This document shows, piece after piece, positions 1 through 64,000 of a stretch of DNA of 64,000 bases. Origin of the DNA: Cephalotus follicularis (Eukaryota; Streptophyta; Magnoliopsida; Oxalidales; Cephalotaceae); assembly GCA_001972305.1 (NCBI GenBank), contig BDDD01000535.1:185648-249647 (forward strand). The letters are read 5' to 3'. The position numbers were made by a program, and so were the translations under genes. How positions within the stretch are numbered: position 1 is the first letter of the stretch; each line of letters starts with the position of its first letter. The notes under the pieces were generated by a model. That model did no database searches and had not been told where the DNA came from. It worked only from the letters and a program-made list of their open reading frames with translations.

Positions 1-628
1 GACAATTTCTCTAGGCGTCAACTGTTATCTCTTGAGCAAAGCGCCAACGCTCTGATCAAAGGCATTGACAATTTTCGACCTTTGCAGAACATCGAAAATG
101 GTTGCTAACAATATGCAGTTCAATCCAAAACCGTTTAAATCCATTCAAAATCTGATCCAGAGGAAGCTATAAGTTCCAATGGTCGTTCATAAGTTGAAAA
201 CAGCTTTAAACCCTTATATCCGTACCCATAACCCATGAATCAATAGGGAGAAGAGATTATGTTTTTAAGCCTAAAACTCTCAATTCTCTCTCTGATCTCC
301 ATTCTAATCTGTTATTGACCATAACAGACACCCTAATTCATCCATCTAGCATACATACATCTATCCATAACCATATAATCATTCAATACAGTCAAAATGT
401 ATGGATTCAAAGCATATATATAGAACCTACCTCAATTTCGTTGAGAATGAAGAACAAGATGATCGGCTGCTTGAATCCTTGTTCTGCTTCTCCCTTCGAC
501 TTTTACACTTCGCCACGATTCTAACGACTCATTCCTTGACCGTTTCTTCCCACACTCTTTCTAACTCACTCTCTCACTTTCTCTCTCTAAGAAAGGAAGA
601 AAATGAAGGAAATGAAGAGTTAGCCTAT
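1..628 (-). mobile_element. Element D 3' LTR, part left of the A insertion
   Basis: Middle part of a long LTR read on the minus strand. It aligns with 25930-26500: both carry the same block of taaaactctc plus pyrimidine-rich sequence (near 270-300 and 26145-26175) and the same ttattgaccataaca run. The LTR enters from beyond the left edge and is cut at 628, where element A begins; it resumes at 22370. Positions 624-628 (CCTAT) are the target duplication of A. Degenerate copies of the palindromic motif (gcgtcaac, gcgccaacgc) lie at 15-55. ORFs here have no recognisable product. Confidence 0.75.
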
Positions 629-2190
629 TCTTAGCATAAAAATGTGTTATTTTTAATGATTTATTTGTGATATTTTTATGCTTGGAATAGGCTATTTTGG
701 TTGTGTTGTGTTGATTTTCAGGTACAAAGCTAAGAAGATTAAAGTGCATAAATACTATTCAAATTGGCACAAATTGAAGATAAAAAAAAATCAAAGTTTG
801 AAGAAAGACAAAATTCTGCAGAAAACTTAGCAAAGCGTCAGCGCCTAGACTTTAAGCGTCGACGCCTAGACTCAAAGTGCTGGCGGTTTCAAAGGAAGCG
901 TCGACGCTATACACTTAAAGAGTCAAACAAGTTTGTAGTCTCATGATTTTCGTCAACACCAATCCTTTTGGCGTCAACGTGCTGGAAATTTAATGTTTAT
1001 GCATCAATGCCATGATCAAGTCGTCAATGCCAAAAATGCACAAATCAGACAGTAGTTTAAACGTTAACGTGTAACAAGGAAGATGTCAACGCAATGTTAA
1101 GCGTCGACGCCTTTCTTGTAAGCATCGACGCTTAACACTCAAGTCAACTCAATAACGCATGGTACAAGTCGAAACTTAGCGCCTTCAACACACAAAGCAT
1201 CAACAAAAAATACCAAACCGTCGACGCCCAAGATATAAGCGTCGATGCTTACGACGCTTGGCAGCAAATTTGGAAAGTTTCAGATTTTTTCTTAGTTTTG
1301 TAATTAGGTAATTTTATTTCCGTTTTTCAGTAGTTTTGTAAGTATAAATACATTATAAGGCCGGAAATAATAGTGTGTACAAGCTAGTGACAAGCTTTGT
1401 AGCCGCTTTCCGCAAATTTTTAGTCTTTATTACAATGTTTTGTAGCTAAACTCTTAAGGTTTTTAGGGTTAGAACAAAGACATTAGATATATTGATTCAA
1501 CTCCATTAATAAAATCCTTGAACCTTTGATTTGTTTTCAATTTTCTGCCCTCATACACACTGTGTCTGTCTGATTAAAATCCACAAACACTTTGTCAGTG
1601 AATAAGAATGTTGCTGAATGAATGGTTTTTAATGCAATCAATGGAATCTACTCATACGGTTTGTCACACTGAACACACTCCGTATAGACCTAGCATGACT
1701 ACTCATACGATTTGTCGCCGCTGTCACACTCCGTATAGACCTAGCATGACTACTCATATGATTTTTAATCACAGTCATACTCCGTATTGACCTAGCTGTC
1801 ATTGGTTGCCAAGGTTTGATCAATCAAGTAAGTGAGTTATTCAATATTTACGTCTTTAACTCAGTTTATTTCCTGCTTTGATTAGTTCATAATTTTGCTT
1901 GTTTAATTTTCTGCATAATTTCAATACAGTAGTCGTACACATCGACGCCTTAAGTGTTCTCTTCGATTTTCGTCGACACTTCACATCGACGCTTTCTTGG
2001 TTTAAATTGATTCACGTCGACACTTAGTGACAAAGCGTTGATGCCTTCAGCTGCTGTTTCAATTAATAAGTTTATTTTGCATGTTTAGGAGTAGTGTTTT
2101 GATAATTTTCCTCAAATTTGCATACTTCGCCTAGGTTGAATAGATTATAACTAATTTAGTTCCTTTCCTAGCATTCAAAACACGTGAACA
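629..2190 (+). repeat. Element A 5' LTR
   Basis: 1562-bp LTR starting tcttagcataaaa (decayed from TGTTTAGCAT seen in the other two copies) and ending cgtgaaca, just before the primer site. It matches 20698-22364 and the solo LTR 23036-24719. Compared with the 3' LTR it has lost about 50 bp near its end and about 20 bp between two tcgacgcc repeats near 1945. Palindromic TCGA motifs cluster at 835-1260 and again at 1940-2045. At 1650-1795 there are about three tandem copies of a ~50-bp unit containing ccgtatagacctagcatgac. Small ORFs here are not genes. Confidence 0.9.
1343..1350 (+). promoter_or_regulatory. Probable TATA box of element A LTR
   Basis: TATAAATA, at the same place as TATAAATG near 21410 in the 3' LTR and TATAAAAA near 23824 in the solo LTR. 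Conservation of position in three diverged copies supports a promoter; the transcription start would then be near 1370-1380. One motif cluster lies upstream of it and another in the downstream part of the LTR. Confidence 0.6.
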
Positions 2191-2196
2191 AGTTTT

Positions 2197-2214
2197 TGGC
2201 GCCGTTGCCGGGGA
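2197..2214 (+). other. Primer binding site of element A, tRNA-Asp type
   Basis: TGGCGCCGTTGCCGGGGA lies six bases after the LTR end and is complementary to the 3' end of plant tRNA-Asp except near its last bases. This primer is usual in Athila-type plant Ty3/Gypsy elements. Confidence 0.85.
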
Positions 2215-2480
2215 AACTAGTTTTAAAATAGTTGTAATTTGTTTAACCGATTCGTAATATTTAGTTTAGTTTAATTATAAAAAAAAAATCTGCATTCTTT
2301 GCTTTAAATTTCTGTTATATGCTTTATTTGGTGTTATCTGATTTAGTTTAGTATTCTCTGTTTTAATGTGTGTTTTGCATTAGTTAGTAATTTCTTGACA
2401 GTGCGCCTCGATCATTTATGACTGATTGGGTGCGTGGCCCAAATGATCGATTAGAGTGAATTAACCCACCAATCACAACC

Positions 2481-4655
2481 ATGGTCGACGAACGCCCCAT
2501 CCAAACTCTGTGCGATAGATTCTTTACTGCGAGGACAGCGCAACCATCATGTATCCTATCTCCTACCCTTCAAGGGAACAATTTCTAGTTGAAATCCCAA
2601 TTTATTAGCATGCTCCCGCACTTTCACGGATTACCCAACGAGGATGCATACATCTTCCTTCGTGAGTTCGAGGAGGTGTGTGCCCTCATGAAACTTCAGC
2701 AACACTCAGATGATGCAATCAAATTGCGGTTTATCAATTTTTCTCTCAAAGATGGAGCTAAGAAGTGGCTCTACAGTTTACCCAATGGTTCCATCTCTAC
2801 ATGGGACCATTTCACTGTTTCGTTCCTTAAGAAATTTTTTCCGCTTCACAAAACCAATAAGCTTGGGAAGGATGTTCTTCAGTTTCGCCAACAACCTAAT
2901 GAATCATTCTCTCGTTGTATGGAACGTTTCAAAGTCCTTATCTTATAATGTCCTCGTCATGGTTTGAACACGTGGAATTTATGCCAAATTATGTACGAAG
3001 GGATCGACTACTAGACCAAGAAATTGGTCGAATCAATGTGTCCTGATGGGTTCACCTCATACACCGATGAAAATGAGGCTTGGAATTTTCTTTTAGATTT
3101 GGGTGAGCGAACTAGGGAGTGGGAGTCCACTCAAATTTTTGAAAGATCTTTGCCGAGTAAGGGATATGCTATAGAAGGAGCAGTTGCTAAGAAGGCACAG
3201 TTAGACAGCCTCCTCACGAGATTGGAGTCTATAGTTAGGGGTTCCACGCAAGTAAATCACATCGATCAAAACACCTATATGTGTTCTTGGTGCCAGTCAC
3301 CAAGTCATGTTTTTGAAGAATGCCCAAACTATTTTAAAAATCAATACTCTCTTGAGAATGTGTCCGCAATGAATCAATACAATCCTTATAGTAACACTTA
3401 CAATCCGGGTTGGCGAAATCACCCAAACTTCTCATGGAGCCAAGGGCAAAACACAAGAGGACCCTCAAATTTTTCAGGTCACAATTCAAATTTTTCAGCG
3501 CAACCTTCAAGATTCTCTGGCCAGTCTGCTCCACAGCAGACGTATCAAAGGTTTCCCTCGAATTCAAACAATGTCTGACTATCGTTCCCACCACAAAATC
3601 AATTCTAAAATCAACAATCACCTGGATTGTTGAACTAAAGGGAAGAAACATCTAGGATTTCCTCGCTAGAAAAGAGCATGGAGCTTCTCATGAGCACTGT
3701 GATGACTAGTCAACAAAATATGGAGAAGCAAATCTCTCAGCTAGCATCTGCGTTGCATACGAGAGAGAAAGGAAAAATGACTTCCCAACCTGATCTGAAT
3801 CCTAGGACTGTCATGATCCAGCCCGCACATACCCAACCGTCATCCAATCAACAATGCTCTTCTTCTTTTTCAGGATCAGCGGACCAAGTGTTTGCCCTGC
3901 AGAGTTGAAGTGAGTATCAACCAGCGGAGAAAACAGAAAATTTGAGCCAGCAATTAGATGAGTCCTCAGCGCATGAAAATTTAAATGAACAATTGGTTGA
4001 CTCCTCTGTACAACCAACAAATTTGAGCACACAAGAAGAATCTAGGGAAGCGCAAGAGGACAAAAAGAATAAGGAACAACCGGCGGTGCCGGAGCGTTCA
4101 TACGATCCACCAGTTTCTTTTCCAAACAGATTGCAAAATAAGAAAGCCCCAGCGATGGAAAAGATCATCGAAACGTTTAAACAAGTCCAAATCAATGTTC
4201 CATTGCTGGATGCAATTGCTCATGTGCCCTCTTACGCAAAAGTCCTAAAAGACTTATGCACTAAAAAAAGGATCCTTTAGAGTCCAAAAAAGGCTTTCTT
4301 GGTATCCAATATCACTGTGATTATTACGTAACCCAAGGTTCCAAAGTATAAAGATCCTGGCTGCCTGACAATCTCTTGTGTGATTGGCAACACCAAAATT
4401 GAACATGCTTTGCTTGATTTAGGGGCGAGTGTGAATTTGTTGACTTCTTCAGTTTTTGAGAAACTTGGTTTAGGAGATTTGCATCCGACCACGTTGACTT
4501 TGCAATTAGCTGATAGGTTGGTGAAAGTGCTGCGAGGGAAAATTGAGGATGTCTTAATCAAGGTTGGTGGGTTTTTCTTTTCTTTCGACTTTGTCGTATT
4601 AGATACCCAGCCTGTTATTAATATAAAAGATCAAATCCAAGTTATCCTTGGTTGA
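2481..4655 (+). pseudogene. Element A gag-protease, decayed
   Basis: Gag packages element RNA and the aspartic protease cuts the polyprotein. The likely start is ATG 2481; the same frame meets TAG at 2586 (probably from GAG) and then encodes the retrotransposon-gag core (2589-2948, with FLKKFFPLHKT). After further stops, 3024-3578 holds the rest of gag with one CCHC zinc knuckle, CSWCQSPSHVFEEC (about 3282-3323), and an Asn/Ser/Phe-rich tail. A Gln/Ser-rich linker follows (3678-4280). The protease (4380-4655) keeps DLGASVNLL, the Athila-type form of the D[ST]G active site. The next codon is TGA in a position where relatives have LGRPFL, consistent with CGA to TGA. Many stops and some frameshifts make it non-functional. 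Confidence 0.82.
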
Positions 4656-5549
4656 CCATTTTTGGCCACAAGTAATACTTTGATCAATAGCCGAAATGGT
4701 CTCATGAAGTTGAGTTTTGGAAAGTCGTCAATGGACTTTAATATTTTTTGTTTGGGAAAGCATCAAGCTGACTTTGATGAAGTCTACATGATACGTTTGA
4801 TTCCTGACACCATTGCCTCTTATTTTAACATCGAATTTGATCGCGACTTCATTGAGTGTATGAGAGAATTCGAGGAAGTAGAAGCCACTCAAAAGGAACT
4901 GTTAACGTGGTTGGAAAATGAGATCATTGAGCCAACTTTGGATAGTGAAGGAGACCATCTATCCCATTACACTCACAAACTAGCCACACCTGACCAGACG
5001 TACTTTGACATAGACTTTGAATGAAACTTCATGGAATGTATAAGGGAATTCGAGGAATTGGAGGTCATGCAAAAGGAAATTCTGAGTTGGTTGGACGAAG
5101 GGATCATTAATTCCACTTTGGATAGTCAATGGGACGCTCTGTCCTATTTCACTCACAAGCTTAGCATACTATCTCACCCTCACACCACCCTCGAAAATAA
5201 CTTTTTCCCAAATAAAGACCAAATAGGATGGAAGGTGTGCATTATCAATGACAAAATGTTTGACTGGTTGGTTAGCCATAACTATTCTTGTTCTTTTAAC
5301 GGTTTTTACAGGTGGAAATCTTATTGGGACGATGCTTATATTGTAAAAATTGTTTTCTCATGTGGTGTGTTTAAGATTTATATGAAAGGCATAGGAGATG
5401 CACTCAAATGTTACGGGATTCTTGATGAATTTTATTGGTGGAGATCACGTTGGGATGATGATTATATTGTTAAAACTGTGCTTTCACTTCATATGTTTGA
5501 GCTTTGTAAGACAGGTATTGGAAATGAATTCACGATGAACGGGCAATGA
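4656..5549 (+). pseudogene. Element A post-protease ORF with two pairs of duplicated modules, no RT
   Basis: Continues after the protease with a short stretch typical of the region after Athila protease (ATSNTLINSRNGLMKLSF). Where reverse transcriptase would be expected there are instead two internal duplications. The first is an acidic module with ECMREFEEVEATQKELL (about 4851-4980) repeated as ECIREFEELEVMQKEIL (about 5034-5163), separated by one in-frame TGA. The second is FYRWKSYWDDAYIVK (about 5304-5350) repeated as FYWWRSRWDDDYIVK (about 5430-5474). I do not recognise either module and no RT, RNase H or integrase motif is visible. The reading frame is open for 172 codons from 5031. It may be leftover coding sequence from internal deletion, or a lineage-specific domain. 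Confidence 0.6.
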
Positions 5550-5998
5550 GCAATAACGTTTTTAGAATTTCAATCGGCATCGGTGGAGGAGGCCATGGAC
5601 TTTCATGAGCCTCTTTATTTCTAGCCTCCATGATTATATTTGGTAAACCCTACCCCGATTGTTCTTGTATTTATTGCATTGTTTCTCATATATTTCTTGC
5701 TCATTCATTATTATTTTCTAGTTCATTTTTATTGCATTGATTGCATTGAAATGAGGGGGGGCGGGGGGGGGGGGGTGGTTAGACCAAAAGTTCATTTTAA
5801 TTTTGAAAATAGTAATAAATGTTGATATACTTAGAAATAATAGAAAACCCTATAGGAGACATAATAAAAATTTTGTTTCCAAGGAAAAGAAAATGAATAC
5901 ATCTCAAGGTAGGATTTATAAAAAAAAGGAGAAAAGAAAAAAAAGAATATAACTGATCTTGTATGTTTTCGATGTTTCATAGATCTTATTAAGGAAGA
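5550..5998 (+). other. Element A noncoding internal region with a long G run
   Basis: No coding sequence was found. Positions 5755-5775 are 21 bases of G broken by a single C, preceded by repeated attgcattg. The rest is A-rich. The region ends at the insertion point of element B; GAAGA at 5994-5998 pairs with GAAGT at 19853-19857 as an imperfect target duplication. Confidence 0.6.
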
Positions 5999-7208
5999 TA
6001 TAACGCCCGAGATTTTCGTTATTGTGATATTTCGTTTTAAGATGTAATCTTATGATTGAATTAATGAAAATATCAGAGATTTCGACTTCAGTGATATTTT
6101 CCAAACTCTAAACATTGTTTTGGGAAAGGAATGTGTATGTTAAACTAAAACGGCACAGTTTGGGGCAAAGACGTCGACGCCTTTGTAAAAGACGTCGACG
6201 CCTATGGGACTGAGGCCCACGTGAATGCATGTACATGCACGTCAATGTAGACGAAGACATCGACACCCTCTTATGAAAGAGGAAAAGACATCGATGTCTA
6301 GGGAAGACGTCGACGTCTTTGAAAAGAATATCAGTCACGTTATACACTGACAGAATAACATGCAAATGGACAACTTTTGAGGCATCTTGACATGCAAAAA
6401 TCGACGTGTTGAGCATGCTGGTGTGGTACCAGGCATACTCCAAAACGTGTTCTTCACCTGGTGCATGCAAAAGGATGTGCCATCTTCATCTGCAACCTGC
6501 AGAAAGGAAAAGAAAAGGAGCCAAAACAGGGAGGAGAGAGGAGAGCACGGGTGTGTATGGGTGCTTGTGAACCAAGAGAGAAGGAAAGGATTCCTACCAG
6601 CATAAAACATTTCTTCCTTCCCCTCCTTCTCAGCTAAACACTGTGAGAAAGAAAAGGAAAGATACCTGAGAGTTGAAAGGAAAAACACAGGGAGAAAGAA
6701 AGAGGAATACCACCATTGTTGAGCACTTGGAGCTTGGATCTTGGAACTCCTGGGATTGCAACTTGGGACGAATCTTGGAGCTGCTGTGAGCAATCCTTGG
6801 AACACAAAGAGGCGGACTTACAAGGTTTCTAACTTGAAACCAGAGGTGGGGGAAAGTGGTGAACTTTATACATGCATTTTGAGTTTTAAGATAATGAAAT
6901 GCCATTGATGAATTGCATGTTAATGGATGAATTGAAATCTCTGGTTTTGTTGTGATGACTGTTGTGATGTACGGAGTAACCATGCATGTGTAAATTACAT
7001 GAATATTCGAACTGGTTTTTGTAAAGGACGGATTGGTAATGGCCTGGTGTGTTAAAACCATGGAAATGACATTCTAGGCTAAATAGACGTCGACGCCTAC
7101 ATAAAAACGTCGATGCCTTCGTGTGTGAATGCGACAGACGTCGATGTTTTGTAATATCCCAGATATATATATATATATATAATATTATATATATTAAAAA
7201 AACAGAAT

Positions 7209-7226
7209 GGGCGCATATATGCGCCC
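7209..7226. repeat. Perfect 18-bp palindrome after a TA microsatellite in C
   Basis: GGGCGCATATATGCGCCC is self-complementary over 18 bases and follows a TA-rich stretch (7163-7196). Together they may be the promoter zone of the LTR, with the palindrome near the RNA start; this is inference from position only. Confidence 0.55.
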
Positions 7227-8509
7227 GTGTGAAACAAAGAAGGCAGAGTGCGAGAGAGAGCGGGAGAGATGGCGTTGGAGAGAAGGAACAGCATCGGGCG
7301 AAGCGACGACGGTCGGAGGACGTGCGGTGCTAGCCTCAACTGACGGTAACTCTCTCTTCCTCCTCTCTCTTTTCTTCTTCTTCTGCAGACCGCCACTGTC
7401 ACGCCACTGCCGTACGTTCCACCGCCGGTAATCGTCGCGGGTGGGTCCGGTCTTCACCTAGAAGGTCGGCTACACCTATTTCAGTGGCTGATTTGGCGCC
7501 ATTTGGCCGGAAATGGCCGGATTCGAACTGGCGAGTTGACTTAGTGAAGCCAACTCACTGCCGCCTTTGACCGTGCGTTTGGCGCCGAGTCACGGCGAGT
7601 TTCGGCCACCAATGGACTGATTGAAGGATTTTAAGGTCGGTTATGGCATTTTGAGTGTTGACCAGAGTTGTGGTTGACCGCCGAGTCAACTCAGTGAGTT
7701 GAACTCACTGCCGGCCGTGAGTGGGCGTTTCGGCGTGGATTCACGGTGAGTTACGGGTGGAGACACCTTAAGCCGACTGTTTGTGACACTTTTGTGAAGT
7801 GGCCGGAATTGTGGATGTCCGGCGAGTCAACTCAGTGAGTTGACTCACTGTCGGCTGTGACTGCGCGATTCACGGCGAGTCACGGTTATTAATGTGTAGA
7901 TCGTAACGGAATGTGTGATTGTTATTGCAGCGATGCTGAAAGAGAAATAGAGCTCTGTTAACACCAAATGGAGTTGTGATCGTGATCACGAGTGAAGCTT
8001 AGAGAAGGAGGCAGCTAGTCGATTCCACTGCAAGTCCTCCCGACTCGCAAGCTCAACCGTTAACAGGTAGGTATACATATGCTCCAATGGTACATGCCCA
8101 GATGACTATGGGCTTGATCCCCTTTGTATACGCTGGTATGGGATGGTAGTATACGAATGGTAGATCATTAAAGTAGGGTTACACTGTTTTACTTGCATTC
8201 ATGCATTTTCAGTGGATTCTGTCCATTGATGATTGAATGTTAAATTGATTGTTATGGTTATGCATGATTACTAATTACATGGTTTAATGAACCGTATACG
8301 AGTATAATGGACTAAATGGAGAATGGAGAGAAGTTGAGTTTCTGCTTTCTCTCAATTCAAGGGTCATGATAATGGAAATGGTTTATGGGTTATGGCTATT
8401 GTAAGGATTGATCGATTGTATTGCATGAGACTAAATGAGATAACCCATTCATGACCCTCATATATGTCATGAAGGTCATGAATGTTAGACCACATCATAT
8501 AGTGTTTAT

Positions 8510-8690
8510 CCCACATCGTGGGAGAACCGATATGGACAATGTTACCCCACATCATGGGAGGATCGATATGGATAGTGTTTATCCCACATCGTGGGAGGAC
8601 CGGTATGGACAACGTTACCCCACATCGTGGGAGGATCGATATGGATAGTGTTTATCCCACATCATGGGAGGACCGATATGGATGGTATGG
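8510..8690. repeat. Tandem array of a 36-bp unit in C
   Basis: Five copies of cccacatc(g/a)tgggag start at about 8510, 8546, 8583, 8619 and 8655. Alternate copies are followed by ggaccgatatgga or ggatcgatatgga, so a 72-bp two-unit repeat was also amplified. The core cccacatcgtggg can fold on itself. Confidence 0.8.
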
Positions 8691-8814
8691 CATGTATATG
8701 GTATGCATGGACCTAAGGTATGCACGGTGTGGTCAGTGTTATCTCGACCTATTCGTCTACGACACGGAGAGTGCGTAGATAATGGAATGGACCTTATGGA
8801 TCGTTATGGAATGT

Positions 8815-9660
8815 ATCGTTATTGAATCGTATCGTACCGCATCGTTATCATATTGTTATGGATCGTATCATTATCGAATTGTATCGTATCGTTATCGTAT
8901 CGCATCGTTATAGATCATATAGGTATCGTATCGGACTAGGACCTACGAGGGACTAGTATATCAGACCAGGACCTTCGAGGGACTGGGATTGGATCGTTAT
9001 CGGTCTAGGACCTACGAGGGACTAGTATATCGGACCAGGACCTTTGAGGGACTGGGATTGTATTGTTATCGGACTAGGACCTACGAGGGACTTGTATATC
9101 GAACCAGGACCTTCGAGGAACTGGGATTGTATCGTTATCGGCTAGGACCTACGAGGGACTAGTATATCGGAATAGTGATTGTATCGTTATCAAATCGTAT
9201 CGTATCGTTATGGATCACATTGTATCGTTATCGTATCGTATCGTCATCGTATCGTTATGATTCGTATCGTATCGCTGGACTGGGTCCATTGTGAACAAGT
9301 CCATATTGTAATAAGGGTTGGGACCATTGTGAACAAACCTTATCGTATCCCTATGGTTAAGGCTACGGATGGCTATGGATATGGTTACAGAAAACTGTTA
9401 CAGTAAACAGTTATGGACAATATTGAACTAGGACCTTCAGGAACTGGGTAATCGTATCGTTATCGGACCAGGACCTTCGGGAACTGGGTAATCATATCGT
9501 TATTGGACCAGGACCTTCGGGAACTGGGTAATCGTATTGTATTGTTATTGAATCATATTGTATTGTTATAGATTGTATCATATCGTTATCGAATCGTTAT
9601 GAATCGAATCGTCATGGATTGTAAACGGTTATGGACCGTTATCAGATATGGACTCTAAAC
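8815..9660. repeat. Degenerate tatcgtatcgttatcg repeat field in C
   Basis: About 850 bp built from short words related to tatcgttatcg, broken by repeated ggaccaggaccttcgaggga and ggactaggacctacgaggga blocks (near 8937, 8965, 9003, 9033, 9075, 9105, 9145, then 9427-9530). The words are irregularly spaced, so this is not a clean satellite. A short ORF at 9179-9406 arises from the repeat and is not a gene. Confidence 0.75.
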
Positions 9661-9889
9661 GGATATGAATTGCAAACGGTTATGGACTGTTATCGGACAT
9701 GGACCGTAAATGGATGTGAATTGTAAATGGATATGGACCGTAAACGGTTATAGTTATTGAGGACAACGGTTGTGGCTATGGATGGATACGATATGGTTAT
9801 GGACCGTATCGCTATGGATCGTGATGGTCCTGATTGTTATGGTATGGCTATGATATGGTTACGGTAAGACCATGGTACGTATCCCTAGA

Positions 9890-10100
9890 TGGTTGTTGTT
9901 GATCCCATTCTTATACGCCGGTATGGGACGGTTGTATACGAATGGTAGATCACTAGCGTATGTGAATCTAGGGGAATGGTTGTAATAGGCTAGGACCTTT
10001 GGGGTCTGGCATTGGCCTGTTAAAGAGTGATGATTGATTTGATCCCATTCCTATACACCGGTATGGGACGGTTGTATACGAATGGTAGATCACATGTTTT
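9890..10100. repeat. Repeated block ending in atacgaatggtagatcac in C
   Basis: Blocks of about 55 bp, from gatcccattc to gtatacgaatggtagatca, occur at about 9898-9955 and 10034-10093, with a third related copy at about 8107-8170. They flank the degenerate repeat field on both sides. Confidence 0.7.
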
Positions 10101-11883
10101 ATTGGTGTCTAGGTTATGATGCATGATCTTTATATTATGAGCTACATTGCTATGAATTGGCATTCATACATCTCTTGCCATGCATACATCTCTCATATTG
10201 TACACATATCTGCTGCACTTTTATACGTTTCTTGCATATGTATATCCTACACAACCTTCGGGTTGCTGACCCATTGCATTGTATTGTAATGTAATGGGTC
10301 AGGTTCAGGTCCAGGTGGCGTGCAGCAATGATCAGCCGGGCTAAATCGCAGAGTAAGGATCTACATTTACTATGGCCTATCTTATATAAATGTGATTAAT
10401 GTAAATGTACAAATGTTATATAAGAGACATGTTTTCCTTCTGTATTGACCTGCTGGCATGTGGCAGTGCTTGATTTATATGTTGATGTATTGAATATGGA
10501 CAGGCCCATCATGTTGAGGAGTTGAGGAATTATCCTCCGTATGTGAATGATATAATTATGAGTTAAGTTGTGGTTCTGAGGGTTGAGCCCATATATGTAT
10601 ATAAACTGTTGTTTCCTCCTTCAGGAGTGTGGAGATATAAATTGAGTTTTTCTTTACAGGGGGTTTAGTCCGATAAACGAATACTTCATACCAAAATTTC
10701 GGGAGATTTTGAGAGTTAGAATATATTCTATATGATTCTTCCGCTTGTATGACTTTGATTTAAAGCTTTATATACTTAAAGCACTTTTGAATATGGATAT
10801 GAAATGACTGAATGGAAGGTATCTCACGAGTCGGATCATGGGGGTTACTCTCGCGGTTTGGGGCGTGACATGGGTAATTCTAGAATAGTAGTGTTCACTG
10901 TGGGTGGTGAAATACCCACTTGTGGTTGCATGATTTATTCATGAATTGATGTTCTGGTTACATATTCTGATACCAGTAGCATGCCTTACACTGTGAGAGG
11001 ATGAGATTGTTCGTGTGAAGGTTAAGGGTCGGATTCTTCCCCTTGAATCAAGATTGCGAACTGATACCTCCTGGTATCATAAGGACATCGACGTCTTTGG
11101 AAAAGCATCGACGTCTTTGTTCCTAAAATGCCTGGGAATAACTGCACAAAGTGTTGGCGCCTTAGGGTATAGACGTCGACGCCCAGGGGATAAGCGTCGA
11201 CGCTTATTCCCCTGTTTGAAAAGGTTTTACTCGAATGGGACCCGTTAGACCCAAAGCAACTCTAGAAATGATCCTAGATGCATTCTAAGCATATGTTTGC
11301 ATGGTTACTGAACTGTGAATTGAATTGTGGTTGATTGCTAAAAAGTGTTAACCATTTTGAAAAGCTTGCATGATTATTATAATCTTTAATTGTACGAAAA
11401 TGTATATTTGCTAAATATATATATATTTTTTCAAATGACTGGGGAAAGTATTTTCCAAAGACGGTGAAATGTTTAAAGGATTGGTTACACAATCGAACTA
11501 TATTGTTTTAAGTTTTATAACTTATCACAACCTGAGAACGGAGTAATATATTTTAAACAAATATATTTGATAGAGTAATTATATTTTATTGCCTGACTTG
11601 TACTGTACGGTGTTTGTGCTTGTTGATTATTAGCCGCTGTGCTAGTAACCTGTTGATTGTTTAGCCGTCGTGCTAAGCAACCTGTACGGAGGACTTGACT
11701 CAAACCGTTCGCAAACGGGGATGGGGTAAGAGTACATGTTGTTGGGGCCAGGAGGTAGCGACGGTCATGACGTCTTGTTTGTCCGGTTCCTTTTGGGACA
11801 TACTTACTGCTTGTGTTGATGTAGCCTTATGAGGTTATACCTGTACTGTGAACATGCATATATTTACATATGTATATTCTGTG

Positions 11884-11914
<31 letters not shown>

Positions 11915-12447
11915 TACTGTACTGCATCATGATGCATTCATTCATGATACTCATTATCATACACCTCGAACTGCATTTATGAGTTTATTCACTTAGCTGA
12001 GTGACGACAAAGGCTAATCCTCTACTGTAACAGATTGATGGAGTGGGATTTGATATGGAGCACGCAAGGAGACTTAAAGAGAAGACTGAATTCTTTATCT
12101 AAGTTTATGTTATCTGGATTAATGAACAATGATTTGTTAATTGGATTATTGTAACGTGGATTTTACATCTGTCATGTATTGATGGATACCGTGGTTTATT
12201 TCTTTCGTACTGTATTATCACGCTCCGTTTATGGGCGATCGACAATGATGTTGGGTTTTTATATACACATTTTGGTTATCACGTAGTATGGGATGCGTGA
12301 TACATATTTAAATTTAGCTTATTTCATGTTACTGTTTCCGCTATTAAAAGTTTTTGTTTTTACGTAAAATCGCATAAGCTGAATTATGTTGGTTGATTGC
12401 TTTACCGCTTTAATGTTGTCTCGATGTGGAAATGGGGTGTGACAGCA

Positions 12448-12460
12448 TGGTATCAGAGCA
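12448..12460 (+). other. Primer binding site of element B, initiator tRNA-Met type
   Basis: TGGTATCAGAGCA begins three bases after the LTR end at 12444. This is the usual plant initiator-Met primer site. Confidence 0.85.
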
Positions 12461-12555
12461 TATTCCAAATATGCTTAGCTAGAAAATTTTCCTCGACAAT
12501 TAATAAATTGTTTTCCTAAAGTCGTGACTAACCATCATCCTTCTTATAGGAACAA

Positions 12556-13690
12556 ATGGACCGAAGGAGAACACGTGCTAGGGCTAGAGCTGTTGGAGCC
12601 AACGCCCCTGAGGAAGCGAATATTCCGCAAGGAATGAATGTCCCCCAAGATGACAGAGATCAAATGTCCCGAATTGCGGATTATTTTCAGCAACAGATGG
12701 CCTTTAATATGTCTAATGCGGAGGAGATGCGCCAGTACTACGCGCAAGCTCAGCCGCAACATAGAGCCCCCGACCACTGCCCGAGAGGGGATAATAACCA
12801 GTTTGGGAGGGACATTGAAAGGTTTATGAGGCAGAATCCACCCAGTTTTCGAGGGGAACTTGATGCTACTGCTGCTGAGAGATGGCTGCAGGACTTGGAG
12901 AAAATCTTTGAAGTAATGGACTGCACTGACACTCAAAAACTGAAGTTTGCTGTATACCGTCTATGGGGTGAGGCCACTCATTGGTGGGAGATGGTCAAGG
13001 AGAAATGGGAATCTAAGAGGCTTGACAGTACATGGGGAAGATTCCAGAAAGAATTCTTGGAGACATATGTACCATGAATTGAACAAGAGCGCAGGGAGAC
13101 GAAGCTCTAGGAGTTACGACAGGGGGAAATGACGGTGGCTGAGTATCAAGCAAGGTTCATGGAGCTAGCCAGACATTCACCTTATCTGGTAGCTGATGAA
13201 GTGAAGAAGATACGGAGATTTCTGAGAGGTCTGCGACCGGATCTTCGGTCGAGGATAAGGGCTATAGAGCTGGGTACTTTTTCTGAGGTCGCTCAAAAAA
13301 CGAGACTGCTGGAGAGCATATCCAGTGAGGACGGAGCAGAGAGGGCCGGAGCACAACAAAATAAACAGAGCCCGAGGAGACCAGCTTCTTCGAAATGGCA
13401 AGGTAGTGGTTCTCCGACGAAATCATCGAAGAAGATATCTGGGCAGGCTGCCATACAAGGTACTCCTAGTCAGGGGAGTAATGCGGGAACAGGAGCTTGT
13501 TATCACTGTGGTCGTAAAGGCCACTTACAGAAAGATTGCTGGAGGATGAACGGATTGTGTTTGAGGTATGGAGCATCTGGCCATTCAGTGAGAGATTGCC
13601 CGAAGAGTCAGGCTATAGCACCGATTAGACCAGCGAGTAGCAGCGGGGCCTTCACAACGAAGGGACACCGGCAAGGGCATTGTGAAAGGT
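12556..13690 (+). pseudogene. Element B gag, decayed
   Basis: Capsid and nucleocapsid protein of a chromovirus. ATG 12556 opens a 173-codon frame with an Arg-rich N terminus and the retrotransposon-gag core (AAERWLQDLEKIFEVMDC). It stops with TGA near 13075, with a second stop before 13129; the same protein continues to 13692 (MTVAEYQARFMELARHSPY). Two zinc knuckles follow: CYHCGRKGHLQKDC at about 13498-13539 is intact, but CLRYGASGHSVRDC at about 13558-13599 has Tyr for the second Cys. Pol follows in another frame. Confidence 0.85.
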
Positions 13691-16600
13691 AGATTTTTTA
13701 CCCTTTCACAGACAGAGGTTCCGGAGTCTACCTCGGTTGTTGGAGGTACACTGTATATTTATGGTTTTTCTGCTAGAGTCTTGATGGACCCTAGAGCATC
13801 ACATTCTTTTATTTCATCACAATTTGCATCATGTTTAGATGTAACACCAGACTGTATGCCACATACCTTGGATGTGAGCACACCTGCTGGAGTTTCCATG
13901 TATACAGATACCGTATATAAGAGTTGGGAGATGTCTACGGTAGGCATTTCATTGTACGGGGATTTGATTGTATTGCCCATTCATGACTTCGATGTTATAT
14001 TGGGGATGGATTGGCTATCAGCACACCGTGCTCGCATGGATTGTTATAATAAGACTGTGGATTTTTATCTGCCCGACGGGATGACTTTTCAGTTCAAGGG
14101 AGACAAAGGATTCTCGACACCAATCATATCCTTTATTCGAGCATCGAGGTATCTAGAGAAAGGATGCGAGGGATACCTGGCTTATGTAATTGATCGAAGG
14201 AAGGAGAAAGGCTTGAGCTTGGAGGAAATTCCAGTTGTGTGTGAATTTCCGGATGTGTTTCCTGATGACTTGGGATCCTTACCACCGAAGAGGAGTATGG
14301 AATTCATCATTGATCTTGTTCCTGGAACGTCTCCTATCTCTAAATCACCTTATCGGATGGCTCCTGCCGAGTTGTGAGAGCTGAAGTTACAGTTACAAGA
14401 CCTGATTGATAAGGGTTTTGTAAGACCCAGTGTTTCTCCGTGGGGTGCGCCTGTACTGTTTGTCAAGAAGAAGGATGGGTCGATGAGGCTCTACATCGAC
14501 TACAGAATGTTGAACAAGGCAACTATCAAGAACAAATATCTTTTACCCCACATCGAGGAATTGTTTGACCAGTTGCAAGGATCAAGGGTGTTTTCCAAGC
14601 TCGATTTGAGGTCAGGTTATCACCAACTGAGAGTGAAGGAAGGAGACATTGAGAAGACTGCCTTCCAGACACGGTATGGTCATTACGAGTTCCTCGTGAT
14701 GCCTTTTGGTGTTACCAATGCACCGGGTGCATTCATGTCATTAATGAACGATGTGTTTCGACCATACCTGGACCAATTTGTCGTTGTGTTTATTGACGAC
14801 GTACTAGTATACTCAAGGAGTGAGGAGAAGCATGCTTGCCATCTGAGGTTGGTTTTGCAGATTCTCCGAGAGCAGCAAATGTATGCCAAATTCAGTAAGT
14901 GTGAATTTTGGCTTGATCGTGTGATCTTTCTTGGTCACATTGTATCTAGAGAGGGCTTAGCGGTGGATTCGTAGAAGACAGAAGTGGTGCGAGACTGGCC
15001 ACAACCGAAGAATGTGACGGAGGTACGTAGTTTCCTTGGATTGGCAGGGTATTACAGGATGTTTATCCAGAACTTTTCAAGGGTAACCGAACCCTTGACT
15101 AGACTAACCCATAAGAAGACCTTGTTTGTCTGGGATGAAGACTGTGAAGCTAGTTTTCGTAAACTGAAAGATCAGTTAGTTTCTGCTCCTGTCTTGGCAT
15201 TACCTGATGGTAATGAGGGCTTTGTAGTCTACAATGATGCATCATGTAAGGGTTTGGGCTGTGTATTGATGCAGCGAGGCAGAGTGATTGCATATGCCTC
15301 GAGAAAGCTAAAGCCGTATGAAGAAAACTACCCAACCCATGACCTTGAGCTTGCAGCTATTATCTTCGCCCTTCAGAAGTGGAGGCACTATCTTTATGGG
15401 GCGCAATTTGAGATCTTCACAGATCATAAGAGTTTGAGGTACCTATTTTGTCAAGATACACTGAACATGAGGCAACGCATGTATACGATTGTAGCGTTCA
15501 GTACCACCCGGGAAAAGCGAACGTGGTCGCTGATGCCTTGAGCCGCAAGGCTATGGTTGCCAGTGCGATGGTGTCGCAATGGAAGATGTTAGAAGACTTC
15601 CAAGAGTGGTTTCCGTTTAATCAGTCACCTGGAGTCTTTTTGGCTAGCATGAGAGTACAGCCAGTTTTGCTTGACGAGATAAAGAACGCTCAAGCACACG
15701 ATCCTGAACTGTAGAAGATTCGAGAGAATCTGGACTCGGAGTCTGATTTTCGGATACATGCCGATGGTGTCTTAAGATTTCGGGGACGTGTGTGTCTTCC
15801 GAATGAACCAGGGTTGAAGAGTGAGTTACTTTACGGGGCTCATAGATCTCATTACAACATCCACCCTGGTAGCATAAAAATGTACCAAGACATTAAGAGG
15901 GATTACTGGTGGCCTAGCATGAAACGAGAGATCGCCGAGTATGTGGCAAGGTGTTTGACTTGCCAGACAGTTAAGGCCGAGCACCAAAGATCGGCAGTGT
16001 TGCTACAACCTTTACCAATTCCAGAATGGAAGTGGGAACATGTTACGATGGATTTTGTTTCGGGTTTTCCTCTGACTCGGAACCGTCACAATGCCGTGTG
16101 GGTTATCGTGGATAGACTCACCAAATCAGCACACTTTCTGCCTACACACGTTACGGATTCTGCGAGCAAGCTGGCTCGGTTGTATGTGAAGGAGATAGTG
16201 AGGCTACATGGTGTTCCAGTCACCATCGTATGTGATAGAGATGCCATCTTCACTTCCAATTTTTGGAAGAGATTTCAGACAGCTTTCGGGACGAAGCTGA
16301 ACCTGAGTACTGCCTTCCACCCTCAGACCGATGGGCAGTCTGAGCCTACCATCCAAACGTTGGAGGATATGCTACGGGCTTGCATTATTGAATTTGTTGG
16401 TACATGGGAGGATCACATTCCTTTGATAGAGTTTTCCTATAATAACAGCTATCATTCCAGTATCGGCATGGCGCCGTTCGAAGCACTGTACGGGAGGAAG
16501 TACAGATCTCCTGTATGTTGGGATGAGGTCGGGGATCGACCTTTACTCGGGACTGATTTAGTAGAGGAAACTTCAAAAAAGATCAAGATGATCAAAAAGA

Positions 16601-17088
16601 AGCTGTTTGCTGCTCAGAGTCGACAGAAGAGCTATGTCGACAGTGTGAAGAGAAGGCCTTTGACCTTCAGTGTTGGAGATCACGTGTTTTTGAAGGTATC
16701 TCCGCGGAAAGGGGTACAAAGATTCGGGAAGAAGGGCAAGTTAGCACCACGCTATATTGGTCCTTTTGAGATTCTGGAGAGGGTTGGGGAGGTAGCTTAT
16801 CAGCTAGCCTTGCCTCATACTTTTTCGGGCATACATGATGTCTTCCATGTATCGATTCTACGAGGTTATATCCGAGATCCATCACATGTCCTAGATTGTA
16901 ACTCGGTTATGGTGAGGGATGACCTTTCTTGTGAGGAGTCGCCCGTGAGAATCTTGGATTGGAAGACACAAGTATTGAGGAACCGAACCATTTCGATGGT
17001 CAAGGTTCAATGGCAGTTCCATCAACCGGATGAAGCGACTTGGGAACGTGAGGATGATATCCGAGAACGTTACCCGCATTTATTTTAG
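13691..17088 (+). pseudogene. Element B pol: protease, RT, RNase H, integrase, chromodomain
   Basis: Polyprotein for reverse transcription and integration. The protease site reads DPRASHSFI near 13787, where DTGAS or DSGAT is expected, so it is damaged. RT keeps [12 protein letters not shown] and [11 protein letters not shown] (FIDD near 14789-14800). RNase H includes [13 protein letters not shown]. Stops occur at 14375, 14972 and 15712. Near 15480 a small deletion joins NMRQ to [13 protein letters not shown], removing about eight residues normally between them and shifting the frame. Integrase (15790-17088, 432 codons open) has an HHCC zinc domain ending CLTC, catalytic Asp near 16048 and 16233 and Glu near 16342. 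The C terminus (RILDWKTQVLRNRTIS onward) is a chromodomain, which in relatives guides integration to chromatin. Confidence 0.9.
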
Positions 17089-17111
17089 TATTGTGTTAAT
17101 TTCGGGGACGA

Positions 17112-17133
17112 AATTTCTTAAAGGAGGGGTGGA
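17112..17133 (+). other. Polypurine tract of element B
   Basis: aatttcttaaaggaggggtgga directly precedes the 3' LTR; the purine-rich part is the plus-strand primer in reverse transcription. Confidence 0.8.
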
Positions 17134-19852
17134 TATAACGCCCGGGATTTTCGTTATTGTGATATTTTGTTTTAAGATGTAATCTTATGATTGAATTAAT
17201 GAAAATATCAGAGATTTCGACTTCAATGATGTTTTCCAAACTCTAAACATTGTTTTGGGAAAGGAATGTGTATGTTAAACTAAAATGGCACAGTTAGGGG
17301 CAAAGACGTCGACGCCTTTGTAAAAGACATCGACGCCTATGGGACTGAGGCGCACGTGAATGCATGTACATGCACGTCGATGTAGACGAAGACATCGACA
17401 CCCTCTTATGAAAGAGGAAAAGACATAGACATCGAAGTCTTTGAAAAGAATATCAGTCACGTTATGCACTGACAGAATAACATGCAAATGGATAACTTTT
17501 GAGGCATCATGACATGCACAAAGCGACGTGTTGAGCATGCTGGTGTGGTACCAGGCATACTCCAAAACGTGTCCTTCACCTGGTGCATACAAAAGGATGT
17601 GCCATCTTCATCTTCAACCTGCAAAAAGGAAAAGAAAAGGAGCCAAAACAGGGAGGAGAGAGGAGAGCACGAGTGTGTATGGGTGCTTGTGAACCAAGAG
17701 AGAAGGAAAGGATTCCTGCCAGCATAAAACACCTCTTCCTTCCCCTCCTTCTCAGCTAAACACTGTGAGAAAGAAAAGGAAAGAGACCTGAGAGTTGAAA
17801 GGAAAAACAGAGGGAGAAAGAAATAGGAATACCACCATTGTTGAGCACTTGGAGCTTGCAACTTGGAACTCCTGGGATTGCAACTTGGGACGAATCTTGG
17901 AGCTACTGTGAGCAATCCTTGGAACACAAAGAGGTGGACTTACAAGGTTTCTAACTTGAAACCAAAGGTAGGGGAAAGTGGTGAACTTTATACCTGCATT
18001 TTGAGTTTTAAGATAATGAAATGCCATTGATGAATTGCATGTTAATGGATGAATTGAAATCTCTGGATTTGTTGTGATGACTGTTGTGATATTCGGAGTA
18101 ACAATGCATGTGTAAATTACATGAATATTCGAACTGGTTTGTGTAAAGGACGGATTGGTAATGGCCTGGTGTGTTAAAACCATGGAAATGACGTTCTGGG
18201 CTAAATAGACGTCGACGCCTACATAAAGATGTCGATGACTTCGTGTGTGAATGCGACAGACGTCGATGTTTGAGTAAGACATCGACGCTTTTCTGGGTAA
18301 TTCTAGAACAGTAGTGTTCACTGTGGGTGGTGAAATACCCACTTGTGGTTGCATGATTTATTCATGAATTGATGTTCTGGTTACATATTCTGATAACCAG
18401 TAGCATGCCTTACACAGTGAGAGGATGAGATTGTTTGTGTGAAGGTTAAGGGTTGGATTCTTCCCCCTTGAATCAAGATTGCGAACTGATACCTCCTGGT
18501 ATCATAAGGACATCGACGTCTTTGGAAAAGCATCGATGTCTTTGTTCCTAAAATGCCTGGGAATAACTGCACGAAGTGTTGGCGCCTTAGGGTAAAGACG
18601 TCGACGCCCAGGGGATAAGCGTCGACGCTTATTCCCCTGTTTGAAAAGGTTTTACTCGAATGGGACCCGTTAGACCCGAAACAACTCAAGAAACGATCCT
18701 AGATGCATTCTGAGCATATGTTTGCATGGTTACTGAACTGTGAATTGAATTGTGGTTGATTGCTAAAAAGTGTTAACCATTTTGAAAAGTTGCATGATTA
18801 TTATAATCTTTAATTGTACGAAAATGTATATTTGCTAAATATATATATTTTTTGAAATGACTGGGGAAAGTATTTTCCAAAGACGGTGAAATGTTTAAAG
18901 GATTGGTTACACAATCGAACTATATTGTTTTAAGTTTTATAACTTATCACAACCTGAGAACGGAGTAATATATTTTAAACAAATATATTTGATCAAGTAA
19001 TTATATTTTATTGCTTGACTTGTACTGTACGGTATTTGTGCTTGTTGATTATTAGCCGCCGTGCTAGTAACCTGTTGATTGTTTAGCCGTCGTGCTAAGC
19101 AACCTGTACGGAGGACTTGCCTTAAACCGTTCACAAACGGGGATAGGGTAAGAGTGCATGACGTTGGGGCCAAGAGGTGGCGACGGTTGTGACGTCTTGT
19201 TTGTCTGGTTCCTTTTGGGACATACTTACTGCTTGTGTTGATGTAGCCTTGTGAGGTTATACCTGTACTGTGAACATGCATATATTTACATATGTATATT
19301 CTGCGTTATATGTATATATATATACTGTACTGCATCATGATGCATTCATTCATGATACTCATTATCATACACCTCGAACTGCATTTATGAGTTTATTCAC
19401 TTAGCCGAGTGAGGACAAAGGCTAATCCCCTACTGTAACAGATTGATGGAGTGGGATTTGATATGGAGCACGCAAGGAGACTTAAAGAGAAGACTGAATT
19501 GTTTCTTTAAGTTTATGTTATCTGGATTAATGAACAATGATTTGTTAATTGGATTATTGTAACGTGGATTTTACATCTGTCATGTATTGATGGATACCGT
19601 GGTTTATTTCTTTCGTACTGTATTATCACGCTCCGTTTATGGGTGATCGACAATGATGTTGGGTTTTTATATAAACATTTTGGGTATCACGTAGTATGGG
19701 ATGCGTGATACATATTTAAATTCATCTTATTTCATGTTACTGCTTCCGCTATTAAAAGTTTTTGTTTTTACGTAAAATCGTATAAGCTCAATTATGTTGG
19801 TTGATTGCTTTACCGCTTTAATGTTGTCTCGATGTGGAAACGGGGTGTGACA
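17134..19852 (+). repeat. Element B 3' LTR
   Basis: 2719-bp LTR, uninterrupted, matching 5999-7149 plus 10871-12444. Starts TATAACGCCC, ends GGGGTGTGACA. Palindromic TCGA motifs at 17305-17440, 18205-18300 and 18510-18630, with a perfect AAGCGTCGACGCTT at 18617-18630. By eye it differs from the 5' copy by scattered substitutions and small indels. Confidence 0.9.
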
Positions 19853-19857
19853 GAAGT

Positions 19858-20697
19858 GAAAAAGGAATTGATGTTCTTACATATATATATTGTATATTTT
19901 ACCTATTTGCATTCAGTCTTGGTCTGCGGCCTATTTGATTCGAGTAATTAAACCTTAGGGATGTTCTACACCTAGTTCCTTAAAGCCAACTGGTTTGAGA
20001 GTAACTGGTCGAAAGCTCGCAACATGGGTTCTATAGAAAGCTTAATAGGCTAAGACATTGCAGAATTTAAGTTGGTAATTTTATTTATTGATCTCATGCG
20101 CAAATTGTAAAATCTGAAGCTACTTAGTAATCTGGGTGTCTGGTGTTTGCTTCATCCATGTCATTTAAACCAACGGTAATGGAGGAATGAATTTAATGAT
20201 ATAAAAGAAAAGAAAAAGAATGAAACAAAAATGTGTAAGTGCTAAAGTTTTTTGTTTGAATCCGAATTAGGATTTTATGTTGTTAAGAATACATATCTTG
20301 ATTGGTTTATATATTGTGGAATAACAGAAAAATTCAGTAAAAGACTTCTTAATTGAGATGTGTTTTGATTCTAGAACTTGGAACGAGATAATAAAATTCA
20401 AATATGGGGGTGTATATTGATTTTTAAGTAGAGATACATTTTGCCTATTATCAAAGTTGAAATGAACGAAATTTTGTGTGTTTATTCGCTAAAAAACACT
20501 CACGAGACGAAACTCGTCCACTATGGCCACCTAGGGGTTTAACGGCTTGTTGAATATGTTAAATGCAACCGTTATTCCTACGAAAGTGAGTTAAGTTTTT
20601 GTTTGTATTTCCTGTTTTTGTTTTTGTGTTTGTTTTCTATTTTTAGCTTTCCATTTTGTTTGCTTGAGGACAAGCAAAGTTTAAGTATGGGGCTATT
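19858..20697 (+). other. Element A noncoding 3' internal region and polypurine tract
   Basis: The continuation of element A after B. No coding sequence seen. It ends with gcttgaggacaagcaaag, then the polypurine tract aagtatggggctatt (20683-20697) directly before the 3' LTR. Confidence 0.7.
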
Positions 20698-22364
20698 TGT
20701 TTAGCATAAAAATGTGTTATTTTTAATGATTTATTCGTGATATTTCTATGTTTGGAATAGACTACTTTGGTTGTGTTATGTTGATTTTCAGGTACAAGGC
20801 TAAGAAGATTAAAGTGCATAAATACTATTCAAATTGGTGCGAATTGAAGATAAAAAAATCAAAGTTTGAAGAATGACAAAATTCTACAGAAAACAGAGCA
20901 AAGAGTCAACGCCTAGACTTTAAGCGTCGACGCCTAGACTCAAAGCGCTGGCAGTTTCAAAGTAAGCGTCGACGCTTTACACTTAAAGAGTGGAACAAGT
21001 TTACAGTCTTATGATTTTTGTCAACACCAATCCTTTTGGCATCAACGTGATGGAAATTTAATGTTTATGCGTCAAAGCCATGATCAAGTCGTCAACGCCA
21101 AAAATGCACAAATCAGACAGTAACTTAAATGTTTACGTGTAACAAGGAAGATGTCAACGCAATGTTAACCGTCGACGCCTTGCTTGTAAGCGTCGACGCT
21201 TAACACTTAAGTCAGCTCAATAACGCAAGATACAAGTCGACGCTTAGCGCCTTCAACACTCAAAGCGTTAATGCAAAACGCAAAACCGTCGACGCCCAAG
21301 ACATAAGCGTCGACGCTTATGACGTCTGGCAACAAATTTGGAAAGTTTCAGATTTTTCCTAGTTTTGTAATTAGGTTATTTTCTTTCCGTTTTTCAGTAG
21401 TTTTGTAAGTATAAATGCATTATAAGGTCGGCCATAATAGTGTGTCCAAGCTAGTGACAAGCTTTGTAGCCGCTTTCCTCGATTTTTTAGTCTTTATTAC
21501 AATGTTTTGTAACTAAACTCTTAAGGTTTTTAGGCTTAGAACAAAGACATTAGATATATTGATTCAACTCCATTAATAAAATCCTTGAACCTTTGATTTG
21601 TTCTTCAATTTTCTGCCCTCACGCACACTTTGTCTGTCTGATTAAAATCCATAAACACTTTGTTGGTGAATAAGAATGTTGCTGAATGAATGGTTTTTAA
21701 CACAATCAATGGAGTCTACTCATACAGTTTGTCACGCCGAACACACTTCGTATAGACCTAGCATGACTACTCATACGATTTGTCGCTACTGCCACACTCG
21801 GTATAGACCTAGCATGACTACTCATACGATTTGTCATCATAGTCACACTCCATATCGACCTACCTACCATTGGTTACCAAGGTTTGATCAATCAAGTGAG
21901 TTATTCAATATAATCTATGGTGAGTTTATATTCCCTAAAACCGTCTTTAATTTACATCTTTAATTCAGTTTATCTCCTTCTTTGATTAGTTCATAATTTT
22001 GCCTGTTTAATTTTCTGCATAATTTCAATACAATAGTCGTACATGTCGACGCCTACCCTGTAAGTGTCGACGCCTTAAGTGTTCTCTTCAATTTTAGTCG
22101 ACGCTTCACGTCGACGCTTTCCTGCTTTAAATCGATTCACGTCGACGCTTATTGACAAAGTGTCAACGCCTTTAGCTGTTGTTTCCAGTAATAAGTTTAT
22201 TTTGCATGTTTAGAAGTAGTTTTCTATAATTTGCCTCAAATTTTCATACTTCACCTAGGTTGAATAGATTATAACTAATTTAGCTCATTTCCTAGCGTTT
22301 GACCCATTACTGCATAACCGTGCACTTGCGATATAAATTTTAAAACACTAAAAACACGTGAACA
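20698..22364 (+). repeat. Element A 3' LTR
   Basis: 1667-bp LTR, TGTTTAGC...CGTGAACA, followed by the target duplication CCTAT (22365-22369). It keeps the ~50 bp near the end that the 5' LTR has lost. TCGA motifs cluster at 20905-21325 and 22045-22165, including a perfect AAGCGTCGACGCTT at 21188-21201. Confidence 0.9.
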
Positions 22365-22369
22365 CCTAT

Positions 22370-22555
22370 ATATAGCCTCCTTGGCGAAAAACTGAAAAAC
22401 TACGCTTAGGTTCAAATGGACCTCGACAACCCATAAACAGATATAGAAGTGAAAAATACTATAATCTATGTACAATCCATAACATCCATCAATACAATAC
22501 TGTACAATAATATATAAATACAATCAAATCTGTACATTGATAACCGGGGCTTACA
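22370..22555 (-). mobile_element. Element D 3' LTR, start of the LTR right of the A insertion
   Basis: Minus-strand LTR start (TGTAAGCCCCGG read leftwards from 22555). It matches 26508-26688 in the other LTR, including gggtgaaaaacact/ggcgaaaaactg and the ggggcttaca end. Joining 1-628 to 22370 restores the uninterrupted order seen at 26480-26530, which confirms the A insertion. Confidence 0.8.
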
Positions 22556-22748
22556 CTTCTTGCAGTTCCTCCACGTCGACCTTTTATATCTACCTTATAT
22601 TAAGAGAAAATGGTGAGATATCCACTTTTCTTAACCATAATTCCAAAATAACGGTGCCATAAACAATCTTATCGGTAACACTTAATTCCAATAGCCAAGG
22701 ATCCTATCTTGGTATAGCCAACATAGAATGGCTCTTATACCACCAAAC
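22556..22748 (-). other. Element D internal region, only ~193 bp
   Basis: Lies between the two LTRs of D. On the minus strand it begins with GTTTGG then TGGTATAAGAGCC (22730-22742), one mismatch from the initiator-Met primer site TGGTATCAGAGCC. It ends in a purine-rich stretch (gtggaggaactgcaagaag, 22556-22574) directly before the 3' LTR, a likely polypurine tract. Nothing coding fits between. D is therefore either an extreme internal deletion or a non-autonomous form reduced to priming signals. Confidence 0.7.
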
Positions 22749-25700
22749 TGTCATGCCCCGAACCACAGGAAAACCCCATGACCCGACACGTGGCAAACCG
22801 TCCGTATAAATCATTCATATGCATCACACAGTATCAAAAATATGCTATAAATAAAAACTTTAATCAATATCCATACAGCGAAAAGCCATTCATATACATG
22901 TATAGCAAAACCAAGGTCAAGTAACAGAATACTCAATACACGTCTGAAGTACTGCCAAAAGCCGGCAGGTCAATACAAGTGAAATACATCTTACACAACA
23001 GTCTTATACAAGGTATATATCAACAATTGGAACTGTGTTTAGCATAAAAATGTGTTATTTTTAAGAATATATTTGTTATATTTTTATGCTTGGATCAGAC
23101 TACTGCGGTTGTGTTTTATTGATTTTCAAGTACAAGGGCAAAATAATCAAAGTGCATATATACTTGTCAAATTGGCGCAAATTGAAGAGAAGAAACTGAA
23201 ATTGATAAGTTTCTACAGAAATTACAGTAAATTGGTCTAAAGCGTCGATGTGTTCATACTAAGCGTCAATGCCTATTTCTAAAGTGTTGACGATTCATTA
23301 AAAGAGTTGACGCTTTACACTGATATGTTTCTATGCTCAGCGCTATTTCATTCTCTGCTTTGCCCAAATACCGCACTATCCAAGTCTTCTCGGCAACGCT
23401 GCTCTGCAAAGTCTAGTATGCATTTCAAAGTATGGTCTGCTACCTATGTTGTTGGTTTGCTCGGATGTTCTTCATGGTCTCCTCGACAAAACTGCATCTC
23501 AAGTTTGCTAGTCTGGCGTCCAATTGTAGCGTGGTCTGCTTTTGCTCTTAGAAGCTTTGCCTTGGCTTACCAAGCTTGCTCTAATCTGCTATCTCAAGTC
23601 TGCTGAGTCTTCAAATTCTAAGCATCAAAGCTTCGCATTAACATCGACGCTTGGTGCACTTACAAGCATGTTTTTACATTCAAAGCGTTGATGCTTTGAA
23701 TATTAGCGTCGACGCTTTGCGCGATTATGGAAATTTTTAGAAGGTTTTGACGGGTTATAATCATTACATTAATTAGAATAATTAGGTTAGATTTTATTTC
23801 TTGTTTTAAGCAATAATTGTAAGTATAAAAAGACGAGAGAAGCGGCTACAAAAGAGAGCCCCCTTCTCCAACAACACAGTCGTCTCTCTCTTTTCTTTTC
23901 ATCAGTTTATATTGCAATGTTTTTTAGCTAAACTTTCAAGGTTTTTAGGGTTAGAACAAAGCTATTAGATGTATTGATGAAACTCCATTAATAAAAATCC
24001 TTGAACCTTTGATTTGTTTTTCAATTTTTTGACATCAAACACACTTTGTATGTCTGATTAAAATCCACATACACTTTGTCTGTGAAAAAGAATTTTGTTG
24101 AATGAATGATGCTTGCACGAAATCAATGGATATCTACTCATACGGCTTTTCACGCCGAACACACTCCGTATAGAAATAGCATGACTACTCATATGGTTTT
24201 TCAATCAACTCACACTCCGTATAGACCTAGCATGACTACGCATAAGATTTGTCACACTCCGTATCGACCTAGCAGTTGTTGATTACTAAGGTTTGATCTT
24301 TCAAAGTAAGTGAGTTCTCAATACAATCTATGGTTAGTTTCTATACCCTAAAACCGATTTTATCTTGCATATTTTATTCAGTTTTATTTCCTGTTTTGTC
24401 AATCTAGTATTTGCATGCTTTATTCAATTCAGTACGCATAACCATCGGTGCCTTGCATCAAAGCGTCGACGCTTTCAGCGTTTTTCGTCATAAACGTCGA
24501 CGCTTTCATCATAGCATCGACGCTTTACATGCCTGTTTCAACAGTTAGTTTATTTTTGAATGTTTAGGAGTAGCTTTTGATAATAACCCTCAATTTTGCA
24601 TACTTTGCCTAGGTTGAATAAATTAAAATTAGTTTAATCTTGTTTCCCTGTGTTTGACCCGTTACTGCACAACTGTGCACTTGCGGTATAAATTTAATTC
24701 TTTTCAAAATTCGTGAACAAACTGTAACTGGAAGTCCTGGCCTGGAGGTCCAGTCCGATCTCGTCACTTTGATGTATCCTTAGTAGTCGTTCCTAGATGT
24801 TATGGCCATTTCAAGAATGGGTCAGCCAAACACAGCCATACAAGTAACACTATATGCAATGAAGTGAACAGGTATGTACAGATATATGCATGTCATGTGA
24901 AATGCATGAAAGCCAATTGTGGATAGCTTTAGTATATCGACCGTCCCTAAGTGGTGGCATACTCAACGAGTCCTAATCATAAAATTTACCATCCATACAC
25001 CATAGGTCTACAGACACTCCATAAAATTAATCCATACCATCCATAGGTACACATAGTCCGTAAGGTATAAGTACCACTCTGCCTCTTCGGCCCGAGATGG
25101 TACATCCATTGTCTATGCACTTTCTGTGTCATAGCCATGTGGGGTCGAGATAATACTGACCACATGAACCCTACCGTACCGTAACATAATTTGTTCCATT
25201 TCCGTACCGTAATTCCGTAGTTCCGTTCCGTACCGTATTTCCGTAATTACATCCACAATACGGTGTCCCCATAGGTTCACCCCAAAAGGGATGTTCCGTT
25301 AACCCCGTGTAATATGGTCGAACACCCATAACTTTCATGATGGAAATGAAGATTATGAATAGGTTGTCTTGTCAAGTTTCAAACAATAACAAACATAGCC
25401 CTTAACCGTAAACACTTAATACCATAACCGTAAAACCATAAAAATCACTTTTAAATGATAGGGACCTACCCGTAAAGGATCTTGTGGGATCCATCCCAAA
25501 ACCGTTTTTCGTATTTCTAGTCCCTGAAGGTTCTAGTCCATAATAGTATTCCCGTAGGTCCAACCATACCATATACGTATTTCGGTCCCTATCGGAGTTA
25601 ATAAAACTCTTTAAAAGAAACTTCCTTGAAATTCACTTTAAATATTGATTCGAAGATCAATTATGTTAAAAGATGGTTCATATAGGTTACAAGGCTTTAA

Positions 25701-26688
25701 GGAGGCTTCCTATAGGACCCATTTGAAGAAAAAGAGTTTATGGTTGAAAAGGGGTTAAAACAGTCCATTTCGTGCGCTAAACGCCGACCCTTTTGCTAAA
25801 AGCGTCGACTGTTAGCGCTACAAAGCGTTGACAGTTTGGACGAGAGCGTTGACGGTTTGCACGTTACAACCAAAACGTCGACAGGTTACCTTCATGCATC
25901 ACCGGTTAAAGCGTGCATACTGTCGACGCTTTAACAAAAGCGTTGACAATTTGTGGCCTTACAGCACCGACGAACTCAGCTGTTAACAGTTTCAAAATCC
26001 ATACAAATCCATTTAAATCCCTTTGAAACTCGATCCAAAGGAAGCTATAAGCTTCAAAGGTCGATTACAGCTTAAAAGCAACTTTAAACCCACCTATTTA
26101 CATACTCATAGATCCATAATTGAGAGAGAGAAGAGATTAGGCCTATAAACCTAAAACTCTCGATTCTCTCTCTAATTTCCATTTTAATCCGTTATTGACC
26201 ATAACAATCACCCTAACTCATTCATTTAGCATAGATCTATCAATCCATAACCCTATAAGCATGCAATTTCATTTCTATATGAAATTCAAAGCATATATGT
26301 AAAACCTACCTCAAAACTGTTGAGATGTAGATCTGGAAGGATTGGTTGTTGAATCATTGATCTGATCCTTCCTCCAAGTTCTATACTCCGTCACGAATCC
26401 AATGCCTCATTCCTTACATGATTATGACCTTTATCTCTCTAACTCCCTCTTCACTATCTCTCTAGAATATGGAATGAGAATAGAAGAGTCAGCTCGCCTA
26501 TATATAGGTTTCCTTGGGTGAAAAACACTAAAGCTCACCCGATGTTCAATCGAACCCCCATAACCCATAAACATCCATGAAAAAGAAAAATACCATAAGA
26601 TGTACCATCCATACCATCCGTAATTACAATAGGGTACAATACCATATAAATACAATAAAAAAAGGACATCCATAACTCGGGGCTTACA
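22749..26688 (-). mobile_element. Element D 5' LTR, interrupted by a solo A-family LTR
   Basis: Minus-strand LTR from TGTAAGCCCCG (26688) to GGTTCGGGGCATGACA (22749); about 2.25 kb without the insertion at 23036-24719. TATA-like CCTATATATAGG is at 26497-26508. Palindromic motifs (gcgtcgac, gcgttgacgg, gtcgacgcttt) cluster at 25780-25945. Runs of ccgtaccgtaatt words lie at 25160-25250, and ccctgaaggttctagtcc (near 25523) is the reverse complement of words used in element C, supporting a shared ancestry. No gene is visible. Confidence 0.8.
23036..24719 (+). mobile_element. Solo LTR of the element A family
   Basis: 1684-bp LTR, TGTTTAGC...CGTGAACA, flanked by perfect AACTG duplications (23031-23035 and 24720-24724). 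It shares with A's LTRs the TATA box, the catgactactcata tandem units and the TCGA motifs (23640-23725, 24445-24525), but is clearly diverged from both, so it is an independent insertion reduced by LTR-LTR recombination. The ORF at 23307-23606 lies in U3-type sequence and resembles no known protein. Confidence 0.92.
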
Positions 26689-28789
26689 ACAGATACATAT
26701 AACTACTGTGCTGATATGAATACACTGAACTAAATTACAAAACTCCTCGAAACCCAAGCTATCCAAGTTCCATGATGTATAATGCCTCATATCACTGCCA
26801 ACTTGGCTAACCATATACTGCTACCTGATGTAAAAGTTGTGCCCATTCAGAGAATGGATCAGCCACACTGGCTCGGTAGAAAAACCCTATGTGCAATGAA
26901 GTGAACAAATATCACAATGTATTATGCATGCCATGTCATATGCATAAATGTCAATTATAATCTGCTATCCATATGCGAGCCACCCTATACCAGATCCTAT
27001 GCAATAGGAGCTATCCATACAAGTCTTTCCATCATCTAGTGGACAATCCATAAAATGTGTGCAAGTACACTCAACCATACCAATATAACTTAACAACCTT
27101 CCAATAAAACATATCAATGACATCTAGGCGCCCATGGATTGACCCTTGGAAACACAGACTAGATGGCTTAATCGTCTATGGATCTCCCCATAGAAATACA
27201 ATTAGATCTCCTAGCTGACTATGGATTTCCCATAGAAACACAACTAGATCTAACTATTTATGAATATTCCCTAGAAATGCAGCTAGAGACTGGAGTCAAC
27301 AGTGCAAGAAAAGCTAATCAAGGCAAGTAACTACCTAGTTAGAGGGATCAATTGAACAAATTATGGCGCCTAACATGCTTGAGCTAGAAGCTAGAACAAG
27401 GTCATTCTAATAGGTTCAATCTAATAAATCAATTTCATACGATAACACCTTCCATTTTTGTACTAATTCATGTAGAAAACATTTCAATTAAGCAAAGATT
27501 GACCTTGATTGATTCGCAATTGAAACCCATGTTGAAATACAATATACATGCCTAAGAAAGGACCCAGAAGAAAGAACAGTTAAAGAAATTATTAGATTGT
27601 TGAAACCATTCATTTTAGAAATAAAAATTGGCAAAAAATTTACGAACATTGATCCACGATCCATCCTCACTAAATAGTGATAAAAGCATATATGGAAAGC
27701 CATACATGGGTCTAGAGAAGAACCCGAAAGAAAATCATTTGAGAAAAGTCCTTAAACTTCTAAAATTTATCCATTTTGAAGAAACAGGGGAAAGGGGTAG
27801 ATGCTCATGAAGATAGCCTCGATGCTTTTCCAACTTTCACTTAAGCTTGTGAGAACAGACTTGAAAAGCATCGATACTTTTCGGTTCAATACTTATAGTA
27901 GCTAAACAAGAAAGCGTCGACGCTTAAAGGGAAACCGACTTTGCTTTTCCAGGCCTACAACTAATATCACTTCTAGATAATGAAATGCAGCGATACTATG
28001 GGAGAAAGTATTGATGTTGTTCACGAGAAAGCGTTAATGCTTTACAAAACATCAACGCTTTCTGGTCTGGTGACAACGAACAAAACTGCCATTTCAAACC
28101 AAAACACCCAGTCTCAAATATAAAATCCATTTCAACTCTTTCTAACCATAGAAAATTCCTTTAAAGCCATTTAAAACAAAGATTCAACACTAACAACCTA
28201 CAAATCCGAAAATGAATAGAAAAGTTAGGTTCAACTCCATTTTTTGATTAAAAAAAAAACTCAAACTCATTCATTCAATTCACGTTCAATCAATTAATAC
28301 CATATCCATACATGTAAATGCATCCATGATAGTTTAGGCATGTTCAAAGCATATAGAAATTAAGTAGAGAGTTGTTATCTATTTGCAAGCTTGAAGAAAT
28401 GAAGAACACAAGATAATCCACTTCATTTAATCCATGCAAGCATCAACAAATGAAATCAGATTACTCCCCTTTCCTTGCTTACAGAAATCGACTGCCCTTA
28501 GAGAGTTTGTGAGTGAGTGTCGTGTGTTTTTCTTTTGTGTGAGGAAGAGAGAGTAGGAGAGTGTAAAGAATGAGAATGAGTGAGTAGGGCGATGCCTGTA
28601 AGTTCACTAAACCCTCATGCTCCTTTAAGCTAATAACTACCCATATAAACTCACTTAGGTAAATTAATACACCCATGTAATTCTCCATGCATATAAAGTA
28701 TTGACACATTAATATTCACAGGTAAATAAATGTCACAAATGTCATACCATATGCAATCAATATCCATACTAATATCACCTACACATACG

Positions 28790-28835
<46 letters not shown>

Positions 28836-29098
28836 CGTATGTGTACATCATAAATTCTTAACAATAACATAATGTAGCTAAAGGATGATCATAGAAAACT
28901 CTGTCTTTACATCGTCCATTCCTTATAAGAATCTAGTCCCTAGATTTCACGAGCTCGATAGCTAAACAAGTCATCCTTCGATCAATTTCCTTCCTTTCAC
29001 TTGCAAATCTCAAATAGAAATGTAGATGTATGAGCGTTGTATGTTCTACTTGAGATAAAACGGGTAGTTTCTCATATGGTTTAGGTAGGGCCATTACA
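26689..29098 (-). mobile_element. LTR E, part of an older element into which D inserted
   Basis: Minus-strand LTR starting TGTAATGGCCC at 29098 and broken at 26688 by D; the remainder should lie beyond the left edge of the window. It is related to D's LTR: the block gtgcccattcagagaatggatcagcc (26847 on) parallels 24808-24832. A pyrimidine/purine-rich tract at 28495-28590 resembles a 5' leader. Palindromic motifs lie at 27865-28065, with a perfect AAGCGTCGACGCTT at 27912-27925. Repeats of gactatggatttcccatagaaac-type words occur at 27130-27280. No coding region. Confidence 0.65.
28780..28845. repeat. 66-bp perfect palindrome with a TA core
   Basis: The arm TACACATACGGGTAT at 28780-28794 is mirrored exactly by its reverse complement at 28831-28845, and everything between is alternating TA. 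The whole block is self-complementary and could extrude as a cruciform. Confidence 0.9.
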
Positions 29099-31243
29099 CA
29101 TTGCACCTAGGGCTTGGTTGAGCAAAGGGCACCTTGAGGGCACCTCGGATGTGCCCATGCATAGGCCATCCCGGTGGAATCGAAGACGTGCCTGAGGCCA
29201 AAGAGCCTTATTGGCACCTTAGACAGACCAAGCTTAGAACTCTTGTGACAAAATGGGTACGCTATGTCCCCTAGATACCTTAGAGTTGCACGATGATTTA
29301 CATTACGCTTTGTCCTGCCTAGGTTAACGACATGTCTTAACCTTGGAAAATGGCTTAAATACAATGTGGCATATGCTACTGTCCAAAAAAGCAAGTTTTT
29401 TCAGATTTGCCACATGTCAACCCAACACCCTTGGTAACAAGAAAGTCTAATATTAGGAATCAAACCACCCGGAAGGCCAACCTACCCTTTATTATATCTA
29501 GGCACATATAAACAAAGAAATGAGGTCACAGATATAATTTTATCCACACTTTCTCTGTAAGTAACGTATTTAATGCCACTTATGGGTGAATTTGCTCTCT
29601 TAAATTCATTCTCAGAACCTTACAAACTTAGTCTTTGGATAAGCCTCCCAAGGGCCACTTTCTGCTCACCAGGCTTTCCTTTCCAGGTTCGCCCAACTGG
29701 CCACAACACAACCTTATCTTCATTGGGAGGTAGTGTCCAATCCGATGACTAATTCAGGGCATTCAAGAGTCATTAACCCAACTAGATTGATCATTCACAA
29801 ATGTTAAGTTACTACAAAGGTAATTTTTGTGAAAGAAAGGAAAAACTATAATAATATTAGCGTAGCAAACAAATGAGTGATGCAATGCTTTGACAAAATA
29901 ATTTATCGTTTCTCAAAGTAGTCAATATTTTTATGACCGTATAATTGATTAAAACTAAAAGTGATAGTGTTATATAGATGTGGGCTTGTTGTTTATCTCC
30001 GTGCGGCATGTTGCTGTTGTGGGCCTTGTTGCATGTCCATGCGGCATGATGTAGTTGTGGGCCTTGTGGTTTTATATCCACGCATGAATGCTGTCAAAAC
30101 TCAAAAGACATTGATTACAAATAGGTGAACACAAATTTGTCAATTATATCATACTCTGCAATAGTTGAAAATAGATATAATTTAACTTAAAATAAAACGA
30201 ATAGAGTGGTAATGTTAGCTTCCACGCAACCATTACCATACATTTTCAAATGGGTCAAAATGAATACGACTGAAGTTGATCCTGCCAAAATTTTTATCAG
30301 CACTTATTTAACGGCATGTTGTTCCCTTTCAATATTCTCTATTCCCTCCTGCAACTTTCTTTGACTCTTCATATATCATGTCTCTGTCTAAGACTCTAAG
30401 GTAGGGATTGATGATCTCAGCAAAGAATCACATAATAAGTAAAAGTACTTCAAACAGGTTTGAATGTAAGAACAATCAGAGAAAGAAGATATTCATTAAG
30501 GAGGCCATGGGAAAAATTAGAGAGTAGTACTGTTGTTGTAAGCTTTAGTTGATAGAAAGGGAAAGGTTTAACAAAAAGATAATATCATGTCATGTGTTTC
30601 TCACTGATCTTTTTTTTTTCTTTTGCACTTTGTGCTTCCAATTTGCTATGAGCCGCCAGATGATCTTTTTTTTTTTTTTTATCAATTGGGTTATATAACT
30701 TTCACATTCTTTAAATCTCTATATTTTCATAGTAGATAGACGTTCTCACACGGGGAATCGATTCTAGAACTTGGTGTTCAATTTCCAAAGCTTTTATCAC
30801 TTAAGCTAAGTTACATCCACTATAATTAATTTTTTTCTCAAATAATGAAGTAATCAATATGAATCATGCTTAAATAATAGATAACGTTAATTAAGATAAA
30901 ATTTATAAAAATATTAAAACATATAACATTATTATTAAGATAATTACAACATCAATCTCCAGTAATTATTCTTATCTAACACCTAAGTTAAATAAAAAAT
31001 ATTATACTAAAAAATTGTTAGCTCAAATTTTCTTTTTTTTTTGAAGGTGACAATCATTCAAAAGAGGGAAAAAATTAATCTCATGAATGAAGATAGAGAG
31101 CGTTTGAATTTTGATCAAAACAAAAGAAACTCATATTCTTAATTATTAGGTTAAAGGTGCTTCCCTCAACTCAATTAGTCATTACAAGCCAATAATTAAA
31201 TAAAGTTGAAGACCCAATAGCATATCATACTTGTTAGTAACAA
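29099..31243. other. No gene seen: flank between LTR E and a MITE
   Basis: I see no coding region with a recognisable product. The ORF at 29107-29394 (minus) has no known motif. Around 29990-30075 there are short imperfect repeats of gtgggccttgttg with gcggcatg. Two T-runs following gatgatc or actgatc (30608 and 30666) are simple repeats. This may be old intergenic or decayed repeat DNA. Confidence 0.5.
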
Positions 31244-31510
31244 GGGGTTTAGTATGCTATAATAAAATTTCTACTAAGTGAGATTACAGGATAAGTGATT
31301 ATTTTGGTGCACTTTAAATGCTACTATGTATTTTTACTTTTACAAAATTGGATTGTAAATAGTAGAATTAGGTTATTTTGGAGCACTTGATATGCTACTA
31401 TGTTGCAAAGTTGTCTTTTTCGAGACAATTTTCCTGAAATTACTTATCTGGCTATACCTAGCTAAATCAAATTGTAATGTGAAAACTTGTTGTAGCATAC
31501 CAAACTACTC
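31244..31510. mobile_element. MITE-like element with ~16-bp inverted ends
   Basis: GTTTAGTATGCTATAA near 31247-31262 pairs with the reverse complement of TTGTAGCATACCAAAC at 31490-31505, with two mismatches. The ~265-bp interior has two further copies of a related word (gcactttaaatgctactatg and gcacttgatatgctactatg). No ORF. I cannot see a clear target duplication, so the superfamily is undecided. Confidence 0.5.
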
Positions 31511-32281
31511 TAAAGGCAAACGTAAATGAATGAGTATAAATTGAAAGAGCGTGCTATTCTAAATAAAAGAAATAGTGAATGACCAAAATATGATACCGAA
31601 GAGTTGAAAATGAAATTCAATAAACATGCAAAAATTAGATTCAATGAACATTATTAGAGCAATAATATTTTTGAGAAAAGCTTATTTGATTATTGAATTA
31701 TAATAAACCAAAAATCAAACAATATTCTTAAACTCACACGGATTAATAGCAATAAATAAAAATCTCAAAAAGCAATATGATCTAAAACATATAACTTTAG
31801 TTTTAGATGTCACATATTAACAGTACATATTCTATGTGGAAACTTGCTTAGTGATTAGAGAACTATTGATTTGGGTATTTTAACACTAGGATGTTTGATT
31901 AGAAATTATACACTGATGATTGGAACACTTTGCTTTTTTGTAAAGATTTTTTCTATAGAAAAACACAATGAATTCAAAATCTTTATTCTACCGTTTATTA
32001 TAGAATTTCTAATTCAAGTGTTTAAGCATTGTATCATATTTGTGAAGTTTTTTGTACATATAAAATGAAACCTGAATTTATTGACATTGTTAATAATATG
32101 AAAAAGAAAAAAAAATTAAATATTGGGATACACTTTTATTTTGCTTAGATTCAATTATGGATCAAATGATTAAATTAGATGTTTTAAAGTTAATATTAGA
32201 TATGTTTGATGATGCTATGTTATTGGATAATCTTCCAATATATGATTTTAATTTTATTTCAAATTTATTACATGAAATATA
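31511..32281. other. AT-rich flank with a possible exon remnant
   Basis: Mostly AT-rich with no gene. A 45-codon open stretch at 32148-32281 follows a T-rich tract ending in cttag, a plausible 3' splice site, and reads DSIMDQMIKLDVLKLILDMF onward. I do not recognise the protein. It ends at the target duplication of H (ATATA, 32277-32281); joined to the other flank it meets a stop within three codons. It could be chance. Confidence 0.3.
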
Positions 32282-35136
32282 TGTACGATTTTGATATCTC
32301 TGTCAAACAATCAATCATACAAAAAAATAACGATAAAGTAAAGGACACAGAGTTACCCAGGTTCACCTCAATTCAGGGCTACGTCATGCACAATGAGATT
32401 TTAATATAAATTCAATAATCTCCTCACACAACTCCCTGTTACAATAAGAAACCCTCGTAAGAGATTTGTTTATATAGGCAATACTAGGAAACCCTAGTAT
32501 TCAAGTAGTTATTCATGGGTCAGACCCAAACTACTAATAATAAATACATAAAACCAGACCTGCATCCGATTAAGAAAATCTGGTGTCCTTTTGGGAGCGC
32601 TGCCCCCGAACCTCCCTCCGCTCACCGGGGAGCGGAACCCCCCGGTATTCCACGCGATAAGGTCATAGTCGTACTGTTGATATGTCAAAGTAGATACCTG
32701 TCACACCCCGTTTCCATAAAAGACTCATAGTCGTGGCAATTAACATATATAAATACTCAACTCATACGAATTTACGATAAATTTAAAACATTTCAACACA
32801 TAACATCATTGTGGAAGCATTTTAACATAAGCTTAATACAATTAAGTAACATGCATCCCATACTACATGTTACAATCGCAAAGTATAATCATTATCAATT
32901 GCCTTCAAACGGAGCATGAACAATATTTAGTCGTTACACAAACTCATTATTGCAATAACCAGTTTAAACATTTCTCAAAAGAAATTACAACTTAAAACTC
33001 TACTTCGCTTCCCCAAGTTCAACGGTATCGATCCGCTGCATCAATCTGAAATGATAGGGTTAGTCGAATCCACTAGCTAAGTAGAGAAAATATAAATACA
33101 CTTTGGGGTCAACGATAATGAATGTCATGTAATGAATGCATCGTGATGCAATACATTATATATACAATACGTAATATGTATATGTATATCGATAGGTAGC
33201 AATCATACAATTCATAAATCATGTCCCAAGGACCAATCCCATCAATCCGATCAATCCATTGTTACTTGCACGAAGGCTAAGTAACCAATGCGTGTGGATG
33301 TCCCTTGCCAACTCCTGGCCCCTAGGCGCACAATCCCTCCCCTAGCCCGCAATGACAACTCCGTCACGTGGCTAGCGCAGCATCAATCCAATCACTGTGG
33401 GAGTCCCCAGCCATCTCCTAGCTCCTGGGCAAACAATCTCGCCCCTAGCCCGCAGCACCAATCCAATCACAAACATCAATCAATCCGTTTTCCAAGTAAT
33501 TTATAAGTTATAAAATACTTGCACAAATACATTTTCAAAATGTATAACAATCCTTTGAAACAGTGTTTCAATCTTTAAAATAACTTCCAATCCTTCAAAA
33601 ATATACATTTGTCAAAATATACATTTTCGTGTAACATAATGATTTCATTTTTAAATCATGAATGCACCCTCAAAATGGTAAAACATTTTAGAATTCATAT
33701 ACAATCCAATTTTCAGTTCAATCCATAACCATTATGCAATGCAAACATATGCTCAAATGCATCTAGACTCGTTTCGGGGTCAACGTACACTATCTAAGTT
33801 AAATTGTTCAAGTAGTAGCTTAAGCGTCGACGTTTAACTCTTGGCGTCGATGCTTATGTCCTTTAAGCGTCGACGCTTCCATCCATAGCGTCAGCGCTTA
33901 ACTTGGAAGCCTTATGCGTCAGTACTTGCCTTTTGGCTTCGAAGCTTTGAGGTAGGAACCTCACGCGTCAACGTGTCCAATCATTCATCTTCTTCGTCCA
34001 ACAGTCCAAAGCGTCGACGCTTATTCTTTAAGCGTCGACGGTTAAAGAAGACCAGATCGTCTTCTTCAACGCGTCACAGAAACAGGGGAAACCAAAGCAA
34101 TCCAAGCATGCAATCCAATCCAATATCATACCAAAACATGACATGCATGGAAGGTTAACATATCACAGCAACCACAACACCAATCATGCTATTAACAGTC
34201 CACAATAACCATGCAATCATCAATGTATATTAACTATTTTTGAACTCATAATTTCCTATATAAATCCCCTACCTTTGATTCGAAGTTAGTAACCAAAAGT
34301 CCACCTCTTTAAGTTCATGGAACAGTGGCATTTTGAGCTCCCTAGAAGCTCCAACCCATAGCTCCAAGCAAGCTCGTCTCCCTTCCTGGTTCGAGCTCCC
34401 AAGCTTGTACAGGCCCAACAATGGAAAATGCGATTTCCTCTCTTTCTCTCCTCTCTTTTCCTCTGGTTTTCTCACTGAGTTTCCCTCTATTTTCCTTCTT
34501 TTCTTTCCTTCCTTTTTTTCCGGTTGAAAGGGAATGAGAGTGGTGAGTTTTAATGCACGTTTCTCTCCCCCTTTCTCACAATCCCGCACATGCATGGCAT
34601 CCATGTGCCAGCCTCTTTCTCTTTTTCATTTCTCACATGCCGCTTGTCATTCACAAGTCCCCTCTCACTTATCCTTAGTCACTGTAAGCCCAGGAATCGT
34701 GGTGCATGTCTAACACATTTCCTCTGGCGCGATAATGCGCTCCACAGGGGTCAACACCTGCCCCTTTGCACGTTTCCTGACAGTGTTTAAACGTGTCTGG
34801 TATTCTGCATTAAACGTTGCCGGTTATACCATAGCGTCGACGCTTAACCCATTTTGTCTATTGGCGTCGACGCTTTTACTTGGTGTCGACGCTTGCGTGC
34901 ATGTGTTTGACGCATGCATTTGCATTCCTCGGCGTCGACGCTTTGATTCTAGGCGTCGATGCTTAGGCCAGTTTCTTGCATTTTAATCCAATACACTCCT
35001 CTTAACATTCTTACTCAACTTGCAACGTTATAATTTGGAAAATTCATCATTTCTCATTAATTCATGATAAATTACATTGGAAATTGCAACAATACATTGT
35101 ACGAAATTTCCGGGCATTACAATAGCAACTCCAACA
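32282..35136 (-). repeat. Element H 3' LTR, interrupted by solo LTR I
   Basis: Minus-strand LTR from TGTTGGAGTT (35136) to AATCGTACA (32282). The 2423-bp solo LTR I splits it ten bases from its start. It has a GC-rich hairpin, ccgctcaccggggagcgg near 32618-32635, also present near 52225-52242 in the other LTR; this may be a structured part of the RNA leader. The polypurine tract aagtgggagat lies just upstream (minus) at about 35137-35147. Confidence 0.85.
32699..35121 (-). mobile_element. Solo LTR I, related to element B, in H's 3' LTR
   Basis: Minus-strand TGTAATGCCCGG (35121) to GGGGTGTGACA (32699), 2423 bp. ATACC at 32694-32698 and ATAGC at 35122-35126 are an imperfect duplication; the uninterrupted H LTR has gataccaactcc here. 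Start, end and the tagtatgggatg word resemble element B's LTR. TCGA motifs cluster at 33820-34035 and 34830-34965, with perfect AAGCGTCGACGCTT at 33865-33878 and 34009-34022. Two copies of a ctagcccgca word (33342, 33453) mark an internal duplication. ORFs 33973-34158 and 34269-34604 show no known domain. Confidence 0.88.
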
Positions 35137-35139
35137 ATC

Positions 35140-35527
35140 TCCCACTTAGTGGATACTTCACACAAATGAGAACTTTCCCAGTATGACCATTCTTCAAACC
35201 AATCTCAACGATATACCACTCAAACTTTTCCTTACTAACTGCTTTAGTCAAGAAGTCTGAGCTGTTCACTGCCGTATCTATATTCCCCAACCATATCACC
35301 TTCTTTTCCACCTTTTCTCTGATGAAGTGATATTGAATATCAATGTGCTTAGTACGTGAATGAAACATCGGATTCTTCGCCAAGTAAATAGCACTTTGAC
35401 TATCACATTTCATCTTCACAGCATCCTGCCTGAAACCAAGCTCCACACACAACCTACGAAGCCACATATCTTCTTTCCCAGCATGTGTCAAAGCCATGTA
35501 TTCTGCCTCAGTAGAAGATAAAGCAAC
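35140..35527 (-). pseudogene. Element H RNase H, C-terminal part
   Basis: Minus-strand coding sequence: SSTEAEYMALTHAGKEDMWL, then CDSQSAIYLAKNPMFHSRTKHIDIQYHF, the conserved C-terminal part of Copia RNase H, which degrades the RNA strand of the RNA-DNA hybrid. It is cut off from the N-terminal part (38647-39061) by insertion J, and the frames rejoin when J and one AACAC are removed. Open to the LTR, with no internal stop. Confidence 0.88.
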
Positions 35528-35532
35528 AACAC

Positions 35533-36037
35533 TGTTGAGTCACAATCATGGGGAGATTGTTGAGTCTCAATCATATGTTTTAATGATTACAAATTAGCAT
35601 TTAACAAGTTTACTTGATGTGCAAGATATTACAAAGTTCAATACCAAGGCAAAACTAATCTGCAGCAAAAGACATTGACCTTCCAGAAATGANNNNNNNN
35701 NNNNNNNNNNNNNNNNNNNNNNNNNNNNNNNNNNNNNNNNNNNNNNNNNNNNNNNNNNNNNNNNNNNNNNNNNNNNNNNNNNNNNNNNNNNNNNNNNNNN
35801 NNNNNNNNNNNNNNNNNNNNNNNNNNNNNNNNNTGGAAACTCAAGGGGTTCTTGAGAAAGTGGACGTAGGCACGGATTTTGCCGAACCACTATAAATCGT
35901 TTGCACACTCTCTATCCCTTATCTCTTTACTTACAAGTGTATTATTTGTTCTTATGATTGTTTAGCTTCATAGTCTTAATTTGCTAATTCCGCAAACAAA
36001 TTAATTTGTAGTTTAAGGTTGCTATATAGTCTTTTCA
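35533..36037 (+). repeat. Element J 5' LTR, containing a 141-N assembly gap
   Basis: Starts TGTTGAGTCACAATC, ends tagtcttttca. Positions 35693-35833 are N. The bases on either side of the gap are adjacent in the 3' LTR (ccagaaatga then tggaaactc near 38430-38445), and the known bases here total 364, which equals the 389-bp 3' LTR minus one extra 25-bp unit. The gap therefore probably hides no sequence. Confidence 0.88.
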
Positions 36038-36039
36038 AT

Positions 36040-36053
36040 TGGTATCAGAGTGG
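36040..36053 (+). other. Primer binding site of element J
   Basis: TGGTATCAGAGTGG begins two bases after the LTR end; initiator-Met type, as usual for plant Copia. Confidence 0.8.
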
Positions 36054-36092
36054 TTATCTCATTATTCTTAATTGTTAGAGATATAAAGATCC

Positions 36093-37463
36093 ATGGCAAA
36101 CCATATGAACATAGGATTAGAAGGTTCCTCCATAACTAGACCTCCGTTCTTTGACGGAGTTAACTATAGTTTTTGGAAAACTAGAAAGACCATCTTTCTA
36201 CAATCCCTAGACTATCAATTATGGCATATCATTCTAAATGGTCCTAGGATGCCCACAAAACCTATAGAAGGAGTAGTCTCTCCTAAGCCCGAAAATGAAT
36301 ATAATGATAATGACTTTAGGATGCTCCAATTAAATTCTAAAGCTAAACATGTTTTATTTTGTGCCGTTGGTCCTAATGAATTTAATCGGATATCTTCTTG
36401 TGATTCAGCAAAAGAAATGTGGGATTTATTAGAAGTCACATATGAAGGCACGAATCAAGTAAAAGAATCCAAAATTAGCATGCTTGTACATGAATATGAA
36501 TTATTTGTGATGCATGATAATGAGTGCATAAGTGATATGTTTTCTCGTTTTACTACTATTATTAATTCTCTTAAGAATCTTGGCAAATCATATTCTAACC
36601 AAGAACTTGTTAGAAAAATCTTAAGATGCTTACCGAAGATTTGGACTCCAAAGGTGACGGCAACTGAGGAGGCTAAAGATCTCTCCATTCTCCCACTCGA
36701 ACAACTCCTTGGTTCGTTAATGACACATGAGACTACAATCAAGAATCATGAGAATGTAGAAGTCAAGAAGAAGAAGTCAATCGCTTTTAAAGCCTCAAAA
36801 GAAGAAAGTGAAAGCGATGAAGATGGAGATGTTGCACTTATAACTTCCCAATTCAAAAGGTTTCTCAAAAATCGAAAAGGGAAAAAGGCTTTCAAAAAGG
36901 AATTTCTCCAAGATGAAGAGTCAAGCAAAAGGGAAGAACCAACGTGCTACGAATGCAATAAGCCCGGCCACTTAAAAAATGAGTGTCCAAACATTAAAAA
37001 GAAAGAGCAATTCAAGAAAAAGAATGAATACTTCAAGAAGAAGAAAGTGATGGTAGCCACATGGTCGGATAGCGATCCCTCAAGCTCCGAAGAGGAAAGC
37101 GATGAAGAAGTTACACACATCGCTTACATGGCAATTGAGGATGAGGAAGAAAATGAGGTAAATTTTACATTTGACGAATTGCAAAATGCTTATGAGAATT
37201 TATATGTTGAATATGAAAATGTGTGTTTGAAAAATAAATCTTTAAAGAAAAATGCTATTTCTATATCTAACGAATTAGAAATTCTAAAGAGTGAGAATAG
37301 CAAATATTTGAATGAAATTGAATCTCTAAAGGATAAAAATAGTTTTTATATGAATGAGATTGATATTTTAAATGTTTCTTCAAAATTGTCAATTGATTTT
37401 CTAGAAGAAAATGGAAAACTGAAAATTGAGATTGATGCTTTGAAAAATTGGAAAATCTTTTAG
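36093..37463 (+). CDS. Element J gag (Copia type), intact 456 codons
   Basis: Capsid-nucleocapsid protein of a Copia element. ATG 36093 is the first Met after the primer site. Residues about 12-215 form the Copia gag core (RPPFFDGVNYSFWKTRK, then AKEMWDLLEVTYEGTNQVKE). A Lys-rich acidic stretch follows, then one CCHC knuckle, CYECNKPGHLKNEC, at residues 285-298. From about residue 350 the protein is acidic and then coiled-coil-like, rich in Glu, Lys, Asn and Leu, as in SIRE-type gag. It ends at 37463 in a frame different from the remaining gag segment, so the original protein was longer. No internal stop, which sets it apart from every other coding region here. Confidence 0.85.
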   Translation: MANHMNIGLEGSSITRPPFFDGVNYSFWKTRKTIFLQSLDYQLWHIILNGPRMPTKPIEGVVSPKPENEYNDNDFRMLQLNSKAKHVLFCAVGPNEFNRISSCDSAKEMWDLLEVTYEGTNQVKESKISMLVHEYELFVMHDNECISDMFSRFTTIINSLKNLGKSYSNQELVRKILRCLPKIWTPKVTATEEAKDLSILPLEQLLGSLMTHETTIKNHENVEVKKKKSIAFKASKEESESDEDGDVALITSQFKRFLKNRKGKKAFKKEFLQDEESSKREEPTCYECNKPGHLKNECPNIKKKEQFKKKNEYFKKKKVMVATWSDSDPSSSEEESDEEVTHIAYMAIEDEEENEVNFTFDELQNAYENLYVEYENVCLKNKSLKKNAISISNELEILKSENSKYLNEIESLKDKNSFYMNEIDILNVSSKLSIDFLEENGKLKIEIDALKNWKIF

Positions 37464-37708
37464 GATTACAAAGGTGTGTGTTTGACAAAGCCGGTCTTGG
37501 TTTTGAAGAAATGAAAAATGTCAAACACTTTAACAATTTCTTTGTCAAGAAATTTGAGCCTCAAATTGTTTGTAATTATTGTGGTAGAATAGGACATGTA
37601 TCTACATCTTGCTTTTATAGAAATAATATTTTTCTTGGTAAAACTAGGAAAATTTGGGTTCCTAAAGGAACTTTTGTGACTAACTTGAAAGGACCCAAGT
37701 TCAAATAG
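37448..37708 (+). pseudogene. Element J gag remainder with second zinc knuckle
   Basis: Shifted one frame from the end of the 456-codon ORF. Encodes RCVFDKAGLGFEE and the knuckle CNYCGRIGHVSTSC (about 37569-37610), then KIWVPKGT. In SIRE-type elements this joins gag to pol; here the frame ends at 37708 and pol is absent, so pol was deleted just downstream. Confidence 0.75.
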
Positions 37709-38252
37709 GTACCAAAATCTTAAACTTTGTTTTGTAGGTGTACTTGGAGTTAATTTCAATATGTTCAAGTACATAAGTTTGAGGAAGAAAGCTTTAATTG
37801 AGGGGGAGGTATTGATATTATGTTTTTACTTTTAATCTTTTTATTTAGTATCATTTTTGCTCTCTTTGTTTTGATCCTATTTCCAATTGGTATCTTTCAA
37901 ATTTTAAAATTATTTAATTGGTATCTATTCCTTGATATTATCTTTTTGATGCTAACAAAAAGGGGGAGAATGCTTATGCTTAAAGAAATATTGATAGCTT
38001 ATGCTAAGGGGGAGCTAGATATGCTATTAATGGATGAATATGTTAAGGGGGAGAATATGATAAAAGGGAAGCTAGATAAGATTACTTGCATAAATCATTT
38101 TTTTAATGAGAATTAGATATCATATTAAGGGGGAGCATATCTAAAGTTTTTATATTGGTATCTAAAAGAAAAATCTCTTTGCTTTGAAATGTCATATATA
38201 TTTTTTTTTCCATAATGAAGCAAATTTTTGTAATCATCAAAAAGGGGGAGAT
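37709..38252 (+). other. Element J 3' tail with repeated aagggggag motifs
   Basis: Noncoding. Purine tracts of the form agggggag occur near 37799, 37968, 38008, 38047, 38128 and finally at 38243-38252 next to the LTR. Repeated polypurine-like tracts in this region are a known habit of SIRE-type elements; element G has the same at 54448-54652. Only the last can be the true plus-strand primer. Confidence 0.75.
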
Positions 38253-38641
38253 TGTTGAGTCACAATCATGGGGAGATTGTTGAGTCACAATCATGGGGAG
38301 ATTGTTGAGTCTCAATCATATGTTTTAATGATTACAAATTTGCATTTAACAAGTTTACTTGATGTGCAAGATATTACAAAGTTCAATACCAAGGCAAAAC
38401 TAATCTGCAGCAAAAGGCATTGACCTTCCAGAAATGATGGAAACTCAAGGGGTTCTTGAGAAAGTGGACGTAGGCACGGATTTTGCCGAACCACTATAAA
38501 TCGTTTGCACACTCTCTATCCCTTATCTCTTTGCTTACAAGTGTTTTATTTGTTCTTATGATTGTTTAGCTTCATAGTCTTAATTTGCTAATTCCGCAAA
38601 CAAATTAATTTGTAGTTTAAGGTTGCCATATAGTCTTTTCA
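38253..38641 (+). repeat. Element J 3' LTR
   Basis: 389 bp. It begins with two copies of the 25-bp unit tgttgagtcacaatcatggg + gagat before the LTR proper; the 5' LTR has one copy. Otherwise nearly identical to the 5' LTR. Confidence 0.9.
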
Positions 38642-38646
38642 AACAC

Positions 38647-39061
38647 TTTGTCTCTTACTCATCCAACTAACTGCAGCACCATACAAAGTAAAGGTATAGC
38701 CACTAGTAGACCTCCTCCCATCAATGTCTCTTCCCCAATCAGCATCAACAAAGCCTACTACAACAAGTTTATTCCCACATCTTGTACCCTTATAACACAA
38801 ATAATAATATGAAGTTCCACGAAGATACCTGAGGATTATCTTGACTATAGTCCAATGCTCTTTCCCTGGATTTGACATATAACGGCTCAATACTCCCACT
38901 GCTTGGGCAATATCTGGTCTCATGCAAACCATAGCATACATTAGGCTATCGATGACAATGGCATATGGAACATTTCTCATCTCTTCAATTTCTTCCTCTG
39001 TTTTCGAACATTGTTCTGCAGATAGCTTGGTACCCAAAGGCATGGGAGTACCAACTGGCTT
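38647..39061 (-). pseudogene. Element H RT end and RNase H N-terminal part
   Basis: Minus-strand Copia sequence following RT: after a stop at the end of KKFNMAD it continues with KPVGTPMPLGTKLS, ARPDIAQAVGVLSRYMSNPG-like sequence (M for A) and GFVDADWGRDIDGRRSTSGY, the Asp-containing start of RNase H. Ends at WMSKRQSV where J is inserted. Confidence 0.85.
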
Positions 39062-40135
39062 TCAATCAGCCATATTGAATTTCTTGAGCACCTCTTCAAT
39101 ATACTTTTTCTGCCCTAGCCACAATTTCTGCTTCTCACGGTCCCTTTTATTCTGCAGGCCCAAAATAAAATTTTCTGGCCCAAGATCCTTCATATCGAAC
39201 TGTTTTGCCAATAAATCCTTCACAGACTTTATCATGTTCATGTTATTGCCAACTAACAACATATCATCAACATACAATGTTAAGATTACAAAGCTGTTAC
39301 CTGACCTTTTCACATAAACACAGTGATTTGAATTGCTTCGAATAAAGCCAAGATGTAGAGTGTACGTATCGAACTTCTGGTACCACATCCTTGGTGACTG
39401 CTTAAGTCCATACAGGGACTTCCTCAATTTACAAAGCAGATCTTCCTTTCCCTTGACCTGAAAGCCATCTGGCTGCTTCATGTAAATCTTCTCCTCCAAA
39501 TCTCCATGAAGGAAAGCTGTCTTCACATCTAGTTGTTCAATCTCTAGATTATGCGCAGCTGCCACAGACAGAACAAACCTGATTAAGCTCAACTTTGCCA
39601 CTGGGGAAAATGTCTCATCATAGTCAACTTCTTCAATCTGTGAGTACCCCTTTGCCACTAGCCATGCCTTGTATTTCTCAACTGTTCCATCTGCATTTAA
39701 GTTTCGTTTGAATACCCACTTGCACCCAACTGCCTTACAGTTCTTAGGTAGTTTACAAAGATCCCATATCTCATTTTGATCCAGTGATTGCATTTCCTCT
39801 ATCATGGAAAGCTCCCAAAGATTTGCATCAACCATGGATCTTGCCTCTTTCACACTTCTCAGTTCATCACCAGTGATATTCAAAGCATGCAATGTGCTCA
39901 AAGTACTAGGAGAGTACCGATCTGGTACCCTCCTCTCAAGTGCTGATCTCCTGAGCACCAGTGGAGTCTCTACATCTTCATCTAAAATAGCATCTTCAAT
40001 GTCGTCAACTTGATCATTATGCTCAGACTCAGAATCATAATCTTCTAGTGCTACATGTGGAACCTTTGTATTATTTTTCACATGTTCTTTTGGCTTCACA
40101 TCAAACTGAATTTTCTTGGGCTGTTCTTGAACCTC
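39062..40135 (-). pseudogene. Element H reverse transcriptase
   Basis: 345-codon open frame on the minus strand plus a short leader. It contains the Copia RT landmarks in order: WVFKRNLNADGTVEKYKAWL, QLDVKTAFLHGDLEEKIYM, SLYGLKQSPRMWYQKFD and the catalytic LYVDDMLL (YVDD at 39263-39274). A stop separates it from integrase at about 40136 and another follows KKFNMAD at 39062, so the polyprotein is broken although RT itself is whole. Confidence 0.92.
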
Positions 40136-40999
40136 CTAAACTTCCTCCTGATTTTGTGCTTCTCTAAACACAACATCTCTGCTAATAATAGTCTTCCTGG
40201 TCTCTAGATTCCATAGCTTGTACCCCTTGACACCATCTTTGTAGCTAACAAACTCACACTTTTCAGATTTTCTGTCAAGCTTTCTCCTTTTCTCATTAGG
40301 CACATGGACATATGCATCACAGCCAAACACTCGCAGATGTGACAAATTTGGCTTCCTCCCAAACAATGCCTCAAATGGTGTTTGATTCTTCACCGTTGAT
40401 GTGGGTGATCTGTTCTTCAAATAACATGCTGTGGCTACAGCTTCCACCCAGAACTCCGGATCCAAGCCTACCCAACTCAACATACATATCACCTTTTCCA
40501 TGAGTGACTGATTTAGACGTTCGACCACCCCATTCTGTTGAGGTGTATACAGAAAAGTCTTCTGTCTTGCAATGTTGTTCGCCACACAAAGTTTTTCAAA
40601 ACCGACAGACCAAAATTCTCCTCCGTTATCTGAACGCAACACTTTAATTTTCATGTCCAATTGATTTTCAACCAATGCATTAAATTCATGAAATTTATCA
40701 AAAACTTCAGATTTATTTTGCATAAAATAAATCCAACAATATCTCAAATAATCATCTATGAACGATACATAGTACCTGGATTTTCTGAGAGATTGGGCCA
40801 GAGCTGGCCCAAATACATCACTGTGTATCATCTCCAAGACCTTTGTTGCCTTCGTGCTAGTGGACTGAAATTTAACCCAAGACTGCTTCCCATTAAGACA
40901 ATGCTCACAGAACCCAAAACCTAAGGAACAATCTGGAACCCCCAGTCCCATCTGATTCGACATCAAAGTAGACAACCCCTTTTCACCGATATGTCCCAA
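40136..40999 (-). pseudogene. Element H integrase
   Basis: 287-codon frame on the minus strand. The zinc domain starts HQRLGHIGEKGL, but the Trp before HQRL is TAG (about 41009), separating it from the protease frame. It continues with CEHCLNGKQ, then the catalytic core: HSDVFGP, VLRSDNGGEF, and GVVERLNQSLMEK with the catalytic Glu. GRKPNLSHLRVFGC marks the Copia integrase C-terminal region. Function: insertion of cDNA. Confidence 0.92.
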
Positions 41000-41008
41000 C
41001 CTCTGATG

Positions 41009-41645
41009 CTAGAGCATGGAAGTATCTTCTCTTTCCTTCGTCTTCTTAGCAACATAAGCACCACAGTACGAGCTTCTAACTGTATCCACTAACAACTTGT
41101 ACAAGTTCCTATACCGAACACCACGTGCAATAATAATCGAACCACTCGCGAACTTACATGACGTTTTATTGGAAGCAAAATTGACACCAGCACCAGCCAT
41201 TGTCCCAACTGACACTAGATTCCTGGTGATCTTTGGGATGTGCATCACATCTGGAAGGGTCCTTATGGTTCCATCGCCCATCTTCAATTTCACTTTCCCA
41301 CGACCAAAGATCTGTACAGCCATGTCATCTCCTAACAAGATATCACCCCCATCATATTCCTCGTACTCACAAAACCAGTCTCTATGATAGGTCATATGTT
41401 TAGATGCACCCGTATCGATATACCAGATGTCCCTATCCGACTTAGCCACACATGTCGCAGCTACGTACATATCACCGTCGTCTTCTTTCTTGGTGCCTGA
41501 AGATAATTCTGCTTGCTTCCCTTTGACAGATTTGCTCTTGCAATCCTTTTTCACATGACCAATTTCCACCCCAGATTTATCCCTTTCCTTCCATTTTCCC
41601 TAAGACTTTGATCTATCACCAACCCGTTTAGAATTTTTATCCATA
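41009..41645 (-). pseudogene. Element H gag C-terminus and protease
   Basis: Minus strand. Begins after the F insertion with MDKNSKRVGDRSKS, a TAG stop, then the knuckle remnant IGHVKKDCKSKS, in which the first two Cys are lost. Protease follows with IDTGASKHMTYH (intact DTGAS near 41402-41416), then the gag-pre-integrase link PDVMHIPKITRNLVSVG. Confidence 0.88.
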
Positions 41646-41650
41646 GTTCG

Positions 41651-44065
41651 TGTGACGACCCGAATTCCCTTTTGTACTGTTCATGCATACATCATACCGT
41701 ATTGTACCGTATTGGACTGTACCAAATCGTATTGAATGAATTGAGGTATTTCTATACTTATTGTGATTGTATTGGTTTTATGCATGTATAGTCGGGATTC
41801 TGGGTTGAGTTTCGGAGAGTTGGTCGAATTGACTATAAAAGTCAATTCTCACTCTCATTCTCTCATCTTTCACTCATTCTTCTTCTCTCTCTCTATCCTT
41901 CTCCCCTTCTCTCTCTAGTTGGAGCCTCCATCTTCCTCTCTTGCAGTCGGATTTGCATCTCCTTCAACAAGGACACCGATTGCAAGTTGTGGGTTATCGA
42001 TTGAACGAGAAAGTAGCTGATTCTTGGGTGATTTTAGCCGACTGACTGATCGATAGCTCAACTCTTGAAGCTTCAGTGATAGGTAGGACTTCCCTACTTG
42101 ATTGCCTATTGCTTTATTGCATAATTGATTGAATGATTGATTGAATTGAGTGATTGTATTGCATTGAATTGAATGAATTGGGGTTTTAGGGTTTTTAGCA
42201 AATTCTTGACCTAATTGTTAATAGAAAGATTGAAATGTTAATTTGGAGGTTGTAACAAGTGTTACTAACCTCAAATGATTGATTGTAAACCTTGGTTTTT
42301 AAAGAATGGCTTTAAATTGGATTTTGACTTGAGATTGGCCCTATTTTCTGCATAAAATTGACTCTGCCCAGCAAAGACATCGACCCCTAGCCCATGGACG
42401 TCGATGTCTTTCTCATCAGAGTGTTGTATCTTCAATTCTGCAGCAAAGACACTGACGTCTTTCAAAGACATCGACGTCTTTGCCTCGAGATGTCTTTCCC
42501 CAGGAAAGACATCGATGCTGAACATCGATGCGCATTCTCAGGCTATTTTTATTGAAACGCGTCGATGCCTTTCTCCAAGGACATCGACGTCTTTGGCCAG
42601 ATCTCTACACAAATAGGGAAAGACATCGATGTCTTTCAAAGACATCGACGTCTTTCCACTGTTTTAAAGAGGTGTCGATGTCTTTCACCAAGGACATCGA
42701 CGCCTAATGTACTGAAAGGAGTTTTTAACTGTTTAAAGCTGGTTTTCAACTTCTTTTCACATTGCCACTTGATGGGAGCCTCGCTTGAGGTGTTTAAGTG
42801 TTTGAAAATGGTTTTAATGATTGTACTGATTGATTGATTACTTGGGTCATAGGTGTTGTTGTGAGTCTAAGTCGGTAAAATGGACGCACGTTCCCATATC
42901 TCCATTAGGCACCACCACTTATTGACTTTGCTTCGACGTTGTATTCATACATTGATCGATTGTTTGAGTCATGAGTGTTGTTGTGAGTCTAAGTCGGTAC
43001 GATGGATGCACGTTCCCATTTCTCCATTAGACACCACCACTTATTGACTTTACCTAACATTGTATTGACTTGATTGATTGTATTGTATGGATCCTTTAGA
43101 GTGACCTTATGGTTCGTATCGGCATGTTAGGTTGACTTCGTCCACCTATTCCGTCGATCGTTTCTTTTATTGCATTGTCTTGCTGACGAGCACGATTGAT
43201 TGATGATTGACGCTCGCTGAGGGCCGTAGCTCCCTAACGGCATCAGTAGCTCCCTCAGTTGTAGCTCATTGAGATTGTATTGGCCCAGTCATAGGCTAGA
43301 AGATCTATGCATTCCAGACCTGATCAGTCTAAGAACCGTAGATAGATCTCCCACCCTTTTTGAAGGACTACCTTCCGTGGGATTGATCACTGCTAACTGA
43401 TTGACATTATATTGACACCGGTCGCATGCTCTATAGGATTTTGATTGATTGATTGGGTATTTTGTACACCACCATTGAGTGTCTGCCATTGATTGATTGA
43501 TTGTTATAGATTCTATCTGTATGCTCAGTTATGGGCCACTGTCATACGGGTAGTCTGATCACCAATTGTACATATGCCTTTGCCATGTCATGCATTGATA
43601 TTGTACACCGCACATTGATATTGTATAGATTGTCACCGATATTGCACATTGTACATGCATACATGCTGCATGAGGTTTCTACTTAGCCAGTGTGGCTAAC
43701 CCCATCCTTCAGGGTGGGGCTGTGTTGTACCTTGTGTAAGGCATAGGTAGGGCAGCAGGCAGCAGCGGACAGAGGGATTGAAGACTCGTTCTGATTGCAC
43801 GACTGGTTGGGTATCGTAAAGCTGATAGAGATATTGTAGGAAAAGATTGAAATGTAATGTAATGTATTGAAAAGGACTGGTATTGTAAAAGAATTGTATT
43901 GTAGTGTATCGTATGGATGGATTCGTATAGTATCTTCCGCGCATTGATATATATTGCAAAGTTTTAAGTTTTTTCCGTATTTTATATTGCTAGTCCCGGC
44001 CATTGTATTGTGTATTAGATTGAGAGTAATGCCACGTGTCCGCCCTGCGGGCGCGGGGTGTTATA
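41651..44065 (+). repeat. Element F 5' LTR
   Basis: About 2415 bp, starting TGTGACGACCCG and ending GGGGTGTTATA before the primer site (TGGTATCAGAGAC, 44069-44081). The end is inferred from the primer site because the 3' LTR lacks this part. Motifs of the form aaagacatcgacgtcttt cluster at 42375-42710. A duplicated block (gtgttgttgtgagtctaagtcggta) occurs at about 42852 and 42974. Strings of ttgattgattg recur through the LTR. Confidence 0.88.
41826..41848 (+). promoter_or_regulatory. TATA box of F inside a small inverted repeat
   Basis: GAATTGACT (41826-41834) and AGTCAATTC (41840-41848) are perfect reverse complements around ataaa, so TATAAAA is framed by 9-bp arms. The same arrangement is in the 3' LTR near 49075-49097. 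A CT-rich leader follows (41850-41925), as expected downstream of a plant promoter. Confidence 0.65.
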
Positions 44066-44248
44066 GAATGGTATCAGAGACATTGGTTGGCCTGCTAGCT
44101 ATGTATATTAGCGCGTTAATTGAGATTGACTGAATGGATTTGCATGATATATGTTCTTGCTTATTCATGCTATTGTTTTTGGAAAAGAGATTGATATTGG
44201 AATCGAAAGTGATTGCATCTGATCATCCCATTGTTGTCTTTTATAGTA

Positions 44249-45500
44249 ATGGATAACAGAGGAAGGCGTGGCCGACGAGGTGGAAGGAATGCTTCTGCCC
44301 TTGCTTCTGCCTCTGCTCCTGTTGATGATGAACCGACTCATGGTAACGTTTTTCCAGAGTATGATTTCAATGCTCCACCAGCGGGTGCTGACCTTGAGGT
44401 TTGGAGACAGTTGTGTGCCACCATGGCACAGATGCATACTCTGATGGGACACCAACAAGCTAGGGTTGAACGTAGACCAAGGAGGGAAGACATCTTGAGC
44501 CGATTCTTAAAGTTGCAGCCTCCAGCATTTGTGGGACTCCCTGATCCTACCCTTTCTGAGTCTTGGCTAACCCATTTGGAGAAGATCTTTGAGGTTATGG
44601 GATGTGATGATGAACAGAGATATTGGCAGTGTATATGCTCCAAGGAGAAGCCGAGCACTGGTGGGCTATGGTTAACACAGATTGGACAAGGAATGGTACA
44701 GTCTGCTCTTGGGATGCCTTCAAAAGAGAATTCTATGCAAGGTACTACCCTCAGGTAGAGATAGACAGAAGAGAGATTGAATTTGCTAACTTGGTACAAG
44801 GAAGCATGACAGTTGCTGAGTATGAGGCGAGATTCACATAGTTAGCCCGATCTGCCCCATACTTAGTGGAAGGCCAGGAGCGTAGAGCAAAGAAGTTCCT
44901 TCGGGGACTGAGATTGGATTTGAGGAGGCAACTGACTCCCTTCGGGTTGACCTCCATATCTGACATTTCTTCCCGAGTTATGCAGCTCGAGGATATTATA
45001 GCTGAAGCTAAACTGGTGAGAAATGTAGCCCGTACCAGGCCTACTCATTCTTCTTGGCAGAGTGGTAGTGACAGTGGCAGTGCTAAATCATAGAAGACTG
45101 ATAGTAGCCCCTCGCCTAGCTCTCATGGTAGCAATCAGGACAGCGGGAATCCGTCCCATTCTCGGAGGAGAGGCAGATCGAGGAACCCACGTCGAGGAAG
45201 CTGATCTTCAGCACCTAGTCAGGGTACACCCTCCAGACTTTCTAAGAGTGGTAATCAGAGTGCTACAGTTCCTTGTGTGCATTGTCAGAAGACTAACCAT
45301 ACTTCTGAGAATTGTAGATGGTTCTTGGGCCATTGCTTGGTTTGTGGTGGTTCCGACCACATTGCTAGAGATTGTCCTCGGAGTTCTCGTCCTAGAGGAT
45401 TTGATCAGACACAGCGGGCACCACCCCCACAGGGACCGACAGCTAGTGTACCGTCTTCTTCCTGTGGGACTTCGCAGTCCAAGGGGAAGTAGCCTATGAG
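44249..45500 (+). pseudogene. Element F gag, decayed
   Basis: ATG 44249 opens with an Arg/Gly-rich N terminus, then SWLTHLEKIFEVMGCDDEQR of the gag core. A frameshift near 44620 moves the frame (GEAEHWWAMVNTDWTRNG), and stops occur near 44839, 45091 and 45203. Two CCHC knuckles are intact: CVHCQKTNHTSENC (about 45274-45315) and CLVCGGSDHIARDC (about 45334-45375). Same layout as gag of B, but clearly a different family. Confidence 0.85.
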
Positions 45501-45529
45501 TTCTGCTCCGACAGTTCAGGCTAGAGTGT

Positions 45530-48500
45530 TCGCTATGGAACCGAGTGCTACAGCAGGATCATTCAACTCTTTCAGCTTCCAGTACAGGTTCTTATTGATC
45601 CGGGTTCATCCCATTCATTCATTGTATTGCTTTTTGTCTCCCATGTTGGTTTGAGGCCTGTGTACCTTCCTTTCTTGATGGAGGTATCCACACCTCTCGG
45701 TGAGTCAGTGACCACCGATCGAGTGTGTAGAGATTATATTGTTGAGATTGATGATCATTGCTTATTAGCTGATCTTATTGTTTTACCGATGGATGGCCTA
45801 GATATGATTCTTGGCATGGATTGGTTGTCTGCTAGCTTTGCTCAGGTGGATTGTCATCGGAAAGTAGTGGTTTTCAGTCCTCCGGGACGACCACCTTTTC
45901 GGTTTCTTGGCACCTTAGAGCCATTGTTTGTTCTGATGATTTCGACTTTGCATGCAGATAGATTGTTACGACAGGGATACTAGGGGTTTCTGGCACATGT
46001 GCTTGATACAGAGAGATGATGGCTAAAACTGAAAGATATTCCAGTGGTTTGCGAGTTCGGAGATGTTTTTCCTCGGGATTTGACGTCGTTGCCGCCAGAC
46101 AAAGAGATAGAGTTTGTGATTGATTTGATACCAAGAACTGCACCGATTTCTCGAGCACCGTACCGAATGGCACCGATAGAATTGAAAGAGTTAAAGATAC
46201 AGTTACAGAATCTTATGGACAAAGGTTTCATAAGACCTAGTGCTTCACCCTGGGGAGCACCTGTTCTTTTTGTCAAGAAGAAAGATGGATCGCTCCGTAT
46301 GTGTATTGACTACCGACAGCTCAACAAAGTTACAGTGAAGAATAAGTACCATCTACCGCACATTGATGAGCTATTCGACCAGCTTAGAGGAGCGATAGTG
46401 TTTTCTAAGCTCGACTTGAGATAGGGTTACCACCAGTTAAAAGTCAGACTGGAGGATATTCCGAAGACGGCTTTCAGATCGAGATATGGCAATTATGAGT
46501 TCTTAGTTATGCCTTTTGGTGTGACTAATGCTCCTGCGGCTTTCATGGACCTGATGAACCGAGTGTTCAGACAGTATTTGGATCAGTTCATTGTAGTATT
46601 CATTGATGACCTCTTGGTCTATTCCAGGACTGATGAGGAGCATGCGCAGCACCTCTACACTGTATTGCAAACATTGAGGGATCATCGATTGTATGCCAAA
46701 TTCGACAAGTGCGAGTTTTGGTTATCGGAGGTTGCTTTTCTTGGGCATATTGTTTCTGGTGACAGTTTATCAGTGGATCCATCGAAAGTAGAGGCAGTGA
46801 AAGATTGGAAACGATCGATGAATGCTTCCAAAGTTCACTGCTTCTTGGGTTTAGCAGGGTATTATCGTTGGTTTGTTGAGGGATTTTCCCGTATTGCTAC
46901 ACCTTTGACCAGATTGACACAGAAGAACGCTGCCTTTGTATGGGATAGTGTTTGTGAACGAAGTTTTCAAGAGTTGAAAGAAAGATTGATTTCCGCTCCT
47001 GTCCTAGCCTTGCCAGACGGAAACAAAGACTTTGTTGTGTACACCGATGCTTCTTGAAAGGGGCTTGGTTGTGTTCTTATGCAATATGGCAAAGTGATTG
47101 CATATGCATCAAGAAAGATCAAACCACATGAAGAAAACTATTCAGTGCATGACTTGGAGTTGGCGGCCATTGTCTTTGCTCTTGGGAAATGGCGCCACTA
47201 CCTTTATGGGACCAAGTTCACAGTTTTCACTGATCATAAGAGTTTGAGATATCTCTTTTCATAGAAGGAATTGAACATGAGACAGAGGAGGTGGTTTGAG
47301 CTTCTTAATGATTATGATTGTGACATTGAATATCATCCTGGAAAAGCAAATGTCGTTGCAGATGCATTGAGTCGCAGGCTATCTTGTATGACTCTTTCCC
47401 ATATACATGTGCAACCTGCATTACTTGACCGGATTAGAGATGCACAGATAGAGGATATTGAATTGAAGAAAGTGGCTACTGCTATTGATGAAGGATTGAA
47501 ACCCGATTTCTCCCTGTCCACAGACAGGTTATTGAGATACAGGAATAGAATTTGCATTCCAACCAATAGCGAGTTGAAGGAAAAGCTTCTTTATCAAGCT
47601 CATAAATCTAGTCTCTCTATCCATCAAAGGAGTACGAAGATGTATCGTGACCTAAAACTTAGATATTGGTGGATTAAAATGAAGAAAGAAATCGCAGAAT
47701 TTGTATCAAGATGACTCACTTGTCAGCAAGAAAAGGCAGAACAACAAAGACAGGCAGGCTTGCTTAAGCCTTTGCTCATTCCTAAGTGGAAATGGGAGCA
47801 CAAAACCATGGATTTCGTGTCTGGGTTGCCTCTGACTCGTGACAGACATGATGGTATATGGGTTGTGGTCGATCGACTCACAAAGTCGGCCCACTTTTTA
47901 CCTATTCGGATGACTTATTCTAGAGAAAAGTTGTCTAGTTTGTTCATGAAAGAGATTGTTAAAGCACATGGAGCTCCTGTCAGCATTGTTTCGGATCGAG
48001 ACTCTCGCTTCACTTCAAGATTTTAGAGAAAGTTACAGGTAGCTATGGGTACAAAATTGAGTTTCAGCACTGATTTTCATCCCAAAACAGATGGTTTGTC
48101 CGAAAGGACCATTCAAACTTTGGAGGACATGCTTTGAGCATGCGTTCTCGACTTTGGAGGTAGTTGGGATGACTACTTACATTTGATTGAGTTCTCGTAT
48201 AACAATAGTTATCACGAGAGCATACAGATGGCTCCCTATGAAGCCCTATATGGTAGGAAGTGTCGATCGCCAGTTTGTTGGGATCAAGTCAGTGAAAAGA
48301 GCATTTTGGGGCCAGAGATTGTACAGATTACTGCAGACAAAGTGAAATTGATTAGAGACCGATTGATTGTTGCACAGAGTAGACAGAAAAGCTATGTTGA
48401 TGTTCATCGCAGAGGCTTGGAATTTAATGTTGGTGACCATGTTTTCCTCAAGTGTCGCCCACTAAAGGAGCCATGAGATTTGGGAAGAAAGGGAAGCTTT

Positions 48501-48843
48501 CTCCTCTTTTTACTGAACCTTTTGAGGTATTAGATCGGATTGGCCGACTTGCTTACAGGCTTGCCTTGCCTCCAGCATTGTCGGGAGTGCATGATGTGTT
48601 CCATGTTTCTCAGTTGAGAAGATATGTTTGAGATCCTCACACATCATTGAGTGTGGTTAGATTCAGCTGAAACCTAACTTATCGTTTATCGAGACTCCTA
48701 TACAGATTTTTGACCGACAGATCAGAGTATTGAGGAACAAGACCATCCCTTTGGTCAGTGTTCTATGGCAGTATCATGGTTCTATGTAGCGCACCTGGGA
48801 CTGTAAGGATGATATGAGAGAGACATATCCTTTCCTATTTGAT
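45530..48843 (+). pseudogene. Element F pol: protease, RT, RNase H, integrase, chromodomain
   Basis: Protease with VLIDPGSSHSFI (about 45591-45626), IDPGSS being a common plant form. RT has [26 protein letters not shown] then a stop before GYHQL (about 46422), and FIDDLLVYS (about 46602). RNase H is interrupted after VVYTDAS (47055) and before KELNMRQRR (47262). Integrase has HHCC remnants with [10 protein letters not shown] after a stop at 47712, catalytic [14 protein letters not shown] and KTDGLSERTIQTLEDM, and stops at 48024 and 48136. A frameshift near 48474 precedes the C-terminal part; chromodomain sequence (VLRNKTIPLVSVLWQYHGS) is readable at about 48727-48840. Non-functional. Confidence 0.88.
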
Positions 48844-48879
48844 TGATTGATCGATTGATCGATGAATCTGGGGACCAGG

Positions 48880-48899
48880 TTCTTTTAAGGAGGGGAGAA
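48880..48899 (+). other. Polypurine tract of element F
   Basis: ttcttttaaggaggggagaa directly precedes the 3' LTR start TGTGACG at 48900. Confidence 0.8.
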
Positions 48900-51192
48900 T
48901 GTGACGACCCGAATTCCCTTTTGTACTGTTAATGCATACATCGTACCGTATTGTACCGTATTGGACCGTACCGAATCGTATTGAATGGATTGAGGTATTT
49001 CTATACCTATTGTGATTGTATTGGTTTTATGCATGTATAGTCGGGATTCTGTGTTGAGTTTCAGAGAGTTGGTCGAATTGACTATAAAAGTCAATTCTCA
49101 CTCTCATTCTCTCATTTTTCACTCATTCTTCTTCTCTCTGTCTATCCTTCTCCCCCTCTATCTCTAGCTGGAGCCTCCGTCTTCCTTCTTACAGTCGGAT
49201 TTGCATCTCCTTCAACAAGGACACCGATTGAAAGTTGTGGGTTGCCGATTGAACGAGAAAGTAGCTGATTCTTGGGTGATTTCAGCCGATTGACCGATCG
49301 ATAGCTCAACTCTTGAAGCTTCAGTGATAGGTAGGACTTCCCTATTTGATTGCCTATTGCTTTATTGCATAATTGATTGAATGATTGATTGAATTGAGTA
49401 ATTGTATTGCATTGAATTGAATGAATTGGGGTTTTAGGTTTTTTTGCAAATTCTTGACCTAATTGTTAATAGAAAGATTGAAATGTTAAATTGGAGGTTG
49501 TAACAAGTGTTACTAACCTCAAATGATTTATTGTAAACCTTGATTTTCAAAGAATGGCTTTAAATTGGATTTTGTCTTGAGATTGGCCTTATTTTCTGCA
49601 TAAAATCGACTTTGCCCAGCAAAGCCATCGACCCCTAGCCCATGGACGTCGATGTCTTTCTCATCAGAGTGTTGTATCTTCGATTCTGTAGCAAAGACAT
49701 CGACGTCTTTGCCTCGAGATGACTTTCCCCAGGAAAGACATCGATGCCGAACATCGATGCGCATTCTCAGGCTATTTTTATTGAAACGCGTCGATGCCTT
49801 TCTCCAAGGACATCGACGTCTTTGGCCAGATCTCTACACAAATAGGGAAAGACATCGATGTCCTTGAAAGACATCGACGTCTTTCCACCATTTTAAAGAG
49901 GTGTCGATGTCTTTCACCAAGGACATCAACGCCTAATGTACTGAAAGGAGTTTTTCACTGTTTAAAGAAAAATTTCAACTTCTTTTCACATTGCCACTTG
50001 ACCGAAGCCTCGCTTGAGGTGTTCAAGTGTTTGAAAATGATTTTAATGATTGTACTGATTGATTGATTACTTGGGTCATAGGTGTTGTTGTGAGTCTAAG
50101 TCGGTAAAATGGACGCACGTTCCCATCTCTCCATTAGGCACCACCACTTATTGACTTTGCTTCGACGTTGTATTGATACATTGATCGATTGCTTGAGTCA
50201 TGAGTGTTTTTGTGAGTCTAAGTCGGTACGATGGATGCACATTCCCATTTCTCCATTAGACACCACCACTTATTGACTTTATCTAACATTGTATTGACTT
50301 GATTGATTGTATTGTATGGATCCTATAGAGCGACCTTATGGTTCATGTCGGCATGTTAGGTTGACTCCGTCCACCTATTTCGTCGATCATTTCTTTTATT
50401 GTTTTGTCTTGCTGACGAGCATGTGCTGACGAGCATGATTGATTGACGATTGACGCTCGCTGAGGGCCTAGCTCTCTAACGGAATCAGTAGCTCCCTCAA
50501 TTGTAGCTCATCGAGATTGTATTGGCCCAGCCATAGGCTGGAAGATCTATGCGTTCCAGACCTAATCAGTCTGAGAACCGTAGATAGATCTCCTACCCTT
50601 TTTGAAGGACTACCTTCCGTGGGATTGATCATTGCTAACTGATTGACATTATATTGACACCGGTCGCATGCTTTATAGGATATTGATTGATTGATTAGGT
50701 GTTTTATACACTACCATTGAGTGTCTGCCATTGATTGATTGATTGTTATAGATCCTATCCGTATGCTATGTTATGGGCCACTGTTCTATGGGTAGTCTGA
50801 TCGCCAATTGTACATATGCATTTTCCATGTCATGCATTGATATTGTACACCGCACATTGATATTGTATAGATTGTCACCGATATTGCACATTGTACACGC
50901 ATACATGCTACATGAGGTTTCTGCTTAGCCAGTGTGGCTAACCCCATCCTTCGGGGTGGGGCTGTGTTATACCTTGTGTGCGGCATAGGTAGGGCAGCAG
51001 GCAGCAGCGAACAGAAGGATTGAAGACTCGTTCTAATTATGCGACTGCTTGGGTATCGTAAAGGTGATAGAGATATTGTAGCAAAAGATTGAAATGTAAT
51101 GTAATGTATTGAAAAGGACTGGTATTGTAAAAGAATTGTATTGTAGTGTATCGTATGGATGGATTCGTATAGTATCTTCCGCACATTGATAT
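48900..51192 (+). repeat. Element F 3' LTR, lacking its terminal ~115 bp
   Basis: Matches 41651-43950 (TCGA motifs at 49625-49935, TATA hairpin, gattgattg strings) and stops at cacattgatat (51192), exactly where the target duplication GTTCG begins. The 5' LTR continues from the same point for about 115 bp more (43951-44065). Confidence 0.9.
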
Positions 51193-51197
51193 GTTCG

Positions 51198-51838
51198 GCC
51201 TCTAGCAGTTAAAGCCTCCTTTGAGGAATTTTCAGATCCCTTGCACTGCATATCTTCTGACAATAATGTCGAGCACACATTCTCATAAGAAAGTTCAGTC
51301 ATCCACCCCTAATCATAACAATTAGATTTTCCTAGGAATTAGGTAGTGAACATAACAACGTCGTAGCTCTATCTTCATCCAAAATATTAACACCAATATA
51401 CACTAGATGGGTTATTACTGTGTTAAATACATGGAGATGTGCTGCAAACGAATCTCCCTCATGCATATGAATATTATAAAGTTTCCTACGAAGAAACAAT
51501 TTATTAACCAATGACTTACTTTGATACAGGCTCTCCACCTTGCGCCACAAGCCGTTTACCGTTGATTCATTCAACATGTTTGTCAAAACTGAATCTGCCA
51601 GGCAAAGTCGAATCAAACCCTTGGCTTTCCGATCCAACCTTTCCAATTCTTCCACTGTTGCCTTAGCCGTAGCAATTGCAGTGACAGACTCTGTGGCCTC
51701 AACAAACTTTGCTTTTTACTTCACGATTGGAGACCACATATCTCTATCACCGAGAAGATCCTCCATCTTCATCTTCTAGAGATCAAACCTTTTACCATCG
51801 AATTTCTCTATTTTGATCTGTAAACCACCACTTGACAT
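51198..51838 (-). pseudogene. Element H gag, N-terminal part
   Basis: Minus strand. The likely start is ATG 51836-51838 (MSSGGLQIKIEKFDGKRFDL), followed by a stop, KMKMEDLLGDRDMWSPIV and a second stop. The Copia gag core is readable at 51332-51655 (RLDRKAKGLIRLCLADSVL, VESLYQSKSLVNKLFLRRKL). It ends at ALTARGRT, where F is inserted; the remainder is at 41570-41645. Confidence 0.85.
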
Positions 51839-51874
51839 ATTTAAATCGCAGATTACACCAGTTCAGAACCTAGC

Positions 51875-51886
51875 TTTGATACCAAT
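51875..51886 (-). other. Primer binding site of element H
   Basis: Minus strand ATTGGTATCAAAGCT follows the LTR end; TGGTATCAAAGC matches the initiator-Met primer site with one change from TGGTATCAGAGC. Confidence 0.75.
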
Positions 51887-52312
51887 TGTACGATTTTGAT
51901 ATCCCTGTCAAGCAATCAATCACACAGAAAAATAATGATAAAGTAAAAGACATAGAGTTACCCAGGTTCACACCAATTTAGGTCTACGTCCTGCACAATG
52001 AGATTTTACTATAGATTCAATAGCCTCCTCACACCACGTTCTGTTACAATGAAAATCCATCATAAGAGATTTGTTTATATAGGCAATACTAGGAAACCTT
52101 AGTGTTCAAGTAGCTATTCATGGGCCAGACCCAAACTACTAATAATTAATATATAAAACCAGGCCTGCATTCGATTAAGAAAACTTGGTGTCCTGTAGGG
52201 GGCACTGCCCCAGAGCGTCCCTCCGCTCACCGGGGAGCGGAACCCCCAGTATTCCACACGATAAGGGCATAGCCATACTATTGATATGTCGAAGTAGATA
52301 CCAACTCCAACA
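51887..52312 (-). repeat. Element H 5' LTR
   Basis: 426 bp, minus strand TGTTGGAGTTGGTATC (52312) to AATCGTACA (51887), followed by ATATA (52313-52317). Uninterrupted, it shows the original sequence at the site where I split the other LTR. Confidence 0.9.
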
Positions 52313-52852
52313 ATATATGACTAATATGCTCAAAAATATGGTAATTAACATCAAGTTACTAGCAACAACCTACAAGGGCAAGTAAAACACATTTTTGTAA
52401 AATTAATCAAAATTTTGTAGGTATTTGTTAGAATTGGAATTCGATAAACGACACATTTTCATCGCATTTTATTGTATTGTATTAGATATATTGTATTGAA
52501 GATTGGTTATGTGATTGTGACATATTGATCAATAAATGATGCTTGAGGTGTTTTTATTTCCTAAGTGTGTGATGGGTATTTTATTTGCTTAAGGGAGTAG
52601 GCAGGGTTTGAGGAGATCTTATCTCTTTCAACTTAAGGCCTTTTCGCCAAAGTGTAAAAAACATCCCTTTTTGCTCTTTGTTCCCCTTTGGTGCCGTTGA
52701 GAGAAGAGATAAAAAGAGAGTCAAAATTTCTTTTTCTTCCTTCTTGCTCATTTTGTCATTTTTAGGATTGCATCAAGGATTGTTGAGTTGATTCATTGTT
52801 CCTCTTCAAGAATTTCAAGATTATAGAGCTAAAGCAGAAATTTGAACTCTTG
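52313..52852. other. No gene seen: right flank of H
   Basis: Continues the pre-insertion sequence after ATATA. About 540 bp with no recognisable gene. A CT-rich stretch with atctttgttcccc-type words lies at 52620-52750. It ends at the LTR-like terminus TGTCATGCCC at 52853. Confidence 0.4.
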
Positions 52853-53825
52853 TCATGCCCTAAGCACGAGGTTGCCTCCTTAGACATGAGTCGTGAGAAT
52901 TCAGTCTATTTATTATCATCCTTAGACTAGCATACTTATTTCTAAAATACTCTATAACTTTAAGAATAATAATCTCCGCAAAAAATTATAATCACTCGAA
53001 CCAAGGTCTATAATCATCATCTTTGGTACATATAAATATTTTTTCTCATATCTGAATAGAATAAAATCTGAATACGAAGACAAATACAAGCTATTTTTGA
53101 AGCAAATATAAATATGGTACAACTCTGAACCAAGGTCTTCTCGAAACTTTTATCACATATGTTGTTGTCCATCTCGGACTGATCTCTCATATGAATAAGA
53201 TTTCTCATAAAATGGTTTAGCTTAGGAAGGCTGGAAGAAAAACCCTATATGTAATTATGTGTACAATATATAGCAAGTATATGTGTGACATGGTATATGC
53301 ATGGATGCCAAATGTGGTCAATTATCCATATGACAACTGTCTTACATCGGTAGCATAGGCGATATGACCTAAATAATACAATTCTATACATACATGTATG
53401 ACAGACAAGTAATCAAGTTGTCCTACAAACAAGTTGTGCCAATCAAGAAACTTTCTGAGATGTAATCTCAGACCACGCATTCATTGTCCACTCCAATCTC
53501 GGTCAATTACTTCAATGCTCATTGTTCCTAACCCACATGTAGTGTCTATGTCATGGTTAGCTAGTCTAGTCATTTGTAGTGTCCACAATCATGAACTGCA
53601 TTGTAAAGGTTGGTGATACATGTAGTGTCCACATCATGGTCAAACGATCTGTCTCACATGTAGTGTCTACATCATGAGGACAGACCAACTAGCCACATAT
53701 AGTGTCCATATCATGGTTTAGTTAAATAGGATTAACATCACATGCGGTGTTTACATCATGATCTAATCCAGTTGGCACAATCATGTAGTGTCCACATCAA
53801 TAAAATTGGGAAGCATTTCGGTAGC
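52853..53825 (-). mobile_element. LTR M: truncated long LTR, 3' part only
   Basis: Minus-strand end ...GGGCATGACA at 52853 matches the ends of LTRs C and D, and the block ggctggaagaaaaaccctatatg (53228 on) matches gctcggtagaaaaaccctatgtg in E (26871 on). The start of the LTR is missing; its right limit, near 53825, is uncertain because the adjoining G sequence has no clear edge. Confidence 0.55.
53530..53802. repeat. Minisatellite of cacatgtagtgtccacatcatg in M
   Basis: Seven imperfect copies begin near 53533, 53570, 53617, 53655, 53693, 53739 and 53780. The ~22-bp core is conserved while spacers vary, giving a period of 37-47 bp. Confidence 0.75.
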
Positions 53826-53939
53826 AATCAAGATCTCTCAAGTTCTTTACCCAATCATAAGGTCGCAATCAAGTGAACCCCTTGATGAACAAACGTTCTC
53901 TAATCTTGGAAGGGAATTGGGTTTCTGTGACATTGATTA

Positions 53940-54652
53940 AATGTTCATATGTGATATCTATTGTTTGTTTCAATGTGTTTTGTTTGTCATTTGATTGATA
54001 ATGTTGTGATATGCATGCTTGTTACATTCATCACTCACATTATACATTCATAGCACTCATAAGGCTTTTGAGGTTTGAGAAATATGCATAGGAGAAATTT
54101 TAAATGAACTTTGAAAAATCATTTGTAAAATTCGGTTTAAGTTTATGAAATTAACTCTCACTAAGCAAGTGTTGATTGACATTTGTAATGTTTTAAAAAA
54201 GTTTGACATTAAAACTTTGAAAAACACATATTTTGAGTATAAAAGATCAAAACCATAACTTTTGCTTAAAACATAGTGTTTTTGCTGTCAAAGTGGTGTT
54301 TTTTTTCTGCAAAATTTCAGGTTTAGCGCTTAATATGTGATAGAACATTGTGTTTGTTTTATACAAAGTGTTTATTATCTACTTTATTGGTTTTTAGTTT
54401 ATCAAACTTGTTATGAGTTTTTTATGACTTTTTTTATGCTATACAGAAAAGGGGGAGAAAATAGATAAAAAGGATGTGCCAAGTTGCTAGCCTATGCTAA
54501 AACTCCAAGGTATATTTTGATTTCTATGCACATGTTAAGGGGGAGCTATTACTAAGCTCTACATGCCTTAAGGGGGAGTCTCTCAAATTTAACATATCAC
54601 TTGCACTTATATTTTTTACGCAAATTTTTCTCATCATCAAAAAGGGAGAGAT
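53940..54652 (+). mobile_element. Element G: 3' internal tail ahead of its LTR
   Basis: Noncoding tail of a SIRE-like Copia with purine tracts aagggggag near 54448, 54537 and 54571 and the final aaaagggagagat directly before the LTR at 54653. Same organisation as J's tail. The left limit is uncertain. Having an internal tail upstream of an LTR that is followed by primer site and gag means the order is tail-LTR-head, not that of a single element. Confidence 0.65.
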
Positions 54653-55959
54653 TGTTGACATTTTTATCTCAATCCTAATTTTGATGATAACACATTTGCC
54701 TGTAACATATTTTGTTTAAGTGTGAAAGATGTTGGCATAAGTGAGAGATAAAAGAAATATCAACTTGGAACCATTTTCAGCATGATTTGAACATATATGG
54801 ACTAAGCGGCGACACCCACATATTAAGCGTCAACGCTTAAGGTAAGTGCCGGAGGATAAGCCAAGCGTCAACGGTTAATACTGGCAGTAGGTTTCGAGCC
54901 AATGCAATCTGGTTAACAGGCGATGCTTAAAGGGAAAGTGTCAACGCTTAGTAAAGTGGTGACACTGAAATGACTAAGCATCAATGCCCAGTAATGCCAT
55001 GTGAACTGTTCAAACAAGCCAAACCAACGACGCCCTGTATTCAAGCATCAATGCTTAAGGCATTAAATGTCAACGCTTAAGGCCGAGCATCAATAGTTAA
55101 GCAATATAGTGGGTTTTACAAACCACCAAATCGGAGACGCTTAAAGCAAAGCATCGGCGCAGAGAAAAACACAGAGAGAGCCAAGCCTAAACTGATGATG
55201 CTTGTGCTGATTGTTCAAACTTATAGCCTAACGGTAACTACTAAGCGGCGACGTCGAGAATGTGACCATCATTGCTTAAGCTGAAGATCATTAATCCAAT
55301 TAGCAAATTTCACTTGGAGTTGAAGCCTCTCTGTACACCAATGGCTCTATTCACTCAAGATATATAAATTGAAGCCATTTTATCGTTGAAGAACATTAAC
55401 TACAACTACCAACTCATTGACAAGTCATAAATTCTTCAAGCTACTTTCTTATGATTTCAAGAAGCTTCAAAGTTCAAAAGCAAAGCCTTTCTCTAATCTT
55501 GAGTGTTGTAATAGTGATATCATTTACTCAAAATCTAACCTTATAGAGGTTATACAAACACTTTCTTTTATTGTTTTGTTATCGAGGGAAGTAAACCCTT
55601 ATTTAGACTTTGGTGAGAAAGTCTAGTGCTTGAGTTCAAACAAAAAAGTTGTAAACTGAATTGCTCCCGTAAACAAATTCGAAGGTTGTATTTAAGATTT
55701 TGATATTAGTGGAATCTCAAGGAGGACTTGAGAAAAGTGGATGTAGGTAAGAGATTAGCCGAACCACTCTAAATTATGTTTGCAATCCCTTTCTCTCTTA
55801 CTCTCTTTTATTTCAAATTATCTTAAGTTATTTATTTCATATAATTCTATTTCATAGCATTTAGCTTGATTGGTTTCTTGTATGTTCATTTACTAATTAA
55901 TCAAAAAGCTCATTAGTTCTGGATTTACTGCAATTCACCCCCCACTTTTAGTATTTTCA
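54653..55959 (+). repeat. Element G LTR
   Basis: 1307 bp, TGTTGACATTTTTATC to tagtattttca, preceded by a polypurine tract and followed by a decayed primer site (TGATAACAAAGAG at 55962, from TGGTATCAGAG). Its start and end resemble J's shorter LTR. A dense field of degenerate palindromes such as aagcgtcaacgctt (54825-54838) covers 54800-55270. The ORF at 55417-55626 has no known domain. Confidence 0.75.
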
Positions 55960-56019
55960 ATTGATAACAAAGAGGGTAATCTTATAATTCTTAAGTACTA
56001 GAGATTAAAAGATCCTTCA

Positions 56020-57296
56020 ATGGCCATGAACATGAGTACCAATGAAAGCCAAAACATTTCTAAGCCACCACATTTGATGACAAAAATTATAGCCATTGGA
56101 AAGCTAAAATGACCATTTTTATTCAATCTTTGGACTATAGTCTTTGGGACCTAATTGTTGATAGTCCAAGCTTGCCTGCCACCACCAATGCAAGTGGTGT
56201 AATCATTCATAAGCCTAAAACCACTCATAATGATGATGATGGAAAGAAATTACAAATGAATACTAAAGCTAAACATGTTTTAATTTTTGCTATAAAGTCA
56301 AATAACTTCAATAGATTATCATCATGTTTTTTGGCTAAGGATATGTGGGATAGACTTGAGGTTGTCTATGAAGGTACAAATCCAGTCAAAGAGGATACAG
56401 TTAGCATGCTTATACATGATTATGAAATATTTATCATTCATGAAAATGAGGACATTAAAACCATGTTTACTAGATTCACAAACATTATCAATTCATTACA
56501 AACGCTTGATAAAACTTATACTAATCGTGAAATGGTGAGAAAATTCTTAGGTGTCTACAAAGAAGTTGGATGCCTAAAGTGACGACAATTAAGGAAGCCA
56601 AAGACCTCAACGCTCTTGCATTGGAAGAACTTCTCGGGTCAATGATGACTCGTGAGCTCTCCACCAAAAACAAAGATGATGATGAAGAGAAGGATAAAAG
56701 AAAGAAGGTCATTGCTTTAAAGTCCTCCATAAATGATGAAAGTGAAGGAGATAGTGATGAAGAGTTAGATCTTATCAATAGGAAGTTCAACAAATTTCTT
56801 GCAAACAAAAAGAAATTTGGAGGCAAACTTTACAAGAAGACATATGCTAAGAGAGGAGAATCAAGCAAGAATGAAGAAGTTACTTGCTTTGAATGCAATA
56901 AATTGGGGCATTACAAGAGTGATTTCCCAAAACTAAATAAGAACAAAGAGTAATTCAAGATGAAGAATGTATTGCATGCAAATGCAACTTAGGGTGATAA
57001 TGATGACTCAAGCTCCGAAGAGGAGACTCAAAAAGAAGTTGCACAATTTATTATGATGGCAATTGAGGATGAAGAAGACAATGATGAGGTAAGTTATGAT
57101 GAACTTATTCTCATATAGAAAAATATAGCTTAAACATTGTCTAATTAAAGAAAATTTAAAAATCCTCACTAATGAAAACAAGGCCTTAAAAGAAAATACT
57201 CCCACAATGGCTAAAGAAGATGAATATAATGTTGAGAAAATTTGCCTATTAGAATAGGAAAATGAATCTTTGAAAAATTGAGATTGATGCGTTGAA
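56020..57296 (+). pseudogene. Element G gag (SIRE-like Copia), decayed and truncated
   Basis: ATG 56020 starts MAMNMSTNESQNISKPP, then a one-base loss near 56070 shifts the frame; 56109-56582 carries the gag core (KMTIFIQSLDYSLWDL, AKDMWDRLEVVYEGTNPVKE), a second shift near 56570, then 56570-56953 with the knuckle CFECNKLGHYKSDF, whose last Cys is Phe. Later stops follow. It resembles J's gag throughout but at clear distance. Cut at 57308 by element K. Confidence 0.85.
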
Positions 57297-59064
57297 GAAA
57301 ACTTTTTCTATAATACCCCGTACCTATTTTTAGAGGATTATATTTTAAGGCCTTGTTTGGTTCATGGGAAGGATTAAGTGGGATTGGTGGCTTATTTAAA
57401 ACACGTGGAAGAGAATGGTTTAGGTTATTATATTGATTTTATAGTTAGCTTCTTGAGGAAGCTTGTTGTTCCCAAGGTGGGGTTGGGATAAGAAGTTGTT
57501 GGAGTTGGTAGTTCTTCTTGGTAAGTGAGTTCGGTTTTTGGAGAGAGAGAAAGAAAGGGAGAGCGCTCGTCTTCTTCTTCCTTGCCGAGAGTTGGAAACT
57601 TTGTCTTGCTTTTGAGCTTTGGAGGTGAGCTCCTACCTTCTCTGGTTTCGGTAAGGGCATGATGATACGTTGTGCTCGGGCCGGGGAAGAGGATGATGGC
57701 CTGGTTTAGCTGGTTATGTTATGTTTATGTATGTGTTTGTGTTTCTTCCTGGGTTAATTCGTGTTAGTTTTGCAGACGACGGTCCCGTTGCTGAGACAGA
57801 GCACCTCGGGGTTGGTCGGCGATAGCGTCTGGGGTGTTTCTGTGAGTGGGACATTCTCCTCTTTCTTTTATTTGATATTTACGTGTGCCTGTTATTGTCC
57901 TCTGGTTGAATGTTTTCCTTGGGGATTTGGATCCCGGTTATCTTGTATATTGTGTTCTTGATCTGGGTTGAGCTTGAGAGCTCGGTTGGTCCTCAGGATG
58001 GTGTATTTTCGTCTTCGGACGTGTTGTTATCTTTGTTGATGATTCTCTCCTTATACCTTGCTTTTCCTCTGTTATGAGGGGTGCACGAAATTGTGCGGTT
58101 TGTTTTCTGGGTTTCCCCTGGTTGTACGGATAAAGGATAGCGAGCTGAGGCTTGGATAGATACTAGCGGATGAGGTCTAGATAGACATAGCAGGCAAGGC
58201 TTGGATAGGTGTGTGTTTCGCCTGGTATGGCGGCAGACCACAGATATTGTGGTGGATAGCGAGCTGAGGCACGGATAGATGCTAGCGGACGAGGTCCGGA
58301 TAGATTCTAGCAGGCGAGGCTTGGATATGTGTGTGTGTGTGGTGTCATGGTGTATGACAGCAAACTACGGGATGTGGTGATGTGTGTTTGTCTTCCTCTT
58401 CCTTATTTGTTATCCCTGACACGGTTGTTATTTGTTGATGATGATATAATCTTCCATTGGATTCTTATATTTGTTGATATTTGACTCTCTTGACAGGCTC
58501 TGAGGAGCTGGAAGTTGTCATGTGGTTGAGTTGTACATTCTTTTATTGTCCCCTGATATATTCTTGTTTCTCCCAGTTGGGTATGACCTGATATATGTTT
58601 CCTTATGCACCCAGTGGTTATGGATGCTCTGGAGAATGCTTGTTCTTACTCACTAGTCATTTGGACTAATCCCCTCCCAGTTGTTTTGCAGAGGAAGCTG
58701 CTGTGGTTGCCAGGGTAGTCTTTTGGGTTGATAAGGTAGTCTGCGGGGGATGAGCAGAGCTGCCGGCTTCACCGGCTTTTCCTTGCATGCATTCATGGGG
58801 GCATATGTGTTTTAATACTGTTGTTGTATGGTCCTCGGCCTGAGGAGGAAATGATATTCTTTTGTATGGGTCCTCGGCTTTTGAGCAGGGGACGATATTT
58901 TGTGAACAAGATATATATTATTTTGCAATGATAATATGATGTGTTCTTGAGATGATTTATTGTGTTTAATGAAGAGATTTCGTGTTTTTACTTGAAACGC
59001 TGTGTTACGATCTTCTGCTTGTTTACCCAGAAGGTTACCCGAGGTCGAGCAGGTCGGGGGATCT

Positions 59065-59813
59065 TGATGCATTTGCAAGTCCAAGCTCTAGTCCAACATT
59101 TTGATCAAGCCCAATATACCTCAAATTTACTAGATAGGCTGATCCACTTTTTTAAGGAGTTGTTTAGGCCCTTTCCATATTCTTCTCATTATTGCATATT
59201 GATAGTGTCTAGGTTCAATGAATGAGAGGAATTATGCACTTTTTGACAAGTTTTGAATTAGGGACGAATTTGGAATCATTATGGACAATTCAATCTTGTG
59301 GAAGCAAATTGTGGAGGCAATATTGGATCAAATCTAAGTTGATGGGTTGTTTTATCTTATGGAGCAAATTATGGAGCCAATGTTGGATCAAATCAGATTT
59401 GTTGAGTTGTTGACTATCACTTGGAAAAGGGCTAGGTTCATTGGCCTTAATAAGGAAAGTTGAATTTTTTAAGTTATTCATGCATAGGAGTTAATTTCAG
59501 GAATAATTTCTTATTGTTTTTATGATTGACTGTAGTTTCCATTTTAAACACTTTTATTATGGGCATATATAAACCCCATTGTAAGGAATTGAAAGCCAGA
59601 CTTGAATGAATGATATTTTCCCTTATTGTGATATTACTTACTTTATCCAAGTATTGATCTAACTTGGTGGTGCAACAATCAATCCATGCTGGTGGCATAG
59701 CCTTTAGGCTTGGAGAATTGTTTTGTTGATAATTTTTTTACCTTCTTCTTCAACCAACCACAAACCCATCTCAAATTCGTAGCTCACTTTAAAGGCCCAC
59801 TTTAAATGCATCA
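59065..59813 (+). repeat. Element L left LTR
   Basis: 749 bp, TGATGCATTT...AAATGCATCA, so its ends are a 10-bp inverted repeat. Followed two bases later by TGGTATCAGAGCACAGG (59816-59832), an initiator-Met primer site. Contains repeated ggatcaaat...gagcaaatt words (59295-59400). Confidence 0.88.
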
Positions 59814-59879
59814 ATTGGTATCAGAGCACAGGTTTTGAAGTGAGCTTTTGTTCTTTAACCCAATAATCATCATCAAACC

Positions 59880-61052
59880 ATGTATGTTTCATCTTCTCCT
59901 CTACCACGTTGGGCAGTAACCAATTTTGTCTTGAAGGAATACTTTGAGTCCATAAAGAGAGATTTGCACTCCATCACTCTACAATTGCAAACTCTCAACA
60001 GAAACCAAACACCACCTCCCCAAAACCACCTTAATCAACCGCCACCACCTCAAAACAAACACCTTCAGTATCAACCTCTACCATTTTATAGACACCCTCA
60101 AAGTGGTCAAGCCTTACAACCAACACCTGCCTATGAGTTAGTGTCAGAAGAAGAAGAACAGGATGAGGAGGATTCTCATGATGAAGAAAGTTCTATTGTT
60201 GATGAGATCCTTATTGCAGAGCCCATGGAAGGAAACCTCTTAATGTTGAGTCCTATCTTGACTGTTGACGATGAAGAACTTGATGAACAAATTGAAAATC
60301 TTCTTGATCAAGAACAAGAGACTATTAAAAAGTCTAATGATCAAGTTGACAAGCTTGATGAACATGTGGTTGAAGATTCCATAGAGGAGTCATTAGTTCA
60401 AAAAGTTTTGTGTGGTATGATTCCTATGAATGGCTATCACTCGTTATTTCTTAAGCCTTGTGAATTTAATAAAAGTGCAAAATATGATGGACAAGTGAAG
60501 AAGAAAGATTGTGATTGGAAACCCTCGATGGATTTCTTGTCCACACAACCACAACTTGTTGAGTTTGTTATTCCAGAAAAGTTCAATCAATCACATCGGG
60601 AGGACTTTTTGTTGAAGGTGTTGTTGAATCAATTCAAGACTTCAAAGTGGTTTTGCATGTTAAGCACAAAGTTGGTATTCCCCAAAACAACAGGTTTACT
60701 ACTTCAAATCTACAAAACTAGAGGTCGAGTTTTCTCCAACAAGGGGACGAATTTGAGATGGGTTTGTGGTTGGTTGAAGAAGAAGGTAAAAAATGATCAA
60801 CAAAACAATTCTTCAAGCCTAAAGGCTATGCAACCATCATGGATTGATTGTTGCACCACAAAGTTAGATCAATACTCGGATAAAGTAAGTAATATCACAA
60901 TAAGGGAAAATATCATTCATTCAAGTCTGGTTTTCAATTCCTTACAATGGGGTTTATATATGCCCATAGTAAAAGTGTTTAAAATGGAAACTACAATCAA
61001 TCATAAAAACAATAAGAAATTATTCCTGAAATTAACTCCTATGCATGAATAA
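59880..61052 (+). CDS. Element L ORF, 390 codons, running into antisense LTR
   Basis: Open from ATG 59880, the first Met after the primer site, in the gag position. Residues about 45-85 are Pro/Gln-rich, 88-125 strongly acidic (SEEEEQDEEDSHDEESS), then a Glu/Asp/Leu-rich coiled-coil-like stretch, then a basic region with VEFVIPEKFNQSHREDFLLK. No zinc knuckle, protease or RT motif is visible and I do not recognise a family. From about residue 290 the frame is antisense LTR sequence, so the last ~100 residues are an accident of the inverted arm; the same peptide can be read on the minus strand at 59474-59698. Confidence 0.5.
   Translation: MYVSSSPLPRWAVTNFVLKEYFESIKRDLHSITLQLQTLNRNQTPPPQNHLNQPPPPQNKHLQYQPLPFYRHPQSGQALQPTPAYELVSEEEEQDEEDSHDEESSIVDEILIAEPMEGNLLMLSPILTVDDEELDEQIENLLDQEQETIKKSNDQVDKLDEHVVEDSIEESLVQKVLCGMIPMNGYHSLFLKPCEFNKSAKYDGQVKKKDCDWKPSMDFLSTQPQLVEFVIPEKFNQSHREDFLLKVLLNQFKTSKWFCMLSTKLVFPKTTGLLLQIYKTRGRVFSNKGTNLRWVCGWLKKKVKNDQQNNSSSLKAMQPSWIDCCTTKLDQYSDKVSNITIRENIIHSSLVFNSLQWGLYMPIVKVFKMETTINHKNNKKLFLKLTPMHE
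60731..60756 (+). other. Element L polypurine tract and inversion breakpoint
   Basis: ccaacaaggggacgaatt would normally be followed by the LTR start TGATGC. Here it reads ...aatt-TGAG, and from acgaatttga (60747-60756) onward the sequence is the reverse complement of the left LTR from 59780 leftwards. The ten bases acgaatttga fit both sequences, so they are a microhomology at the junction. Confidence 0.75.
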
Positions 61053-61461
61053 CTTGAAAAATTCAACTTTCCTTGATAAGGCCAATGAACCTAGCCCTTT
61101 TCCAAGTGATAGTCAACAACTTAACAAATCTGATTTGATCCACGATTGGCTCCATAATTTGCTCCATAAGATAAAACAACCCATCAAATCAGATTTGATC
61201 CATAATTGGCTCCACAATTTGCTTCCACAAGATTGAATTGTCCATAATGATTCCAAATTTGTCCCTAATTCAAAACTTGTCAAAAAAGTGCTTAATTCCC
61301 CTCATTCATTGAACCTAGACACCATCAATATGCAATAATGAGAAGAATATGGAGAGGGCCTACACAACTACTTAACAAGTGGATCAGTCTATCTAGTAAA
61401 TTTGAGGTATATTGGGCTTGATCAAAATGTTGGACTAGAGCTTGGACTTGCAAATGCATCA
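60747..61461 (-). repeat. Element L right arm: inverted LTR lacking its last ~33 bp
   Basis: Reverse complement of 59065-59780. It begins at the polypurine tract and ends exactly at the U3 terminus AAATGCATCA (61461), then GATCT. The final 33 bases of the LTR (59781-59813) are absent. Confidence 0.9.
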
Positions 61462-62057
61462 GATCTCCCCGGGGCAAGGGTTAACCTGTGGGGCTCGTGT
61501 CTTGAACTCAGGGTTGTTAGGGCTGGGTTGGTTTATGTTGTGGTCTGGCACTTGTCGTCGGGCTCTGTCCGAGGAGAACATGTTGTCTGAGGAGAACGTG
61601 TTATCTGGGGAGGACATGCCTGGGGAGGACATGTCCGAGGTTAGTCGTCCAATGAGGACATGCCCGAGGATAGCTCGTACGGGGAAGGCATGTCTTAGGA
61701 TGGAGGTGCAGGCCTGGCTTGTGATACGTCGTGTTGTGTTGGGTGGTGTTGTCATCCCTTACCCGGGACCCCAGACAAGACGTAGTATTACGTTCTCATC
61801 CCTAGCTCCCTCCCCTGGCATGTTCCTTTAGTGGTACGGTGTGTTTGGGCAGTGGTTATTGTGTGTGTCCCCTTTAGTTAAACGGTGAGTTTGAATGGTT
61901 TTGTGTAAAGGTTAATTATAGTTATGTCATTTCCTATCTTATTTTCTTCCCTGCCAGGAGTTGTGGCATTGTTTTGGCTTAGAGGAGATGGGAAATTCCT
62001 CCTTCTTACCGAGCGATTCGTCCGAGGTGGTTATCTTGAGGGACGAGTCGTCACAGT

Positions 62058-62073
62058 TGGTATCAGAGAGACC
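62058..62073 (+). other. Primer binding site of element K
   Basis: TGGTATCAGAGAGACC two bases after the LTR end at 62055; initiator-Met type. Confidence 0.8.
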
Positions 62074-62214
62074 GGTTTGTGGTTCTAGTGCATGTTTTTC
62101 CTTCTTGTTGTGTGTTAATGCTTTATGGGGTTTTATATGTTGGGTTTTACATTTCATGCATGGCATACATATGGAACGTGTTGTTATGGTAGTTTCTTGC
62201 CTTTTGTGTGAAGG

Positions 62215-63596
62215 ATGATACGTCGTAGTGGCACCAAAGGTTGTGGCCGGATTGGGGGCAGGGCAACCTCCAGGCCAGCTGGGGATCGAGAACCACAGAA
62301 TTTTTACCCAAACGTGCAGGCAAATCCTGGAGTTGAGGCCAGGGAAGGCAGGCCGACAGAGGTCAAGGATCATGCTGGGCAGTCTACTGCTCAAGTACCT
62401 CCTCCGGTTGTTGCGGGAATTCAGTGTGAGCTGTTACAGGCTTTTACCATTTGGGCTCAAACCGTTGGGGCAGCCAGACCTCAACCCTTGCCACTTGAAC
62501 TTATGCAGCGCCTTGGGGCTGTTTTTTTTTTTTTTTGAAGGATATGGGAACCCCGCTGATGAAGAGACTTGGTTACCATTTGGAAAGGATATTTGAAAGG
62601 ATTGATATATCCGTGGATCAGTGGGTAGGCAATGCGTCCTTTTTGTTGGAGCAAGGAGCCTTACGTTGGTGAGAAGCTTTGAGTGCTAGATTCGAGGATC
62701 GTCCAGAGATCACCTGGGTTGTGTTTAAGAAAGAGTTCCGCCAGCATTTTCTTCCTCGTGCCTATGTCCAGGAGCGGAGGAGGGAATTCTTGCGTTTGTA
62801 TCAGGGTTCTATGTCGGTGGCACAGTACGAGCATAAGTTTTTGGAGTTGTCTCACTTTACTCCTGCTTTGGTGGTTGATCAGGAGGAGAGGTGCCAAAGG
62901 TTTTTGGACGGCTTGAGGCCGGAGATACGCCATACAGTGGAAACCATGGATTGGAATGTTTTTGCTAATCTGGTGGAGTCGGCCATGAGGGTCGAGCTGA
63001 GCATAAATGAGCAGAGGAGCAGACAGGACCGAGGACAGAAACGGTATGCTTCGAATCTTGAAGTGGAGGAGAGTTCCTCCAAGAATCAGAGGACGAGGGA
63101 ACCCTTGTCTGCCAGTGGACCAGTTGGTAAGGGGAGTTGGGGAGGATCACCCCAGCAGCGGACTCAGACTCCGGTCCCTAGTTTTTCTCATGGAACTCCT
63201 GAGATGGAGAGTGCAGCGACTTTTTCGTCACCCTCACGTTGTCAGTAGTGTGGTCGAGACCATTTTGGTGAATGTGGAGCGGAAAATCGCTCATGTTATC
63301 GATGTGGTCAAACCAGGAATTTAAGGAATCAATGTCCATTGGGGTTGCATAGTGCAACGGGAACGCAAGGATTTGCATCCTCGGATGTACAGTCGACGGC
63401 CAGAGAACCAGCACAAAGGACCAATCAGTTGGGTGCACCGGGTAGTGGATCGGCTGCTCGGCAAGCCTCTGGTTCGGGAGGTGGTAGGAGTCCTATGGCT
63501 ACCGCAAGGGTGTACAATTTGAAGACGAGCACGGGCCTTACCACTCCTATTGAGGCTGAAGGTAAGTTGTTTCCTCAGATCATGTTTTGGTTATAA
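62215..63596 (+). pseudogene. Element K gag, decayed, pol deleted
   Basis: ATG 62215 opens a Gly/Arg-rich N terminus. A run of T at 62520-62536 and neighbouring indels shift the frame; the gag core follows (ERIFERIDISVDQWVGNASF, then TGA for Trp near 62669, then TWVVFKKEFRQHFLPRAYV and SMSVAQYEHKFLELSHFTP). Zinc-knuckle remnants CGRDHFGEC (after TAG near 63246) and CYRCGQTRNLRNQC, the second lacking its His, sit at about 63246-63330. The end, ARVYNLKTSTG, is the usual start of protease sequence, but the frame ends at 63596 and the 3' end of the element follows at once. Confidence 0.8.
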
Positions 63597-63627
63597 GTGT
63601 TCTACCTGTGTTTTAAATTTTGGGGAC

Positions 63628-63649
63628 AAAATTCCTAAGGTGGGCAGGA
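63628..63649 (+). other. Polypurine tract of element K
   Basis: aaattcctaaggtgggcagga directly precedes the 3' LTR start TGTAATACCCC at 63650. Confidence 0.75.
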
Positions 63650-64000
63650 TGTAATACCCCGTACCTGTTTTTAGAGGATTATATTTTAAGGCCTTGTTTG
63701 GCTCATGGGAAGGATTAAGTTCGATTGGTGGCTGATTTAAAACATGTGGACAAGAATAGTCTAGGTTATTATATTGATTTCATAGTTAGCTTCTTGAGGA
63801 AGCTTGTTGTTCCCAAGGTGGTGTTGGGATAAGAAGTTGTTGGAGTTGGTAGTTCTTCTCGGTAAGTGAGTTCGGTTTTTGGAGAGAGAGAAAGAAAGGG
63901 AGAGCTCTCGTCTTCTTCTTCCTTGTCGAGAGTTGGAATCTTTGTCTTGCTTTTGAGCTTTGGAGGTGAGCTCCTACCTTCTCTGGTTTCGGTAATGGCA
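63650..64000 (+). repeat. Element K 3' LTR, first 351 bp
   Basis: Matches 57309-57660 with scattered differences; the remainder lies beyond the right edge of the window. Confidence 0.88.

Follow-up and report, generated by a model that had tools for sequence, protein, structure and literature searches.

A non-autonomous LTR retrotransposon copy in Cephalotus follicularis with an inverted right LTR and U3 at both outer ends

The window analysed here is a 64,000-nucleotide stretch of the Cephalotus follicularis genome (contig BDDD01000535.1, positions 185,648 to 249,647). Within it, positions 59065 to 61461 were confirmed to hold a non-autonomous LTR retrotransposon copy with its right LTR in inverted orientation. 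The unit is 2397 bp long, and its two ends are exactly those of an inverted repeat of ~715 bp, which is far beyond chance. The features of the locus are listed below, with the basis of each in brackets.

57311 to 62055 (both boundaries approximate), plus strand: host LTR of a different LTR retrotransposon, carrying the unit (57311-57659 compared with 63652-64000, 95%)
59060 to 59064, no strand: left target-site duplication GATCT (sequence; single-GATCT empty site in host-LTR copies)
59065 to 59813, plus strand: left LTR, complete, 749 bp, U3 end outward, TGATGCATTT...AAATGCATCA (sequence; relatives L010 and L017)
59814 to 60746, plus strand: internal region, 933 bp (sequence; genome matches)
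59816 to 59827, plus strand: primer binding site-like stretch TGGTATCAGAGC, 2 nt past the left LTR (sequence; L010 is identical there)
60741 to 60747, plus strand: polypurine-tract core AAGGGGA, running into the inverted LTR (comparison with relatives)
60747 to 61461, minus strand: inverted right LTR, LTR positions 716 to 1, U3 end outward (BLAST)
61462 to 61466, no strand: right target-site duplication GATCT (sequence; empty-site comparison)

The primer binding site-like stretch is presumably of the initiator-Met tRNA type. An earlier note, made from the letters of this DNA, had described the right arm as the reverse complement of the left LTR over ~715 bp, and the alignment it asked for bore this out, with 95.5% identity over 717 BLAST columns (14 transitions, 15 transversions, and 3 indel columns) and the last 33 nt of U5 missing from the right arm. 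As that note had also stated, both outer ends of the unit are the U3 terminus and a perfect GATCT is found directly outside each of them; the normal pair of one U3 and one U5 end is absent. The mirroring of the two LTR ends over 10 bp, noted at the same time, holds in the window copy, but many relatives have the U5 end AAACGCATCA, which mirrors U3 at only 9 of the 10 positions.

The genome searched for relatives comprised 1.577 Gb in 9746 contigs, and the internal region gave 46 matches (40 of 166 candidates scored). TG...CA ends, a primer site by the left LTR, and a polypurine tract were found, as in LARD- or TRIM-like non-autonomous elements, and the GATCT duplication with its empty site is the 5-bp duplication of an LTR retrotransposon. 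The pol gene is absent from the element. Only one open frame of at least 200 aa occurs in the unit, and a Pfam scan of it yielded nothing above the cut-off, with no reverse transcriptase, integrase, recombinase, or transposase domain. This frame, of 297 aa, was considered as a conserved gene, which was not supported since it is interrupted in all 10 other copies compared; its differences to 7 of these were not concentrated at third codon positions. Direct LTRs were present in L010, L012, L017, and other relatives, L010 being flanked by a TATGA duplication and L017 by ACCAG, which answers the earlier question of whether other copies have them. Thus, the family has direct LTRs and the window copy, with its right LTR inverted, does not. 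Another relative, L014, has three direct LTRs within one GAACA duplication.

The host element, whose primer site lies near 62058, has its next LTR copy from ~63652. When the two flanks of the unit were joined with one GATCT into a query of 201 nt, positions 1 to 201 were matched in all 40 host-LTR copies scored (from 2005 candidates); the matched site was exactly 201 bases long in 33 of the 40 and 199–204 in the others. As the joined flanks match intact host-LTR copies, the unit arrived in a single clean event that duplicated 5 bp and left the site otherwise intact. Nested insertions do occur in the window, which would suit two opposite insertions fused by a deletion. Nevertheless, the probability of such a fusion is next to nil, because the single duplication and the intact empty site rule it out at the window, and six other units with U3 at both outer ends (U3-out units) have matching duplications. 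The same two features of the site speak against a second insertion with its own duplication as the source of the right arm, the outcome by which the earlier note could have been overturned, and the proposal that a unit with two U3 ends integrated as a whole is upheld by the GATCT, the clean empty site, and the perfect duplications of those six units. An assembly artefact, for example a palindromic read, is very unlikely: there are 32 differences, about evenly spread between the arms, matching duplications were found at seven loci, and the flanks in the window are not inverted copies of one another.

To place the window copy in its genome, U3 termini and their neighbours were counted. The first 21 nt of U3 occurred 280 times with at most two mismatches, compared to 0 for the reversed-pattern control. 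A pool of four patterns, with 100 matches listed for each (of 280, 130, 150, and 176), gave 218 distinct U3 termini, among which neighbours within 5 kb formed 46 direct, 10 convergent (U3-out), and 4 divergent pairs. The number of inverted neighbours expected at random placement, which ignores the clustering of retroelements, was 0.07. Two other LTR families of the window served as controls, with 100 listed termini each (of 6225 and 108) and a distance limit of 12 kb, wider because these elements are longer; they gave 8 + 14 = 22 direct and 0 inverted pairs, and at 20 kb one inverted pair appeared in the first of them. The excess over the controls was modest (Fisher p = 0.054 for convergent pairs only and 0.017 for all inverted pairs). 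Four of the convergent pairs belong to the window's own subfamily among the listed matches (C357, C535, C2069, and C2110). None of the convergent or divergent pairs among the listed matches has a terminus added by the TTCAAGCCC-like U3 pattern, and the tendency to form inverted pairs may differ between subfamilies. The 53 listed U5 ends, matched by a pattern that picks up chiefly the window's subfamily, included one pair with U5 outward (C3895); in another subfamily, three of the divergent U3 pairs may be of this kind too.

With 46 direct pairs against 10 convergent and 4 divergent ones among the listed termini, inverted LTRs are not the normal form of this family. It is therefore hardly credible that the unit is a DIRS-like or foldback DNA element in which inverted repeats are the norm. 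The outer inverted terminal repeats of the unit and a U3 hairpin of 131 bp at the locus C808 would agree with such an element, whereas relatives with the same LTR and the same internal region have direct LTRs, a primer site, a polypurine tract, and 5-bp duplications, and no recombinase or transposase match was obtained in the one long open frame.

Perfect 5-bp duplications were present at seven U3-out units, at different sites. Those read at the loci other than the window were as follows.

C306, GAGTT: perfect, between the U3 termini of the pair
C3829, CAATG: perfect, between the U3 termini of the pair
C3685, TTGGT: perfect, between the U3 termini of the pair
C976, CAAAC: perfect, between the U3 termini of the pair
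C808, CTTGC: perfect, but for the outermost U3 termini instead of those of the adjacent convergent pair
C2110, GTTTT: perfect, again for the outermost U3 termini instead of those of the adjacent convergent pair
C2069, AAAAT on both sides: the left outer end is an inverted U5
C94, CATTT/AATTT: 4 of 5 positions only
C357, absent or unreadable: the left U3 end is not recognisable

All five loci tested from small end pieces (C3829, C3685, C976, C808, and C2110) were perfect. At the inner terminus of C2110 the reversed tract follows, and at that of C808 GCAAG precedes. The duplications of C306 and C3829 are less independent than the others, because GAGTT is similar to the last bases of the tract, and at C3829 the target is itself close to a palindrome (10 of 11 positions). 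C537 and C2398, inverted copies outside the 10 pairs, had no duplication or an unreadable one, and the count leaves out C3895, C390, C4989, and C5860, which were unreadable. The U3-out units are ~1.0 to 3.7 kb long, a range indicating that they are not all copies of one founder; the units at C808 and C3829 measure 1762 and 1763 bp, a likeness known from length alone.

In relatives, the boundary between the tract and U3 reads GGAGTT/TGATGC. The junction in the window reads AAGGGG/ACGAATTTGAG, with the break 4 nt before the expected start of U3 and an overlap between the tract and the inverted LTR of ~1 nt (A). The earlier note had put the junction on a 10-bp microhomology at the polypurine tract (acgaatttga), which fails here, as the tract of relatives has no such sequence; given their boundary, ACGAATTTGA is simply inverted LTR sequence. 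For the same reason we rejected a flip of the right LTR in place between its 10-bp ends with a deletion between two copies of ACGAATTTGA. The inner junction was found nowhere else in the genome at 0 or 1 mismatch, in reply to the earlier question of whether other copies share it, which indicates that the window copy is a single event; at up to 3 mismatches there were 70 matches, compared to 30 for the reversed pattern.

How the unit arose can be considered from this junction. At the window, there is good support for a unit that formed before it integrated, and we favour, with some reserve, the reading that a cDNA was malformed to carry inverted arms and two U3 termini and was then integrated as one unit. 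The 5' end of plus-strand strong-stop DNA is exactly U3. In a copy-back of this kind, the growing plus strand would reach the polypurine tract, where a separately primed plus-strand LTR would block its way; it would switch onto this displaced LTR close to the U5 end, at position 716, and copy it back to its 5' end, that is, to U3. Integrase supplied in trans would then pair the two U3 ends and insert the U3-U3 molecule as one unit, and both ends might be usable, given that the last 9–10 bp are common to U3 and the inverted U5 end. Copy-back after a switch at position 716 would account for three features: the break lies 4 nt short of U3, nothing but the U5 tail is lost, and the arm terminates exactly at U3. 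We infer the polymerase step, and prefer it mainly because the arms at several loci stop exactly at U3. The earlier note had already proposed a plus-strand switch that ran to the U3 end; units with two U3 ends and arms ending exactly at U3 do recur, but the 10-bp microhomology on which the switch was thought to occur is reduced to ~1 nt.

End joining that involved a trimmed LTR end would likewise agree with an overlap of ~1 nt at the switch. Here, a double-stranded LTR fragment trimmed by 33–35 nt, from the strong-stop duplex of the plus strand or from the right end of another cDNA, would have been ligated tail-first to a cDNA broken at the tract, and the U3-U3 product integrated. We regard this as the closest rival to copy-back, though an unlikely one for the window, and it may apply to C537 and C934. 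At C537, the inverted arm begins with LTR+ATT and is joined to internal position ~426. At C934 (L019), it begins with LTR+ATT at the tract/U3 boundary (GGGGAGTTT), the same boundary at which the window unit breaks, and it runs past U3 into the tract and 41 bp of the internal region, as a cDNA end fragment might. LTR+AT(T) followed by foreign sequence marks the right end of unintegrated cDNA, with ATT if one tRNA base is kept, as in retroviruses. Thus, both starts would be as expected for an unintegrated right end, not for an inserted copy, and they count in favour of a unit formed before integration, whether by copy-back or by end joining. C306 also agrees with end joining in that two LTR subfamilies are combined in one palindromic unit, the outer arms of which are 99.3% identical over 417 bp. 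On the other side, the structures of C2069 and C808 resemble copying back by a polymerase at homology, not ligation, and the two arms of the window unit group, weakly, as sisters.

At C2069, a normal tract and U3 run to ~167, and the sequence returns from ~118 to the exact U3 end, passing through the natural inverted repeat AATGAGAGGAAT/AATGAGAAGAAT; judged by its sequence, this looks like the signature of copy-back. CAAATC is present in both arms of C2069 and absent from the other U3 starts among the matches listed. At C2398, internal position ~867 is joined to U3 at ~85, with a return to the U3 end. At C808, U3 positions 1–53 are followed by a return from ~79, with a 5-nt overlap (ATTTG) at the switch, and beyond the hairpin an inverted copy of 18 bp of host sequence is present as well. 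A base that had seemed private to the two C808 arms was set aside, as the same letters occur in L046. C808 does not fit copy-back simply, and it counts against it because reverse transcription cannot supply inverted host DNA of 18 bp. We also counted against copy-back the C934 arm that runs beyond U3, the U5-out pair C3895, the four divergent U3 pairs among the listed termini, the loci with an absent, unreadable, or incomplete duplication (C357, C537, C2398, and C94), and the modest excess over the control families. As the switch at these other loci lies inside U3, at 5-nt or hairpin homology, or at the far LTR end, and as one arm runs past U3 (C934) and one unit takes in inverted host DNA (C808), there was more than one route.

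C808 is best explained by switching after integration, and the same could be asked of the window: in a normal insertion, template switching during replication, by way of the shared 9–10 bp, might have exchanged the right LTR at a later time. Such a conversion would keep GATCT without any U3-U3 integration, and the foldback at C808, which includes host DNA, suggests that chromosomal template switching may occur near such ends. We nonetheless consider it improbable for the window unit. Two switches would be needed there, the inner one on ~1 nt, and neither control family has an inverted pair within 12 kb among the listed termini. The LTR+ATT of C537 and C934 is absent from an integrated right end. 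Conversion also predicts U5-out pairs as frequent as U3-out pairs, against one U5-out pair and 10 convergent U3 pairs listed. This comparison is weak because the U5 pattern detects chiefly one subfamily, the window's, in which four convergent U3 pairs are listed, and because three divergent pairs may be U5-out.

The divergence of the two arms in the window, 4.06%, is similar to that of the direct LTR pairs of L010 (4.3%), L012 (4.3%), and L017 (3.7%), and each arm is barely more similar to the other than to further copies of the family (4.13% between the left arm and the LTR L010b). In a comparison of 21 rows, with three partial L015 rows dropped, they grouped as sisters with a support of 0.941 and 3 shared private sites. 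Compared to 22 other LTR rows (three partial), all 32 differences were private to one arm: 14 to the left, 17 to the right, and 1 at which the left-arm base occurs in no other row. The transition-to-transversion ratio of 14:15 was odd against the pooled 290:134 (p = 0.039), and paired changes were present in the 60-bp sub-repeats of the arms. An origin of the arms from two LTR subfamilies, suggested by both features, was rejected because all the differences are private, with no sign that subfamilies were mixed. In a star-like family such as this one, private differences are expected either way and do not imply that the two arms began as identical sequences. As other copies are almost equally near (distances from 4.1%), the arms could possibly derive from two nearly identical co-packaged RNAs, and a joining of two cDNAs is possible too.

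Returning to copy-back, about one sixth of the listed close pairs (10 of 60) are U3-out. We tentatively suggest, while doubting it somewhat, that plus-strand copy-back is a regular by-path of this family and that integrase takes a U3-U3 molecule as readily as a normal one. In textbook integration, one U3 end and one U5 end are joined; a set of insertions that were inherited, have U3 at either end, and carry correct duplications is evidence from nature for the use of two like ends by integrase. Their inner junctions would record the points where the plus strand stalled and switched, which is otherwise difficult to observe in plants. Annotation programs that require direct repeats would presumably miss inverted-LTR copies. 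The long inverted arms could, as hairpins, give rise to small RNAs directed against the family; if copy-back is regular, such copies would be natural, dispersed hairpin loci whose read-through RNA could silence it.

The reading has parallels in several known systems. In the copy-back defective genomes of negative-strand RNA viruses, the polymerase switches and copies back as far as the 5' end, which makes the two ends alike; the switch and the copying back are shared with the window unit, whereas neither reverse transcription nor integration takes part. Aberrant retroviral transcripts or circles with inverted segments were reportedly seen, unintegrated, in infected cells (by Shoemaker et al. 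in 1980 and Olsen and Swanstrom in 1985). That defective retroviral DNA consisted of unintegrated circles, while the window's family has inherited insertions with duplications. We know of no target duplication in DIRS-1-like elements. The window unit has such a duplication, and its one long frame gave no match to the tyrosine recombinase of that class. According to the available text of PMC5633606, DIRS-1-like elements carry open frames between inverted LTRs and use a tyrosine recombinase instead of integrase; the window's family differs in its 5-bp duplications and its direct-LTR relatives.

For LTR retrotransposons proper, the part of PMC8786324 available terms the structure of locust Gypsy-25 "an inverted pair of LTRs" and mentions a target duplication 0 times, so that it is likened to the window unit by description only and the wording may be loose. 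In the accessible part of a cucumber paper, two cases of "LTRs in opposite directions" were removed as curation, and the portions seen of PMC10069891 and PMC12312487 hold nothing bearing on inverted-LTR insertions. In the literature searched, which left most subscription journals outside, no description of an inherited inverted-LTR insertion with a target duplication was found. Template switching in plant particles is supported by experiment, as given in the available text of PMC2923131. Closest are the complex LTR insertions with one target duplication, ascribed to abnormal template switching before integration, in the part available of Sabot and Schulman 2007 (PMC1950507), where the term "inverted" was not found. 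The window unit resembles these complexes in the single duplication around a whole abnormal arrangement of LTRs. As far as that text goes, they have three LTRs and two normal ends, whereas the window unit has two inverted arms with U3 at both ends, and neither an extra direct LTR nor a normal pair of U3 and U5 ends. Judged by these partial texts, template-switched insertions with one duplication and direct LTRs are known, and what is new here is the inversion of the LTRs with U3 at both ends.

The target site of the window unit (59055-59064 with 61462-61476) is partly palindromic, GGGGA TC TCCCC, and so is that of the U3-out locus on contig C3829 of the same genome (AGGTGACAATGTCACCT); this partial palindromy may reflect either integrase preference or chance. 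At C808, another locus with outward-facing U3 ends, a 131-bp U3 hairpin (C808:379650-379820, element copy L060 with L056) is bordered by host DNA whose two sides are mutually inverted over 18 bp. Reverse transcription alone does not account for the hairpin and the inverted host flanks. A back-to-back pair of U3 termini, TGCATCA-AATT-TGATGCA, was found at locus L035 (C94:889593-889650), with palindromic arms of 57 bp and a contig end nearby.

Elsewhere in the window, 28780-28845 is a perfect 66-bp palindrome in which short arms of unique sequence accompany an (AT)n run. At 35533-38642 lies a repeat pair, 98.5-98.8% identical in two pieces, with 141 bp interrupting its left copy; it resembles a short LTR element of recent origin.

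U3 termini also occurred in direct orientation, 90, 341 (and 350) bp apart, at C9300:5963-6744 and C5623:19638-20069, the first two spacings being identical on both contigs; these are short tandem U3 arrays, which may have been duplicated as one. At the left of the inverted-arm copy L015 (C2069), inverted LTR pieces (747-504 and 749-165) meet at a head-to-tail junction within 205-1035, and AAAAT is present at either side of the unit. Copies L014 (C1171) and L016 (C3641) were arranged in tandem as LTR-internal-LTR-internal-LTR. The whole L014 array is enclosed by a single GAACA duplication, as in known template-switch complexes.
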